Assembly (NCBI GenBank): GCA_027064585.1
Contig: JAMOPI010000010.1
Location: forward strand, 1-64,000
DNA: 64,000 nt
Source: Candidatus Desulfofervidaceae bacterium
Lineage (GTDB): Bacteria > Desulfobacterota > Desulfofervidia > Desulfofervidales > Desulfofervidaceae
Direction of reading: 5' to 3'
Shown here piece after piece: positions 1 through 64,000 of this stretch. The translations under genes and the position numbers were made by a program. Below the pieces are notes generated by a model. The model searched no databases. It was not told the DNA's origin and was given only the letters and a program-made list of their open reading frames with translations. Position 1 is the first letter of the stretch. Each line of letters opens with the position of its first letter.

Positions 1-117
1 CAAAGGTTAAAGGAGCGGGACAGGAAGTTAAGGGAGGCCAGGGCAGCCCGCCTTGAGCAGTTTAATAAATTTAAAACCACCTTAATTGCGAAGCCTAATT
101 TGTCCAATTCCCGCTGA
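1..117 (+). CDS. C-terminal end of an unrecognised protein (cut by window edge)
   Basis: An open frame enters from the left edge and stops at TGA 115-117. It gives about 38 residues, rich in Lys, Arg and Glu at first (QRLKERDRKLREARAARLEQ) and then ending AKPNLSNSR. The charged, helix-like stretch is compatible with a coiled coil but is too short to assign a family. It lies directly before a broken transposase, so it may be part of the same decayed mobile DNA or the end of an ordinary gene. No function is claimed. Confidence 0.35.
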   Translation, partial: QRLKERDRKLREARAARLEQFNKFKTTLIAKPNLSNSR

Positions 118-204
118 ACCAGGACAGAAAAAGCCCCTGGAACTTGGATCAGAAAAAATCTTTGTTAAAAGAATACATTTTGAGGAAAAGGATGAATAAG
201 GACA

Positions 205-580
205 AAAATTAAACTTAAAGTTTATTTTTAAGTTAGCACAAAATTTCTTTAGAAAAAAGTCCCGCAAGCATTCTGTAGGTAGGCCAAAGACCTATAGCGA
301 TGCCTTTATTTTGACTCTTCTACTCTATCAGCTTCTGAGGGGGCTTTCGTATAGAGAAGTAATGGAAAAAGCTTCTTCACAATTTTCTTGTATTCCTTCC
401 CTTTCCACTTATCATTACCGAAATATGCCATTTGGATATTTCTGTTATGCTAGAATTTCTTACATTTGAGGTAAGACAATTCTTATCCGCGATGGGACAG
501 GCTTCAGCTACAATGAGATATATCCTTTAAAACTCTACAGAGGCACTCAAACTTAAAAGACAAAAAATTTTTAGCCTGCA
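205..580 (+). pseudogene. Remnant of a DDE transposase
   Basis: One reading frame translates to a transposase-like N-terminal region containing HSVGRPKTYSDAFILTLLL and then QLLRGLSYREVMEKA, the usual look of IS4/IS5-type DDE transposases. After an in-frame TGA it continues with ILIRDGTGFSYNEIYPLKLYRG, where the Asp of RDGTGF fits the first catalytic Asp of the DDE triad. Further stops follow at about 550-575 and the C-terminal half with the other catalytic residues is missing. No intact copy lies in the window. The exact IS family cannot be fixed by eye. Confidence 0.7.
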
Positions 581-592
581 AGAAAGTCAGTT

Positions 593-1087
593 TCATGGCT
601 CTATTCTTTCAATCCAACTAATGCCATCAAAATCGGTATCTGATGAAAGGAGATATTTAAGATTAAACCTTTGCATTGTCTCTAAAACCAGAGCATCATT
701 CCCAAAAAGACCATAGGTTTCCATTATTGTTGGGAACTTTTTTAGAACTGAATAATTTACCTCTTTAATATCTAGTTTCAGGATTTCAATAAACTGTAGA
801 ACCTTTTTTACATCCTCTGCAAGCAGTTTTACCTTCTTTTTATCTTTCCTTAACCTTTGAGTTGCCTTATTTTCTATCCCGAATTTGACCTTTGCTGAGA
901 TTACCATTACTTTAAAAAGGACTTCATCTAAGATCCTTGTCGTTGTAACCAGATTTAGCCACCCAGTTTCAGCTAGCTTAAATATCTCTTTTGTATTGTC
1001 ATTACATTCTCCAGTAAAAAAGTAGATAAAGGCATTTGCATCAACAAATATTTTCTTTCGGTAAAGCCGTCTTACATCAAAATCCAT
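593..1087 (-). CDS. PIN-domain protein, probable VapC-like toxin ribonuclease
   Basis: The product of about 164 residues opens with MDFDVRRLYRKKIFVDANAF; Asp16 in FVDAN is the first PIN acidic residue. RILDEV gives the conserved Glu and GNDALV and SSDTDFDGI near the C-terminus give the later Asp residues. PIN domains of this type are Mg-dependent RNases, commonly the toxin of type II toxin-antitoxin pairs. I chose the ATG at 1087 because GAAGGG lies about 8 bases upstream; an in-frame ATG at 1102 is also possible. Either start overlaps the preceding gene, so the two are translationally coupled and the upstream gene is the likely antitoxin. Confidence 0.8.
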   Translation of the reverse strand: MDFDVRRLYRKKIFVDANAFIYFFTGECNDNTKEIFKLAETGWLNLVTTTRILDEVLFKVMVISAKVKFGIENKATQRLRKDKKKVKLLAEDVKKVLQFIEILKLDIKEVNYSVLKKFPTIMETYGLFGNDALVLETMQRFNLKYLLSSDTDFDGISWIERIEP

Positions 1088-1427
1088 AGTATAACCCTTC
1101 ATCTTCAGCTATTTTCCTGACAAAATCTTTATCATTTGTCTTTAAGAAACCGTAATATTCCTCAACCAAAAAGGTCTTTTCTGCATTTTTATAGAGCTCA
1201 AAGGCCTTTTGCTGTATCTGTTTATAGGTAGGCATCTTTCCTGTCTCTTTAGTTAAGATCCCAATGGCCTCAAATATGAATTTTTTCAAATATGCAGGGG
1301 TCTTTACCTTTCTTTTTAAACTCCTCCTATTGGGTGCCATTTTTCTTTTGTCCTTTAACCCCAATTCTTCCTTTACTTCTGCTATGTAACAGGTTTTAAA
1401 GGCATTTGGAGACGTAAGCCTTCTCAT
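1077..1427 (-). CDS. Unrecognised small basic protein, candidate antitoxin of the PIN toxin
   Basis: A 116-residue protein that I cannot place in a family. The N-terminal half is strongly basic (KDKRKMAPNRRSLKRKVKTP), then comes a predicted helical part (KKFIFEAIGILTKETGKMPT) and an acidic C-terminus (VRKIAEDEGLYYGF). It is the upstream partner of the PIN gene and overlaps it by 11 bases, the usual arrangement of antitoxin before toxin. AGGTAAAC-type sequence lies just before the ATG. The basic stretch could bind DNA or RNA. There is no visible ribbon-helix-helix or AbrB motif, so it is not a standard VapB by inspection. Confidence 0.6.
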   Translation of the reverse strand: MRRLTSPNAFKTCYIAEVKEELGLKDKRKMAPNRRSLKRKVKTPAYLKKFIFEAIGILTKETGKMPTYKQIQQKAFELYKNAEKTFLVEEYYGFLKTNDKDFVRKIAEDEGLYYGF

Positions 1428-1789
1428 CTGTTTACCTCCTTATTACAAATAATCTATTTCTTAGTTTATCCCAAAAGTTAGGACTGTCAATATTCGGACT
1501 GAAATTTAAAGAACAGGAGAGACCAGAGGTAGAGGTAGCCAAACAGATTTTTATAGAACTCACGGGCTAAAACCCTATTTTTTAAAGTGGGGATACAGCC
1601 CGATATTGGATGGTGACTTTGAAGTAGCGGGATATACCTTAAAACTGATGAAAATAAAGAGAGCGATAGTATTTGAACTTAACCAGAGAACACAAAATAA
1701 TACTTGGATACCTTAACCTATCACGCTGGGAGAGTCTGAAATCAAGTAAATTTTGGGTTATTGGTATTAATTGCCTTTTAAAAAGAGCC
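1428..1789. other. Non-coding, apparently decayed stretch
   Basis: No intact gene is visible. Two short plus-strand frames look protein-like but are broken: one ends QERPEVEVAKQIFIELTG just before a stop near 1570, and another shortly after reads LDGDFEVAGYTLKLMKIKRA before a stop near 1715. They could be pieces of one former gene with frameshifts, but I do not recognise the family. The stretch sits between the toxin-antitoxin pair and a truncated exporter gene, in keeping with a rearranged region. Confidence 0.4.
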
Positions 1790-2083
1790 ATGTTAAAAAC
1801 TCATATGCCCTATTTTTTTCTTCCCATTATTGCCTTTTTTATTGGAATGATTGCCGTCCAAGCTGGGGTCTCAGGGGCATTCCTTCTCTTGCCTGTTCAG
1901 ATTAGTCTGCTTGGCATTACCTCGCCTGTAGCCAGTGCTACCAATCTGGCCTATAACATCATTGCCATTCCTGTAGCGGTTTTGCGTTTTAAAAAAGAAA
2001 AAAGGTTCATCCTACCTCTTATCTTAGCCATTATTGCTGGGGCTGGTCCTGGTGTCCTGCCCCCATGGGGGGCAGGACAATAG
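1790..2083 (+). pseudogene. Truncated TauE/SafE-type membrane permease (N-terminal third)
   Basis: From the ATG at 1790 the frame reads MLKTHMPYFFLPIIAFFIGM and continues through QAGVSGAFLLLPVQI, SPVASATNLAYNI and FILPLILAIIAGAGPGV. This matches the N-terminal part of TauE/SafE (DUF81) anion or sulfite exporters, which are about 250-300 residues with seven to eight membrane segments. Only about two to three segments remain. After GPGV the frame runs into a GC-rich palindrome and stops (PPWGAGQ). An upstream TTG at 1673 keeps the frame open, but the extra residues are not family-like. The protein is unlikely to work as a transporter. Confidence 0.75.
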
Positions 2084-2743
2084 CCTCTTTAATTCTATGG
2101 CCACGATCCTTCTTATCTGTTTGAATGAAGGGTGAGAAAAACCAGGTGTCCACTTGGGTGTGTATAAAAGATCAGAAACAACCAAAATCGCCACTGCCTC
2201 GGCCTTGTGTTGATCTGTCCAACGAAAAAGTCCCTCTGTTTCCATGTCTATAGCCATTATTCCTTGAGTACCTAAAGAGATAACCGCTGTCCGATCAAGA
2301 ATATAGGGATTGTCTAAGGTAAAAATACTTCCTTCTAAAAAGGGTATCTTGAAGTGATTTTTTATCTCTTTTAAAAATCCTTCTGAGGCAAAAGATACTT
2401 CTTTATCCCTTGCTTCTTTAGGAATAATGACATCTCCAATCTTTATTTTTTTATTTATTCCTCCACACCATCCCCAAAAGATAAACCGTTTTGTTCCCCA
2501 TGTATAGAGATGTTCTAATATAAGAAATAATTGGGGCCGACCAAAACAAGGTCCAACGAGCGTCAAAGATGAAAATAAATAAAGTTTAGCCAGGACTAAA
2601 GAATGTTTTTTCTGTGGTTTGGGCATAAGGCTTAAAAAGAGCCTTAAATCTAAGGGATGGGCAATAATAAGGGCGGTTTCTGGCAAAGAAAACCTTTTGG
2701 GAATAGAAAGCACCCTTAATTGATTTGCTTCTGATAAAGGCAT
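2024..2743 (-). CDS. Nucleoside phosphorylase superfamily protein (PNP/UDP family)
   Basis: A 239-residue protein. The core FIFWGWCGGINKKIKIGDVI corresponds to the G-x-CGG-x-x-x-x-x-IGD phosphate/base-binding segment of uridine and purine nucleoside phosphorylases, and AIDMETEGLFRW is the conserved METE ribose-binding motif. AILVVSDLLY matches the late VSD segment. These enzymes cleave nucleosides with phosphate (some members are hydrolases such as futalosine or MTA hydrolase); substrate cannot be read from sequence. The last 20 or so residues (SCPPWGQDTRTSPSNNG) run through the palindrome and into the truncated TauE gene, so the C-terminus was probably altered by the rearrangement. It is followed upstream by the TrmO-like gene with a 9-base gap. 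Confidence 0.75.
   Translation of the reverse strand: MPLSEANQLRVLSIPKRFSLPETALIIAHPLDLRLFLSLMPKPQKKHSLVLAKLYLFSSLTLVGPCFGRPQLFLILEHLYTWGTKRFIFWGWCGGINKKIKIGDVIIPKEARDKEVSFASEGFLKEIKNHFKIPFLEGSIFTLDNPYILDRTAVISLGTQGIMAIDMETEGLFRWTDQHKAEAVAILVVSDLLYTPKWTPGFSHPSFKQIRRIVAIELKRLLSCPPWGQDTRTSPSNNG
2053..2079. repeat. 27-bp GC-rich perfect palindrome
   Basis: Two 12-base arms, TGTCCTGCCCCC and its exact complement, flank a 3-base loop (ATG). The palindrome lies exactly where the TauE-like coding sequence breaks off and inside the last codons of the convergent phosphorylase gene. There is no T-run on either side, so it is not a typical Rho-independent terminator. It may be a recombination scar or a transcript-end hairpin. 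Confidence 0.85.
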
Positions 2744-2752
2744 GTTTATCCT

Positions 2753-3175
2753 TTAAGGACAGTCTATAGGAGAAAAATAAAGCTTAATATCTAAGACAGG
2801 TGTCTTATCAAGGGCATCTAGACCTTCTACTGAAATTTTATTTTCCTCTATTTCTAAGATTTTCACCAATTCCAGTCCTATGGGATTGGGACGGTCTGGA
2901 CTACGGCTACAAAAAACACCTGTTAGACCCCTTTCTTGGGCCAGGCGTGGACAGACCTCAAGGGTAGTTCTGCTGGCCAGGTGAAACCAGCATAAAACCC
3001 AAATATAATCGCCAACCTTTAATCCCTTTATTGCCCTTTTAAATTGGGGATAAATAATAATTTTTCCTTTAACCTTTGCCTCTTGTCCTTGTCTTGGGGC
3101 CTCAGCCCGTGTCTTTAAAGGAGATTCAATCCAGCCTATCGGTTCTATTTCAATCCTGTATTTGCTCTGCTTCAT
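2753..3175 (-). CDS. trmO: TrmO/TsaA-like tRNA-methyltransferase family protein
   Basis: A beta-barrel TsaA (UPF0066) protein of about 140 residues. It begins IEIEPIGWIESPL, followed by QGQEAKVKGKI, and carries the signature SRSPDRPNPIGL at about residues 90-101 and LDALDKTPVLDIK near the end. In E. coli TrmO uses SAM to N6-methylate t6A37 of tRNA-Thr(GGU). This copy lacks the C-terminal extension of E. coli TrmO, as many short TsaA proteins do. An upstream TTG at 3184 is in frame, but the ATG at 3175 is the better start. The start overlaps the end of the aldolase gene by 26 bases, so the genes form one operon. Confidence 0.8.
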   Translation of the reverse strand: MKQSKYRIEIEPIGWIESPLKTRAEAPRQGQEAKVKGKIIIYPQFKRAIKGLKVGDYIWVLCWFHLASRTTLEVCPRLAQERGLTGVFCSRSPDRPNPIGLELVKILEIEENKISVEGLDALDKTPVLDIKLYFSPIDCP

Positions 3176-3794
3176 CCCATACAACCTTAACCTTCCTTAA
3201 TTGCGAGAGGCTCAAAGGAGTGATGGGTCCAAGACAGCGGGCTGTCCAGCAGATCTGGGCAATATGTTCAAGATTGTCCATAAGATCAAAGGCCTCAAAG
3301 AGATCTTTCCCCAGGGCCACAGCTCCATGTCTTTCTAAGATAATTACCCGACACTGCGGCAGAATAGAAAGTATACTTTCTGGCACCTCTCTTGTACCTG
3401 GAGTGCTATAAGGGGCAATGCCAATTTTAAGGGGAATAGCCTCTGGCAAGAAGGGATAGTCTAGCCGAAAGTCTACCATGGAAAGGGCGACGGTATAAGG
3501 GGGATGGGCGTGAACAATGGCACTAATGTCAGGCCTTCTTTCATAAATACTTAGGTGCATAGAAATTTCTGAAGTAGGTTTTCCCTCTCCTTCTACTACC
3601 CTTCCTTCTTTATTTACTACCAATAGGTCTTCCTTTCTTAAAAAAATCTTATTCCGCCGTGTCGGGGTAACCAGAAACTTTCCACCTTTTAAGCGAACAC
3701 TTAAATTGCCAGTGCTACCAGCAATGAGGCCACGATTATACAAGGCCCTTCCTACCAGGATCATCTCTTCTTTTAGTTGCTCTAACTCTGACAT
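3150..3794 (-). CDS. Class II aldolase/adducin-family sugar-phosphate lyase
   Basis: A 214-residue zinc-dependent class II aldolase of the L-fuculose-1-phosphate aldolase group. The N-terminus carries the SxGNLS loop (GSTGNLSVR), then KPTSEISMH (Glu76), HAHPPYTVA (His95, His97) and ERHGAVALG (His156), which together give the active-site Glu and the zinc histidines. Possible roles are fuculose- or ribulose-phosphate aldolase, or 5-deoxyribulose-phosphate aldolase / methylthioribulose-phosphate dehydratase. The last options would fit the nucleoside phosphorylase two genes downstream, since MTA or 5'-deoxyadenosine salvage uses such a pair, but no MtnA isomerase is in the window. It overlaps the CDP-alcohol phosphatidyltransferase gene by 13 bases. 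Confidence 0.85.
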   Translation of the reverse strand: MSELEQLKEEMILVGRALYNRGLIAGSTGNLSVRLKGGKFLVTPTRRNKIFLRKEDLLVVNKEGRVVEGEGKPTSEISMHLSIYERRPDISAIVHAHPPYTVALSMVDFRLDYPFLPEAIPLKIGIAPYSTPGTREVPESILSILPQCRVIILERHGAVALGKDLFEAFDLMDNLEHIAQICWTARCLGPITPLSLSQLRKVKVVWDEAEQIQD

Positions 3795-4378
3795 TCTGTT
3801 TTCTTCTCTTTTAAACTAGTTTTCTTCCAGACAAAATAAATGCGTTGAAGCACAGTGATATTACTCAAAAGGGCCAAAAGAGGAATGATATAATTTAAAA
3901 TGGAAAATAAGGCCCCAATGCCCAAAAGAATAATTCTTTCTGGCCTTTCTATAATACCAACATTACACTTTTCTTTTAAAAAGACCTCTGCCCTAGCCCG
4001 GACATAGGAAGTAAGAAGGCTGCCAGCAATGACAAAAAGGGTGCAAAAAAACAAAAAGACATCCCTTGTATGATAATAATAAAAACAAAGGCCAAAGAAA
4101 AAAAACAGATCAGCATAGCGGTCAATAACCGAATCAAGAAAGCCTCCAAAGACCGATACCCTTCCTGTGACACGGGCAATGGCCCCATCGGCCATATCAC
4201 ATAAGCCAGCCAAAAAGATAAAGAGACCGGCCAAGGGAAAAAGTCCAAATGCTAGCAGAAAACTGGCAATAACTGTAATAAGCAGTCCTAGAATGGTATA
4301 ACTGTTAGGAGAAATATATTTGGGCAGATATTTGACAATATACTTATCAAATTTTCCTCCCAGCTTTGCACTCAGCAT
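3782..4378 (-). CDS. CDP-alcohol phosphatidyltransferase family membrane enzyme
   Basis: A 198-residue integral membrane protein with about six hydrophobic segments. It has the diagnostic D-x2-DG-x2-AR-x8-9-G-x3-D-x3-D motif: Asp61, Asp64, Gly65, Ala68-Arg69, Asp82 and Asp86. Enzymes of the family move a phosphatidyl group from CDP-diacylglycerol to an alcohol such as glycerol-3-phosphate or inositol-1-phosphate, with release of CMP. The RPERIILLGIG segment resembles the phosphatidylinositol-phosphate synthase subgroup, but the acceptor is not certain. It is the first gene of the minus-strand operon; its promoter must lie in or beside the repeat element copy at 4429-4717. Confidence 0.85.
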   Translation of the reverse strand: MLSAKLGGKFDKYIVKYLPKYISPNSYTILGLLITVIASFLLAFGLFPLAGLFIFLAGLCDMADGAIARVTGRVSVFGGFLDSVIDRYADLFFFFGLCFYYYHTRDVFLFFCTLFVIAGSLLTSYVRARAEVFLKEKCNVGIIERPERIILLGIGALFSILNYIIPLLALLSNITVLQRIYFVWKKTSLKEKKTECQS

Positions 4379-4428
4379 CTCACGCTCCTAAGGCAGGATA
4401 ATAACATAAGTTTTCTTTAAAATAAAGA

Positions 4429-4717
4429 CCCAAAATCCGCAATTACCCGACAAGAAATCCCGTAAGTGTGCTGTAATAAACAATTTTTTTAAAAAATACC
4501 TTTCGCCTAAAAGGTGAAAAATTTATCTTTTCCTCAAGATCAATCATAATTATAGCGCCTTCGCTCGCTCATGCGGTCAAGGGCAAGCCCGAAGGGCGCA
4601 GCAAGCGTAGACCCTTGACCATCTAACGAGGCCTTGGCGTATAATTTTTTGTAAGTAAGGAGGAAGGAAAACTCATCAATTTTTGCGGAATACTATAAAT
4701 CAATCGCGGATTTTGGG
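4429..4717. repeat. Dispersed TIR element, copy 1 (289 bp, internally deleted)
   Basis: The shortest copy of a three-member family in this window. The ends are imperfect inverted repeats: CCCAAAATCCGCAATTA at 4429-4445 and CAATCGCGGATTTTGGG at 4701-4717. Inside are the TTTCGCCT/AGGTGAAA palindrome near 4501-4519 and one stem-loop with arms GGTCAAGGG and CCCTTGACC (4575-4620). Relative to the other two copies about 200 bp are missing between the first and second GGTCAAGG boxes, as if these had recombined. No coding sequence is seen. It fills most of the 404-bp gap between two divergent genes. Confidence 0.85.
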
Positions 4718-4720
4718 TAT

Positions 4721-4749
4721 TTGCCCTCCAGGCCATTACCTGCTATAAT
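4721..4749 (+). promoter_or_regulatory. Candidate sigma-70 promoter of gyrA
   Basis: TTGCCC at 4721-4726 and a perfect TATAAT at 4744-4749 are 17 bases apart. The pair lies just outside the right end of the repeat element and 33 bases before the gyrA start codon. AGGGGTG at about 4771-4777 is the ribosome binding site. Confidence 0.6.
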
Positions 4750-4782
4750 GCGCTGGTATTTTTTAAAAAATAGGGGTGTTTT

Positions 4783-7227
4783 ATGGCAGAAACAGCAGAG
4801 AGAATCAGACCGGTAAATTTGGAAGAAGAGCTCAAGCGATCTTATCTTGACTATGCCATGAGTGTCATCATTGGGCGGGCCCTGCCGGATGTGCGGGATG
4901 GTCTAAAGCCTGTGCACCGGCGTATTTTGTATGCCATGAAAAATCTGGGTAATGAGTGGGATAAACCCTATAAGAAATCAGCCCGCATCGTGGGTGATGT
5001 TATCGGTAAGTATCATCCCCACGGCGATGCCGCTGTCTACGATGCCCTGGTGAGAATGGCCCAACCCTTTTCTATGCGCTATCCCTTAGTAGATGGACAG
5101 GGTAATTTTGGTTCTATTGACGGTGACCCGCCGGCCGCTATGCGTTACACCGAAGTACGCATGAGCAAAATTGCCCAAGAGTTATTAAAGGACATTGAAA
5201 AGGACACCGTTGACTGGATGCCCAACTATGACGGCACCCTTAAGGAACCGATTGTTCTACCCTCTCGTCTACCCAATTTACTTATCAATGGCTCTACTGG
5301 TATTGCTGTGGGTATGGCTACAAATATTCCCCCACATAATTTGGGCGAGGTCTGTGATGCCTTAATTACCTATCTAGAAAATCCCAATATTTCCCTTTCT
5401 GAATTAATAAAGATCATTCCTGGACCTGATTTTCCTACTGGCGGGATTATCTACGGCCTTGAAGGCATTAAAGAGGCCTACACTAAGGGAAAGGGCATTA
5501 TTACCGTAAGAGGCAAAGTGGAGTTTGAGGAAAGGCGGGGTAAAAAGTTAATTGTTATTAAGGAAATTCCGTTTCAGGTATCTAAGGCCAAGTTGATTGA
5601 AAAGATTGCTGCCTTGATAAAGGAAAAAAAGATAGATGGTATTACTGAAATCCGGGATGAATCAGACCGGGAAGGTATGCGGGTAGTCATTGAGCTAAGA
5701 AAGGGAGAAAACGAACAGGTAATTTTAAACAAGCTCTATACCTATACCCAACTAGAGATCAGATATGGCATCATTTTCTTGGCTCTAGTTAACAATCGGC
5801 CGGTGCTTTTAGGCCTAAAAGATATGCTGGCAGAGTTTTTAAAACACCGGCGTGAGGTCATTATCCGCCGCACCCAATATGAACTTAGAAAGGCCAAGGA
5901 CCGGGCGCATATCTTAGAAGGGTTAAAGATTGCCTTAGACAATATTGATGCCGTTATTGCCCTTATTAGGGGGGCCGAAAGCCCACTTGCAGCCAAAAAG
6001 GGGCTTATGACGCAGTTTGGCCTAAGCGAAAGACAGGCACAGGCAATTTTAGACATGCGCCTGCAACGTCTCACCCAATTAGAAAGGGGAAAAATCATTG
6101 AAGAATACAAGCAAATTTTAAAAGATATTGCTCGCTATGAGGCCATTTTAAAAAGCGAAGAATTGGTAAAAGAGATTATTAAAAAAGAACTGCTTGAAAT
6201 TAAACATAATTATGCTGATAAAAGAAAGACAGTTATAGAAGCCAAGCGAGAAAGTATTACGGTAGAGGATCTTATTCCCGAAGAAGAAGTCGTAGTTACA
6301 CTTACCTACCGCGGCTATGTCAAGCGTATAGGCCTTGACCATTATCGCAAGCAGCACCGGGGTGGAAAGGGCATTATTGGCGCGAACGTAAAGAAAGGCG
6401 ATTATGTACAAGATGTCTTTATTGCCTCTACCCATTCCTATCTCTTAATTTTTACCCAAAAAGGAACGGCCTATGCCTTAAAGGTGCATGAAATACCAGA
6501 GGCCGGACGCACGGCTGTAGGTAAGCCTCTTGTTAACTTGCTTTCTCTTTCGCCGAAGGAGAGGATTGCCTTTGTCTTGGCTACACCTGATTTTAAAAAT
6601 AAGCATTATGTTTTTATGGCCACCCAAAAGGGCTATGTGAAAAAGATTAACATCTCTGAGTTTGCTTATCTAGCCTCCACCACTAGGGGTATCCGGGCGG
6701 CCAATCTAGAAGAAGGAGATAGACTGGTGGCCGGTTGTATGACCAAAGGAGGAGAAGATGTTTTTTTGTTGACCCAAAATGGTATGAGCATTCGCTTCCC
6801 AGAAGAGGAAGTAAGGGCCATGGGTCGCACGGCCAGGGGGGTAATTGGGATTCGGCTTGATCGGGATGATTGCGTAGTAGGCATGGAAACCTTAAATAGA
6901 AATAACGATGGCTTTATCCTCATTGTCACTGCCCTAGGCTATGGTAAGAGGTGCCCTGTTGAATTCTTTAAGTCTCAGAGCCGGGGAGGAAAGGGCCTTA
7001 TTGCCATAAAACCTACAGAAAAAACAGGTAATGTCATTGGTATGGTACATGTGGAAAAGGATGATGAAATCCTGTTGATTACGACTAAGGGCAAAATTAT
7101 CCGTATAAGTGTCGCTGGTGTCTCTGTTTTAGGCCGTCAGGCCAGAGGTGTAAAGCTTATTAATTTAGAAAAGAATGAACAAGTGGCCGGTGTAGATAAG
7201 GTTATCAAAGAAGAAGTTGTTGAATAA
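4783..7227 (+). CDS. gyrA: DNA gyrase subunit A
   Basis: At 814 residues this is a full-length GyrA, the DNA-breaking and rejoining subunit of the A2B2 gyrase that introduces negative supercoils. [15 protein letters not shown] and the helix-turn-helix [19 protein letters not shown] are followed by the catalytic Tyr122 in [10 protein letters not shown]. The C-terminal half holds the beta-pinwheel DNA-wrapping domain with repeated blades and a GyrA-box-like stretch (KQHRGGKGI). Residue 83, a Ser in E. coli and a key quinolone contact, is Ala here, while Asp87 is kept. It precedes dnaN and gyrB on the same strand, a cluster often seen near replication genes, but dnaA and recF are not present. 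Confidence 0.97.
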
Positions 7228-7534
7228 ATGTTGAATTCATGTAAAATTAATTTGGAAATCATAGGCATGAAAAAGGCTAGGAAATTTGGTATAGTTAGAA
7301 AAATATTGGTTAGTTTTCAACATGACTTGTTGGGTTTATTGTTATTATTACTTTTTAAAACAGCTATTGTAAAATAAATAAATAAATAAATAAAAATGGT
7401 AGCAAAAGTTTTAAACATGCCAATATATAGCTTTTAATTTAAAAAATAAGATCAGGTATGTAATGCCAATTATTTGGTAATGATAAATAGAACAGTTGCT
7501 TTATTAGCTTAAAAACTTTCAAAGGAGAATACCA
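7228..7534. other. AT-rich intergenic region between gyrA and dnaN, with an AAAT repeat
   Basis: A 307-bp gap with very high A+T content. It contains about five tandem AAAT units (7371-7395). I see no gene, no convincing terminator and no cluster of DnaA boxes (TTATNCACA). It must hold the dnaN promoter; AAAGGAG at about 7521-7527 is the dnaN ribosome binding site. The AT-richness next to dnaN and gyrB invites the idea of an origin, but no box pattern supports it. Confidence 0.5.
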
Positions 7535-11725
<4,191 letters not shown>

Positions 11726-11729
<4 letters not shown>

Positions 11730-12244
11730 TTCAGCCTTTTCTTACAAGCTTCACAAAAATTGAATCCCTTTATGTCTGTATCCCTTATACTGTTTGAAAA
11801 GTGCATTACGCAATAGGGATTGGAACAGTGGGGAAGGCCATAAAGATGACCCAATTCATGCACTGCCTCTTTAAGGGTGCGTTCTAAAAACAAATCTTTG
11901 TCCTCTGGCAGGCCATAAAAAGAGGGATGCAAACGAAAAAGGCTAATCACGGCTACATTTCTACCTATGGCTGCCTGGCCAAAGATAAAGTTAAGGTGAG
12001 GGGCATATAAGTCTACCTCGGTAATCCCTAAAATAAGTTTATCTTCTTTTTTTAGAGGAAGTAGGGCCTCTAAAAAAGGGAAAGAAAGATATTGTCCTCG
12101 CTGCGGGTTATAGGCAGGAGGAAGGGGTAGGATAGAGTGTAGTTCTGTAGAAAGATTAAAAATAGATGGCAGTTTATCTTCTAAAAAACTGACTGCCTCT
12201 AAATCTACGCCCTTAAAGGGCACAAGGAGAATTTTTTTAGGCAT
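11726..12244 (-). CDS. Archaemetzincin-family zinc metalloprotease
   Basis: A 172-residue protein with the archaemetzincin signature: His129-Glu130-x2-His133-x5-His139-Cys140-x4-Cys145-x-Met, and then the pair Cys164/Cys167 in FCEACKKRL. The HExxH and third His bind the catalytic zinc; the four cysteines bind a second, structural zinc in known members. The family is common in archaea and rarer in bacteria; its substrates are poorly known. It overlaps gpmI by 8 bases upstream and fdhD by 4 downstream, so it is co-translated with them, but this context does not explain its role. Confidence 0.9.
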
Positions 12245-13775
12245 CTGTTTCTAAAAATAAACATTTTCCCGTCATTTCTTTGGGCACAGACAGACCAAGG
12301 GCCGTAAGGATTGTTGGGGCCACATCACCTAAAATACCCTGTCTTAGTCTTAATTTTGGCACAGGTTCTTTTACAAAAATAAAAGGCACAGGATTAAGGG
12401 TATGGGCCGTGTGAGGTTGACCTGTTTCATAGTCTATCATCTGTTCGGCATTACCGTGATCGGCCGTAACAAAGGCCATACCCTTAAGCCGATTTATCTC
12501 GGTAATGATTTTTCCTAGACACCTATCTACTGTTTCACATGCCTTAATAGCGGCCTCAAGCACCCCTGTGTGCCCAACCATATCCCCATTGGCAAAATTA
12601 AGTACAATAAACTGATACTTGCCACTTCTAAGCCTTTTTATCAGTTCTTCTGTGATCTGAGGCGCACTCATCTCTGGCTTTAGGTCATAGGTAGGTACTT
12701 CTCGTGGTGATGGAATAAGGCAGCGATCCTCACCCGGAAAGGGGTCTTCCTTTCCACCATTAAAAAAGTAGGTTACATGGGCGTATTTTTCTGTCTCGGC
12801 AATGCGCAATTGCTGCCATCCCTGCTGACTAAGGACTTCTCCTAAAATATTTTTTAAATGTTCTGGAGGAAAGGCTACAGGTAAATTAAACGTCTTGTCA
12901 TATTCAGTCATACAGACAAACTGCGAAAGAACTGGCCACTTCTTGCGCTTAAAATAAGAAAAATCTTTTTGGGTCAAGGCCCTGGTGATCTGCCTTACCC
13001 GATCGGCACGAAAGTTAAAGACAATGACGACATCTTTATCATCAATGGTGGCCACTGAATAGCCATTTTTTGTAATGACCGTTGGCTTAATAAACTCATC
13101 GGTTTCTCCCCGCGCATAGGCCTGCTCTACCGCCTCTATAGCCGAATTAGCTTTAAAGCCTTCTCCCAGCACCATCGCCTCATAGGCAAGCTGCGTCCTC
13201 TCCCAGCGGGTATCCCGATCCATGGCGTAGTAACGCCCAGAGATAGTAGCAAATTCACCAACGCCGATTTCCTTTATATAATTTTCCACTTCTTTGATGT
13301 ATTTTAATGCACTCTTTGGTGGTGTATCCCGACCATCGGTAAAACCATGGATAAAGACATCTGTTAGGCCATTTCTTTTGGCCATCTCTAAGAGACCATA
13401 AATATGATCCATGGAACTGTGCACACGCCCATCAGAGATAAGGCCCAAAAGATGTAATTTAGCTCCTTTGGCCTTTTGCATCGCCGAGGTAAGCACCGGA
13501 TTTTGAAAAAAGCTTCCCTCTCTTATTGCCTTGCTAATGCGGGTTACATCCTGATAGACAATCCGGCCTGCGCCTAAATTTAAGTGACCGACCTCTGAAT
13601 TGCCCATTACCCCTTCAGGTAGGCCAACGGCCTCTCCATGTGCCTTTAATGTCGTCCAGGGATAATTGGCCATCAAATTGTCCATAACTGGCGTTTTGGC
13701 CAGGGCTACCGCATTACCTTCCTTTTTAGGATTTAACCCCCAGCCGTCTAGGATGATCAAAATAGTCGGGCCCAA
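12237..13775 (-). CDS. gpmI: 2,3-bisphosphoglycerate-independent phosphoglycerate mutase
   Basis: A 512-residue enzyme that interconverts 3- and 2-phosphoglycerate with two Mn ions. It begins PTILIILDGWG with the metal-binding Asp10, and GVMGNSEVGHLNLGAGR carries the catalytic Ser60 that is phosphorylated during turnover. HGFTDGRDTPP, FRADRVRQ, FANGDMVGHTG and TADHGNAEQM supply other metal and substrate ligands. The length is normal for the family. It works one step before enolase, which is at 38160 in this window. It follows rsfS with a 29-base gap. Confidence 0.97.
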   Translation of the reverse strand: MGPTILIILDGWGLNPKKEGNAVALAKTPVMDNLMANYPWTTLKAHGEAVGLPEGVMGNSEVGHLNLGAGRIVYQDVTRISKAIREGSFFQNPVLTSAMQKAKGAKLHLLGLISDGRVHSSMDHIYGLLEMAKRNGLTDVFIHGFTDGRDTPPKSALKYIKEVENYIKEIGVGEFATISGRYYAMDRDTRWERTQLAYEAMVLGEGFKANSAIEAVEQAYARGETDEFIKPTVITKNGYSVATIDDKDVVIVFNFRADRVRQITRALTQKDFSYFKRKKWPVLSQFVCMTEYDKTFNLPVAFPPEHLKNILGEVLSQQGWQQLRIAETEKYAHVTYFFNGGKEDPFPGEDRCLIPSPREVPTYDLKPEMSAPQITEELIKRLRSGKYQFIVLNFANGDMVGHTGVLEAAIKACETVDRCLGKIITEINRLKGMAFVTADHGNAEQMIDYETGQPHTAHTLNPVPFIFVKEPVPKLRLRQGILGDVAPTILTALGLSVPKEMTGKCLFLETDA

Positions 13776-13804
13776 TTTATGCCTCCTCTTTTAACTCAAA
13801 TATT

Positions 13805-14155
13805 TTAGTTCGTTTCTAATAAATCTTTCCACTCCACACGTGGTGCATCGGCCCAAAGGCCTTCTAGGTCATAATATTCCCGAATCGGTTCATAAAAGAC
13901 ATGCACAACCAGATCACCAAAGTCCAAAAGGACCCAGCGGCCTTCGGTAAGGCCCTCTACGCCGATGGGCTTATAACCAGCTTTTTCCATCTTTTCTAAA
14001 ATGGCCTCACCAATAGCCTCTGTGTGTCTATCCGAATTGCCGCTCATGATGAGAAAGTAGTCGGTGATAGTAGAAAGTCCACGCAGGTCAATGAGGACAA
14101 TGTCCATTGCCTTCTTTTCTATGGCCGTCTTAAGACAAATCTTTCTCTTTTCCAT
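13805..14155 (-). CDS. rsfS: Ribosomal silencing factor RsfS
   Basis: A RsfS/Iojap protein of about 116 residues that binds ribosomal protein uL14 and blocks subunit joining when nutrients are short. Family segments are KAMDIVLIDLRGLSTITDYF, IMSGNSDRHTEAI, GLTEGRWVLLDFGDLVVHVF and REYYDLEGLW. I chose the ATG at 14155 because AGGAGAGGGA lies directly before it; the frame is open to 14212, but the extra residues are not family-like. The start overlaps the end of nadD by 26 bases, the common nadD-rsfS pairing. Confidence 0.93.
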   Translation of the reverse strand: MEKRKICLKTAIEKKAMDIVLIDLRGLSTITDYFLIMSGNSDRHTEAIGEAILEKMEKAGYKPIGVEGLTEGRWVLLDFGDLVVHVFYEPIREYYDLEGLWADAPRVEWKDLLETN

Positions 14156-14795
14156 TCCCTCTCCTATAAAGTCCCTTTCTGTAAATATAATCAGCCACTT
14201 CCTTTGGGACAAGATAACGAATAGATTTTCCTTCGGCCAAAAGTCTTCTGATATGTGTAGCCGAGATATTTAAAGAAAAAATAGGACAAAAATATACGCA
14301 ATTTCCTGTGGGAAGGATAAAGACATCACCTTTTCTTTTAATTTCTTCGCTAAAAATCTTTCTAAGTGGAGCTAAAATTTCTTCCTGTTTAAACCCTATA
14401 CGGGGCATAACGACAAAATGAGTAAGAGTAAAAAGTTCTTTTGGTGACTTCCAGGTATCTATCTCCAAAAAGGCATCCAGGCCAATGATAAAATAAAATT
14501 TGGCCTCTATTTCTTTTTTTAGTAACTTTAAGGTATCTACCGTATATGATTTTCCTGCCCGCTGGCCCTCTATGTCAGAGATGGTAAAGAAAGAGTTATG
14601 GGCAATGGCCAGTTTGACCATTTCATAACGATGGGCAAAGGACACAATTTCACTTGCAGCGCGATGAGGTGGAATACCTGAGGGTATAAAAATGACCTTA
14701 TCTAGCCTTAATTCTTCCCTAATCTCTTCTGCAGCCCTTAAATGTCCAAAATGAATGGGATTGAATGTCCCTCCTAAAATACCAACTTTCTTCAT
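14130..14795 (-). CDS. nadD: Nicotinate-nucleotide adenylyltransferase
   Basis: A 221-residue nucleotidyltransferase that makes deamido-NAD from nicotinate mononucleotide and ATP. The N-terminal GILGGTFNPIHFGHLRAAEE includes the HxGH motif (His15-Phe-Gly-His18), and IPSGIPPHR follows. FIIGLDAFLEIDTWKSPKEL and ISATHIRRLLAEGKSIRYLV, the late ISSTxIR-type motif, complete the signature. It is 10 bases downstream of proA and overlaps rsfS. Confidence 0.95.
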   Translation of the reverse strand: MKKVGILGGTFNPIHFGHLRAAEEIREELRLDKVIFIPSGIPPHRAASEIVSFAHRYEMVKLAIAHNSFFTISDIEGQRAGKSYTVDTLKLLKKEIEAKFYFIIGLDAFLEIDTWKSPKELFTLTHFVVMPRIGFKQEEILAPLRKIFSEEIKRKGDVFILPTGNCVYFCPIFSLNISATHIRRLLAEGKSIRYLVPKEVADYIYRKGLYRRGNGKEKDLS

Positions 14796-14805
14796 GCACT
14801 AGCCA

Positions 14806-16062
14806 CTAGGTGCGTATCTGTCCCTGTCCAAAAACGATAAACTTGGTGGTGGTTAACTCCTCTAATCCCATTGGCCCATAAGCATGTAGCTTTGAGGTGC
14901 TAATACCAATTTCTGAACCAAGCCCTAACTGGTTGCCATCATTAAACCGGGTAGAGGCATTGACCAATACTACGGATGCATCCACCTTTTCTAAAAAGCG
15001 CCAGGCACGGCTGTAGTCCTCGGTAATAATGGTCTCGGTATGGTTAGAGCCATACTTGGCAATGTGCTCAATGGCCTCATCCATATTGGCTACAATCTTA
15101 ACGGCCAAAATCAGGTCTAGATACTCAGCTGGCCAATCTGCTTCCGTGGCTGGTCTGGCCTGAGGAAAAATTTGACATGTCTTTTCACACCCCCTTATTT
15201 CTACACCAGCCTCTACAAAGCGTTTAAGCATAACAGGTAAAAAACTCTTGGCTACGGCCTCATGCACCAGCATCGTTTCCATGGCATTGCACACCCCTGG
15301 CCGTTGCACCTTGGCATTAAAACAAATCTCCTCGGCCATCTTTAAATCGGCCTTATCATCTACATACACGTGACATACACCCTTATAATGCTTAAGCACA
15401 GGAATTTTTGAATTTTCCGTAACAAAACGGATAAGACCCTCTCCTCCTCTGGGGATAATAAGGTCAATCACGCCTTCTAATTTAAGTAACTCTAACACGA
15501 CCTTTCTGTCCGTAATTGGCACTACCTGGATGGCCTTTTCTGGCAGGCCAGCGGTAATAAGGGCCTTGGTCATGATCTCTCCCAGACAGAGATTGGAATT
15601 GATGGCCTCAGATCCACCCCTTAAAATAACACTATTTCCCGCCTTAAGACAAAGGGCCGCTGCTTCTACCGTGGCGTCAGGCCTGGCCTCATAGACCATA
15701 GCAATAACACCTAAAGGAATGCGCATCCGGCCTACTTTCAAACCATTGGGCCGTTGCCACATTTTAACAATACTGCCTACTGGGTCAGGTAGGGAAATAA
15801 CCTCATGTAAGTTATGAATCATGCCCTCTATGCGGGCCTCGGTTAAGGTCAGACGGTCAATCAGGGCCTTAGAAAGTCCTTTTTCCCTAGCATAGGCCAC
15901 ATCTTTGGCATTGGCCTCAAGGAGGGCAGACATATTCTCTTTTAGTCCCTTAGCAATCTCGGCTAAGGCCTTATTCTTGGCATCTGTTTTGGCGACGGCC
16001 AAAATCTGGCTAGCGGCCTTGGCCTCCTTGGCCATAGAAAGGACCTTTTCCTTTAACTCCAC
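14806..16062 (-). CDS. proA: Gamma-glutamyl phosphate reductase
   Basis: A 418-residue NADPH-dependent reductase that turns gamma-glutamyl phosphate into glutamate semialdehyde for proline synthesis. It belongs to the aldehyde dehydrogenase superfamily. Typical segments are [44 protein letters not shown] and the catalytic Cys in [20 protein letters not shown]-like [11 protein letters not shown] closes the active site. It is the first gene of the six-gene operon down to fdhD. Its partner proB is not in the window. Confidence 0.96.
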
Positions 16063-16179
16063 CTTCTTGCCCCCTTTTTAGACATTACATAAGGGCAAAA
16101 TAGCATAACTTAACTATGAAGGCAAGGTTTAAAATTATTTTATTGCCCAGAATAAGAGTTTTGTGATAAATTTATTTTC

Positions 16180-16872
16180 ATGAAGGCCAAAGATTATTTT
16201 GACAAAATTGCCCCATATTATGACAAGTGGTATGTTTCCCCTATCGGGAAATATGTAGATGACACAGAAAAAGAGCAAGTTTTCTCTCTTTGGGAAACAA
16301 AAAAGGGGTTAGTATTAGATTTAGGCTGTGGCACAGGTAATTATACGCTAGAATTGATTAAGCGGAAAATAAAGGTAATTGGACTGGATGCCTCCTTTTC
16401 CATGCTCCTTTTGGCCAGAAAAAAACTACCTTCTACTTACCATGTCCAGGCAGATGCCCTTAGCTTGCCTTTTAAAGATAATCTTTTTGATGGGGTTTTA
16501 AGTATTACCTTATTTGAATTTCTGTCTTCCCCGCAAACAGTGCTTAGAGAAGTTTATCGCATTCTTAAACCTGGCGGTGAGGTAGTCATTGGCACCATGA
16601 ATACCTTTAGCCTGTGGTTTCTTTTTAAGCGTTTAAAAACGCTCTTTACCGAAACGGCCTATCGTTATGCCAGGTTTTATACAATAAATCAGCTTAAAAA
16701 GTTGCTGAAAAAAGCAGGCTTTAAAAACATAAAGACAAGGGGAGTTATCTATCTGCCTGCCTTTATTCCCCCTAAACTAATCCCTCTGGCCCAGCGTTTA
16801 GACAAAAAATGGGCAAACACTCACCTTAAACACCTGGCTGCCTTTGTTTTGATAAAGGGAGAACGACCATGA
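16180..16872 (+). CDS. Class I SAM-dependent methyltransferase (UbiE-like)
   Basis: A 230-residue methyltransferase. Motif I is VLDLGCGTGNYT at about residues 45-56, followed by VIGLDASFSMLLLAR, the acidic VQADALSLPFKDNLFDGVLS and VLREVYRILKPGGEVVIGTM. The substrate cannot be told; such proteins methylate quinones, lipids or small metabolites. TTGCCC (16143-16148) and TAAATT (16167-16172) with an 18-base spacer could be its promoter, leaving a very short leader and no clear ribosome binding site. Its stop overlaps the start of the next gene, an SDR, by 4 bases. Confidence 0.85.
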   Translation: MKAKDYFDKIAPYYDKWYVSPIGKYVDDTEKEQVFSLWETKKGLVLDLGCGTGNYTLELIKRKIKVIGLDASFSMLLLARKKLPSTYHVQADALSLPFKDNLFDGVLSITLFEFLSSPQTVLREVYRILKPGGEVVIGTMNTFSLWFLFKRLKTLFTETAYRYARFYTINQLKKLLKKAGFKNIKTRGVIYLPAFIPPKLIPLAQRLDKKWANTHLKHLAAFVLIKGERP

Positions 16873-17552
16873 AGGTGATCATTGCCGGTGCTACTGGTGA
16901 CATTGGCAAAGAGATTGTTAAAGCCCTGATAAAAGAACACACCTTACTTTTGCTTTACCGGGATGAAAGAAAGAAAGAAGCCCTTAAGGAAGAATTAGAA
17001 GGAAATTATAGCTTTCTTTCTATCCGAGAGCTTTTTTCAGAGCCAGAAATTATCCTTTCTGCCTTTTCCTCCTTTGCCCCTGACGCCTTTGTCAATGCCA
17101 TTGGCGATGGTTTTTACGCCAAGGTAGAAGATGCCTCTTTAGAACTTATAGAGGCCTCTTATGAGGCTAACTTAAAGGTACCTTTTTTTCTAACTCAACT
17201 AGTATATAAAGTTTTTTTAAAACAAAAATATGGGCACATTATCTTTATTAACTCTATTTCAGGCCTAGAAGGCTTTCCCTATGGCGTTGCTTATTGCCCC
17301 TTTAAATTTGCCTTACGGGGATTAGCAGAAGTAATGTATAAGGAAGGTAAAAGATACGGAATTAAGGTAAGTAGCATTTACCCTGGTATAGTAGATACAA
17401 AACTACTTCAAAAAATGCCTTTTTGTCCTCAAAAAAAATGTCTAATCTCGCCCCACGAAGTGGCACGCGCCGTTACATATCTTTTAAGCCTTCCTAAAGA
17501 GGCAGAAATAAAAGATCTAATTCTTAAAAACACCAAACTGATTTGGCGTTAA
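16869..17552 (+). CDS. Short-chain dehydrogenase/reductase
   Basis: A 227-residue classical SDR oxidoreductase. It has the nucleotide-binding GATGDIG (residues 7-13), NAIG at 76-79, Asn101, Ser129/Ser131 and the catalytic pair Tyr142-x3-Lys146 (AYCPFKFAL). SIYPGIVDT is the usual loop after the active site. No substrate is evident. It is translated with the preceding methyltransferase gene (ATGA overlap) and converges with a small membrane-protein gene, overlapping it by 4 bases. Confidence 0.88.
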   Translation: MKVIIAGATGDIGKEIVKALIKEHTLLLLYRDERKKEALKEELEGNYSFLSIRELFSEPEIILSAFSSFAPDAFVNAIGDGFYAKVEDASLELIEASYEANLKVPFFLTQLVYKVFLKQKYGHIIFINSISGLEGFPYGVAYCPFKFALRGLAEVMYKEGKRYGIKVSSIYPGIVDTKLLQKMPFCPQKKCLISPHEVARAVTYLLSLPKEAEIKDLILKNTKLIWR

Positions 17553-17701
17553 TGGTGTTCTCCTCCACCAAAGAAATAATCCTTAATACTCTTTAACACG
17601 ACAAAGGTTATACCCAATCCCAAGATGCTAATCGCACAATAAAAGGCACCCAAAAAGATACAATGACCTGCATCCCAATGCAATACATGCCACGGAAGCA
17701 T
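17549..17701 (-). CDS. Small single-span membrane protein, function unknown
   Basis: A 50-residue protein, MLPWHVLHWDAGHCIFLGAF then a hydrophobic run (CAISILGLGITFVVLKSI) and a Gly/His end (FFGGGEHH). AAGGGGGAAAGA before the ATG at 17701 supports this start; the frame is open upstream to 17737 but lacks such a site there. The histidines flanking one membrane helix recall small subunits of membrane redox complexes, but I do not recognise the family and no such complex is next to it. Confidence 0.6.
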   Translation of the reverse strand: MLPWHVLHWDAGHCIFLGAFYCAISILGLGITFVVLKSIKDYFFGGGEHH

Positions 17702-17879
17702 TTCTTTCCCCCTTAAGCTTTTAAAGCAAATTAACAAAAAGTTTTGTCGTCGTCAATCCTTTTTCTCATACTTATAAGTTGTCGGAGTTGTTTATTCATA
17801 ATCAGACCAGAAACTAAACCGGCCCAGTATATTTAAAATTTGCTTTAAAGTAATTAAAATTAACTTCCTAAACAAAAAA

Positions 17880-17904
17880 GCCGACTGGGCTTTCCCCAAT
17901 CGGC
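17880..17904 (-). terminator. Rho-independent terminator after the tRNA pair
   Basis: Read on the minus strand, GCCGATTGGG and CCCAGTCGGC form a 10-bp stem with one G-T pair and a 5-base loop, followed by TTTTTTG. It lies 20 bases past the 3' end of tRNA-Asp. Confidence 0.8.
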
Positions 17905-17923
17905 CTTTATTCTTCTACTTTTA

Positions 17924-18000
17924 TGGCGGGGCCGACGAGACTCGAACTCGCGACCTCCGGCGTGACAGGCCGGCGTTCTAACCGTCTGAACTACGGCCCC
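17924..18000 (-). tRNA. tRNA-Asp (anticodon GTC)
   Basis: On the minus strand the acceptor arms GGGGCCG and CGGCCCC pair fully, with discriminator G and an encoded CCA (77 bases). The anticodon stem CCGGC/GCCGG holds the loop CTGTCAC, anticodon GTC. The T-arm has GTTCGAGTC. It is followed by a terminator. Confidence 0.96.
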
Positions 18001-18018
18001 GCAATAATCTGCTCTCAA

Positions 18019-18093
18019 TGGTGGGCGGAACAGGGCTCGAACCTGTGACCTTCGGCTTGTAAGGCCGACGCTCTCCCACTGAGCTATCCGCCC
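18019..18093 (-). tRNA. tRNA-Val (anticodon TAC)
   Basis: On the minus strand the acceptor arms GGGCGGA and TCCGCCC pair, with discriminator A and an encoded CCA (75 bases). The anticodon loop is CTTACAA within a CGGC/GCCG stem, so the anticodon is TAC. The T-arm has GGTTCGAGCCC. It is 18 bases upstream of tRNA-Asp and probably in the same transcript. Confidence 0.96.
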
Positions 18094-18104
18094 TAGCTAA
18101 AATA

Positions 18105-18156
18105 AAACTAACAGGTTCATTCTCACTTGTCAAGACCACGAAGAATAGGATATTAT
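18105..18156. promoter_or_regulatory. Divergent promoters sharing one -35 region (tRNA genes / marC-like gene)
   Basis: On the minus strand TTGACA (18133-18128) is 17 bases from TAGTTT (18110-18105), pointing to tRNA-Val. On the plus strand TTGTCA (18127-18132) is 18 bases from TATTAT (18151-18156), pointing to the MarC-like gene. The two -35 hexamers overlap almost completely. Confidence 0.5.
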
Positions 18157-18162
18157 ACCTGT

Positions 18163-18783
18163 GTGCCTGATCTTCAATTTGTTTTCAAAGCATTTGTTTC
18201 TATCTTTATTATCGTTGATCCCATTGGGTTAATTCCTAACTTTGTCGGCCTGACCGCTTCGTATTCTCCCCAACGGGTTCAGCAAACAGTGATGGAGGCT
18301 ACCCTTACCCTTTTTGCCATTTTAACCATTTTTACCCTTTGGGGAAGCCGGATTTTAGAGGTCTTTGGTATCAGTTTGCCTGCCTTGCGCATTGCCGGCG
18401 GAGCAATTCTTTTTATGGTAGCATGGCAGATGCTTCAGGCTAAACGGACCCGCTTAAAGTCAACCCCAGAGGAAGAGGCCTATACGCAGATCCAAGAGGA
18501 TATAGGTATTGTTCCCCTTGGTATACCTATGCTGGCTGGACCTGGGGCCATTACTAATGTCATGGTACTAGCTGGAGGAGGTGGCCAGGGAGAAAAGATA
18601 GTTATTGTGAGTGCTATTATATTTACTACCATATTGACCTTTTTTATTCTCCGTTATGCTCAGAAATTGGCCAATTGGTTAGGGCAAACGGGCCTTCTTG
18701 TTCTAACACGCCTTATGGGGCTTATCTTGGCGGGTATTGCCGTGCAATTTATATTAGACGGTATAAGGACAGGTCTTTTCTAA
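18163..18783 (+). CDS. MarC-family integral membrane protein
   Basis: A protein of about 206 residues with six predicted membrane helices. FKAFVSIFIIVDPIGLIPNF at the start, PALRIAGGAILFMVAWQML in the middle and EDIGIVPLGIPMLAGPGAIT are typical of the MarC/YhgN (UPF0056) family, whose transport or other function is still unclear. The GTG at 18163 is the likely start; the frame is open to a TTG at 18127, but those bases are the -35 box of a good promoter. With the -10 at 18151-18156, transcription would begin almost at the GTG, so the messenger may be leaderless. Confidence 0.85.
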   Translation: MPDLQFVFKAFVSIFIIVDPIGLIPNFVGLTASYSPQRVQQTVMEATLTLFAILTIFTLWGSRILEVFGISLPALRIAGGAILFMVAWQMLQAKRTRLKSTPEEEAYTQIQEDIGIVPLGIPMLAGPGAITNVMVLAGGGGQGEKIVIVSAIIFTTILTFFILRYAQKLANWLGQTGLLVLTRLMGLILAGIAVQFILDGIRTGLF

Positions 18784-18844
18784 ACTTGACTTTTCCTAAT
18801 TAAGACTTATCTAAATTTACAAAAATCATATTGGAGGGAGAAAA

Positions 18845-19078
18845 ATGCCTATTTATGAATATGAGTGTACAAACTGTCATCATCATTTTGAAGTACTGCA
18901 GAAGATGAACGATCCCTTGCCTCAATGTCCCAAGTGCGGAGGAAAGGTTAGAAGATTGATTAACGGTACTTCTTTTATCCTAAAAGGCGATGGTTGGTAT
19001 GTTACTGATTATGGGTGGAAGAAGTCCCATAAAGAAAAGAAAAAATCTGCCGATAAGACGGCCTCTGCTTCTCAATAA
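18845..19078 (+). CDS. FmdB-type zinc-ribbon regulatory protein
   Basis: A 77-residue protein beginning [20 protein letters not shown]. It has the two CxxC knuckles Cys8/Cys11 and Cys28/Cys31 ([12 protein letters not shown]) and the GWYVTDYG segment found in FmdB (CxxC_CxxC_SSSS) proteins. The C-terminus is a lysine-rich tail. FmdB was linked to regulation of formamidase or amidase genes in Methylophilus, but most members have no known target. GGAGGG precedes the ATG. Its last bases overlap the convergent next gene by 7. Confidence 0.9.
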
Positions 19079-20142
19079 ATTTTGGGGAAGGGATCTTCCT
19101 TCCGTATAAGGCCTAAAAAGTTTCTATATTTAATAAGGCAGCCTGTGGGAAGGAGAGAAATCTTTAACTCCTTCCCTTTTAAACGCTGACAAAGGCTATT
19201 TAAGACAGAAAAGCGGCATTTAAACGAAATTTCTTTTTGAAGACTGGTATTTATAGGCAAGGTGAGAGTGTAGTTTCCCTCTTTGGCTGAGAGCTTGAAG
19301 GTGCACACATCTTTTTTAAAAGTAAGGATACCAAGAGAATTTAATTGTCTTTCCAGTCGGGATAAACGGGAAAGGTGATTTTTCAAATCCTTTAATTCTA
19401 ACTTAAACTGACTTAAAGTTTTTGTCTTTATTAAAGATCGGAAAAGATTTAAATTTTTTTCATTTTCAGGAAAAAGTTGCACCCAGATTTTAAGCCGAGG
19501 CACAGAAATAATTATATCCTGGGAGTCTAAATAAAAAGAGGCTACTTTTTCGGCAATTACCTTTAAGGCCTTTACTAAACGGCGTGTAGAGGTATAAGGA
19601 AGAGAAAGAAGTTGAGTCTGCTTACCAGAAAAGGGCATAAAGGCACACACAAAGAAATTTGCATTTTCTCCAATGGCCCCTAAGGTGTTTGCATTTGAAA
19701 AAACAATTATTTTATCTCCTTCTTCTGAAATTACACTGGCCAAATCAAGGATACGGCAAAAACTAGATAAATTTAATGGAATTGACCTTTCTCTTTTTAT
19801 TTTGCTTAAAAAGGAACTTGTCTGTTGAATGTTTGTTAATTCCAATATATCTCTCTGTCTGCTAAGACGGAGAGAAGGACCTATTTCTATCTTAACCTCT
19901 CCTTTTGAAAGATCTTTTAGAAAGACTCGCAGGAGGTCCAAGGGAAGACAATAGGTGTAAGGCAAAGATAATCCTTCTTTGAGGGTTAATTGCGCTGTAA
20001 TAAGGCCATCACTGCCTAAGAGAAAGATATCTTTTGGCCCTCCTAACAAAATATATCTTTTTTCTTGAGCCCTACCAATGATCTTATCAAAGAAATCAAG
20101 GGCCCTTTTTAAGGTTTTGCCTGAAATAGATAGAATCATCAT
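19072..20142 (-). CDS. Divergent beta-clamp (DnaN)-like protein
   Basis: A 356-residue protein, close to the 377 of the true DnaN in this window. By eye the order of segments follows the three clamp domains. Domain 1: [20 protein letters not shown] and [15 protein letters not shown] parallel DnaN TLIETKDGKLDVLATDLEL and IVVPARALYNIIRSL. Domain 2: [20 protein letters not shown], then [19 protein letters not shown], parallel MVPRKAVIEML and VRLMENKFPQYQSLI. Domain 3: [15 protein letters not shown] and [11 protein letters not shown] parallel INKDELKDILKRI and ISLLLDILNAL. Overall identity is low. It may be a second clamp, a regulator of the clamp or a degenerate paralogue. It is alone on its strand, between an FmdB gene and DUF4390. 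Confidence 0.6.
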
Positions 20143-20251
20143 AAAAATGATACTATAGAGGGCTTATTCCATCAACATCCCTTGACATACATTGCTTCAA
20201 CCTGCTACCATGCCGTTGCTGGTAATGAGAAACTGGAGTAAAATTGGTTTT

Positions 20252-20827
20252 ATGGAAGGATTAAAAAAATCCTATTTCTATAAAGTTGGCACTTTTCTCT
20301 TTGCCCTAATTATCTTCTTAGCTTCTTCTCTTTGGGCGAGAGAGGCGCTGATAAAGAATATCGTTGTTACTACCTCTCAAAAAAATCTCCTTGTCTATTT
20401 TACCGTAGCCAACTGTTTTACCAAAGAGATGGAAAGGGCCATTTTAAATGGTGTCCCTGTTACCTTTACTTATAAGATTGTCTTGGAAGAAAAACGCACC
20501 CTTTTCCCAGATAAAACCATAGCCTCTCTTATCCTACATCATACCTTAAAATACGACCAACTAAAAGAGGTTTTTATCATCACGCGTCAGGGAAAGGCTA
20601 AGGATCATTTGACCTCAAAGGATTTAATCTGGGCAAAGAAGATCATGGCCGAAGTAGAAGTACCAGTAGTATCTTTAGCAAAGTTAAAAAAGGGTCATAA
20701 ATATACTCTTCGTCTAAAGGCAGAATTGAGCAAAGTAAAATTACCATTTTATTTGCGTTATATCCTCTTTTTTTCTTCTCTATGGAACTTTAAAACCAAT
20801 TGGTATTCAGTAGAATTTGTCTACTAA
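20252..20827 (+). CDS. DUF4390 secreted protein
   Basis: A protein of about 191 residues that starts MEGLKKSYFYKVGTFLFALI with a signal peptide or membrane anchor ending near SLWARE. The rest (IKNIVVTTSQKNLLVYFTV, FTKEMERAILNGVPVTFTYK, LPFYLRYILFF, FKTNWYSVEFVY) is typical of DUF4390, a family often encoded just before NtrY-like kinases. Function is unknown. The frame is open upstream to 20192; I prefer the ATG at 20252, since the signal sequence begins there. The kinase gene starts 2 bases after the stop, so they are one operon. Confidence 0.75.
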   Translation: MEGLKKSYFYKVGTFLFALIIFLASSLWAREALIKNIVVTTSQKNLLVYFTVANCFTKEMERAILNGVPVTFTYKIVLEEKRTLFPDKTIASLILHHTLKYDQLKEVFIITRQGKAKDHLTSKDLIWAKKIMAEVEVPVVSLAKLKKGHKYTLRLKAELSKVKLPFYLRYILFFSSLWNFKTNWYSVEFVY

Positions 20828-20828
20828 T

Positions 20829-22970
20829 ATGGATCCAAAAGAAAGAAAAAGACGCAGGCGGGAAAGAATAATTATTTTAATCCTCATCCCGCTTATTACC
20901 TTCCTTATTTACCTAGAAGGTCATCTGTTTAAACTGGACATAAGCATAGAGCTTCCTAATAGTATCTTGTTTTTTACGCTTTTAAATATCAATATTATCC
21001 TTCTTCTCTTATTGATTTTCCTTGTCTTCCGTAATCTGGTTAAACTCATTGCCGAGCGAAGGAAGGGTATTATTGGAAGTAAGATTAGAACAAAGCTTGT
21101 TATTCTTTTCATCAGTCTGGCTATGTTACCTACACTGGCCCTGTTTAGTATTTCCGTAAAATTTGCCATGTCTACCTTTAATTACTGGGTAAACTTACGT
21201 ATGGAGAGGGCATTTGATCGGGCGATAGAGTTAGGAAAATTCTACTATGAACAAACGGCCCAAAAACTATTGGCTGCAGGCGAAGAAATAAAATCTTCCT
21301 TTATGCAAAACGGCCAATTAACCCTTGAGCCTAAGCAGAAAATAAATCTTCAGGATGTGGAGGTTGTCCAAATTTATGACAAAAATAATCACATTATTTG
21401 GACCCATACAGAAGGAAAACTTCAAGAATACTTAGAACATCTCAACTTACAAAAAGGCTTTGCTGAGGCCATAAAAAAGAAACAGCCCATTAACTCCGTA
21501 GAGTCATTACCCGCAGGGGATTTAGTTTATGCCATTTTTCCCCTCTTTTCTCAAAGTGCCTTTTTAGGTACCTTAGTGGTGGGGAAACTAATTCCAGCCC
21601 ATCTTGTCCAGCGGCTTGAAGAGATAAGAAAGAGCGCTGATGATTACAAACAAATGGCCTTCTTTATCAGACCCTTAAAGATGAGTATTTTCCTCATTTT
21701 TTCTATCATTACCCTGCTTGTCCTCTTTGCCGCTACCTGGATTGGCTTTCACCTAGCTAAGGTAATTACCGCTCCTATCCAGGCCTTAGCTGCGGCCACC
21801 CAGCAGGTGGCTAAGGGAGATCTGAATGTTCAGGTAGAGGTAGAGGCAAGTGACGAATTAGGTATGTTGGTAGATTCCTTTAACCGCATGATTATAGACC
21901 TAAGAAATGCCTATGAACAGTTAAGTCAACAAAAGACAGAGATAGAGAGAAGGCATAAATACATAGAAGCCTTACTTGAAAACATAAAAACTGGCGTTAT
22001 TTCTACTGACTCGCAGGGATATATTACTACCATTAACACGGCGGCCATCAATATTCTAGGAGAGGAGATTTTACAGTGTAAAGATAAACACCTTAACCGT
22101 TTGGCGCGGCTATCTCCAGAACTAAAAGAGACCTTTTTAGACTTGGCGCAGAAGGAAACACGAGAAAAACAAATTAGGCTAGTTTTAAACGGAAAACAAA
22201 TAAATCTTCTTATTAGCGGGGCAGTATTAAAGGATAAAAAAGGCCAATTGCTAGGGCATGTCTTTGTCTTTGAAGACATTACTGAATTAGAAAAGATGCA
22301 ACGTATGGCTGCTTGGCGGGAGGTGGCTAGGCGTATTGCCCATGAGATTAAAAATCCCCTTACTCCTATTCAGCTTTCGGCCCAGCGGCTGCGGCGACGC
22401 TACTTAGAAAAAATTAAAGATGAAGGGGTATTTGATGAATGCACGCAAATGATTATTAAACAAGTAGAAGAACTCAAGCATATGGTTAATGAGTTCTCCC
22501 AATTTGCCCGCTTACCTGCTATTAATCCAACACCTAATAACCTGGCGGTTGTTATAGAGGAGGCTGTATCTATTTATAAAAACGCCCATCCCCAAATTGA
22601 ATTTTCTTTTAAGACGATAAATTATCCGCCGGTCTTTGCCTTTGATAGAGAACAGATAAAGCGGGCCTTAATTAATCTGTTAGATAACGCCGTGGAGTCT
22701 ATAAAAGAAAAAGGGAAAGTTGAAGTAATCCTTTCTTATGATGAATCCCTTAAGATTGCCCGGATAGAAATCAAAGATACAGGCAAAGGTATTTCGCCAG
22801 AAATAAAGTCTTATCTTTTTGACCCCTATTTTTCTACTAAAAAAACGGGAACAGGATTAGGTCTGACCATTGTTCACCGGATTATCTCTGACCATCAAGG
22901 CTTTATCCGTGTAAAAGACAATCAACCTCAAGGGACTATCTTTATCATTGAACTTCCAGTGCGGGCGTGA
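20829..22970 (+). CDS. NtrY-like membrane sensor histidine kinase
   Basis: About 713 residues. A basic N-terminus (MDPKERKRRRRERII) is followed by about four membrane segments around a periplasmic part, then a HAMP region (ITAPIQALAAATQQVAKGDL), a PAS domain (YIEALLENIKTGVISTDSQG), the HisKA box RRIAHEIKNPLTPIQLSAQR with the phosphorylated His, and a HATPase with NLLDNAVESI, DTGKGISPE and GTGLGLTIV. The layout is that of NtrY, a kinase linked to nitrogen or redox control. The partner regulator is the next gene. The start lies 2 bases after DUF4390. Confidence 0.92.
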   Translation: MDPKERKRRRRERIIILILIPLITFLIYLEGHLFKLDISIELPNSILFFTLLNINIILLLLLIFLVFRNLVKLIAERRKGIIGSKIRTKLVILFISLAMLPTLALFSISVKFAMSTFNYWVNLRMERAFDRAIELGKFYYEQTAQKLLAAGEEIKSSFMQNGQLTLEPKQKINLQDVEVVQIYDKNNHIIWTHTEGKLQEYLEHLNLQKGFAEAIKKKQPINSVESLPAGDLVYAIFPLFSQSAFLGTLVVGKLIPAHLVQRLEEIRKSADDYKQMAFFIRPLKMSIFLIFSIITLLVLFAATWIGFHLAKVITAPIQALAAATQQVAKGDLNVQVEVEASDELGMLVDSFNRMIIDLRNAYEQLSQQKTEIERRHKYIEALLENIKTGVISTDSQGYITTINTAAINILGEEILQCKDKHLNRLARLSPELKETFLDLAQKETREKQIRLVLNGKQINLLISGAVLKDKKGQLLGHVFVFEDITELEKMQRMAAWREVARRIAHEIKNPLTPIQLSAQRLRRRYLEKIKDEGVFDECTQMIIKQVEELKHMVNEFSQFARLPAINPTPNNLAVVIEEAVSIYKNAHPQIEFSFKTINYPPVFAFDREQIKRALINLLDNAVESIKEKGKVEVILSYDESLKIARIEIKDTGKGISPEIKSYLFDPYFSTKKTGTGLGLTIVHRIISDHQGFIRVKDNQPQGTIFIIELPVRA

Positions 22971-22989
22971 TAATATTAAAATCATAGCT

Positions 22990-24339
22990 ATGTCTGCCCT
23001 AATTCTTGTCGTGGACGACGAAAAGAATATCTGTATGGCCCTAGAAGGTATTCTTTCCGATGAGGGCTATGAAGTCATTACGGCCTTAACGGCCAAGGAG
23101 GGGCTTAAAAAGATTGAGAAAGATCTTCCTGACCTTGTCCTTTTAGACATCTGGCTGCCAGATATTGATGGTTTAAAGGTTTTAAAAGAGATAAAAGGCC
23201 AATATCCCCAGCTACCGGTTATCATAATTTCTGGACATGGCAATGTAGAGACGGCCGTAAAGGCCATGAAACTGGGGGCCTATGACTTCATTGAAAAACC
23301 ACTTTCCTGGGAAAACACCATCCCTCCCGTAAAAAATGCTTTAAAGCTTTCGCGTTTGACCGAGGAAAATATTGCCCTAAGGCAAAAGATTCCATTTAAA
23401 TTTGAGCTTACAGGTAAAAGCCCCGCCATTCAAAGGGTAAAGGAGCAGATTAAAAGGGTTGCCCCTACCAAGGCCTCGGTGCTTATCCGAGGAGAAAATG
23501 GTACAGGTAAAGAACTGGTGGCAAGGGCCATTCATCACTACAGCCCCCGTGCCCAAGGTCCTTTTGTCGCTGTTAACTGTGCTGCCATTCCAGATGAGCT
23601 TATTGAGAGTGAACTCTTTGGTCACGAAAAGGGTGCCTTTACTGGGGCCAATACACGCAAAAAGGGCAAGTTTGAACTAGCGCATGGTGGCACGCTGTTT
23701 CTGGATGAAATTGGAGATATGAGCTTAAAGACACAGGCCAAGGTCCTGCGGGTCATTCAAGAACAGGTCTTTGAAAGGGTAGGCGGCACAAAGACCATAC
23801 AGGTGGATGTACGCATTGTGGCGGCAACAAATAAAAACCTAGAGGAAGAGATTGAAAAGGGTAATTTTCGGGCCGATCTTTATTATCGCCTCAATGTCGT
23901 GCCTATAGAAGTGCCGCCTTTAAGGGAAAGAAAGGAAGATATACCCCTTTTGATAGAGGAATTTTTAGAGGAATTTGCGGTAGAAACCCATTTGGGACGC
24001 AAGCGGGTTGCCCCTGATGCCTTAGCGCTTCTTATGCGTTATAACTGGCCAGGCAATGTCCGAGAGCTAAAAAACATGATTGAACGTTTAGTCATCATGA
24101 CCCCTGCTGAGGTCATTACGGCCAAAGATATTCCTCCACCTATCTCCACCTCTAAACAAAACGGCCTGGCTGAATTTTTTACCATTAACAACTTTAAAGA
24201 GGCAAGGGCCTTATTTGAAAGGGAATTTCTGCGCCGCAAGTTAGAAGAATGTAAGGGTAATATTAGTCTGATGGCACAGGTAATTGGCCTTGAGCGCAGT
24301 CACCTACACAAGAAGTTGAAGAGTTACGGGCTGCAGTAA
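22990..24339 (+). CDS. NtrC-family sigma-54-dependent response regulator
   Basis: About 450 residues. The receiver domain has Asp9/Asp10 and the phosphorylated Asp53 (LVLLDIWLPD). The central AAA+ domain has Walker A GENGTGKE, the sigma-54-contacting GAFTGA loop (HEKGAFTGANTR), Walker B LFLDEIGD and a YNWPGNVRELKN segment. The C-terminus is a Fis-type helix-turn-helix (NISLMAQVIGLERSHLHKKL). It would activate sigma-54 promoters when phosphorylated by the upstream kinase. I take the ATG at 22990 (MSALILVVDDEKN); the frame opens earlier inside the kinase gene. Its end overlaps the convergent Mut7-C gene by 77 bases. Confidence 0.94.
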   Translation: MSALILVVDDEKNICMALEGILSDEGYEVITALTAKEGLKKIEKDLPDLVLLDIWLPDIDGLKVLKEIKGQYPQLPVIIISGHGNVETAVKAMKLGAYDFIEKPLSWENTIPPVKNALKLSRLTEENIALRQKIPFKFELTGKSPAIQRVKEQIKRVAPTKASVLIRGENGTGKELVARAIHHYSPRAQGPFVAVNCAAIPDELIESELFGHEKGAFTGANTRKKGKFELAHGGTLFLDEIGDMSLKTQAKVLRVIQEQVFERVGGTKTIQVDVRIVAATNKNLEEEIEKGNFRADLYYRLNVVPIEVPPLRERKEDIPLLIEEFLEEFAVETHLGRKRVAPDALALLMRYNWPGNVRELKNMIERLVIMTPAEVITAKDIPPPISTSKQNGLAEFFTINNFKEARALFEREFLRRKLEECKGNISLMAQVIGLERSHLHKKLKSYGLQ

Positions 24340-24793
24340 AACATGCCTTTAGGCGAGCAAGCATCTTCTCTTTATGACTTCCTGGCCAATAAACCCTTTT
24401 ACATTGAGGACACTGCTTGAATGTTTGATAGGTATGAAGCACATATTCAGGCACAAGATTGGCTATTTCTTCTCTCCTTTTTTCTTCCAGTAAAGCATTA
24501 CATTTTAAACAGCGAGAACAAAAGCTACGGGGATCAAATTTTAAATCTAATTTTTTGATCACTTCACAAAGTTGGATAAATGGTTCATTGGCCGTAATAA
24601 AATAAACAGGCTTGTTGCGCAGGACTTTATAATTAAGCCAGGCCTGTCTTCGGGTTAAAAAGATATAACCCCTGTTTAGATATTCCTCTAAGACAAGTAG
24701 GTCCTTGACCTCTTTATATTCCACATCACATCCCAACAGCCGCAACCACTTGCTCAGCTTACCGAGCATGATGTCAACGAGAAAACGTGGCAT
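24263..24793 (-). CDS. Mut7-C RNase domain protein
   Basis: A 176-residue protein. It opens PRFLVDIMLGKLSKWLRLLG with Asp7, the typical start of the PIN-like Mut7-C domain (PF01927), and continues with IFLTRRQAWLN. A zinc ribbon follows: Cys-x2-Cys-x2-Cys in FCSRCLKCNALLE and FKQCPQCKRVYWPGSHKEKM. Mut7-C proteins are predicted ribonucleases of unknown targets. The last 25 or so residues (FTAARNSSTSCVGDCAQGQL) are encoded opposite the end of the NtrC gene and are not typical of the family, so the 3' end is a chance extension. Confidence 0.85.
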   Translation of the reverse strand: MPRFLVDIMLGKLSKWLRLLGCDVEYKEVKDLLVLEEYLNRGYIFLTRRQAWLNYKVLRNKPVYFITANEPFIQLCEVIKKLDLKFDPRSFCSRCLKCNALLEEKRREEIANLVPEYVLHTYQTFKQCPQCKRVYWPGSHKEKMLARLKACFTAARNSSTSCVGDCAQGQLPVPSD

Positions 24794-24810
24794 TTTTTAT
24801 CTCCAAACAA

Positions 24811-24844
24811 AAAACCCCCGGGATGGGGCAGTCCCAGGGGTTTT
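24811..24844 (-). terminator. Rho-independent terminator of the porin gene
   Basis: On the minus strand AAAACCCCTGGGA pairs with TCCCGGGGGTTTT (one mismatch) across an 8-base loop, followed by TTG and more T. It starts 24 bases after the porin stop codon. Confidence 0.85.
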
Positions 24845-24867
24845 AAGCTAAAATCTTTATAGTAAGA

Positions 24868-26199
24868 TTAGAAGTTGATCTGAATCTGATGCAAGAGGAC
24901 ATAGGCATCGTCGGATTCCTGCGTTCTTATAACGTTGCCACTGCTATTTACAGTATACTTGTCGAAGTAATCGCCAGCGGTAAAGTAGGCACCAACCACG
25001 GTATAAGAAAGGTTGTCAGTGATCTTATAGGTGCCAATCAAGTCAAATTCCCATCCCATGTTGTCAGCACCGGTGTTATGCCAGTTACCAGCACTATCTT
25101 GTACAGCCCTAGCCTCATCTGCCTGGATGTAACCAATAGCACCGGTTACACTTAAGTTTTCAATAGGAGAAGCAGTGGCATAGACCTTAAAGAAATAGCA
25201 GTTGGCTAACTGATGGGTATTTCTCCCATTCCATGGAGTTCCATCAGGAGCTAAAAGTTCTGGTCCAATTGGCAGTTCGCCGAAGATAACAAATGGGCTG
25301 AACCAGTAGGAGCTCTTGAATATCTTTGCCTTGCTAGCCCTATTCTTGTCATTTGCACTCTCACCATTCAAGAAAGCATATTCAATCCCTACCTTAGCAA
25401 TGTCTAAGTCATAGCTTGCTTGGAGGTCAAAACCATAAGAAGAAAGGTCTTTGCTTGCACTTACATTACCCCACTTATAGTCAAACTCAGCACTTACTGT
25501 CAATTTATCCAATACATACTTTAAGGCCTGGGAGGTGTAATAAACGTCTTTGTCCTCAGCTCCGCTACCAGGACCATGGACAAAACCGAACCAGGGGGAC
25601 CAGGTCAAGCCTTCAACCAAGTTGCTGAAACTTCCAAAGACAAAGTAGTGATCCAAATCATCTGTACTATCAGTAAGAGCGCCTTCATCCCACTTATCCA
25701 ATCCACAACCAAGGAAGTAGCCAGGCCGCTTGAACACGTATTTCACCCTGTTTCTGTTCATAGAAATGAGCATACCATTGCCCCAGAAGGCCCACTGCCG
25801 ACCAACCTGAAAGATACCAATAGGAGAATTGTACTTGAAATAGGCACGCTGGAAGACAATATCGTGGGCATTACCAGAAGTATCTCTGTCTGCTCCATAG
25901 TGCTGACTTAACACACCATCATAGCTGTCTTGATTGGCCAATGGGTTGAAATTCTCGTGGCCATTGTATCCCAAACCACTATCTGCCTGGATGAACATGG
26001 TTAAATCATCAGATACCTTTGCCGTAACCTCAAACCGCAGTCTGTTGTCATACCAGGAAAGATTAGTGTCTGGTTTACCAGGCTCATAATACACACCCCT
26101 TAAGCGATAACTACCACTAACATTCACATCTGCTAAAGCAGGCATGGCCATAGCTACAATTAAAGTTGCAGCTAAGACCCACATCCAGTACTTCTTCAT
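24868..26199 (-). CDS. Outer-membrane beta-barrel porin, substrate unknown
   Basis: A 443-residue protein with a clear signal peptide (MKKYWMWVLAATLIVAMAMP, cleaved near ALA-DV). The mature part has alternating short strands rich in Tyr, Trp and Gly (GSYRLRGVYYEP, WYDNRLRFEVTAKV, QADSGLGYNG, VQVGRQWAFWGNGM-like segments) and ends with HQIQINF, the C-terminal Phe signal for BamA recognition. This is the build of a 14-18-stranded porin. I cannot name the substrate. It stands alone with its own promoter and terminator, as expected for an abundant porin. Confidence 0.85.
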   Translation of the reverse strand: MKKYWMWVLAATLIVAMAMPALADVNVSGSYRLRGVYYEPGKPDTNLSWYDNRLRFEVTAKVSDDLTMFIQADSGLGYNGHENFNPLANQDSYDGVLSQHYGADRDTSGNAHDIVFQRAYFKYNSPIGIFQVGRQWAFWGNGMLISMNRNRVKYVFKRPGYFLGCGLDKWDEGALTDSTDDLDHYFVFGSFSNLVEGLTWSPWFGFVHGPGSGAEDKDVYYTSQALKYVLDKLTVSAEFDYKWGNVSASKDLSSYGFDLQASYDLDIAKVGIEYAFLNGESANDKNRASKAKIFKSSYWFSPFVIFGELPIGPELLAPDGTPWNGRNTHQLANCYFFKVYATASPIENLSVTGAIGYIQADEARAVQDSAGNWHNTGADNMGWEFDLIGTYKITDNLSYTVVGAYFTAGDYFDKYTVNSSGNVIRTQESDDAYVLLHQIQINF

Positions 26200-26336
26200 T
26201 TTCTCCCTCCTCTTTCATAATTTTTTCAATTGTTTAATTAAAACCACAACTAACAAATTCACCCTCTTTGTTCTCTTTCCCTCTTTCCCCTTATCACCCC
26301 CTTTCTACACAAATCAACCTTTTATATCGTGTGTCT

Positions 26337-26365
26337 TAATTAGCACTATGACCAGCAAATGTCAA
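26337..26365 (-). promoter_or_regulatory. Candidate promoter of the porin gene
   Basis: On the minus strand a perfect TTGACA (26365-26360) is 17 bases from TAATTA (26342-26337). The leader to the porin ATG would be about 130 bases. The -10 match is weak. Confidence 0.4.
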
Positions 26366-26383
26366 GACTTTTTTGGTCATTCC

Positions 26384-26412
26384 TTGACTTTGACCTTTAA
26401 TTTAAGTATACG
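26384..26412 (+). promoter_or_regulatory. Candidate promoter of the mannose-phosphate gene
   Basis: TTGACT (26384-26389), a 17-base spacer and TATACG (26407-26412). The ATG follows 31 bases later, with AAGGGA as ribosome binding site at about 26430. Confidence 0.5.
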
Positions 26413-26442
26413 TTTTAAAACTATGCTGCAAGGGAAATGGTT

Positions 26443-27834
26443 ATGAAGACAATTCTTTTAGCCGGAGGGAGTGGTACCAGGCTTTGGCCCTTATCTAGAA
26501 AAAACTATCCCAAGCAATTTTTGCGCTTAAAAAACAATCACTCCCTCCTGCAGGCAACGATTAAACGCTGTTTAAAATTTGTTTCGCCTAAAGATATGAT
26601 CATCATGACCAATAATGCCTATCGCTTTCATGTTCAGAGTGAGCTTAAGGAAATAGGCGTGGAGATAAAGAACATTGTCCTAGAACCCTTGGCCAAAAAT
26701 ACCGCCCCGGCCATTGCCTTGGCGATAAGTTATTGCTTGGATAAACTTGGGTGTGGATCAAAAGAGGTCCTATTTGTTTGTCCATCTGATCACATCATTT
26801 CTCCTGAAGATGAATTTGCTGCCTGTGTAAAACAAGCAGTAGAGGTGGCCAAAGAAGGTTATATTGTTACCTTTGGTGTGCGGCCCTATAAGCCAGAGAC
26901 AGGCTATGGGTATATAAAAAAGGGAGAGAGATTAGCTCAAAGTCAAGCCTATAAAGTAAAGGCCTTTGTGGAAAAGCCAGATTTAGAAACGGCACAGGGC
27001 TATCTTTTAGATGGAAATTATTTTTGGAATGCTGGTATCTTTACCTTTACGATAGAAACCATACTTAAAAATTTAGAAAAATACGCCCCGGAGATATTTA
27101 CTAAGTTAGATACATCTGACTTTACCGCTACCCTAGCCCATTTTGAAAAAATGCCAGAGATTTCTATTGATTATGCCGTTATGGAAAAGGCGGAAGACGT
27201 GGCCGTCTTTCCTTTAAACCTTGTTTGGTCAGATGTGGGGTCGTGGGATAGTGTGTATGATATTTCAGAAAAGGACGAAAAAGGAAATGTAAAAAAGGGT
27301 AATATTATTGAAGAGAATACCGAAAACAGTCTCATCATTGGTGATAAAAGAATTATTGCTACCATTGGCTTGAAAAATGCGCTTGTGATTGAGACCGATG
27401 ATGCCCTGCTTGTGGCCCAGAGGGGAAGGGCGCAAGAGGTAAAAAAGATTGTAGAAAGACTGAAGAAGCTTGGCAAAAAAGAGGCCGTTGAACACTTAAC
27501 GGCCTATCGCCCTTGGGGAAGTTATACCGTCCTAGAAGAAGGGCCAAGGTATAAGATTAAAAAGATCGTTGTCAATCAAGGGGCAAAGCTTTCTTTACAG
27601 ATGCATCACCACCGGAGTGAACACTGGGTTGTCGTAAGGGGCACAGCCAAGGTAACAATAGGGGAAAAGGAATACTTCATTCACGAAAACGAAAGCACTT
27701 ATGTGCCTAAATCCACTAAACACCGCCTTGAAAATCCAGGCAAGGTGCCGTTAGAAATTATTGAAATTCAAGTGGGTGAGTATGTAGAGGAAGACGATAT
27801 TGTCCGTTTTGTGGACGCCTATGGACGTAGTTGA
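26443..27834 (+). CDS. manC: Mannose-1-phosphate guanylyltransferase / mannose-6-phosphate isomerase
   Basis: A bifunctional enzyme of about 463 residues for GDP-mannose supply. The N-terminal nucleotidyltransferase has MKTILLAGGSGTRLWPLSRK, FVCPSDHIIS, FVEKPDLETAQ and NAGIFTF. The C-terminal type II isomerase cupin has RPWGSYTVLEEGPRYKIKKI, LQMHHHRSEHWVVVRGTAKV (metal-binding histidines) and YVPKSTKHRLENPG. GDP-mannose feeds lipopolysaccharide, exopolysaccharide or fucose pathways. The ATG at 26443 is chosen over GTG 26437 from the spacing to AAGGGA. Its end overlaps the convergent HepT-like gene by 16 bases. Confidence 0.95.
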   Translation: MKTILLAGGSGTRLWPLSRKNYPKQFLRLKNNHSLLQATIKRCLKFVSPKDMIIMTNNAYRFHVQSELKEIGVEIKNIVLEPLAKNTAPAIALAISYCLDKLGCGSKEVLFVCPSDHIISPEDEFAACVKQAVEVAKEGYIVTFGVRPYKPETGYGYIKKGERLAQSQAYKVKAFVEKPDLETAQGYLLDGNYFWNAGIFTFTIETILKNLEKYAPEIFTKLDTSDFTATLAHFEKMPEISIDYAVMEKAEDVAVFPLNLVWSDVGSWDSVYDISEKDEKGNVKKGNIIEENTENSLIIGDKRIIATIGLKNALVIETDDALLVAQRGRAQEVKKIVERLKKLGKKEAVEHLTAYRPWGSYTVLEEGPRYKIKKIVVNQGAKLSLQMHHHRSEHWVVVRGTAKVTIGEKEYFIHENESTYVPKSTKHRLENPGKVPLEIIEIQVGEYVEEDDIVRFVDAYGRS

Positions 27835-28265
27835 CCTAAGCTAGCTGTCCATTGTCTATAGGCCTCTTTTAAGGACAAAAGATTGGCCAAGACCTCCCGA
27901 CATATTTGGTATAATTTTTGAGGATCCATCTCTACCCCTTGTTCTATTTCCTGACAATAATGGGCCACCTTTTCTAACAACTTGGCCTCGTGGGCAAGCA
28001 TTACCCCATTTTCCGCCAGCCTAGTGGGTATTTCTTCATATTTGGCCACTTCTATGCCAAATTCTTCTTTTAAAATATAACGACCAAAGTCAAGTAGTCC
28101 TTCCAATGCCCGTCTTAAGGCCAGTTCAGCCATGCGTACCTTACGCCTATCTTGCGTGAAGGCCTCATAAGTTTCTAAAGGTAAGGCCTCTAACTCTTCT
28201 ATCCATTTCTTCAGCCAACCTAAACGGTTTTTTAAAATCCGCTTATTCATGTTTGCTAGAGTCAT
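27819..28265 (-). CDS. DUF86/HepT-like helical protein without a partner
   Basis: A 148-residue all-helical protein. RRALEGLLDFGRYILKEEFG and EEIPTRLAENGVMLAHEAKL follow the pattern of DUF86/HepT (HEPN-type) proteins. The usual RNxxxHxY-type RNase motif is not preserved; the matching place reads LEKVAHYCQEI. No MntA nucleotidyltransferase gene is adjacent. It has a perfect AGGAGGTG seven bases before the ATG at 28265, so it is expressed. It may be an inactive HEPN protein with another role. Confidence 0.55.
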   Translation of the reverse strand: MTLANMNKRILKNRLGWLKKWIEELEALPLETYEAFTQDRRKVRMAELALRRALEGLLDFGRYILKEEFGIEVAKYEEIPTRLAENGVMLAHEAKLLEKVAHYCQEIEQGVEMDPQKLYQICREVLANLLSLKEAYRQWTASLGQLRP

Positions 28266-28382
28266 TTTTTCACCTCCTCTACCTGCTAAGGCTAACCGCT
28301 GTAGGAAGATTTGTCAAATGCCCTTGCCTCTTTTTAAAAGAGAATTATTTCTAAAATTGACTACTGCTAAAGGAGGTAGAAG

Positions 28383-29435
28383 ATGCGGATTGCGCAAGTT
28401 TCACCCCTGCATGAGAGTGTTCCGCCCAAGCTTTATGGAGGTACAGAGCGGGTAGTTTCTTATTTAACCGAAGAGTTAGTAAAGATGGGACATGAGGTAA
28501 CGCTTTTTGCCAGTGCCGATTCGGTGACAAAGGCCCGCTTAATTGCCCCGTGTAAGCACTCCTTAAGACTTGATCCTCATTGCCAGGATCCTCTTTGTCA
28601 TCATATTCTCATGCTAGAAGAGGTCTTTAAACGTGCCGCCTTTTTTGACGTTATTCATTTTCACATTGATTACATTCACTTTCCTTTAGTTAGACGCTGT
28701 GAGACACCTTCTCTTACTACCTTACATGGCCGTTTAGATATTCCTGATCTAGTGCCCCTTTACCGCGAGTTTAAAGAGGTTCCTGTAGTATCCATATCCA
28801 ATGCCCAAAGGAGCCCGCTTCCCTGGCTTAACTGGCAGGGCACGGTTTATCATGGCTTGCCAGAGAATCTGTATAGCTTTCACAAACGGCCGGGCAAGTA
28901 TTTGGCCTTTATCGGCCGTATGTCTCCTGTTAAAAGGCCAGATCGGGCAATAGAGATTGCCGAACGGGTGGGCATGCCTTTAAAGATTGCGGCCAAGGTG
29001 GATGCGTCCGATAAGGAATACTTTGAACAGGTGATAAGACCCATGTTGAAGAGTTCACTGGTAGAATTTATCGGAGAGATTGGCGAAAAAGAAAAGGATG
29101 ACTTTTTAGGTAATGCCTACGCCCTGCTTTTCCCTGTGGACTGGCCAGAGCCATTTGGCCTGGTTATGATTGAGGCCCTGGCCTGTGGCACGCCGGTCAT
29201 TGCCTGGAATTGTGGGTCTGTCCCAGAGGTGATAGAGGACGGAAAGACGGGTTTTATTGTAGAAAGTATGGATGAGGCCGTAAGGGCAGTAGAAAAAATA
29301 GAAACGATAAGTCGTAAGGTCTGCCGTAAGACCTTTGAGGCCAGGTTTTCTGCCAGACGTATGGCCGAGGACTATTTGCGCGTCTATAGACGGTTGTTAA
29401 AAGAACAAGCAGAACCTTTGCTCAAGGCTGTGTAA
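28383..29435 (+). CDS. Glycosyltransferase family 4 protein
   Basis: A 350-residue GT-B enzyme. The N-terminus MRIAQVSPLHESVPPKLYGG has the GGxE loop (YGGTERVVSYL) typical of GT4 enzymes. The C-terminal donor-binding domain shows YLAFIGRMSPVKRPDRAIEI and the EX7E motif in EPFGLVMIEALACGTPVIAW. AAAGGAGG lies 7 bases before the ATG. The next gene, a glucoamylase/debranching-type hydrolase, starts 2 bases after its stop, so the pair acts in the same alpha-glucan or glycoside pathway. The sugar is not known. Confidence 0.9.
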   Translation: MRIAQVSPLHESVPPKLYGGTERVVSYLTEELVKMGHEVTLFASADSVTKARLIAPCKHSLRLDPHCQDPLCHHILMLEEVFKRAAFFDVIHFHIDYIHFPLVRRCETPSLTTLHGRLDIPDLVPLYREFKEVPVVSISNAQRSPLPWLNWQGTVYHGLPENLYSFHKRPGKYLAFIGRMSPVKRPDRAIEIAERVGMPLKIAAKVDASDKEYFEQVIRPMLKSSLVEFIGEIGEKEKDDFLGNAYALLFPVDWPEPFGLVMIEALACGTPVIAWNCGSVPEVIEDGKTGFIVESMDEAVRAVEKIETISRKVCRKTFEARFSARRMAEDYLRVYRRLLKEQAEPLLKAV

Positions 29436-29436
29436 A

Positions 29437-31599
29437 ATGGAAAGAGAGATTATTTGTGTTGATAACAAATACTATATTTTGGCCACTTCTTCCCGCATTG
29501 ATGAGCGTAACCGCACCTTAAAGCACGAGGAAACTTTTGCCATTTTTAACGCCTATGGTGAAATTGAGCCCATTGGCCTAGGTGAACAAGGCCTTTATCA
29601 CCGGGGCACCAGGCACCTTTCCCGATATGAAATGCACATTTGTAAGACCAGACCTTTGCTTTTAAGTTCTACCATTAAAGAAGACAATTCCCTCTTTACC
29701 GTAGATTTAACCAATGCTGACATCCTTTCTGGAGATACCCTGCTTGTGCCTAAAGGCAGCGTGCACATCCTGCGCAGTAAGTTTTTGTTTGCCGAAACTT
29801 GTTATGAACGCATCCAGTTAGAAAATTTTGCCCCCTTTGCCGTGGAACTGGAGCTTTCCTTCCTCTTTGAGGCCGACTTTGCGGATATCTTTGAGGTGAG
29901 GGGCGCCAGGCGTAAACAAAAAGGCACCTATTTGCCTGCAGATATCACGAAGGACAGAGTTGTCTTTTCCTACAAAGGGCTTGACGGTATTACCCGGCAG
30001 ACAGTAATTAGTTTTTCTACTCCCCTCAAACGGCTTTCTGCCCAGCAGGCCGTATTTCGGTTTAAACTTAATCCTAAAGAGAGACGGGCCTTTTATATCA
30101 CCATCTGCTGTATAGCCAATGCTGAAAAGGCAGTAACACCAGCCCCCTATAAAAGGGCCTTTTTTGAAATACGACATAAGCTCAAACACTGGGAGGACAA
30201 AACCTGCCGTGTTTACACCTCTAACGAGCAATTTAACCAGTGGCTGCAACGTTCCTTAGCCGACATTGTGATGCTTATTACCCATACCCCTTATGGGCCT
30301 TATCCCTATGCCGGCATTCCCTGGTTTAATACCCTCTTTGGCCGGGATGGAATTATTACTGCCTTGGAATGCCTGTGGATTAATCCTGAAATTGCTAAAG
30401 GTACTTTAGCCTGTCTGGCTGCTACCCAGGCCAAGGAATTTGATGCCGCCCAGGACGCCCAACCGGGTAAAATCATTCATGAAGTCAGGGAAGGGGAAAT
30501 GGCGGCGACGGGGGAAATTCCCTTTGCCCGTTATTATGGCAGCGTAGACGCTACGCCTCTCTTCATTATTCTGGCCGGCAAATATTATGACCGCACCGGT
30601 GATCAGGCCTTTATTGAGGAAATCTGGCCTAATCTTATGCTTGCCTTAGAATGGATTGATAAATACGGCGATCTAGATGAAGATGGCTTTGTGGAATATA
30701 CGGCCTCCAAAAGGGGGCTTATCAACAAGGGCTGGCGTGATTCTCACGATAGCGTCTTTCATGCCGATGGCACCTTGGCCAAGGGACCTATTGCGTTGGT
30801 AGAAGTCCAGGGATATGTTTATGCAGCCAAACAGGAGGCAGCTAAGCTGGCCGAGGTCTTAGGAAAGAAAGATTTGGCCACAAGATTACGCCAAGAGGCA
30901 GAGAAGTTAAAGGAACAGTTTGAAAGGACCTTTTGGTGTGAGGAGATTTCCTGTTACGGCCTGGCCTTGGACGGTGAAAAGCAGTTGTGCAAGGTAAGAA
31001 GTTCAAATGCCGGTCATCTCCTCTTTAGCGGGATTATCAGGCCAGAACGGGCTTTAAAATTGGCCAAACTTTTCTTTAAACATCACTTCTTTTCTGGCTG
31101 GGGCATTAGGACGATTTCAAGTCTAGAGGTGCGCTATAATCCCCTCTCTTATCACAACGGTTCTGTCTGGCCCCATGACAATGCCCTTATTGCCTATGGT
31201 CTTTGCCGCTATGGTCTTAAAAGGTATGCTCTGAAGATCATGCAGGGGCTTTTTGAGGCAAGCACCTTTTTTGAGCTGCACCGTCTGCCAGAGCTCTTTT
31301 GTGGCTTTGCCCGGCGTCCGCATGAGGGGCCCACGCATTATCCTGTAGCCTGTCATCCCCAGGCCTGGGCAGCAGGAACGGTCTTTTTGCTTCTTCAGGG
31401 CTGTTTGGGTTTGGGCTTTAAAAAGAATGAGATCCGATTTTATCACCCTATCCTGCCAGACTTTTTAGATGCCATCTGGATTAAAAACCTGAGAATGAGT
31501 GAGGCCAGAGTAGATCTTTATCTCAAACGTTATGAGGATGATGTCGTTATCAATGTCCTGCGCAAAGAGGGAGAAATTAAGATCATTGTAGAAAAGTAG
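29437..31599 (+). CDS. Glycogen debranching-type glycoside hydrolase (GDE_N / GH63-like)
   Basis: A 720-residue protein. The N-terminal 250 residues form the GDE_N_bis beta domain (YHRGTRHLSRYEMHI, NADILSGDTLLVPKGSVHIL). The rest is an (alpha/alpha)6 barrel: PWFNTLFGRDGIITALEC, ATGEIPFARYYGSVDATPLF, KGWRDSHDSVFHADG and SYHNGSVWPHDNALIAYGL. The pattern matches proteins annotated as amylo-alpha-1,6-glucosidases or GH63-like glucosyl/mannosyl hydrolases. Acidic residues in GRDG and RDSHD are plausible catalytic positions. There is no signal peptide, so it is cytoplasmic. It is coupled to the GT4 gene. Confidence 0.9.
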   Translation: MEREIICVDNKYYILATSSRIDERNRTLKHEETFAIFNAYGEIEPIGLGEQGLYHRGTRHLSRYEMHICKTRPLLLSSTIKEDNSLFTVDLTNADILSGDTLLVPKGSVHILRSKFLFAETCYERIQLENFAPFAVELELSFLFEADFADIFEVRGARRKQKGTYLPADITKDRVVFSYKGLDGITRQTVISFSTPLKRLSAQQAVFRFKLNPKERRAFYITICCIANAEKAVTPAPYKRAFFEIRHKLKHWEDKTCRVYTSNEQFNQWLQRSLADIVMLITHTPYGPYPYAGIPWFNTLFGRDGIITALECLWINPEIAKGTLACLAATQAKEFDAAQDAQPGKIIHEVREGEMAATGEIPFARYYGSVDATPLFIILAGKYYDRTGDQAFIEEIWPNLMLALEWIDKYGDLDEDGFVEYTASKRGLINKGWRDSHDSVFHADGTLAKGPIALVEVQGYVYAAKQEAAKLAEVLGKKDLATRLRQEAEKLKEQFERTFWCEEISCYGLALDGEKQLCKVRSSNAGHLLFSGIIRPERALKLAKLFFKHHFFSGWGIRTISSLEVRYNPLSYHNGSVWPHDNALIAYGLCRYGLKRYALKIMQGLFEASTFFELHRLPELFCGFARRPHEGPTHYPVACHPQAWAAGTVFLLLQGCLGLGFKKNEIRFYHPILPDFLDAIWIKNLRMSEARVDLYLKRYEDDVVINVLRKEGEIKIIVEK

Positions 31600-32302
31600 C
31601 CTGGTTTATCATCTCCTTTAACCGCAGGGCATTGGCATACATATCGGAGTTGTTAAACATGATGTAGCCTTCTTTGCCTGCCATCTTTAAAATTTGGGTT
31701 AATTCTTCATCACTGTAGGAATACTGATATGTCCTCAAATTGCCATGTAAGCGAAAATAGGTAAATGTTCCCCACACAGGCAGTCCGTGTAAAAAGGGAT
31801 CAACAGCATGGATAAGATTAGCCTTTTTACAAATTTCTTTAACTATCTCTTCTGTCCACTCTTTACCGCGTGGTTCCCAGATAAAGATACCTCTGCCTTG
31901 ATAATGGGCAAAAAAGGCAAGTATGGCCTTTATATTTTCCTCGCTCGGTTTAAAAGAGGCTGGGGTTTGAAAGACAAACTTCTCTGCCTTTAGCACCTTT
32001 GCACGGGCAAAAAAGGTTTCCATGACCTCTTCGGTAACCTCATTTAGCCGAAAGCCACCACAAAACTGCCTTTTTTCCTTCGGCAGATCGGCCCGACGAT
32101 AGGTTGGACTATGGGGAAGATGGGTAATATATTGCGGGGCCTTAAGGATAAACTCAAATCCTGCCGGTGCCTTTTTGGTCCAGTTTAAGACCTGCTTTTC
32201 GGTTAAGGTGCGGTAAAAGCTTTGTTGGATTTCTACGGTCATAAAGTGCGCAAAATACTTTTCCTGGGCCACAGGGAAACCACAACAGCCTACTTTAAGC
32301 AT
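31583..32302 (-). CDS. DUF72 (YecE-like) family protein
   Basis: A 239-residue TIM-barrel protein. It starts MLKVGCCGFPVAQEKYFAHF, then VEIQQSFYRTLTEKQVLNWT, FEFILKAPQYITH, WEPRGKEWTEEIV and FTYFRLHG, all standard DUF72 blocks. The usual NNxxxGxA motif near the end reads FNNSDMYANALRL. The biochemical role is not established; members have been linked to nucleic-acid or Fe-S contexts. It converges on the hydrolase gene with a 17-base overlap. Confidence 0.88.
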   Translation of the reverse strand: MLKVGCCGFPVAQEKYFAHFMTVEIQQSFYRTLTEKQVLNWTKKAPAGFEFILKAPQYITHLPHSPTYRRADLPKEKRQFCGGFRLNEVTEEVMETFFARAKVLKAEKFVFQTPASFKPSEENIKAILAFFAHYQGRGIFIWEPRGKEWTEEIVKEICKKANLIHAVDPFLHGLPVWGTFTYFRLHGNLRTYQYSYSDEELTQILKMAGKEGYIMFNNSDMYANALRLKEMINQATFLQ

Positions 32303-32439
32303 AGGCTTTTTTACCTTAAATTTAAAGGTTTAGTATTAACCTACTAACAAATGAGCAAGAAGTCAACGACAAATCTGCAAACATTGCATAATTTCAGAAA
32401 ATATGTAATAATTTTTTAAGTCTTTTTAGGGGGAGAAAT

Positions 32440-32712
32440 ATGGAAACCTTAATTGTAGGCGAAAGGGGACAGATAACCATACCTAGAAGTTTAAGAGAAA
32501 AATATGGAATAAGAGCAAAACATCCTGTGATTATAGAAGACCGAGAAGGAGAGATAGTAATTAAGCCAGCAGTCGTTATTCCTTTGGAAAGACTTAAGGC
32601 CCTGTGTGAAGAATACGATGAAGAGTTTGTTAAGAAATTGATGGAAGACAATCAGGTTTCTCCTGAAGAGGAGAAGGAGATAATAGAAAAGTGGCTGGCC
32701 AGAAGAGATTAA
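32440..32712 (+). CDS. AbrB/MazE-type antitoxin
   Basis: A 90-residue protein with an N-terminal swapped-hairpin AbrB domain: METLIVGERGQITIPRSLRE, then KYGIRAKHPVIIEDREGEIV and IKPAV. This domain binds DNA as a dimer and represses its own operon. The acidic C-terminal half (EEYDEEFVKKLMEDNQVSPE) would wrap the toxin. AGGGGGAG lies before the ATG. It overlaps the PIN toxin gene by 22 bases. Confidence 0.88.
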   Translation: METLIVGERGQITIPRSLREKYGIRAKHPVIIEDREGEIVIKPAVVIPLERLKALCEEYDEEFVKKLMEDNQVSPEEEKEIIEKWLARRD

Positions 32713-33128
32713 AAGTCTTTTTAGATAGCAATGTATTTTTTGCCGCCCTTTATATGGATATGAAAGGTTCTTATCCTTCTATTATCTTACGGCTTGCGCA
32801 AGAGCATTGTTTTGATCTCTATTTTTCTACGCTTGTAGAACTTGAGGTAAAACATAACATCGCTAAAAAGCTACCCCAGAAGAGGTTTCAAGTTGATTCT
32901 TTGTTTAAAAACTTCAAAAAGTTGGAGGATGTAAGCCTTGAATTAAGCCTCCTTAAAAGACTTTCTGAAAAAGACCGCATTATCATCTCCACAGCTATAT
33001 ATCATAGGATGAATTACTTTGTTACTGGAAACACTAAAGATTTTTCCTATCTTTTGGGCAAAAAAATAGATCAAACTTTTGTTTTAGCACCAAAGAATTT
33101 TTGTTTGCGCGAATTTGCAGATAACTAG
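32691..33128 (+). CDS. PIN-domain toxin ribonuclease
   Basis: A 145-residue PIN protein starting at GTG 32691 inside the antitoxin gene. LKVFLDSNVFFAALYM has the first Asp, LVELEVKHNI the Glu, EKDRIIISTAIYHRM a second Asp and FVTGNTKDF the last. This is the acidic metal site of VapC-like RNases. With the AbrB gene it forms a type II toxin-antitoxin pair. The GTG start and the overlap suggest lower toxin translation that depends on the antitoxin cistron. Confidence 0.85.
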   Translation: MAGQKRLKVFLDSNVFFAALYMDMKGSYPSIILRLAQEHCFDLYFSTLVELEVKHNIAKKLPQKRFQVDSLFKNFKKLEDVSLELSLLKRLSEKDRIIISTAIYHRMNYFVTGNTKDFSYLLGKKIDQTFVLAPKNFCLREFADN

Positions 33129-33578
33129 CTAGGCAGGAAACTCCTCTTTGCTCATCCACTCCTCCACCTTATCATCCCTTAAAAAGACCGTGCCGGTAAA
33201 GAGACCTACGAGGGTGTTATCACCTCGCCTGACCTCTATTCTGTAGATGGCAGTGCGTCGGCCACGTGTTTCTTCTGTAGCCGTTGCCACAAGGGTATCC
33301 CCTAGCCTGCTTGGGGCAGGATAATGTATCTGGGCGTTAAGGGCTACGGCCACCTGCCCATAACTATTTGAGGCAACAGCAAAGGCAAAGTCAGCCAAGG
33401 CATAGGTGACGGCCCCATGGGTGATGCCCACCGCATTAAGCATCTTTTCGGTTACCGTCATTTTTACCTTACACCAACCCGGGCCTGCTTCTGCTACTTT
33501 CATCCCTAGGTTAACCGCCACTTGATCTCGTTCATTCATCCAGCGGGCAATCCGCCACGCCCTTTCTTGTGCATCCAT
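33129..33578 (-). CDS. PaaI-type hotdog thioesterase
   Basis: A protein of about 149 residues in the hotdog fold. ITHGAVTYALADFAFAVASN carries the HGG-like HGAV active-site helix with its Asp, and LNAQIHYPAPSRLGDTLVA is the typical next strand pair. PaaI enzymes hydrolyse (hydroxy)phenylacetyl-CoA and other acyl-CoAs; the substrate is open here. The ATG at 33578 is preferred because GGAGG is 8 bases upstream, while it is too close to the ATG at 33584. It follows the helicase gene by 15 bases. Confidence 0.88.
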   Translation of the reverse strand: MDAQERAWRIARWMNERDQVAVNLGMKVAEAGPGWCKVKMTVTEKMLNAVGITHGAVTYALADFAFAVASNSYGQVAVALNAQIHYPAPSRLGDTLVATATEETRGRRTAIYRIEVRRGDNTLVGLFTGTVFLRDDKVEEWMSKEEFPA

Positions 33579-33593
33579 TATCATTTCCTCCAG

Positions 33594-35432
33594 TTATGCC
33601 TTTCCTGTCATTTCCTTTAAAAAGGGTGAAGGGCGTCCAGCATAAGAGATAAAAAGCCTTTTTTGTGCCCTTGTAATGGCAACATAACACAAACGCCGTT
33701 CTTCTTCCAGATCATGGGCCTTATAATGCGGTAAGACTCCCAGGCTACAACCCACCAAAAACACTACTGGCCATTCTAAACCCTTGGCCTTGTGGATAGT
33801 CAAAAGATTTATCCGCCTGCCCTGCTTACGACGCCCTTCCTGCTGGGCAATTTGAAGATAGGCCAAAAACTTGCCCACATCCTTAAACCGAATAAGTCCA
33901 AAACAGAATTCATCCAGGGTGTCTAGATGTGATTCATCTACTGCATTTTGTTTTTGGGCCAAATAGGCATCATAACCTGTGTAGCGGCGCACTTCCCTGA
34001 CGATTTGACCTAAGTTATAAATCCCCTGCTGATAAAGGCCGTTGAGCTTCTTGATAATTCCGTAAAAACGTTCGGCCCGTTTTTTCATCTCGGCCGAGGG
34101 ATAGTTAATCAAGGGAAGGCAGGTATAAAGGGATTTGCCAGTCTCTACGCTCTTTTCCTGCAAAAGGGGGATAATAGGGCCTAAGTCTCTTGGAGGGACA
34201 TTAAGAATTTGTAAAAAGGCTTCATCATCATTAAAATCAGCAATGAGCCTCAAATAAGCCGTCATGTCCTTAATCTCTTTGCGCAAATAAAAACCTGTGC
34301 TTCCCACCACCGTATAGGGCACACTAAACTGAATACAGTTATCTTCTAAAGGACGGGATTGATAGTTGGTCCGATATAAAACAGCAATGGCCTCTGGGGG
34401 TGTGCCTTGTTTGATCAGTTCCTTAATGCGTTGCACAACCTTAAAGGCCTCTTCTTCCCGGTTGCCTGCCGCGATGATGCGGGGAGGAGAGCCTTCTTTG
34501 TTATTTGTCCAAATCTGCTTGGCGATTTTAAGTTGGCTGTGGGCCATGAGCCGGTTAGAAAGGTTAACGATGTGTTGGGTAGAGCGATAATTTTGTTCTA
34601 ATTTGATCGTTCTGGCCTGCGGAAAGTAACGTTCAAATTGCAGAATATACTGAGGTACGGCTCCCCGAAAATGATAGATAGCCTGAGCATCGTCCCCTAC
34701 TACAAATAAGTTATTTTGGGGAGGCACCAAGAGACGCAAGAGCTCAAATTGCACTTTGTTAACATCCTGCACCTCATCTACGAGGATATGGGTAAACTGG
34801 TGTTGATACTTTTTAAGTACATCAGGCTGGCTTTTAAACAGGCGCCAGGTTTCTATTTGCAGGTCGTCAAAGTCAAAGAGTCCCTCTTCCCGTTTTTTTT
34901 CTTCATAAAATTTATAAACAGCATACTTTTCAGCTATCACCGGGCTTAAGCGGGCTTCATTGGCCATATCTTCTAAGAGGCGCAGGTTGTTTTTGGCCCG
35001 GCCAATGAATAGCTCGGCCTCCTTAAGACTCAACTCCGCCCCACTAACGGCTAAGGCGTGCTTAAGGAGCAAAAGACGCCGCTTGTCCTCTAAGAGTCTA
35101 AATTTTATACCTTCTTTTTGTAAAATCTTAAAACAAAGGGCATGAAAGGTGGAACACCAAAGACGCTTTGCGTTTTTTAAACCAATGAGCTTTTTTAAAC
35201 GATCCTTCATTTCTTTGGCTGCCTTGCGGGTAAAGGTAAGGGCCAAAATACGATCAGGAGGAATGCCCTTGACGGCAATGAGATAGGCTATACGGTGAGT
35301 CAAGGTGCGGGTCTTGCCAGAGCCTGGGGCGGCTAATACACGCACAATCCCTTCGGCCATAGCGGCCTCGCGTTGAGCAGGGTTGAGGGAGGAAAGGAGC
35401 TCAGGTAAAAAGAGGCGACCGCCGGTTTGCAT
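33594..35432 (-). CDS. UvrD/Rep-family ATP-dependent DNA helicase (short form)
   Basis: A 612-residue superfamily 1A helicase. LNPAQREAAM is the Q motif, VLAAPGSGKTRTLT the Walker A (residues 35-41), LALTFTRKAAKEM motif Ia, HILVDEVQDVNKVQF motif II, VVGDDAQAIYHFRGA motif III, LEQNYRST motif IV, LLTIHKAKGLEWPVVFLVG motif V and YVAITRAQKRLFISYA motif VI. These enzymes unwind 3'-5' in repair or replication restart. It is shorter than E. coli UvrD (720) and lacks a long C-terminal tail. The second Asp of motif II reads Val (DEVQD), which is normal for this family. Confidence 0.93.
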   Translation of the reverse strand: MQTGGRLFLPELLSSLNPAQREAAMAEGIVRVLAAPGSGKTRTLTHRIAYLIAVKGIPPDRILALTFTRKAAKEMKDRLKKLIGLKNAKRLWCSTFHALCFKILQKEGIKFRLLEDKRRLLLLKHALAVSGAELSLKEAELFIGRAKNNLRLLEDMANEARLSPVIAEKYAVYKFYEEKKREEGLFDFDDLQIETWRLFKSQPDVLKKYQHQFTHILVDEVQDVNKVQFELLRLLVPPQNNLFVVGDDAQAIYHFRGAVPQYILQFERYFPQARTIKLEQNYRSTQHIVNLSNRLMAHSQLKIAKQIWTNNKEGSPPRIIAAGNREEEAFKVVQRIKELIKQGTPPEAIAVLYRTNYQSRPLEDNCIQFSVPYTVVGSTGFYLRKEIKDMTAYLRLIADFNDDEAFLQILNVPPRDLGPIIPLLQEKSVETGKSLYTCLPLINYPSAEMKKRAERFYGIIKKLNGLYQQGIYNLGQIVREVRRYTGYDAYLAQKQNAVDESHLDTLDEFCFGLIRFKDVGKFLAYLQIAQQEGRRKQGRRINLLTIHKAKGLEWPVVFLVGCSLGVLPHYKAHDLEEERRLCYVAITRAQKRLFISYAGRPSPFLKEMTGKA

Positions 35433-35474
35433 TGCCTTGCAAGGCTAAAGGGAAAAAGGAGGTTTGTCAAGGAG

Positions 35475-35965
35475 CCCAAAATCCGTGATTGCCCTTCAAA
35501 AACCCCACAAGTTGCTTGTCATAAAGCGATTTTTTAAAAAATACCTTTCACCTAAAAGGTGAAAAACATTTATCTTTCCCTTAAACCCAGTCATAATTAT
35601 AGCGCCTTCGCTCGCTTATGCGGTCAAGGCCAAGCCCTACGGGTGGCCTTTGGCCAGCCTTGACCTCGCTCGCTACGGCGCTTTTTTCTTTTTGAGGCCA
35701 GAAGGAAAAGAAAAATTCTTTTTCCCCTTTCCTCCTTCCGATTTTCCTTTTTTGCCAGGGCCGAGGGCGGTCAAGGGCAAGCCCGCAGGGCGCAGCCTGC
35801 CCAAAGGGCAGGTCGGAGCGAACGCAGTGAGCGTAGACCCTTGACCGTATAACCGAGGCCCTGGCATATAATTTCCTAAAAAGGAGAAGGGATAATGCTG
35901 GCATTTTTCTTAATTCCTTCCTCATCTCAAATATCCTTCTTTAAAAATCAATCACGGATTTTGGG
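35475..35965. repeat. Dispersed TIR element, copy 2 (491 bp) with 5-bp direct repeats
   Basis: The ends are perfect 17-bp inverted repeats, CCCAAAATCCGTGATTG (35475-35491) and its complement (35949-35965). AGGAG flanks both sides (35470-35474, 35966-35970) and looks like a target-site duplication. Inside, in order: palindrome TTTCACCT-AAA-AGGTGAAA (35546-35564); stem-loop 1, AGCGCC/GGCGCT enclosing GGTCAAGG/CCTTGACC (35601-35682) followed by T6; stem-loop 2, GCCAGGGCC/GGCCCTGGC enclosing GGTCAAGGG/CCCTTGACC and CCTGCCC/GGGCAGG (35754-35865). No convincing gene is inside; short open frames on both strands follow the palindromic sequence. It fills the gap between divergent uvrD-like and GT9 genes. 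Confidence 0.88.
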
Positions 35966-35979
35966 AGGAGAGAAAAAGG

Positions 35980-36909
35980 ATGCAATTGCTTATCGTTCAC
36001 CTTGGGGCCTTGGGGGATATGCTTTTATCCAGACCTAGCCTTTTGGCCATAAGAAGGCACTTTGCCCAGGCCGAGATAGACCTTTTAGGCTATCCTCATC
36101 TCCTCTCCCTGATCCGTTATGAAATGCAAGTCAGGCAGATTTATAATTTAGAAGATGTTCTTTTTACCCTTTATACAAATGCAAATAAGGCCTTTTGGCA
36201 GCGTTATGACCTCATTGTTTTCTTTGCTCGCCGCCTAGATCCAGACTGGCAAAAAAGTTTAGGCCGGACAGAATTTATTTTTATCCAAACCGTGCCCCCA
36301 CCAGGGATAAGGCGGCCGGTATTTGCGTATCAACTGGAACAATTGCGAAAATACGGTCTAAAGGGGCAAATTTCCTTTGTTCCTTTGGCCCTTCCACTCT
36401 CAAAAGATACACAGCGAGAAGGTTTTGATTTGCTTATTCATCCTGGCAGCGGCAGTCCTTCTAAAAACTGGCCGGTTTCTTATTTTACTGAGGTGATAAA
36501 GGCCTTTTCTTCTTTTCGCCTTGGGCTTATTGTTGGCCCGGCCGATAAGGAGGTGGCTAAGGTATTGTTAGCGCGTCTTCAGGACAATGATGTCTTAAGG
36601 CGACCCCGCCTGCTTCAGGACCTCAGCCTGCCTGCGCTTGCTCAAAAGATGCGTAACGCTCATCTCTTTCTGGGCAATGACTCTGGTGTTACCCATCTGG
36701 CCGCAGCCTTAAATCTTCCGACCTTTGTTATCTTTGGCCCAACGGATCCTCATCGCTGGCGTCCATGGGGAAAGCATGTAAAGATTTTTGCCCCTAACCT
36801 TGCCTGTGCCCCATGTGAGGAGAAAAGAAGGGAATGTACAGAAAGGCAATGTTTAAAGGCCATCAAGCCTAAAGAGGTAATAGAAACCATCTTAACTGCC
36901 ATTCACTAA
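35980..36909 (+). CDS. GT9-family (heptosyltransferase-like) glycosyltransferase
   Basis: A 309-residue GT-B enzyme. MQLLIVHLGALGDMLLSRPS is the typical start with the GDxL motif, LIHPGSGSPSKNWPVSYF binds the ADP-sugar, and FLGNDSGVTHLAAALNLPTFVIFGPTDP is the conserved GND(S/T)G block. Such enzymes add heptose to the lipopolysaccharide inner core. A Cys-rich end (LACAPCEEKRRECTERQC) is common in the family. The GGAGGAGAG ribosome binding site is the right-hand AGGAG of the repeat element, so the promoter must be inside that element. Confidence 0.9.
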   Translation: MQLLIVHLGALGDMLLSRPSLLAIRRHFAQAEIDLLGYPHLLSLIRYEMQVRQIYNLEDVLFTLYTNANKAFWQRYDLIVFFARRLDPDWQKSLGRTEFIFIQTVPPPGIRRPVFAYQLEQLRKYGLKGQISFVPLALPLSKDTQREGFDLLIHPGSGSPSKNWPVSYFTEVIKAFSSFRLGLIVGPADKEVAKVLLARLQDNDVLRRPRLLQDLSLPALAQKMRNAHLFLGNDSGVTHLAAALNLPTFVIFGPTDPHRWRPWGKHVKIFAPNLACAPCEEKRRECTERQCLKAIKPKEVIETILTAIH

Positions 36910-36950
36910 TCCCTATCCCCCAATCGTCAATATTAGGTTATCATATACTC

Positions 36951-38090
36951 ATGCCAAATTTGCCCTTTAAAAAACGACCAGAGGACTTTATTGTCAAAGA
37001 AAGGCATAATCTTTTCTTTAAACCCAGAGGAGAATATGCCTATTTTTTACTAAAAAAACGCAACTGTAATACCCTAGACGCCCTCAAACTGCTAGCCAGG
37101 CAACTACGGGTACCGTTAGATCAGGTAGGCTTTGCTGGTCTTAAAGATAAACTGGCGATTACTGAACAGGTGATTTCGGTCCCCAAACGCTATGTTACAG
37201 CCCAAAATTACAGGCTTAGTCCGCAGGTCTATTTGCGCTTTCTCGGTTATGGGGATGAGCCTGTTAGGCTGGGTGGGTTTTTAGGTAATGAATTTACGAT
37301 TACCTTACACCCCTTGACCCGAAGGCAAAAGGGCAGGATTAAAAAGGGATTGGGCTTTTTTGCTCAATATGGCTTTCCCAACTACTTTGGCGAGCAACGT
37401 TTTGGTTCAATCCTGGGCACAAAGGACTTTATCGCCCGCCTGCTTTTGCAAGAAAGATACGAAGAGGCCTTAAAGGCCTATATCGTTTCGTTTTTAAAAG
37501 CAGAAGAAAGGCGATATTTGACCAAGCTCTGGGGTAAATGGGACTTGATGTTGAAATACATTCCACCCAATGATGTTACAAAAAGGACGGTCATCAAGGC
37601 CCTGAAACGCCAAAAGCCTTATGAAAAGGTCTTTAGGGTTATTCCTAAAAATATCCGTGTCATGTTTGCCTTTGCCTATCAAAGCTATCTTTGGAATAAA
37701 ACCCTTTCTCTTTACATTGCCGACCACTTTAAGCACTTTTTTATCCCCATCGCCCTCTGGCAGTTTGCCGTGTATCGTCAAATAGATAAAAAACGGTGGA
37801 AGTTACTTAAAGATACCCGTCTGCCCTATGCCGGCACAAAGGAAATACCTGGGCCTTTTAAGCCCTTTTTTGAAAGGGTTATCAAAGAGGAAGGGCTTGA
37901 TGAAAGGACTTTCTTGGCCGAACGGGTTGGAATAAAACTTTTCTTAGAAGGAGAACGAGCTATCATTGTCATACCAGAGGGGTTAAGCATTGTAAACGAA
38001 AAGAAAGACAGCCTTACCTTACACTTTTTCCTCCCACCTAATAGCTATGCTACCGTCTTCCTGAAGGCCTTAATAGGGTTTAATGGCTAG
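36951..38090 (+). CDS. truD: tRNA pseudouridine(13) synthase TruD
   Basis: A 379-residue TruD protein, which makes pseudouridine at position 13 of tRNA-Glu. Family blocks are KKRPEDFIVKE, YAYFLLKKRNCNTLDAL, VGFAGLKDKLAITEQ with the catalytic Asp, GEQRFGS in FPNYFGEQRFGS, and AYQSYLWN. The insert domain between the two halves is present. It is the second gene after the GT9 gene, with a 41-base gap. Confidence 0.93.
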   Translation: MPNLPFKKRPEDFIVKERHNLFFKPRGEYAYFLLKKRNCNTLDALKLLARQLRVPLDQVGFAGLKDKLAITEQVISVPKRYVTAQNYRLSPQVYLRFLGYGDEPVRLGGFLGNEFTITLHPLTRRQKGRIKKGLGFFAQYGFPNYFGEQRFGSILGTKDFIARLLLQERYEEALKAYIVSFLKAEERRYLTKLWGKWDLMLKYIPPNDVTKRTVIKALKRQKPYEKVFRVIPKNIRVMFAFAYQSYLWNKTLSLYIADHFKHFFIPIALWQFAVYRQIDKKRWKLLKDTRLPYAGTKEIPGPFKPFFERVIKEEGLDERTFLAERVGIKLFLEGERAIIVIPEGLSIVNEKKDSLTLHFFLPPNSYATVFLKALIGFNG

Positions 38091-38147
38091 TTTTTCCTTG
38101 CCTTTTCCTTCTATTTCAGTTAAATTAGAGGCGTTTAATATCGTTAA

Positions 38148-39452
<1,305 letters not shown>

Positions 39453-39476
39453 ATAGTGGGTAGTGGGTGAGAATAG

Positions 39477-39767
39477 ATGGAGGTTAAGGAAGTTATTGAA
39501 GAAGTTAAGCAGATCTTAAAAAGATATTTACCTAAAGGTTATCGCATTTATCTCTTTGGCTCCTGGGCTAAAGGGAATGCGGAAGAACGGTCAGATATAG
39601 ATATTGCTATCTTGGGAGAGCGGGAATTAGACTGGATGGCCTTCTCAAAAATAAAAGAAAAAATAGAAGATATTCCTACCTTGCGTAAGATAGATGTGGT
39701 TGACCTAAAGGCCGTAGGAAGGCAATTTCGGGAAGAGGTCTTAAAGCACGGGATAGAATTGAAATGA
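39477..39767 (+). CDS. MNT-type minimal nucleotidyltransferase (antitoxin)
   Basis: A 96-residue protein with the pol-beta-type motif GS-x-AKG-x5-SDIDIAIL (Gly28, Ser29, Asp40, Asp42) and a third acidic residue in KIDVVDL. Minimal nucleotidyltransferases of this kind add AMP or a short oligo-A to a partner HEPN protein. It overlaps the next gene by 4 bases, making a MNT/HEPN pair. Confidence 0.9.
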   Translation: MEVKEVIEEVKQILKRYLPKGYRIYLFGSWAKGNAEERSDIDIAILGERELDWMAFSKIKEKIEDIPTLRKIDVVDLKAVGRQFREEVLKHGIELK

Positions 39768-40144
39768 AAGATGTATTAGCCTCTTTTGAAAAGGTCTTTA
39801 TGCGGCTGCAGGAGGCCGTAAAGCCGCAGCCGACGCCTTTAGAGAGGGATGCTATTATCCAACGGTTTGAGTTTACTTTTGAGCTGGCATGGAAGGCCAT
39901 CCAGAAATTCTTGCGCAGTGAGGGTATTTCTTGTCGTTCGTCCAAAGGATGTTTTAAAGAAGCCTTTAGGTATGAATTGATAGAAGAAAACCCCTTATGG
40001 CTGCGCATGATAGAAGATAAAAACTTGACCGTTCATACTTATGATGAAGAGATAGCAGAAAAGCTGTGTAATCATATCCTTGGTTACCTGCCACTTTTTA
40101 AAGCGTTACTCTTGAGATTAAAAGTAGAGGAGCAGAAGTTATGA
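39764..40144 (+). CDS. HI0074-type HEPN partner of the nucleotidyltransferase
   Basis: A 126-residue helical protein. LERDAIIQRFEFTFELAWKA, CFKEAFRYELIE, WLRMIEDKNLTVHTYDEEIA are the typical blocks of the nucleotidyltransferase substrate-binding (HI0074, TIGR01987) group. The RNLTVHTY-like stretch (here KNLTVHTYDE) matches the HEPN RNase motif with Lys in place of Arg. It follows the MNT gene (ATGA overlap), and the FKBP-like gene overlaps its end by 4 bases. Confidence 0.9.
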   Translation: MKDVLASFEKVFMRLQEAVKPQPTPLERDAIIQRFEFTFELAWKAIQKFLRSEGISCRSSKGCFKEAFRYELIEENPLWLRMIEDKNLTVHTYDEEIAEKLCNHILGYLPLFKALLLRLKVEEQKL

Positions 40145-40479
40145 GCAAACAGGTAGAAGAAGGCAATCTTGTCCGATTGGAGCTGATCTTCAAACAAGAC
40201 GGCCAGCAGGCCTTGGCCGAAGCTGAGATTTTGTATGGATTTCAATCGGTTTTACCGGCTATTGATGAGGCTATAAAAGGGAAAAAGGAGGGAGAGAAAT
40301 TTGAGCTTTACCTTTCACCTCATCAACTTAGGCGCTGGAAACGGCAAAAAATGGCGGCCATTAACCTTAACCGGCCCTTAAAGGCAGAGGTGTTTATACA
40401 TAAAATTACAAGACCCAACCCGGAAGAGCTTTTGCACCGGGTAAGGCAACTCTTTGCCGGTTGTGCAGCCGGCGGCTGA
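40141..40479 (+). CDS. SlyD/FKBP-like protein, short
   Basis: A 112-residue protein that resembles SlyD-type FKBP domains: VEEGNLVRLELIFKQDGQQA, ILYGFQSVLPAIDEAIKGKK and EGEKFELYLSP correspond to the start, the HGxxxLIPGLExALxGKxxGD block and the following strand. The later strands that complete the prolyl isomerase site are poorly matched, and the protein ends with FAGCAAGG. It may be an isomerase-like chaperone or a non-catalytic relative. It overlaps the HEPN gene by 4 bases; the riboswitch of the next operon begins just after it. Confidence 0.6.
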   Translation: MSKQVEEGNLVRLELIFKQDGQQALAEAEILYGFQSVLPAIDEAIKGKKEGEKFELYLSPHQLRRWKRQKMAAINLNRPLKAEVFIHKITRPNPEELLHRVRQLFAGCAAGG

Positions 40480-40510
40480 AGCATATAAAGCTCCCTGTAA
40501 GGGAGCAGGT

Positions 40511-40696
40511 GCTGTCTAGGTGCCCTTTGGGCTTAATAGGGAAGTCCGGTGAAAGTCCGGTGCGGTCCCGCCGCTGTAACCGGGGACGAAACCCACAAAA
40601 GGCCACTGGGGTCTTTAAGGCCCCGGGAAGGCGTGGGGAGTAGGACGATCCGGAAGCCAGAAGACCTGCCTAGGCAGCCTTTTCTTGCTGCCTAAG
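40511..40696 (+). ncRNA. Cobalamin (B12) riboswitch
   Basis: The core is unmistakable: TTAATAGGGAAGTCCGGTG, AAAGTCCGGTGCGGTCCCGC, CGCTGTAACC, GGCCACTGGG and the B12 box GGAAGCCAGAAGACCTGCC (40652-40670). P1 is GCTGTCTAGG (40511-40520) with CCTAGGCAGC (40669-40678), one G-U pair. The 3' arm of P1 could instead pair with GCTGCCTA (40687-40694), and a terminator follows at 40744. It would reduce expression of the BtuB-like receptor and perhaps BtuF when adenosylcobalamin is plentiful. Confidence 0.95.
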
Positions 40697-40743
40697 CGCG
40701 GACGAAGGTGGCAAGAGGAGGAAGGGCGAAGAAAAACGGGTGC

Positions 40744-40778
40744 AGCCCTTGGTGTATCTTTACACCAAGGGCTTTTTT
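40744..40778 (+). terminator. Rho-independent terminator controlled by the riboswitch
   Basis: AGCCCTTGGTGTA (40744-40756) pairs perfectly with TACACCAAGGGCT (40761-40773) over a 4-base loop, followed by T6. It lies between the riboswitch and the receptor ATG. GGGC in GGAAGGGC (40719-40726) can pair with GCCCTT of the left arm, a possible antiterminator. Confidence 0.92.
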
Positions 40779-40832
40779 AATGCCTGCCTCCTCTTGGCCC
40801 AAATGACTAAAATTCCTAAAGAGGAGGTTGGT

Positions 40833-42629
40833 ATGCGGAGATGGGTATTTTTAGTTTTAGGGATGTATCTGTTTCTTGCTTCTTTGGCTTATGGTGAAGA
40901 AATTATCTCTGTGCCTGAGGTAGTGGTGACGGCTTCGCGTATAGAGGAGGCCCAAACGGCCAGTGCGGTGACGGTTATTACCGATGAGGAGCTAAAGGAA
41001 CAGGGCGTTACCAATGTGGCCGATGCCTTAAGAGAGGTTCCAGGAGTAATGGTAACGCAGAACGGTTTTGGGGGGATTGCTTCTGTTTTTGTTAGAGGGG
41101 CCGATAATGGACAGGCAGTGATCATGATTGATGGTGTCCCAGTTTATGACCCAAGCGGCATTTCTAAGGGTGATTTCTCTGCCTTTTTATCCCATTTAAG
41201 CATTGAAGATATTGACCGCATTGAGATTGTCCGTGGTCCTCAAAGCGTCCTCTATGGTTCTAATGCCATGACTGGGGCCATTAACATCATTACCAAAAAA
41301 GGTAAAGGCAAACTTAAAACGACCTTTAGTCTAGAAGCCGGTTCTTATAATACCTTTAGCGAAAAATTAAGCGTTGGCGGTGCTGGCGATAATCTCAGTT
41401 ATTTCTTGAATCTAAAACGCTTTGATACAAATGGGATTTCTAAAACACCGGATGAGCCAGATAAAGATGGCTATCGGTCTAATAATGCCGGTGGTAGCAT
41501 CACGGCTAAATTAAATGAAAACATAGAAATAGGAACATCTTTTTCTTATATAAATGCCGAGCAGGGATTGGATGGCGGGAACACCTTTGAAAAGAATAGA
41601 CTGGGTTTTGTCCAGACTTATTATACCCAAAGATTTTCTTCTCTTTGGCAGCATACCTTAAAACTGGCCTACACCAATACCCACCGGGTCTATCAGCCAT
41701 ACAGCTTTTATGATGGCGATTTGTATTACCTCTCTTGGCAGCACAATTTAAATGTTTTGCCTTATTTAAAATTTATTGTTGGTTTTGACTATCAGCAGGA
41801 GAGGGCAAATACAAGTTATATGAACGAAAAGACCCAGGACGAAAAGGCCTGGTTTGCTGAGGCCATTTTCAATCAGGACAATATCTATCTTAATGCCGGT
41901 GTGCGTTATGATCGGCATCAAACCGCTGGGGATAAAGTAACCTATCGTTTGGCCGGGTCCTATCTGTTACCTACTCAGACTAAATTACACGCTAGCTTTG
42001 GGACAGGTTTTCGGGCCCCTAGCCTTTATCAGCTCTTTGACACCAATTATGGAAATCCCAACTTAAATCCAGAGCGTTCCCAAGCTTATGATGTGGGCAT
42101 AACCCAAAATCTGTGGCAAAAAAGGGTCTGTCTTGATGTAACCTACTTTTTTAACCGTATGAAAGACATGATTGATTGGGTGATGACTGATCCCCTTACC
42201 TGGGCTGGACAGTATTTTAATGTCAAAGAAGCCCATACGCAGGGTATAGAAGTCAGTGCCAAGGTCATGCCGGTAGAGTGGCTAAAGGCTAGTCTTTTTT
42301 ACACCTGGCTCAATGCCAAGGATATAACCAAGCATAGCTGGCTCTTAAAGCGTCCACATCACCGGGTGGGGTTTGAAGTTACTTATTTTTTACCTAAACA
42401 AAAGGGCAGTGTAAACTTTGGGGGGATTTATACAGATAAGTATTATGACTATGGCAGCAAAGTCGTTTCAAGCTTCTTTGTTGCCCATCTTTCTGCCCGC
42501 TATCAGGTGCTGCCCTACCTTACCCTTACGGCCAGAATAGAAAACTTGTTTGACGCCAACTACCAAGAGAGTTATGGTTATAATACCCTTGGCTTTAATG
42601 CCTATGGGGGAGTAGAGCTTAGATGGTAA
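40833..42629 (+). CDS. btuB: TonB-dependent receptor, BtuB-like (cobalamin uptake)
   Basis: About 598 residues. A signal peptide (MRRWVFLVLGMYLFLASLAY) ends near YGEE, then comes a TonB box region ISVPEVVVTASRIEE, the plug domain (EVPGVMVTQNGFGGIASVFV, IEIVRGPQSVLYGSNAMTGA) and a 22-stranded barrel with the usual FGTGFRAPSLYQLF and LNPERSQAYDVGI motifs. The last strand is FNAYGGVELRW, with aromatic end. It lies behind a B12 riboswitch, so cobalamin or a corrinoid is the likely ligand. GAGGAGG precedes the ATG at 40833; the frame is open upstream, but that part is the terminator. Confidence 0.9.
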   Translation: MRRWVFLVLGMYLFLASLAYGEEIISVPEVVVTASRIEEAQTASAVTVITDEELKEQGVTNVADALREVPGVMVTQNGFGGIASVFVRGADNGQAVIMIDGVPVYDPSGISKGDFSAFLSHLSIEDIDRIEIVRGPQSVLYGSNAMTGAINIITKKGKGKLKTTFSLEAGSYNTFSEKLSVGGAGDNLSYFLNLKRFDTNGISKTPDEPDKDGYRSNNAGGSITAKLNENIEIGTSFSYINAEQGLDGGNTFEKNRLGFVQTYYTQRFSSLWQHTLKLAYTNTHRVYQPYSFYDGDLYYLSWQHNLNVLPYLKFIVGFDYQQERANTSYMNEKTQDEKAWFAEAIFNQDNIYLNAGVRYDRHQTAGDKVTYRLAGSYLLPTQTKLHASFGTGFRAPSLYQLFDTNYGNPNLNPERSQAYDVGITQNLWQKRVCLDVTYFFNRMKDMIDWVMTDPLTWAGQYFNVKEAHTQGIEVSAKVMPVEWLKASLFYTWLNAKDITKHSWLLKRPHHRVGFEVTYFLPKQKGSVNFGGIYTDKYYDYGSKVVSSFFVAHLSARYQVLPYLTLTARIENLFDANYQESYGYNTLGFNAYGGVELRW

Positions 42630-42699
42630 TTTTCTTTTCCCCACCCTTAATAGGGTGGAGAATAACCAATTGACTTTTTAACTTCCTTATTTCATAATT

Positions 42700-42839
42700 T
42701 CAAAAAAAGCTTCTTTAGGCAAGGCGGCAGAGACTGCAGGTGTTTCTGAAAGGACATTTGTAGAACTTTTGCTCAAAAGGGATGATTTCCTGTAAGCTTT
42801 GAAGACCTGGATTTAGAAAAAGAGATTGAAAATACCTGA
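42700..42839 (+). pseudogene. Remnant of a UPF0175-type antitoxin gene
   Basis: A frame reads SLGKAAETAGVSERTFVELL before a stop; after a -1 shift it continues VSFEDLDLEKEIENT and stops. The pattern (GKAAExAGxSxxxFxELL then a VSxxDxDLEKEI tail) matches the C-terminal half of UPF0175 proteins, small antitoxin-like partners of PIN or DUF3368 toxins. The N-terminal part and any toxin are missing. Confidence 0.6.
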
Positions 42840-42852
42840 AAGTTGTTAAGTT

Positions 42853-43698
42853 GTGATGCAAAGGTTTTTTTTAGTTATTTTATTTGCCTTTCTCTTTCTC
42901 CATTCTCTTTCTCTTTTTGCTGCTCCTAAACGCATTGTTTGCCTTGCCCCAAGTGTTACAGAGATCGTTTATGCCTTAGGGGCAGGGAATGAAGTGGTTG
43001 GTGTAAGCAATTTTAGCGATTATCCTCCACAAGCGCATGCAAAAACAAAAGTGGGGCCTTTCACGGCTCCTGATTTAGAAATTATCATCAGCCTGAAACC
43101 AGATTTAGTGATTGGACTCAAAGATGCCAATCCCGCCTGGATTTTCAAACGCCTTAAAAGCTTTCACATTCCCTGTGTGGTGCTCAAAAATGGAGGTATT
43201 AACAGTATCTGGGAAAATATTTTGGTGGTAGGAGAGGCCCTTGGCAAAGCGCCACAGGCAACAGAGCTGGTGGCAAGATTAAAAAGACAACTGAACCAGC
43301 TCAAAAATCAAGCCCGAAAGTTTTCCAAAGTTAAGGTTTTTTTTCAGCTTTCCCTAAGACCCCTTTTCACTTGCGGACAAGGGTCTTATTTGAACGAGTT
43401 AATTGAGCTGGCTGGCGGGATCAATATTGCCTCTGACATTTCTATCCCCTATCCTGCTCTTAGTCTGGAAAAGGTGGTGGCAGAAGCACCTCAAGTGATT
43501 ATTTTATGCCTAATGCAGGAGGATGTAAAACAGGCGCTTAAATTCTGGCAACGTTTTCCAGAAATTCCTGCGGTAAAACAACATCATATCTATGCAGTCA
43601 ATCCAGATATATTTGCCCGTCCTTCTCCCCGCATCATAAGGGCGTTAGAGATTTTGATCGACCTGTTACATCTTGATACGTCCAGACAAGAAAGGTAA
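42853..43698 (+). CDS. btuF: Cobalamin ABC transporter periplasmic binding protein BtuF-like
   Basis: A 281-residue class III binding protein. A signal peptide (MMQRFFLVILFAFLFLHSLS, cut near LFAAP) is followed by KRIVCLAPSVTEIVYALGAG, VVGVSNFSDYPPQA, VGPFTAPDLEIIISLKPDLV and LNELIELAGGINIASD, the standard BtuF/FhuD order with one long helix between lobes. With the riboswitch-led receptor upstream it fits vitamin B12 delivery to a BtuCD transporter, which is not in this window. Its 3' end overlaps the convergent pelF gene by 109 bases. Confidence 0.88.
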   Translation: MMQRFFLVILFAFLFLHSLSLFAAPKRIVCLAPSVTEIVYALGAGNEVVGVSNFSDYPPQAHAKTKVGPFTAPDLEIIISLKPDLVIGLKDANPAWIFKRLKSFHIPCVVLKNGGINSIWENILVVGEALGKAPQATELVARLKRQLNQLKNQARKFSKVKVFFQLSLRPLFTCGQGSYLNELIELAGGINIASDISIPYPALSLEKVVAEAPQVIILCLMQEDVKQALKFWQRFPEIPAVKQHHIYAVNPDIFARPSPRIIRALEILIDLLHLDTSRQER

Positions 43699-45140
43699 AT
43701 TTGACGATAAGCCTCCTTGACTTTTTCTTCCGTATAATATCTTTCAATGCGTTTAATACCAGCCTCTGCCATTTTATTGGCTAAGTCTTTATTTTTTAGA
43801 ATACGTAGGGTCTTTAGAGCCAAATCCTGAGCGTCCATGACGGTAGCGACAAGCCCTGCCTTTCCTAACCCATCATTCAGACCATATACTAGTTCTTCAC
43901 AGGCACCCACTCTGGTCGTAACCACAGGCAGACCTGAAGCCATTGCCTCCATAACCACTAAAGGCATGGCTTCTTTAACAGAGGTTAAAAGAAGGACATC
44001 AAATTTATGGTAATATTCCACCACATTGGCAGGTCCTGTAAAAATGATGGTGTCATCAAGCCCTAAGAGATTCCTTAAAGCCAGACATTCCTGATAGTAA
44101 TCAGGATATTCCTCTGTGGGCCCCACCACATAGACTTTAATTTCGGGAATGACTTGTTTGATATTAGCTACTACTTGAATAAAAGTTTTAACATCTTTTA
44201 CCGCATCTACTCTTGCCACCATACCTATGACTGGCGGATGACTAGTTAACCTTTCTCTTCTTGCTGGGATAAACCGCTCAATATTAATGCCGTTGGGAAT
44301 GATTTTTATTTTATCTGGATCCGCTCCGTATTCTATTTCTAATTGTTTATTGCCATGATACAGGGTAATCAGTTCGGTTACTGTTTTATATTCCCAGAAG
44401 GTTATAGCCTTAAAAAAGTCAATCCACATTTGTCTTAAATAGTATTCATCCAGCCACTGGGCCACATTCAGCTCCATTTCCCTCTCTTGAATATAGATAC
44501 CGTGCTCGGTGATGATAGAAGGTTTGCCATAAAGGGCGGTCATCATACAGGTGAGAAAACCGGCAAAACCGGCTGAAGGGCTGTGATAAACATGGGCAGG
44601 AGGTAAGGCGTTTAGCAGCATGAATACCCGCCACATTACCAGATGGATATTACGCCAGTTGTAGTAGTATTTCAAAAAACCATGGTGACGATGTCTTTGT
44701 TCATAAATTTCAGTCAAGGACTGAAATCCAGTCTCACTTAAAAGAAAGTATTTAAAAAATCTTTCTTTGTGCTGTGTCAGAATGTCCTTGAAAAGGCTTA
44801 CTTCTTCTGGCATGAAGTATCCTCGGCGAAAGCCTTCAAGCATAATGTTTTTTAAGGTTTGATAGATGGACGTCTTTTTTGGAAAGGATACTGGTGATGC
44901 CTTTTTGATAGAAGTATAGTCAAATAAATCAAAAGAGTGAAAGGACACCACATTGGCAGGAAGCTGATATTTGAAGTCTTCTTCAGTCTTTTTGCCTGCA
45001 GTTAGGGCCACCACGGCAAAGTTGAATTCACCTTCATAACTTTTTATTAACCGCTGCATCCACGAAGCTACGCCCCCTGTAACATAGGGATAACTCCCCT
45101 CCACAATCAGACAAATATCGGTAGGTTTATATTTTTGCAT
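43590..45140 (-). CDS. pelF: Pel polysaccharide glycosyltransferase PelF
   Basis: A 516-residue GT4 enzyme of the PelF type, which polymerises the Pel chain in the cytoplasm from UDP-sugars. The start TDICLIVEGSYPYVTGGVAS is highly characteristic. The body shows HSPSAGFAGFL, SIITEHGIYIQEREMEL and the donor-binding IPNGINIERFIPA, GMVARVDAVKDV and EAMPLVVMEAMASGLPVVTT with the EX7E motif. It is the last gene of the pel operon. The C-terminal 36 residues run over the end of btuF and do not look conserved. Confidence 0.95.
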   Translation of the reverse strand: MQKYKPTDICLIVEGSYPYVTGGVASWMQRLIKSYEGEFNFAVVALTAGKKTEEDFKYQLPANVVSFHSFDLFDYTSIKKASPVSFPKKTSIYQTLKNIMLEGFRRGYFMPEEVSLFKDILTQHKERFFKYFLLSETGFQSLTEIYEQRHRHHGFLKYYYNWRNIHLVMWRVFMLLNALPPAHVYHSPSAGFAGFLTCMMTALYGKPSIITEHGIYIQEREMELNVAQWLDEYYLRQMWIDFFKAITFWEYKTVTELITLYHGNKQLEIEYGADPDKIKIIPNGINIERFIPARRERLTSHPPVIGMVARVDAVKDVKTFIQVVANIKQVIPEIKVYVVGPTEEYPDYYQECLALRNLLGLDDTIIFTGPANVVEYYHKFDVLLLTSVKEAMPLVVMEAMASGLPVVTTRVGACEELVYGLNDGLGKAGLVATVMDAQDLALKTLRILKNKDLANKMAEAGIKRIERYYTEEKVKEAYRQIYLSCLDVSRCNRSIKISNALMMRGEGRANISGLTA

Positions 45141-46056
45141 AAGATAAGCCCATTTGGTAGCGGTTTAGCTCATGGCGATAACTTTTTAAGGTAGCCATTA
45201 CCTCCCAGTTATCTTCGGCCAGTTCAAAGGCGGTTTTTAGCAAACTTTCAGCCTCCTTTAGGTCTTTTTTTTCAAGATGGTATTTGATGGCCTGCAAAAG
45301 AAGAGACAAGTTTTGCGGATCATCTTTTAAGGCCCCATCTATATAAGCACATGCCCGTTTGAGATAAAAAAAGCCAAGCCAAGGATCGGTAAGGGAAAGG
45401 AAATATATTTCATGATAAAGGGTAGCCAGCTCTACCAGTGGTTTTTGAGGGAGACTTTCTAAAATAGATATCCTTCCAAGCAGTTCATTTCTTTTTTCAT
45501 TTAAAATCCGGCTGGCCTCAAGAATAACAGAAGGGTGCCAGGAGTATTCCAGAAAAAGTTGAAGAAGACGGGTCTTATATGGTGACCACTGGAGGGTAGA
45601 AATGAGTTTTAAGGCATGCATGGCTTCATCAAAGGGAAGAAGGCCGTGGATAAGATAGATCAGAATTTTTTGGGGAGAAAAGGAAGGATTTTCTACAAAA
45701 GTTAAAGGAAAGCTTTCCAGGGTAAAAAAGTTGACCTTAAAAAATTCCTCTTTTGCTTTGGCGCGCACAGGATAAAATTTTAAGACAAAGGCGGTCATCA
45801 GACTACCGGCAGGACCTACTAACGGCACTACTGACATTAGAATTAGAACAATGATAATGGATTTTCCCATAATTTTTTTTAAATAGGCATCACTAAAGGT
45901 CATACCCACCAGAATTTGAAAGGTAAGGAAGATCACCATCCCGTGGGCCACTATAAAACCCATAAAAGCAGGCACGGTATTTATGTTGGTTAGCAAAAAA
46001 AACAGCACAATTATTTGGTTAACGCTCCACCACCATAAGTTCCTGGAGGTGCTCAT
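45127..46056 (-). CDS. pelE: Pel biosynthesis membrane protein PelE
   Basis: A 309-residue protein with an N-terminal hydrophobic region of two to three membrane spans (NQIIVLFFLLTNINTVPAFM, KSIIIVLILMSVVPLVGPAG) and a soluble C-terminal part with helical repeats (RACAYIDGALKDDPQNLSLL, LKEAESLLKTAFELAEDNWE). This is the PelE build: membrane anchor plus TPR-like domain. PelE works with PelD, PelG and PelF at the inner membrane. It overlaps pelD by 38 bases and pelF by 14. Confidence 0.85.
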   Translation of the reverse strand: MSTSRNLWWWSVNQIIVLFFLLTNINTVPAFMGFIVAHGMVIFLTFQILVGMTFSDAYLKKIMGKSIIIVLILMSVVPLVGPAGSLMTAFVLKFYPVRAKAKEEFFKVNFFTLESFPLTFVENPSFSPQKILIYLIHGLLPFDEAMHALKLISTLQWSPYKTRLLQLFLEYSWHPSVILEASRILNEKRNELLGRISILESLPQKPLVELATLYHEIYFLSLTDPWLGFFYLKRACAYIDGALKDDPQNLSLLLQAIKYHLEKKDLKEAESLLKTAFELAEDNWEVMATLKSYRHELNRYQMGLSYAKI

Positions 46057-47248
46057 CAGAAAGCTCCTCTATTTCCAAACCAATCTTCTCTTTTAATCGC
46101 CTTTTGACCGGCAAAAGGTCTTCGGTAAAGGGCAAAAGCAGAATAAGCCGGTTTCCGATAACAAATTTTTCATCAAATTCTCTTAAGGTGGCTTCAAGTT
46201 CATCGAGTTTAGTGGCAATTTCTATAATATCCTTTCCTTGTTCTAGTCTAAAATAGGCCAGCTTATAGGAGATACGCATACGCTTTAAAAAGTTTAGCCT
46301 TTCTTTAAGAATTTTTGGTGCTACTTGTGGTTTGAAAACAATAATATGGGGCACAAGACTATAAGCCGCCATCTCTTTGGCATAAAGCCTTCTTTCTAAA
46401 ATAAGCTTGACCATAAATCCTGCTACTTTAAGTTGTCTGAGGGTATCTTCATTTAAGGCAACATAACGGATGCGTTCAATAAGGATAAGGAAATTTATCT
46501 TCTCTACAAGCCGACTTACGATCGGAATGGCCATGACAAAACCATATCTTTCTATGGATGTGGGCAAAATAATCTCTTTATCTTCCTTTAAAACTTCAAG
46601 CCATTCATGATAATCCTTTTCAGAAAGAATTTCAGGCATTTTGGAAAGGCCGTATTTAAATAGGCGGTGATATTCTTTATTAGCTCTGGTATATACACAT
46701 CCTCCCTCAACAAAGCAGTAACGATTCAGAATAAAAAAGAGTCTGGCAAAAAGTTCTTTTTCGTCCACCGTGATAGCCGCCACCTTACGTAATTCCTGAT
46801 AAAGATAAAGGGGTTCATCCAGCCGCAGAAAAAATTCCTCAAGGAAGCGCCGATAAGAAATATCTATAGAGACAAGTTGGGAGGTCAGAGAGGCAATCCT
46901 TTCTTTGGCCAGATGATAGGATTGATTGAGGGCAGAGATATTCTGCAGTAGATTTTGTTTAATACTCCCGATCAGCAGAAAAAGACCAGCATTGAATACG
47001 ATAATGAGAAAATCTTCGGTCTTTAAGGAGGTTAAAATCAATTCGGGATAATAATAACGGCTCATTCCAATTAACAACCCTAAAATACTAATCACCACTC
47101 CCAGAATGCCGTAAAAAAAGGAAAAGAGCACACCATAAAAGGTAAGCATGTAAAAAAAGACCTTTTCAGGTATATAAGGCCATAAAACAGTTAAGGTAAG
47201 TCCATAAAGAATAACTGCTTCCAAAAAGGGTAAAACTTTTCTAAGCAT
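46019..47248 (-). CDS. pelD: c-di-GMP-binding Pel regulator PelD
   Basis: A 409-residue protein. Four membrane spans occupy about residues 10-95, a helical linker (LAKERIASLTSQLVSID) follows, then a GAF-type domain (150-285) and a degenerate GGDEF domain. Aligned on the cyclase pattern RxxD-x4-GGDEF, this protein has Arg356-Glu-Phe-Asp359, so the inhibitory I-site that binds c-di-GMP is kept, while GGDEF reads IGNRL and cannot make c-di-GMP. In P. aeruginosa PelD the same site switches on Pel synthesis. It is between the split pelB and pelE. Confidence 0.9.
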   Translation of the reverse strand: MLRKVLPFLEAVILYGLTLTVLWPYIPEKVFFYMLTFYGVLFSFFYGILGVVISILGLLIGMSRYYYPELILTSLKTEDFLIIVFNAGLFLLIGSIKQNLLQNISALNQSYHLAKERIASLTSQLVSIDISYRRFLEEFFLRLDEPLYLYQELRKVAAITVDEKELFARLFFILNRYCFVEGGCVYTRANKEYHRLFKYGLSKMPEILSEKDYHEWLEVLKEDKEIILPTSIERYGFVMAIPIVSRLVEKINFLILIERIRYVALNEDTLRQLKVAGFMVKLILERRLYAKEMAAYSLVPHIIVFKPQVAPKILKERLNFLKRMRISYKLAYFRLEQGKDIIEIATKLDELEATLREFDEKFVIGNRLILLLPFTEDLLPVKRRLKEKIGLEIEELSDEHLQELMVVER

Positions 47249-48706
47249 TTAAAACCTCCATACAACACCAGCCCTAGTCCTTATTTCTGTAGTGCCGCTT
47301 GTTATATCAAGGCGATATTCAAACGAGGTTGAAAAATCAATATCTTTAGTAAAGCTATATAACAAGCTTACATACGGACTAACTGCTAAACCACTAAAAT
47401 TGTCTCCCCACACATAGCCTACAGGTATGCGCCAGCTCAGAACATTCTTTCTTTTGCCAAAATAATAAAGTCCTGAAATGGAATAATAAGGCATATTTAG
47501 ACGTTCAGGGATAAGATAGGGAAGGGTGTCATCCTGATGGCCATTTATATACAGCCATCCAAATCCATGTTGTAGCGTAGGACTTTTATCCCGCTGGATG
47601 TAAATGATGCAAGGCTCAATCTTCATCATCCAGCCTAAATAGCGATTATCATAATCAAAAGTGGCATTGAGGTGAGCCACCGAAGGGAAATAATATCTGT
47701 TGTAGTTTTCTTTAAGGCCTAAAATAAATTTCTCATTTGGCTTATAATAACCTTCAATCTCCATTCCTTTTTTTAAGGCAAATATGGTGCTAAGAGAGGT
47801 AATTTCCTTTTCTACATCCTGATACCATCCTGCTATGCCAAAATGATAATCACCCTTATGCCAAAAATATTTCACCTTAAAACCAAGCCTGTTATCGGTA
47901 TATAAACCTTCTAAAAGCCAGTGAGTATTTGCACCTTTTATCTTTTTTAGGCTTAAAAAAATTTGTTGTTTTCCTCTAACAGAATAATCATAATACTCAT
48001 TTCCATGCTTAAAACCAATCCTTCCTTTACTAAAAAGACTATAACCATTCAGTTCTAATAATCCCCATTCATCCAAAGGATATTTAAGCCTACTCCATAA
48101 CTGTTTAATGTCTCCATAGAATGAATTATGGATATATCTAAAATCAAAGCAAAAACGCCGATACCAGAAACGAACTACATCTATTAAAAAATACTTTGCC
48201 TTTCTTTTTTCATAAGGTGTGTAATAAGCATCGCTGATGATTGTTTTGACTAACCGTTCTGCCTCAGACCATTTACCTGCCAGGTTATAAAAATAGGCAC
48301 TATAAAGACGGTTGTCTGGTATCTCTCTATATGGTGTAATCAACTTTACCGCCTGCTTGTATTTTCCTTGAAAGGCCAAAAACTCTGCTTTTTTAAAGGC
48401 AAAACGCATTTTTAAAGACTTACTTGCACTATTTTTTATTTGGTCTTCCAGTAAAAAGAGATACTTTTTAAGGTCTTTTTTCGGAATAACATCCAGATAA
48501 TCAAGATAGACTTCAAGCGGTACATTGCCTAGTTTAAAAATTTTTTCATAAACTTTTTGGGCCTCCTTATATTTACCTAGATTTTTTAACGCCCTGGCCC
48601 TGGCAGAAAGAAGGTTAAGATATTCTTTGTCTTTATAAGCTTTTTGAGCAAATACACAGGTATGATAGCTGAATAAAATAAAAAGCACCGCTATTAAAAG
48701 CCTCAC
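47249..48706 (-). CDS. pelB: PelB-like C-terminal half: TPR plus outer-membrane barrel
   Basis: A 485-residue exported protein. A signal peptide (MRLLIAVLFILFSYHTCVFA) is followed by about 150 residues of TPR-like helices (LKNLGKYKEAQKVYEKIFKL, FLAFQGKYKQAVKLI) and then about 280 residues of alternating beta-strands ending EIRTRAGVVWRF, with a C-terminal Phe. The order TPR then barrel is that of the C-terminal part of PelB, the Pel export porin. In P. aeruginosa one 1193-residue protein does both jobs; here the N-terminal repeats are in a separate gene that overlaps this one by 4 bases. Confidence 0.78.
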   Translation of the reverse strand: MRLLIAVLFILFSYHTCVFAQKAYKDKEYLNLLSARARALKNLGKYKEAQKVYEKIFKLGNVPLEVYLDYLDVIPKKDLKKYLFLLEDQIKNSASKSLKMRFAFKKAEFLAFQGKYKQAVKLITPYREIPDNRLYSAYFYNLAGKWSEAERLVKTIISDAYYTPYEKRKAKYFLIDVVRFWYRRFCFDFRYIHNSFYGDIKQLWSRLKYPLDEWGLLELNGYSLFSKGRIGFKHGNEYYDYSVRGKQQIFLSLKKIKGANTHWLLEGLYTDNRLGFKVKYFWHKGDYHFGIAGWYQDVEKEITSLSTIFALKKGMEIEGYYKPNEKFILGLKENYNRYYFPSVAHLNATFDYDNRYLGWMMKIEPCIIYIQRDKSPTLQHGFGWLYINGHQDDTLPYLIPERLNMPYYSISGLYYFGKRKNVLSWRIPVGYVWGDNFSGLAVSPYVSLLYSFTKDIDFSTSFEYRLDITSGTTEIRTRAGVVWRF

Positions 48707-50601
48707 GGTAATACAACCTCCGTCAAGGTTACAATCTGCTGATTTACTTTTCTAAATTGCTTCTCGTTTCCAAGCCGTTTGTAGAGATAACTTAAATATT
48801 CTAAAGCTAAATATGCCTCTGAGGAATGAGATTTGACATTTAACCATTTTTCAAGCACAGATACCGCTTTATGCCAGTGGCTTTGTTGGGTATAGACTTT
48901 AGCCATAAATAGCACCTGGTGAACAGACATCTCTGTTATTGGAATTTTATTAAGAATGGCTATAAGCTTGTCGGTGTATTTCAATTTTGCATAGATATAA
49001 GCAAGTTTAAGGCGATACTTGTCTTTAGGCCATTTTTTGAGCATTTTTTCAAGTATCACCGCTGCTTTATGATTGTCTTTCTTGACGTAGAGATAAAAAT
49101 CAGCAAGGTGAGTGTAATGTCCTTCTGTAGGTTCTCTTTTAACTATATTTTGCAAAGCCTTTTCATAATCACGCTCTCCAGCTAGAAGAGCACTATGCAG
49201 ATACATTTCTCTATAGGTTATATCAAGGGCATAAAGGCGGGCGTAAAGAGAAACAGCCTTTTTATACTTCTTTTCTTGCATATAAATAAAGGCTAGGGCC
49301 TCCAAATAATCCTTGTTTGAAGAGAATTCTTCTACTAATTTCAAAAAATATTTTTCTGCCTTTTGATAGTCTTTCTTTTGAAGATAATAATAAGCCATGA
49401 ATTTTATGTCTGTTTGTAAAAAAGGGAATTTTTCCCAAAGAAGGGCTAATTTGTCTTTATTATTACTATAAAGCGTTGCTAAAAGATTTAAATACTTCTT
49501 ATCTTTTGCTCTTTTCCATAACTCCCATAAAATTTTTTCCTGAAGACCTTTTAAGTTTAACGCAAAGGCTAGACTATAAGCAGCCTTTAAGGCAGAAAGG
49601 TCATGCCATTTTTCATAGATATGCAGGTAGAGATTTAAAAGATAAAGACGCGCTGCGCGCGAGGTTTTAGTTTGATAGATTGTAGCTAGGGCCAAGGCAT
49701 AGTCCTTTTTATAATCCGCAAGCACAATAAGATAATGAAGGGCCTTTTTCTGTAATTTATACTTACAGGCTAAAAAATAGGCCTTTTCCAGAAAAGAAAG
49801 CTTATGAAAGTAATGGTAGGCACGCTCATAAACCTCACAGGCTTCTTTATATTTACCTGTTTTTTGATAAAGGTAGGCTAAGGTATAATAATCTTCAGCC
49901 TTTTTAGGAGGCTTAAGCAAGGCAATAGCCTTTTGATATTGTGCCTGTGTGAGATAGAGATTAAGCAATTCTTTTTTCAAATTTGCATCATGTGGATATA
50001 CCTTTAAACCTCTTTCAAGCCATTTTATTTTTAAAGAAACTTCATCAGTCCAAAGGGCAAGTTTTATGGCCTCTTTAAGCCTCTCAGGCGATAAACGACC
50101 TTTTTTAAAGTCCTGTTCATAGAGCTCAAGCGCCTCTTTAAAACGGCCATTCCAGACCAAAAAATCTTTTATAAAATCTTTTCTTTTTAAGATCTGCGCA
50201 AAAAACAGCACATCATCTTGTATTTGCCTATCATTTTTATTTTTACGCCATAGATTTAAGGCTACCTCCAAGGCGTCTTGGAAATATTCTGGTTCTTCTT
50301 CCAACAGATAGAGCTTTTTTACCGTTTCTATATATAAAATAGGCTGATGGATATAACGATAAAGTCTGGCCAGTCGTTTTAAAATCTTTTTTCTTATGTC
50401 GTGATTTGTTTTTTCCTTACGCAGGGCCTGTTGGTAATAAAAAATAGCCTTTTTATAAGAAGACTGACTTTCATAATATCGGGCAATTCTTAAGTCTGAG
50501 GGCTTTAAAAGATAATAACCCATCATCATACCCAAAATGCCCAAGATAATTACCCAATTGATAGGTTTATAGACACGATAACTACTTTTGGAGAGATTCA
50601 T
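48703..50601 (-). CDS. PelB-like N-terminal half: membrane-anchored TPR protein
   Basis: A 632-residue protein. One membrane span near the N-terminus (VIILGILGMMMGYYLLKP) is followed by a long array of TPR-like helices, such as YYESQSSYKKAIFYYQQAL, YLYQKTGKYKEACEVYERAY, YYLQKKDYQKAEKYFLKLVE and FIYMQEKKYKKAVSLYARLY. This is the layout of the N-terminal two thirds of PelB (anchor plus about 19 TPRs), which in the periplasm binds PelA. It is coupled to the barrel gene by a 4-base overlap. Low similarity makes the count of repeats uncertain. Confidence 0.78.
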   Translation of the reverse strand: MNLSKSSYRVYKPINWVIILGILGMMMGYYLLKPSDLRIARYYESQSSYKKAIFYYQQALRKEKTNHDIRKKILKRLARLYRYIHQPILYIETVKKLYLLEEEPEYFQDALEVALNLWRKNKNDRQIQDDVLFFAQILKRKDFIKDFLVWNGRFKEALELYEQDFKKGRLSPERLKEAIKLALWTDEVSLKIKWLERGLKVYPHDANLKKELLNLYLTQAQYQKAIALLKPPKKAEDYYTLAYLYQKTGKYKEACEVYERAYHYFHKLSFLEKAYFLACKYKLQKKALHYLIVLADYKKDYALALATIYQTKTSRAARLYLLNLYLHIYEKWHDLSALKAAYSLAFALNLKGLQEKILWELWKRAKDKKYLNLLATLYSNNKDKLALLWEKFPFLQTDIKFMAYYYLQKKDYQKAEKYFLKLVEEFSSNKDYLEALAFIYMQEKKYKKAVSLYARLYALDITYREMYLHSALLAGERDYEKALQNIVKREPTEGHYTHLADFYLYVKKDNHKAAVILEKMLKKWPKDKYRLKLAYIYAKLKYTDKLIAILNKIPITEMSVHQVLFMAKVYTQQSHWHKAVSVLEKWLNVKSHSSEAYLALEYLSYLYKRLGNEKQFRKVNQQIVTLTEVVLP

Positions 50602-51349
50602 CTGTAACTATCCAACTCACGCCAAGCCTTTCAGCCAAAACTTTAAAATGTTCCTTTTCTTCGGGGGTTAAAGGGGCATAGTCTATGGCCAGAACAAATT
50701 TTCTATCTTTTTTCAGTTGTTTAACCCACTTTTGCAGACATTCCCTTTCTTCCTCAGACCGTCTCACCCAGTTTTGTCCCTGCCTTTTAAAGAAGAAGGA
50801 TTCAATTAAAACACCATTAATCATGCGTTTAATATAGGGATAGATAAAAAAACCACGGTTGATAATGATTTTACCTGGGATAGTCTTCCTTATCAAAGAG
50901 ATTAATTCGGTAGTCCGTTTTATGATTTGGGCACACTGGTCATGCCTTTTCTGACACAATATCTCTACTCCATCCGCGGTATCTATAAAAACATTTTGAA
51001 AGCCTCTTGCGACAATGGTAAAGAGTTCTTTTTCTATAACAATTTCCCATTCCTTACAGGTAATGGAAACCAGATAGGACTGCCAGCGTTTATTATAAGA
51101 GAGCAAGGCTTGGGGAGGAACAAGAGAAAAAAAGGGAGAATGGGTACTAATTTCGGTTAAAGAAAGATAGGCATAAGCAGCTTTTTTATTACCAGTAATT
51201 TCGGCCAAGGGCGAAACAATGGCCATTTGACAACCTTCAGGGATATGCACCTTATCTTTATAGCTAATTATAAAGGCATTTACTTGCTTTACACCCCAGA
51301 GAAAATTTAAAAGGCTAAAAATCATCAGCCACACCCTTAAAGATGACAT
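50582..51349 (-). CDS. PelA-like GH114-type glycoside hydrolase, without deacetylase domain
   Basis: About 255 residues. A signal peptide is likely (MSSLRVWLMIFSLLNFLWGV, then KQVNAF). The barrel follows the GH114 / TM1410 pattern: AYAYLSLTEI, GFQNVFIDTADGVE (Asp123) and MINGVLIESFF (Glu183) hold the expected acidic catalytic residues. In P. aeruginosa PelA this hydrolase domain is joined to a deacetylase; here it is alone. GGTGGGAG before the ATG at 51349 supports this start; the frame is open to 51379. It overlaps pelG by 35 bases and the TPR gene by 20. Confidence 0.82.
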   Translation of the reverse strand: MSSLRVWLMIFSLLNFLWGVKQVNAFIISYKDKVHIPEGCQMAIVSPLAEITGNKKAAYAYLSLTEISTHSPFFSLVPPQALLSYNKRWQSYLVSITCKEWEIVIEKELFTIVARGFQNVFIDTADGVEILCQKRHDQCAQIIKRTTELISLIRKTIPGKIIINRGFFIYPYIKRMINGVLIESFFFKRQGQNWVRRSEEERECLQKWVKQLKKDRKFVLAIDYAPLTPEEKEHFKVLAERLGVSWIVTDESLQK

Positions 51350-52676
51350 ACTCCCACCTGCCAAGAATTTTATGCACACAATAACTGGAAATGCCAGCAG
51401 CTACCAAACTGCTTATAAAAAAGGCACATCCGTTATATTCTGGCCCTTTCTTTATGCCCAAGACTGTCCCGCAGCCATTTAAAAGCGCAAAAAGCAGACA
51501 GATGACCACAAGAAGATCATATCTGTTAAGATACTGTAAAAAAATATAGTTTAAAGAAAAAATGGCCAGAAAGAAAGTGCCCATCGTCAAATAATGAAAG
51601 ACGAAAGGATTAGACCAGGGAAGGCGAATTATCCCAGTAGAAACCGCAAATAAGATGGCAAGAGTAAAGGGACCGTAAACAAAAGTTAAAGTAGAAAGCA
51701 TTTTTCTATAGCCCGTTATTAGTTTATACTTTTCCTCATTCAATCTAAAAAGAGGTAGGTTATACTGCAGGGCTTGTGAGAAGGTCTGATAAGGTGTGCG
51801 TATATCTTCTTTAAAGGTTCTTAAGATCAAAAACTGACTTAAGGAAAAGATGGTAAAGGCAATAAAAAAAGGGAGATCATAATCAGAGTAACGAAAGAAG
51901 CTATCTATTTTACGGGCAGTTTGGGGCATAAGCCAGAAAACGATTTTATCAATCCATAACCCCGAAGTAAAAAATAATCCTGCCAAGACTTCGCGGTAAT
52001 AATCTTTGAAATTGAACAAAAAAGAAAATTCTGGATAAATACGTCCGCGATTAAACCCCTTCAAAATGAATGCAAACTGGGCAAAGGTAATAAAAGCAAA
52101 ACCTACAGTTATTCCTACCAAAATACCTGTTTGTCCAGTAATTTTTTTAAACAAGAAAAAAAGAGAACTTAAGCAGAAACCCAGAGCAAAGGTAAGAAAG
52201 GCAATGCGTTCTTGTTCTAAAATGGACATTACGTTATTGGTGATCCACAAAGAAGTCAGGCTGGCGGTCAAAGAGGCAAAAATGATTTTGTGGTTAAAAG
52301 GTATCTGAGAGAAAAACAACACTACCAAAAGTGAAACTCCAAAACTTAGCAGTATTCCTACCAAAAAAGCTCCGGTTAGACTAGTAACTACGGTGTGATA
52401 TTGTTTTAAATATATTTTGTCTGAAAGATATTTGCCCAGCACATTATTTACTGGACTGCTAAAGTGCATGGAAAAAACCGTCGCAAAGGTCAAAATAACA
52501 ATATAATAGGCAGAAGTATTTGTTAGTCCTGCTAGCCATCCTGTGAGGCATAAAAATAAGATGGTCAGCCACCATGCGCCTACACTTTCGGTCATGGCGG
52601 TTAGTTCTCTTAAAACCACCTCAGACATAGAACAATTTTTGATATACCTTTCTAGCCTAAAACTGATACCAGCCAT
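51315..52676 (-). CDS. pelG: Pel polysaccharide inner-membrane transporter PelG
   Basis: A 453-residue membrane protein with about 12 helices. MAGISFRLERYIKNCSMSEV is the typical PelG start, and LASLTSLWITNNVMSILEQE-like, GLWIDKIVFWLMP and DYDLPFFIAFTIFSLSQFLI segments match the family (MOP exporter superfamily). It carries the Pel chain across the inner membrane together with PelD and PelE. It is the first gene of the pel operon, with a candidate promoter 42 bases upstream. Confidence 0.93.
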   Translation of the reverse strand: MAGISFRLERYIKNCSMSEVVLRELTAMTESVGAWWLTILFLCLTGWLAGLTNTSAYYIVILTFATVFSMHFSSPVNNVLGKYLSDKIYLKQYHTVVTSLTGAFLVGILLSFGVSLLVVLFFSQIPFNHKIIFASLTASLTSLWITNNVMSILEQERIAFLTFALGFCLSSLFFLFKKITGQTGILVGITVGFAFITFAQFAFILKGFNRGRIYPEFSFLFNFKDYYREVLAGLFFTSGLWIDKIVFWLMPQTARKIDSFFRYSDYDLPFFIAFTIFSLSQFLILRTFKEDIRTPYQTFSQALQYNLPLFRLNEEKYKLITGYRKMLSTLTFVYGPFTLAILFAVSTGIIRLPWSNPFVFHYLTMGTFFLAIFSLNYIFLQYLNRYDLLVVICLLFALLNGCGTVLGIKKGPEYNGCAFFISSLVAAGISSYCVHKILGRWEYVIFKGVADDF

Positions 52677-52717
52677 TGCTTGACACCTGTAGGTAGTTAT
52701 GGCAGTCTTGGAAAAGA

Positions 52718-52746
52718 TTATTACAGGCGTAGTGAAAAAAAATCAA
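52718..52746 (-). promoter_or_regulatory. Candidate promoter of the pel operon
   Basis: On the minus strand TTGATT (52746-52741) is 17 bases from TAATAA (52723-52718). The leader to the pelG ATG is about 35 bases, with AGGTG as ribosome binding site. No clear sigma-54 or operator motif is seen in the 84-bp gap. Confidence 0.5.
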
Positions 52747-52760
52747 CAGGGAAGAAATAA

Positions 52761-53738
52761 ATGCGTGTTTTTTTAACCGGTGGAGCAGGTTATATTGGCT
52801 CGCACATGGTAAAGATGCTGGGAGAAAGGGGTTATGACGTTCTTACCTACGACAACCTTTCTTCTGGGCACAAAGAGGCCGTTTTATATGGTGAGCTGGT
52901 GGTAGGCGATTTGGCGGATAAGGGCCTTTTAAGAAAGGTCTTTTCCTCTTTTCGGCCAGAGGCGGTTATTCACTTTGCCGCCTCTATCGTTGTGCCTGAA
53001 AGCGTAGAAAAGCCTCTTCTTTATTACCGCAATAATGTCTGTAATACCTTGAATTTGCTTGAAGTCGTGAAAGAATTTGGGGTAAGGTATTTTATTTTTT
53101 CTTCTTCGGCTGCCGTCTATGGGATGCCTAAAGAGGTGCCAGTGAAGGAGACAGCACCTTTAGCCCCTATTAATCCTTATGGTTATACCAAGGTCGTGGA
53201 CGAAAAAATGCTAGAAGATTTGGCTGCGGCTGAACCTGATTTTCGCTATGTCTGTTTACGTTACTTTAATGTTACAGGGGCCGATCCAGAAGGAAAAATC
53301 GGGCAGGTTTCTAAGAGGCCTACACATCTTATCTTACGTGCCTTAAAGGCAGCCAAGGGTGAATTAGAGAGACTTGAAATCTATGGTACGGATTATCCTA
53401 CCAAGGATGGCACCTGTATTCGGGACTTTATCTATGTGAACGATCTGGTAGAGGCCCATGTCTTGGCCTTAAATTACCTTCTAGAGGGTAATAAGAGTGA
53501 TGTCTTTAATTGTGGCTATGGGCAGGGTTATTCGGTTAAGGAAGTAATTGCGGCGGTAAAGAAGGTTACAGGTCGGGACTTTGAGGTAAGAGAAACGGCC
53601 AGAAGACCAGGTGATCCTCCAGTCTTGGTGGCAGACAACCGTAAAATTCTAGAAAGGCTAAACTGGCAGCCCAAACATAATGATTTAGAATTTATGGTTA
53701 AAACCGCATGGCAGTGGGAATTAAACCGTAGATTTTAG
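52761..53738 (+). CDS. galE: UDP-glucose/UDP-GlcNAc 4-epimerase, GalE/PelX-like
   Basis: A 325-residue extended SDR. VFLTGGAGYIGSHMVKML binds NAD, FSSSAAVYG has Ser116, and Tyr140-x3-Lys144 (INPYGYTK) is the catalytic pair. YGTDYPTKDGTCIRDFIYVN and RRPGDPPVLVADN are GalE blocks. The residue matching Tyr299 of E. coli GalE, which excludes N-acetyl sugars, is Leu289 here, so a wider pocket is possible. The gene is divergent from the pel operon by 84 bases, and Pel is GalNAc-rich, so conversion of UDP-GlcNAc to UDP-GalNAc is a plausible task. The mltG gene follows within 2 bases. Confidence 0.93.
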   Translation: MRVFLTGGAGYIGSHMVKMLGERGYDVLTYDNLSSGHKEAVLYGELVVGDLADKGLLRKVFSSFRPEAVIHFAASIVVPESVEKPLLYYRNNVCNTLNLLEVVKEFGVRYFIFSSSAAVYGMPKEVPVKETAPLAPINPYGYTKVVDEKMLEDLAAAEPDFRYVCLRYFNVTGADPEGKIGQVSKRPTHLILRALKAAKGELERLEIYGTDYPTKDGTCIRDFIYVNDLVEAHVLALNYLLEGNKSDVFNCGYGQGYSVKEVIAAVKKVTGRDFEVRETARRPGDPPVLVADNRKILERLNWQPKHNDLEFMVKTAWQWELNRRF

Positions 53739-53740
53739 GA

Positions 53741-54739
53741 ATGCGGAAGGCAGTTTGGTTAATATTCTTTTTTTGGTTAATTATTAATGGCTTGTTCATT
53801 GTGTGGGATTATTTTACTTCACCCATCTGTCTTAACACCACTGTCTTTATCCAGCCTGGTTGGAGCATAAAAAGGGCCGTTTATGCCCTTTCTAAAAGGG
53901 GTGTGATTAAACACCCCCTGCTTATTTTTCTTTGGGCCAAAATAAAGGGCAGAAATCGCACGCTTAAGGCTGGTGAATATGCCATCACACCTAACCTTAC
54001 CCCTGCCAAACTTTTAGATTATCTTTTCACCGGCACGGGCCTTGTGCGTTATAAGGTTACTATTCCAGAAGGCAGCACGATCAAACAAATTGCTCATATT
54101 TTGGCCAAAAAGCGGCTGGTAAATGAAAGGCGGTTTTGTCAACTGGCCTTTAACCCCGCCTTTGCCTCTCGCTTAGGGATTAATGCCTCCTCATTAGAAG
54201 GCTATTTGTTTCCTACTACCTACTTTTTTGAAAGACTGCCTCATCAAGAAAGGCACATCATTGAAGTAATGGTTCAAGAATTCAACCGCCACTATCAAAA
54301 ATACGCTCCTAAGGCCATGCAAAAGGGCCTTTCAAAGGAGGAGGTAGTTACCATTGCCTCTATTGTGGAAAAAGAGACAGCCTCTAAGGAAGAAAGACCC
54401 ATTATTGCCTCTGTTTATTTAAACCGCCTGCGACGGCACATGCCGCTTCAAGCCGATCCGACTATCATTTATGTTTTACCCAACTTTAAAGGGAAACTAA
54501 CACACAAAGACTTGCAGATACCTTCGCCATATAACACTTATCTACACAAGGGCCTTCCTCCTACCCCTATTTGCAATCCAGGAGAAGATAGCCTAAAGGC
54601 GGTGGTAGAGGCCCCAGAGACCCCTTACCTTTATTTTGTCTCTATGGGCAATGGTAGACACTACTTCTCTACAAATTTAAAGGAGCACAGAAGGGCAATA
54701 GAAAGATATCTTAAAAGACACGGTCATCTTTCAAATTAA
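53741..54739 (+). CDS. mltG: Endolytic murein transglycosylase MltG
   Basis: A 332-residue YceG-family protein with one N-terminal membrane anchor (VWLIFFFWLIINGLFIVWDY). A LysM-like part (YKVTIPEGSTIKQIAHILAK) precedes the catalytic domain, with the active-site Glu in IASIVEKETASKEERPIIAS, then VYLNRLRRHMPLQADPTIIY and SPYNTYLHKGLPPTPICNPG. It cuts nascent glycan strands and sets peptidoglycan length. It is coupled to galE and ends 4 bases inside the convergent DksA-like gene. Confidence 0.95.
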   Translation: MRKAVWLIFFFWLIINGLFIVWDYFTSPICLNTTVFIQPGWSIKRAVYALSKRGVIKHPLLIFLWAKIKGRNRTLKAGEYAITPNLTPAKLLDYLFTGTGLVRYKVTIPEGSTIKQIAHILAKKRLVNERRFCQLAFNPAFASRLGINASSLEGYLFPTTYFFERLPHQERHIIEVMVQEFNRHYQKYAPKAMQKGLSKEEVVTIASIVEKETASKEERPIIASVYLNRLRRHMPLQADPTIIYVLPNFKGKLTHKDLQIPSPYNTYLHKGLPPTPICNPGEDSLKAVVEAPETPYLYFVSMGNGRHYFSTNLKEHRRAIERYLKRHGHLSN

Positions 54740-55101
54740 CGCCGCTGCATTTTCTCTAAGGCTTCTAACTTCCGTTTGCACTCAATGCAATAAGAGGCTA
54801 CAGGCCGGGCCTTAAGTCGTTCTTCTTCTATTTCTTTCCCGCACAACTCACAGATGCCGTAAGTGCCTTTTTCAATCTTTTCTAAGGCCTCATCTATCTT
54901 GGCAATGAGCTTTCTTTCTCTATCACGTATGCGTAATAAAAAGTTTCTATCCGCTTCTAAAGTGGCCCGATCTGCTAAATCAGCTGGCACCTCTTCTCCT
55001 TCTTTACTCAAGCTACTTACCGTTTCTTTTGCGTGTTTCAAAAGCTCTTCTCTTTGAGCGAGTAAAAGTTCTTTAAAGAATTGCAGTTTTTCTTTATCCA
55101 T
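54736..55101 (-). CDS. DksA/TraR-family zinc-finger regulator
   Basis: A 121-residue protein with an N-terminal coiled coil and C-terminal C4 zinc finger: Cys84/Cys87 (YGICELCGKEI) and Cys105/Cys108 (SYCIECKRKLE). The coiled-coil tip keeps the DxxDxA motif (DLADRA, Asp41/Asp44/Ala46), the part of DksA that reaches into the RNA polymerase secondary channel. It may therefore work with ppGpp in stringent control. It is 74 bases downstream of secA. Confidence 0.93.
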   Translation of the reverse strand: MDKEKLQFFKELLLAQREELLKHAKETVSSLSKEGEEVPADLADRATLEADRNFLLRIRDRERKLIAKIDEALEKIEKGTYGICELCGKEIEEERLKARPVASYCIECKRKLEALEKMQRR

Positions 55102-55175
55102 AGGATAACTTTCCTCCTCTGGAAGTAGCCTGAAAGCTGCTTTTACACTGTTTTTTACTCCTTGTCAATTGTTTT

Positions 55176-57698
55176 TCATACATTCCTACCGCAACAGTGT
55201 TTATATTTTTTGCCACTTCCACAGGGACAGGGATCGTTACGACCGATCTTTTTGCCCTTGCGGCGAATGGGCGTGCGTTTGGTTTCTCCCTCACCATGGC
55301 TGAGTTGCATTGTTTTTGGTTCTTCTGGTCTTAAGGCCTGTAGTTCTTCTTCGCGTCTTATTTCTACTCTAAAGAGATTGGCAATGGTGTCTTCCTTTAT
55401 CCTGTCCACCAGTTGCCCAAACATCATAAAACCTTCCCGCTTATATTCTTGCAGCGGATCTCTTTGTCCATATCCCCTTAGGCCGATGCCTTCCCGCAGG
55501 TAATCCATGGCCACCAAGTGGTCACGCCAGAGGGTGTCAATGACCTGTAAGAAGATATACTTCTCTAAAAAACGCATATTTTCAGGACCGACCAGCCGTT
55601 CCTTTTCTTCATACTGTCTTTTGGTCTCTTCTTTGATGAAATTGGCTACAGCCTCTGGATCCTTTAAATTATCCAAATGGGCGTCATCCAGCTTTAACCT
55701 AAAAATTTGTTCTACCTGCCTCTTTAGTCCCTCTTTATTCCATTCCTCTGGGTGTTTGTCCTTTGGGCAAAATTCCTCCACCAATCCATTAGCAATGTCA
55801 TCAATAATTTGGAGCATCGTTTCCTTTAACTCACCGGCCATAGCCTGCCGACGCATACCGTAGATGACTTCCCGCTGTTTGTTGAGGACATCATCAAACT
55901 CAAGCAGTTGCTTTCTGATTTCAAAATTCTGTGCCTCTACCTTACGCTGGGCATTTTCAATCGCCTTGCTCACCCATTTGTGTTCAATCGGCTCGCCCTC
56001 TTCCATCCCCAGCTTATTCATTAAAGAAGAAAGCCTTTCTCCGCCAAAGAGTCTTAATAAATCGTCCTCTAGGGAGAGATAAAAACGAGAAGAACCCGGA
56101 TCTCCCTGTCTGCCAGCGCGGCCCCGTAACTGGTTGTCAATGCGCCGACTCTCGTGCCTTTCTGTCCCAATGATATGTAAACCACCCAGTTCGGCCACTC
56201 CTTCACCGAGGACAATGTCTGTTCCTCTCCCAGCCATGTTAGTGGCAATAGTTACTCTACCTTTTTGGCCGGCTTGGGCAACTATTTCGGCCTCTTTCGC
56301 ATGGTGCTTAGCGTTTAAAACAGCATGTGGGATACCCTCTTTTTTGAGCATCCGACTTAAAAGCTCAGACTTTTCAATGGAGACGGTACCTACCAACACC
56401 GGACGACCCTGTTTATGTAACTCTTTTATTTCCTCTACCACGGCCCTAAACTTCTCTTTCTCGGTGCGATAAACCACATCGGGATAATCAATCCGAATCA
56501 TCTTTTTGTGAGTAGGAATAACAACGACATCTAGGTTATAAATTTCCTTGAACTCGGCGGCCTCGGTATCGGCCGTTCCAGTCATCCCGGCCAGTTTTTC
56601 ATACATGCGGAAATAATTCTGAAATGTAATAGTAGCCAAGGTTTGATATTCGCTCTGTACCTCAACCCCTTCTTTGGCCTCAAGGGCCTGGTGCAGTCCC
56701 TCACTATAGCGCCTTCCTGGCATCAATCGTCCAGTAAATTCATCTACAATAATAACTTTACCGTCTTTGACGATATAATCCCGATCTTTTTTAAATAGAT
56801 GATGAGCCTTAAGGCACTGATAAATGACATGTAACACCTCTATGTAGCGGGGATCATAGAGGTTTTCAATCTTTAAGAGCTTCTCCATCTTGGCCACACC
56901 GGCTTCGGTCAGAGCGGCTGTCTTTGTCTTTTCATCTACGGTAAAATCAATATCCTTTTTTAGATGAGGGATGAGGCGGTTGATCTGATAAAAAAGGGCT
57001 GTGCTGCGTTCGGCTGGACCAGATATGATAAGGGGAGTTCTGGCCTCATCAATCAGAATACTGTCTACTTCATCTACGATGGCATAATAATGGTCCCGCT
57101 GCACCATATCCTCTAGATCAAACTTCATGTTATCCCGCAGGTAGTCAAAACCAAATTCATTATTGGTGCCATAGGTAATGTCCGCAGCATAGGCCTTCTT
57201 GCGTTCGGTATCATCCATGTCATGCAGAATGACACCTGCTTCCATACCCAAGAAACGATAAATACCACCCATCCACTCACTGTCACGGCGGGCCAGATAG
57301 TCATTAACGGTAACAATGTGTACTCCCCTTCCCAAAAGGGCGTTTAGATAGGCCGGCATGGTAGCGGCCAGGGTCTTTCCTTCACCTGTCTTCATTTCGG
57401 CGATCTTGCCTTCGTGTAAGACGATGCCACCGATAACCTGCACATCAAAAGGTCTTTGTCCTAATACCCTTACGGCCGCCTCGCGCACCACGGCAAAGGC
57501 CTCAGGCAGAATCTCATCTAAGCTGGCCCCACGGTCAATTTTTTCTTTAAACGCAGCCGTCTTGGCCCGCAGCTGAATATCACTCAGCTTGCGTATCTGT
57601 GGTTCAAGCTGGTTAATCTTATCCACAATGGCCGCCAGCCGTTTAAGCTCCCGCTCATTCTTTGTGCCTATGATCTTCTTTAAGAGTCGCCCTAACAT
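55176..57698 (-). CDS. secA: Preprotein translocase ATPase SecA
   Basis: An 840-residue SecA motor that drives proteins through Sec[23 protein letters not shown] is Walker [19 protein letters not shown] follows, [20 protein letters not shown] holds the DEVD box, [17 protein letters not shown] and [20 protein letters not shown] are helicase motifs. The C-terminus ends with the zinc-binding [13 protein letters not shown], which binds SecB or the ribosome. The length is normal. The 5' region is occupied by the third repeat copy, so its promoter lies inside or beside that element. Confidence 0.97.
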
Positions 57699-57748
57699 AT
57701 AACCCTCCTTGTTGGGAAGATTAACTTAAATGAGAACGGCCTGCAAGG

Positions 57749-58242
57749 CCCAAAATCCGTGCTTGTCCTTCAAAAACCCCACAAGTTGCTTATCATAAAG
57801 CTATTTTTTAAAATAGCCTTTCACCTAAAAGGTGAAAAACATTTACCTTTTCTTCAAGACCCAATTATAATTCTAGCGCCTCCGCTCGCTTATGCGGTCA
57901 AGGCCAAGCCCTACGGGTGGCCTTCGGCCAGCCTTGACCTCACTCGCTACGGCGCAATTTTCTTTTTGAAGCCAGAAGGAAAAAGGAAATTTTCTTTTTT
58001 CCTTTCTCCTTGCGATTTTCCTTTTTTGCCAGAGCCGAGGGCGGTCAAGGGCAAGCCCGCAGGGCGCAGCCTGCGCTTAAAGGCGCAGGTCGGAGCAAGC
58101 GTAGCGAGCGGAGACCCTTGACCGTATAACCGAGGCCCTGGCATATAATTTCCTAAAAAGGAGAAGGGATAATGCTGGCATTTTTCTTAATTCCTTCCTC
58201 ATCTCAAATGTCCTTCTTTAAAAATCAATCACGGATTTTGGG
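57749..58242. repeat. Dispersed TIR element, copy 3 (494 bp)
   Basis: The ends are CCCAAAATCCGTGCTTG (57749-57765) and CAATCACGGATTTTGGG (58226-58242), one mismatch. The interior is collinear with copy 2: TTTCACCT/AGGTGAAA palindrome, stem-loop 1 with GGTCAAGG/CCTTGACC, stem-loop 2 with GGTCAAGGG/CCCTTGACC. At the tip of stem-loop 2 it has CCTGCGC/GCGCAGG (58070-58089) where copy 2 has CCTGCCC/GGGCAGG, a compensated pair. No flanking direct repeat is evident. A ribosome-site-like AAGGAGAAGGG and ATG at 58172 open a 36-codon frame that leaves the element and ends at 58282. It lies between divergent secA and rng. Confidence 0.88.
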
Positions 58243-58255
58243 AATACATTCCTCC

Positions 58256-58284
58256 TTGACATCTTTTGTTCTTTGCGGTTAAAA
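58256..58284 (+). promoter_or_regulatory. Candidate promoter of rng
   Basis: A perfect TTGACA (58256-58261) is 17 bases from TTAAAA (58279-58284). The rng ATG is 10 bases later, so the leader would be very short. It lies just outside the right end of the repeat element. Confidence 0.45.
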
Positions 58285-58294
58285 CCGAGCCATC

Positions 58295-59752
58295 ATGGTT
58301 AGGCGTCAAACAAAGGCCCCTACCTGCCTCATGCTTATTAACGCCGAGCAGCCAGAGGAGTTAAGGGTAGCTATTATTCGCAAAAACCGACTGGATGAGT
58401 TTTACATTGAACGCATCACACAGGAACAAACACGGGGCAACATCTATAAAGGTATTGTTTATGACATTGTGCCCAGCCTGCAGGCGGCCTTTGTGGAATA
58501 TGGGGCGGCCAAACGTGGCTTTTTGCAGATAGACGAAGTTCATCCCGAATACTTCCTTTCTTTTCCTAAAGGACGGCCATCTATAGAGAAGGTCTTAAGA
58601 CCAGGTCAAGAGTTGCTGGTCCAAGTGGTTAAAGAAGAGACAGCGCAAAAAGGAGCTGCCCTTACAACTTATCTTACCCTTCCAGGTAGGTATCTTGTGC
58701 TGACCGTAGGACAGGATCATGTCGGTATCTCTCGCAAGATTACCGAGGAGAAGGAAAGGAAGCGACTTGAGAGCATTACTAAGTATTTTCGCCTTCCTCC
58801 TGGCCTAGGAGTTATTGTCCGCACTGCTGCCGCCGGGGTGACCAAAACCGAGATTTTAAAAGACTTACGCTATCTCTTGCGTCTTTGGGAGGCCATTAAA
58901 AAGCAGGCTCAGCAAGTGGAGGCCCCAGCTCTTGTCTATCAAGAGATGAATTTGCTTTTACGGACAGTAAGGGATTATTTTTCCTCTGAAATTCAAGAAA
59001 TCTGGGTGGATGACGCCGAGGCCTACCAGCAGGTAAAAGAATTTATGCGGCTGGTAGCGCCTCGCTATCAACGGGTTGTTAAGCGCTACAAACAGCCCCT
59101 GCCTATCTTTTCTTCCTTTGGGCTTGATGAGGAGATCGCTCAAATTTATGAAGAAAAAGTAAGCTTGCCGTCAGGAGGTGAAATTGTCATCCAGACAACT
59201 GAGGCCCTAACGGCCATTGATGTCAATTCTAGCCACTCCCAGGAGAAGGATTTAGAAGATACTTCTTTTAAGACCAATCTAGAGGCAGCCGAGGAAAGTG
59301 CCCGTCAAATTCGTTTGCGAAACATCGCCGGCCTCATTGTCATTGACTTTATCCAAATGCGCTCTAAAAAACATCTAACTATGGTAGAGAGGCGCTTGCG
59401 TGAGGCCTTTAAGACCGATCGGGCTAAGGTAGACTTTACCAAGATGTCCAAGTTTGGTTTGATAGAGATCTCTAGACAAAGGTTACGTCCTTCTCTCCTT
59501 TCTCTTACCACAATGTCTTGTCCACTTTGTCAAGGAAAGGGTTTTGTCTTAACGACCGAGACAAGAGCGCTAGAGATATTGCGTCAGATTAAAAAACAAC
59601 TGGTGCTTAGCCGGCCCAATGAACTTTACTTGGAGGTACCGCTAGATGTAGCCAACTACCTTCAGAACGAAAAAAGGCAGCTATTGACAGAAATGGAACT
59701 ACAATTTAAAACTAAAATCCGTATTTTGGCTAAGGAGGGGGCATGTCTATAA
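58295..59752 (+). CDS. rng: Ribonuclease G/E family endoribonuclease
   Basis: A 485-residue RNase G-type protein. The S1 domain (RGNIYKGIVYDIVPSLQAAF, FVEYGAAKRGFLQIDEVHPE) is followed by the DNase I-like catalytic part with the metal-binding Asp residues in ALTAIDVNSSHSQ and GLIVIDFIQMRSKKH, and the Zn-link CPLCQGKGFV. It lacks the long RNase E scaffold. Its roles are 5S/16S rRNA maturation and mRNA decay. Its end overlaps the ferredoxin gene of the kor operon by 10 bases. Confidence 0.94.
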   Translation: MVRRQTKAPTCLMLINAEQPEELRVAIIRKNRLDEFYIERITQEQTRGNIYKGIVYDIVPSLQAAFVEYGAAKRGFLQIDEVHPEYFLSFPKGRPSIEKVLRPGQELLVQVVKEETAQKGAALTTYLTLPGRYLVLTVGQDHVGISRKITEEKERKRLESITKYFRLPPGLGVIVRTAAAGVTKTEILKDLRYLLRLWEAIKKQAQQVEAPALVYQEMNLLLRTVRDYFSSEIQEIWVDDAEAYQQVKEFMRLVAPRYQRVVKRYKQPLPIFSSFGLDEEIAQIYEEKVSLPSGGEIVIQTTEALTAIDVNSSHSQEKDLEDTSFKTNLEAAEESARQIRLRNIAGLIVIDFIQMRSKKHLTMVERRLREAFKTDRAKVDFTKMSKFGLIEISRQRLRPSLLSLTTMSCPLCQGKGFVLTTETRALEILRQIKKQLVLSRPNELYLEVPLDVANYLQNEKRQLLTEMELQFKTKIRILAKEGACL

Positions 59753-60048
59753 ACGTTACACTGCAAAGTAGTGTGCCTAAAAAGGTGGGCTTGGGACAAA
59801 GGCGCATCCATCTTGTTCGTCCGCTAAGTTTTGTGGTAAAGGTGTTGGAGGACTTCTGTAAAGGTTGTCAATTGTGCGTGAATGTCTGTCCCAGACACCT
59901 CTTAAAACTTTCCAACCACACGAATGCTAAGGGTTATTTAGTAGTAGAGTGGCATAATGCCAAAACAGCCGGGTGTATCGGCTGTGGCCTGTGTTATGAG
60001 ATCTGTCCAGAACAGGCCTTGAGAATTTACGCTGAGGTGGAGCAATGA
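59743..60048 (+). CDS. korD: 2-oxoacid:ferredoxin oxidoreductase delta subunit (2[4Fe-4S])
   Basis: A 101-residue ferredoxin with two [4Fe-4S] motifs, CKGCQLCVNVCPRHLL and CIGCGLCYEICPEQAL, behind a 35-residue extension. It carries electrons for the three-subunit enzyme that follows. The gene order delta-alpha-beta-gamma is typical for 2-oxoglutarate:ferredoxin oxidoreductases (OorDABC/KorDABC). It overlaps rng at one end and korA by 4 bases at the other. Confidence 0.92.
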   Translation: MSINVTLQSSVPKKVGLGQRRIHLVRPLSFVVKVLEDFCKGCQLCVNVCPRHLLKLSNHTNAKGYLVVEWHNAKTAGCIGCGLCYEICPEQALRIYAEVEQ

Positions 60049-61136
60049 GTAGATTGTATATGAAGGGGAACGAGGCGGTTGTAGAAGGGGCCTTACGGGC
60101 AGGGGTAGAGGGCTTTTTTGGCTATCCTATCACCCCGGCCAGCGAGATTATTGAGACCTTTGCTGAGAAGTATTTTGCTGACCGTGAACGAGAAAAGCGG
60201 GGAGAGAAACCCCTTTACCCCAAATTCCGCGTCTTTATGCAGATGGAAAGTGAAATTGCCTCTATCAATGCCGTCATGGGTGGAGCCGCAGCCGGTTGTC
60301 GGGTGATGACGGCTTCTTCTAGTCCAGGGATTAGTCTTAAACAAGAAGGTATTTCTTATATTGCTGCCTGCGAGTTGCCTTGTGTCATTGTGAATATCAT
60401 GCGGGGAGGGCCTGGTTTAGGCAGTATTCAGCCAGAGCAAGGCGATTACTTTCAGGCCGTCAAAGGAGGCGGACACGGAGACTATAAATTAATTGTTTTT
60501 GCCCCAAATTCCGTACAGGAAATGGCCGAACATACAATGCTCCTTTTTAATTTGACCGATAAATACCGTAATCCTGGTATGCTGTTGGCCGATGGCTATC
60601 TGGGGCAGATGAAAGAATCTATGGAATTTCCAGAAGTGCCGATAGAGGAATATGATAAGCCGTGGGCGATTACCGGTATGGGTGAGCGGGAGAAACAGAA
60701 TACGATAGAGTTTCTTTTTCTTACGCCTGAGCCTATGGTAGAGGCAAAAAAACGCCTTTTAGAAAAGTATAAGAAGATAGAGGCAAATGAAGTCCGCTAT
60801 GAAGCCTACAAGGTAGATGATGCCAAAATCTTAGTTACCGCCTTTGGCACGCCTTCACGTGTGGCCAAGGCGGCGGTGGATTTGGCCAGAGAAAAGGGGA
60901 TAAAGGTAGGCTTGGTGCGGCCTATTACCCTCTGGCCTTTTCCTTATAAAATATATCGTGATCTTGTTACACATCAAATTGACCGCGTTTTAGTGGTAGA
61001 GCTTTCTTTTGGGCAGTTTGTAGAAGATGTGCGGTTAGGGGTAGAGGGTAAGGCAGAGGTAAAACTTTATCCTCGTTTTGGTGGGATTGTTCCTACCGAA
61101 GAAGAAGTTTTAGAAAAGATTATGGAGTTGGCCTAA
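60045..61136 (+). CDS. korA: 2-oxoacid:ferredoxin oxidoreductase alpha subunit
   Basis: A 363-residue subunit. MKGNEAVVEGALRAGVEGFF, then GYPITPASEIIETFAEKYF, the conserved YPITPxSE motif, and MQMESEIASINAVMGGAAAG, TASSSPGISLKQEGISYIAA identify it. ELPCVIVNIMRGGPGLGS matches the 2-oxoglutarate type. It binds the 2-oxoacid and CoA side of the active site. Oxidative decarboxylation to an acyl-CoA, or reductive carboxylation in a reductive TCA cycle, are both possible. Confidence 0.94.
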   Translation: MSRLYMKGNEAVVEGALRAGVEGFFGYPITPASEIIETFAEKYFADREREKRGEKPLYPKFRVFMQMESEIASINAVMGGAAAGCRVMTASSSPGISLKQEGISYIAACELPCVIVNIMRGGPGLGSIQPEQGDYFQAVKGGGHGDYKLIVFAPNSVQEMAEHTMLLFNLTDKYRNPGMLLADGYLGQMKESMEFPEVPIEEYDKPWAITGMGEREKQNTIEFLFLTPEPMVEAKKRLLEKYKKIEANEVRYEAYKVDDAKILVTAFGTPSRVAKAAVDLAREKGIKVGLVRPITLWPFPYKIYRDLVTHQIDRVLVVELSFGQFVEDVRLGVEGKAEVKLYPRFGGIVPTEEEVLEKIMELA

Positions 61137-61882
61137 TGCGTGTTTCAGCCTTAATTCCACGGTATCCAGAACCAGAAACTTATGTAGGACGCACCCATTA
61201 TTGTCCAGGGTGCGGGCATGGTACTTTACACAAGCTCTTGGGTGAGGTTATAGACGAGCTGGGGATTAGAAAACGGGTCATATTAGTAGAGCCAGTAGGT
61301 TGTTCAGTTTTGGCCCTGCGCTATTTAAAAGTAGACGGCGTTCAGGGACCGCATGGGCGGGCACCGGCCATTGCTACAGCCATTAAGCGCCTGCGGCCAG
61401 AGGCGATTGTGATTACCTATCAAGGTGATGGCGACCTGGCGGCCATTGGTACGAATGAGATCATCCATGCAGCCAACCGTGGGGAGATGTTTACGGTCAT
61501 CTTTGTCAACAACGCCGTTTACGGTATGACCGGGGGTCAGATGGCACCAACTACCTTGATCGGACAAAAGAGTACTACATCACCCACTGGCCGTGCTACT
61601 GAATATTTTGGCTATCCTCTGCGTATATGTGAGCTCTTAAATACCCTAGAGGCGCCGGTCTATTTGGAACGGGTAAGCCTGCACGATGTAGAACATATTA
61701 CCAAGACGAGGGCAGCGATAAAAAAGGCCCTTTTAAATCAGATAGAAGGGCGTGGTTTTTCACTTGTGGAAGTGCTCTCTAACTGCCCGACCAACTGGAA
61801 GATGACACCCGAGGAATCTTGGCGGTTTGTGAAAGAGGAGATGACCAAGGTCTTTCCTCTAGGGGTATTTAGGGATAGGTAG
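61136..61882 (+). CDS. korB: 2-oxoacid:ferredoxin oxidoreductase beta subunit
   Basis: A 248-residue thiamine pyrophosphate-binding subunit. HYCPGCGHGTLHKLL starts the domain; GDGDLAAIGTNEIIHAANRG with VNNAVYGMTGGQMAPTT is the TPP/Mg motif. GCSVLALRYL is typical of the 2-oxoglutarate group rather than pyruvate synthases. The start codon overlaps the korA stop (TAATG). The Cys residues of CPGCG may bind part of a [4Fe-4S] cluster. Confidence 0.94.
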   Translation: MRVSALIPRYPEPETYVGRTHYCPGCGHGTLHKLLGEVIDELGIRKRVILVEPVGCSVLALRYLKVDGVQGPHGRAPAIATAIKRLRPEAIVITYQGDGDLAAIGTNEIIHAANRGEMFTVIFVNNAVYGMTGGQMAPTTLIGQKSTTSPTGRATEYFGYPLRICELLNTLEAPVYLERVSLHDVEHITKTRAAIKKALLNQIEGRGFSLVEVLSNCPTNWKMTPEESWRFVKEEMTKVFPLGVFRDR

Positions 61883-61889
61883 GGTAACG

Positions 61890-62435
61890 ATGAAGACAGA
61901 AATTATTATTGCCGGTTTTGGTGGACAAGGGGTTTTATTTCTGGGCGATCTTATTGCCTATGCGGCTGTAAAAGAAGGACGTTATGTGACCTGGGTGCCC
62001 TCTTATGGGCCAGAGTCTAGGGGTGGTACCTGTAACTGTCAGGTCATCTATGCCGACCGGCCGATTGGTTCACCGGCCATTGCTCAACCTGATATTTTGA
62101 TTGTCTTTAACAAACCGTCTTTAGAAAAGTTTTTGCCCCGTTTAAAGAGAGGAGGGGTTTTGTTTTACGACAACTTTCTTGTAAAAGAAAGACCAGAGAG
62201 AGAAGGAGTCAAAATTATCGGGGTGCCGGCCTTTCAGCTGAGCAAAATGGGTAACATGGCCATGTTAGGGGCCTTTTTGGCCGTAACAAAAGAAATAAGC
62301 CCAGAAACGATCTATCAAATCTTAGAGGAAAAACTCAAAGGTCCCAAGGCCAAGTTTATCCCTATTAACAAAAAGGCGATAGAAGATGGTATGAAATACA
62401 TCCAAAAGCAGGGGGATCAAGATGCAACAAATTGA
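61890..62435 (+). CDS. korC: 2-oxoacid:ferredoxin oxidoreductase gamma subunit
   Basis: A 181-residue subunit with IIAGFGGQGVLFLGDLIAYA at the start, YGPESRGGTCNCQVIYADRP and GGVLFYDNFLV. These are the normal blocks of the gamma domain, which helps to hold CoA. It is 7 bases after korB, completing korDABC. Confidence 0.93.
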   Translation: MKTEIIIAGFGGQGVLFLGDLIAYAAVKEGRYVTWVPSYGPESRGGTCNCQVIYADRPIGSPAIAQPDILIVFNKPSLEKFLPRLKRGGVLFYDNFLVKERPEREGVKIIGVPAFQLSKMGNMAMLGAFLAVTKEISPETIYQILEEKLKGPKAKFIPINKKAIEDGMKYIQKQGDQDATN

Positions 62436-62634
62436 TCCCGCTTTGCTAAAAAAAATCAAGGCGAAAGTAGAAGAGGAACTTAACAAAAGGGAGCTAGAAA
62501 CCGTCCAATATTGGTTGGAAGAGTTAAACAAAGTTTATGCGCGGCATAAAGATATCACCACCCTCCAGAATGCCCTTAAAGAGCTGGCCCAGCGCATGCA
62601 AAATAGGATAAGGGCCTTGAAGGAAAATTTGTAA
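62422..62634 (+). CDS. Small helical protein of unknown function
   Basis: A 70-residue protein that is almost fully predicted helix (LLKKIKAKVEEELNKRELET, LQNALKELAQRMQNRIRALK), able to form a coiled coil. I recognise no family. AGGGGGATCAAG before the ATG is a good ribosome binding site. It overlaps the end of korC by 14 bases and the kinase gene starts 3 bases after it, so it is in the operon. Confidence 0.65.
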   Translation: MQQIDPALLKKIKAKVEEELNKRELETVQYWLEELNKVYARHKDITTLQNALKELAQRMQNRIRALKENL

Positions 62635-62637
62635 ATT

Positions 62638-64000
62638 ATGGCTGAAGGAAAAGAAAATTCCTTCATCTTAAATCAAATTCTTACCCATAGTAAGTTATCT
62701 TCTTTGTCTCCTTTAACGATTGAACTCATTGATTTAGCCACGCGGGAAGATACCTCAGCAAAGGATTTGGTTCAGATTATTGAAAAAGATCCAGCCCTTA
62801 CCACCCGTATTTTAAAACTTGCCAACAGTGCCTTTTTTGGTCTACGTCAACCAGTCTCTACTATCTCACGGGCGGTAGTACTTTTAGGGTTTAACCGGGT
62901 GCGGTTGATGGCCCTTACCCTTTCCCTGCGCGATACCTTTCCTGTAGGAAAAGTATGGCAGATGGATTTTGAAAAATTTTGGCGAACTTCTCTTTATCGG
63001 GCCAGTCTTGCCAGCAAGCTAGCCGAACAAGTGGGAGAAGATGCCGAGGAAGCCTTTATTACAGGGTTGATCTTGGAAGTGGGCCTTCTTCTTCTCTTTG
63101 AAATCCTACCTGAAGAGATAAAAAAAGAATTTCCTGGAAACAAACTTCCCTTAAAAGAATTACTTGCATGGGAGCAAGAGCATTTTGGCATAGACCACCG
63201 TCAGATAGGAAAAGAGGTTTTAACACATTGGAAGTTTCCTCCTGAGATGGTTGCTTGTCAGTGTTATCCTCTTCCAGAAGACGCATCTCTTCTTTGTCAA
63301 ATCGTCTATTTAGCTGGCTGGGCAGCAGAGATGTTTTGGGGAGAGGGATGTTTTTCTTATACGTGGTATGAGCAGGCAGAAAAAAAGCTTGGCCTTTCTT
63401 CGTCAGAGTTAAATAAAGTTGTATGTGAGATATTTGAAGAAGTAGATGTGTTGGCTCAAGAATTAAAGTTAAATATGAACAAGAAAAGAGATATTTTGGC
63501 AATAATGGAAAAGGCCAATCAAGCGATTTTTAAAATTAATCTGCAGTTAGAGCAACGATTGCAAAAGGTAGTAGCGCAAGTAAATCAGATGGAGGTAGAA
63601 GAAGAGGGCTTCTGCGAAAGGCTTTTAGATGCCGTAGCGCATGAGATTAGAAATCCATTGGTGGCCTTAGGTGGGTTTGCTCGTCGCCTAAAAGAAGTGG
63701 AAAGATACGATCCTAAAATTAAATCCTATGCTCAAGTTATTGTTAACGAAGCCTCTCGCCTAGAGCGAGTTTTAAAAGATATTACGCAATATGTGCAGCC
63801 CTATGAGCCCAAGCAGGTCTTAGTAGAGCTAAAGGCCTTTTTAAATGAAATTATTGTCCATTGGAAGGAAAGGGCCACCCAGCAGGGAATAGAGATAAAA
63901 GAGACATTCCCCCCAGAGGAAATTACGCTTAAATTGGATAAAGAGGCAATAAAACAAGTTTTAAATAAGCTCATAGAGAATGCTTTTTGTTCTATATTGC
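62638..64000 (+). CDS. HDOD-domain sensor histidine kinase (3' end cut by window edge)
   Basis: The frame is open to the window end (at least 454 residues). Residues about 15-210 form an HDOD domain: ILTHSKLSSLSPLTIELIDL, VQIIEKDPALTTRILKLANS, FFGLRQPVSTISRAVVLLGF. A helical linker with coiled coil leads to a HisKA box DAVAHEIRNPLVALGGFARR with the phosphorylated His335, then the start of a HATPase (LDKEAIKQVLNKLIENAF, the N box). No membrane span is seen, so it senses in the cytoplasm. It follows the small helical gene by 3 bases. Confidence 0.9.
   Translation, partial: MAEGKENSFILNQILTHSKLSSLSPLTIELIDLATREDTSAKDLVQIIEKDPALTTRILKLANSAFFGLRQPVSTISRAVVLLGFNRVRLMALTLSLRDTFPVGKVWQMDFEKFWRTSLYRASLASKLAEQVGEDAEEAFITGLILEVGLLLLFEILPEEIKKEFPGNKLPLKELLAWEQEHFGIDHRQIGKEVLTHWKFPPEMVACQCYPLPEDASLLCQIVYLAGWAAEMFWGEGCFSYTWYEQAEKKLGLSSSELNKVVCEIFEEVDVLAQELKLNMNKKRDILAIMEKANQAIFKINLQLEQRLQKVVAQVNQMEVEEEGFCERLLDAVAHEIRNPLVALGGFARRLKEVERYDPKIKSYAQVIVNEASRLERVLKDITQYVQPYEPKQVLVELKAFLNEIIVHWKERATQQGIEIKETFPPEEITLKLDKEAIKQVLNKLIENAFCSIL

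Follow-up and report, generated by a model that had tools for sequence, protein, structure and literature searches.

Correia repeat enclosed elements of Neisseria are high-copy, non-autonomous MITEs that have terminal inverted repeats (TIRs), lie immediately upstream of genes and carry sigma-70-like promoters (PMC10969869). In the IS1380 family of insertion sequences, IS1247 is 1,672 bp long (IR 16/13, DR 5; PMC3281130), and outward promoters are present in two other members, ISEcp1 and ISPme1 (PMC9330008; PMC3281130). Here we describe repeats in a 64,000-nucleotide stretch of DNA (the window) from the 1.92-Mb genome of a sulfate-reducing Candidatus Desulfofervidaceae bacterium and conclude, with a probability of about 0.92, that they are a non-autonomous MITE family derived from an IS1380-family insertion sequence. 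This is a new MITE family, and a bacterial MITE family now has a clearly identified parent family; we found no description of an IS1380-derived MITE in the open-access literature.

The family resembles Correia elements in its high copy number, TIRs, lack of autonomy and location upstream of genes, but its ends are unrelated to theirs, being derived from IS1380, and its large cassette contains two hairpins and symmetric motifs. Whereas Correia elements carry promoters, the motifs described here are promoter-like. Correia elements duplicate TA, unlike the present family, which duplicates 5 bp of target. The TIR length and the 5-bp duplication match those of the IS1380 family (IS1247, ISPme1 and ISEcp1), and a DDE transposase (PF13701) is found at the same ends in relatives; however, the MITEs have no transposase gene, are typically 137–496 bp long instead of about 1.6 kb and have an added hairpin cassette. 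The ends of the Chunjie MITE of Geobacter uraniireducens and of other bacterial MITEs are not known to match those described here. In size range and size heterogeneity, the family is similar to Chunjie and other bacterial MITEs (PMC10969869).

Window copies and genome-wide copy number

The 17-bp TIR CCCAAAATCCGYGATTG is common to all three window copies (Table 1), and six matches to it with up to three mismatches occur in the window, compared with 0.20 expected; none of 100 shuffles reached six. The initial annotation had reported three copies, and both this number and the coordinates are correct for the window, as are the palindrome TTTCACCTAAAAGGTGAAA, the hairpins with GGTCAAGG/CCTTGACC arms and the AGGAG on both flanks of one copy, which is the 35475–35965 copy, second by position. 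As a total, three does not stand: the search that the annotation had proposed, with the 491-bp copy and the 17-bp end, returned many further copies, amounting to 46 BLAST matches for the former and 131 matches for the latter (up to two mismatches; a reversed control pattern gave 0).

Exact target duplications are absent at the other two window copies (57749, CAAGG/AATAC; 4429, AAAGA/TATTT), and in the 4429 copy one of the two hairpins has been lost or fused. At the right end of the 35475 copy (window 35880–35980), we observed AAGGAG...ATAATG, together with a small reading frame extending out through the TIR towards the downstream gene. Rfam covariance models gave no match at the element; a cobalamin riboswitch (RF00174) and two tRNA genes lie elsewhere in the window (40501–40687 and 17927–18093).

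Table 1 Features of the three window copies
Feature	Position	Strand	Description
35475 copy	35475..35965	+	Full-length type, 491 bp: left end, hairpin 1, linker, hairpin 2, right end; flanked by uvrD (-) and heptosyltransferase gene (+)
57749 copy	57749..58242	+	Second full-length-type copy; flanked by secA (-) and RNase E/G (+)
4429 copy	4429..4717	+	Short type, 289 bp, single fused hairpin; flanked by CDP-alcohol phosphatidyltransferase gene (-) and gyrA (+)
Target-site duplication, left of 35475 copy	35470..35474	.	AGGAG
Target-site duplication, right of 35475 copy	35966..35970	.	AGGAG
35475 copy, left TIR	35475..35491	+	
35475 copy, right TIR	35949..35965	-	
35475 copy, left end	35475..35566	+	About 92 bp; homologous to IS1380-family parent leader, stops just before transposase start
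Palindrome	35546..35564	+	TTTCACCT-AAA-AGGTGAAA; probable relict of hairpin in parent's transposase leader
Outward TATAAT towards left end	35596..35601	-	20 bp from TTGACC (minus strand, 35622–35627) in hairpin 1
Hairpin 1	35602..35681	+	Outer arms GCGCC/GGCGC, inner arms GGTCAAGG/CCTTGACC
Hairpin 2	35754..35865	+	Outer arms GCCAGGGCC/GGCCCTGGC, inner arms GGTCAAGG/CCTTGACC; compensatory changes among copies
Outward TATAAT towards right end	35867..35872	+	20 bp from TTGACC (35841–35846) in hairpin 2
35475 copy, right end	35891..35965	+	75 bp; homologous to 3' non-coding end of IS1380-family remnant in relative G002
57749 copy, left TIR	57749..57765	+	1 mismatch
57749 copy, right TIR	58226..58242	-	
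4429 copy, left TIR	4429..4445	+	3 mismatches
4429 copy, right TIR	4701..4717	-	1 mismatch

Element mapping covered about 509 kb of DNA around TIR sites and recovered 101 copies or fragments, 45 of them with both ends and some consisting of single ends or fragments. Two-ended elements are mostly 137–496 bp in length, and typical copies contain no transposase. Types include a left end, two hairpins and a right end (about 450–496 bp), a single fused hairpin, as in the 4429 copy (about 245–330 bp), hairpin 1 only (about 280–290 bp), and the ends only or nearly so (137–189 bp). The copies fall into two subfamilies, distinguished by their right ends and by pairs in the hairpins. Exact 5-bp target-site duplications were found at 6 of the 45 two-ended clusters (shuffled mean 0.24, maximum 3), among them the AT-rich sequences TATAT, ATTTT and GTTAA; because so few are kept, most insertions are probably old or altered.

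A further insertion sequence, bounded by TAGTCATCCCTGAAAAAC / TAGTCGTCCCTGAAAAAC, has split several copies of the MITE or of the parent, and at these points it also breaks the assembly (L048 1–620, the starts of L086, L089 and L051, and the ends of L099, L050 and L030). Its choice of target may be non-random, and its first 55 amino acids gave no match in Pfam.

An IS1380-family parent

In relative G002, a TIR-bounded element of 1,169 bp has coding sequence for the C-terminal portion of a PF13701 (IS1380-type) transposase, and has left-end, palindrome and right-end sequence in common with the MITE. When nine genomes were searched for PF13701, six places were found, in G002, G003, G005 and the window's own genome (G000), all of them partial and all beside the same ends. 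In G000, the 5' start of the parent is on contig C19, where another insertion sequence interrupts it; a 3' part is at C9:24269-25272; and a 3' end at C8 is interrupted by an IS256-type element. The IS256 fragment at C8 was itself considered as the parent and rejected as a separate insertion sequence within the IS1380 remnant, and two 4-kb TIR pairs in G002 were discarded as autonomous transposons, as their reading frames, inspected by eye, show no transposase. The C9 part (L094) is a composite remnant, in which what we call by eye an IS3-type integrase C-terminal frame is fused within IS1380 ends.

The initial annotation had advised looking for an autonomous transposase with the same ends; it is of the IS1380 family, present only as fragments in this assembly, and an intact relative occurs in Desulfobacterium SW.3.97 (L199 1098–2698). 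This relative is 1,601 bp long, has matching ends and encodes a transposase of 429 amino acids (PF13701, E 8.8e-40), and G041 holds the start of another such insertion sequence, the N terminus of which was recognized by its similarity to L199. No intact parent was found in the G000 assembly, and a protein scan of genome_contigs with the transposase fragment gave no relative; an intact parent could be hidden, because the assembly breaks at repeats. With its parent broken in this assembly, the family seems to be mostly a relict.

At its left end, the MITE corresponds over 92 bp to the parent leader, as seen in both the G002 remnant and the C19 parent start, and the sequences diverge just past AGGTGAAAA; at its right end, 75 bp match the remnant in G002. 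We propose that the leader end of the parent (~92 bp) was retained, together with these 75 bp of right end in one subfamily, and that a hairpin cassette replaced the transposase gene. The parent transposase would recognize the 17-bp ends, probably move the copies in trans and duplicate 5 bp of target.

In four IS1380-type leaders (G000, G002, G041 and Desulfobacterium L199), inverted sequence is located at or adjoining the Shine–Dalgarno sequence of the transposase gene, and the predicted folds contain a clear leader stem in three of the four. We infer that the stem may be a translation-control hairpin, with the TTTCACCT/AGGTGAAA palindrome as its inner part in this family.

Other Deltaproteobacteria, Troglogloeales and Sedimenticola also have small elements that end in these 17 bp and have apparent duplications of 4–5 bp (L177, L186, L187, L191 and L193); apparent 5-bp duplications are seen, for example, at L177 (GGTCA), L187 (TTTCT) and L193 (AACGA). 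IS1380-type MITEs may be widespread.

Mobility and gene order

The MITE-like, non-autonomous nature that had been guessed from the window is borne out by a family that is multi-copy and TIR-bounded, makes 5-bp target-site duplications, has no transposase and is absent, or nearly so, from a genome of the same genus (G001), in which no TIR match with up to one mismatch was found. A one-sided empty site is seen at uvrD, where the G001 homology spans the leader and ends 3 bp short of the 35475 copy; the element is missing there, but only the left flank is informative, because gene order differs and G001 has the opposite flank at another location. The mostly intergenic location of the copies, upstream of housekeeping genes, would also be expected of a host regulatory repeat that stays at fixed sites. 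The target-site duplications, the IS1380 remnants with the same ends, the near absence from G001, the one-sided empty site, the varied sizes and deletions, and the presence of elements in several genera all argue against such a repeat, which we consider extremely improbable.

Relative to G001, gene order in window 24200–64000 is split into short blocks, and the breaks are mostly at element-free sites. Recombination between copies was considered as the cause and rejected: the 35475 and 57749 copies are at synteny breaks, yet many breaks involve no element. No reciprocal swap of target duplications between copies was found.

Gene context and outward promoter-like motifs

Copies are located in 43 divergent, 30 tandem and 3 convergent gaps, compared with 24, 72 and 27 for element-free gaps (simple ORF calls), and stricter ORF filters gave divergent:convergent ratios of 28:5 and 20:3. 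In the window, each of the three copies is flanked by divergent genes, among them uvrD, secA, RNase E/G and gyrA.

Both sides of the cassette have outward promoter-like motifs. An exact outward TATAAT is present on 46 of 64 left sides and 47 of 60 right sides, 19–20 bp from a TTGACC in the hairpin arm, and exact TTGAC–TATAAT pairs are nearly always spaced by 19 or 20 bp on both sides. The homologous inner sides of the hairpins lack TATAAT. Column identity of the two boxes (0.93 and 0.98) is above the mean of 0.85, and copies in G004 (same family) have the same motif arrangement, with 20 bp.

We hypothesize, by analogy with Correia elements and with the IS1380 members that have outward promoters, that the cassette could act as a Correia-like portable promoter pair, with which an element could insert in a divergent gap and leave both neighbouring genes expressed; this role is possible but doubtful. 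A more specific version, in which the cassette would be a mobile, symmetric bidirectional promoter (a hairpin-arm −35 box for each strand and a TATAAT outward on each side) that, through insertion between divergent genes, now drives transcription at dozens of loci (gyrA, secA, RNase E/G and uvrD among them), we regard as unlikely. The spacer of 19–20 bp exceeds the usual 16–18 bp, a promoter scan found no such site, and TATAAT is kept no better on sides that face gene starts (61/90) than on those that face gene ends (25/33; p=0.51), for which reasons promoter function is treated here as hypothetical. This last comparison gave no sign of selection on the outward TATAAT, and no excess of host promoters with a spacing of 19–20 bp was seen.

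There is, in our estimate, an even chance that these are plain MITEs without function, and that their bias to upstream sites reflects insertion by an IS1380-type transposase that favours AT-rich or open promoter DNA, with TATAAT and TTGACC hitchhiking in the cassette. This would compete with the promoter proposal only, not with the derivation from IS1380. The equal retention of TATAAT is consistent with an absence of function, as are the equal orientations in tandem gaps (15:15) and the AT-rich sequences among the exact target-site duplications. Yet the small elements sampled in G002, which have the same ends and no cassette, show little divergent bias (divergent:convergent 10:4 compared with a background of 12:9; p=0.045 for G000 versus G002). 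The retention of TATAAT on outward sides only also argues against plain MITEs, and background divergent gaps are no longer than convergent ones.

The promoter proposal is of interest because it can be tested and because, under it, core genes of an uncultured group may have gained promoter DNA from a mobile element. The Candidatus Desulfofervidus group includes syntrophic partners of methane-oxidising archaea.

Structure of the hairpin cassette

Across copies, six pairs in the hairpin arms are changed on both sides, and 97.2% of cells are paired; 25 hairpin cells are double-changed, compared with 10.2 after shuffling. The covariation mostly separates the two subfamilies and therefore counts as few events. 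Such compensatory changes, together with a T-run after hairpin 1 on the + strand, would suit a cassette that serves chiefly as a structural device in RNA or DNA (a terminator, insulator or mRNA stabilizer, as proposed for REP/BIME) instead of a promoter. However, convergent positions, which would be expected for terminators or stabilizers, are avoided, a terminator scan of the 35475 copy found none, and the subfamily split weakens the covariation; we judge a mainly structural role to be quite improbable.

REP/BIME are likewise GC-rich palindromes in intergenic DNA, whereas here the palindromes are within a TIR-bounded element: 50 of 50 GGTCAAGG...CCTTGACC hairpins were inside elements in the sampled DNA, which was drawn around TIRs, and others may lie elsewhere in the genome. 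With none outside elements in that sample, we set aside the idea that the hairpins are a separate repeat in G000.

G002 also has a similar hairpin, with GTGTCAAGGC/GCCTTGACAC arms, that is not part of a TIR element (L238, about 1500–1580; L239, about 1577–1640). Its two occurrences belong to a duplicated gene region whose copies are inverted relative to each other, and a hairpin of this kind is a possible source of the cassette.
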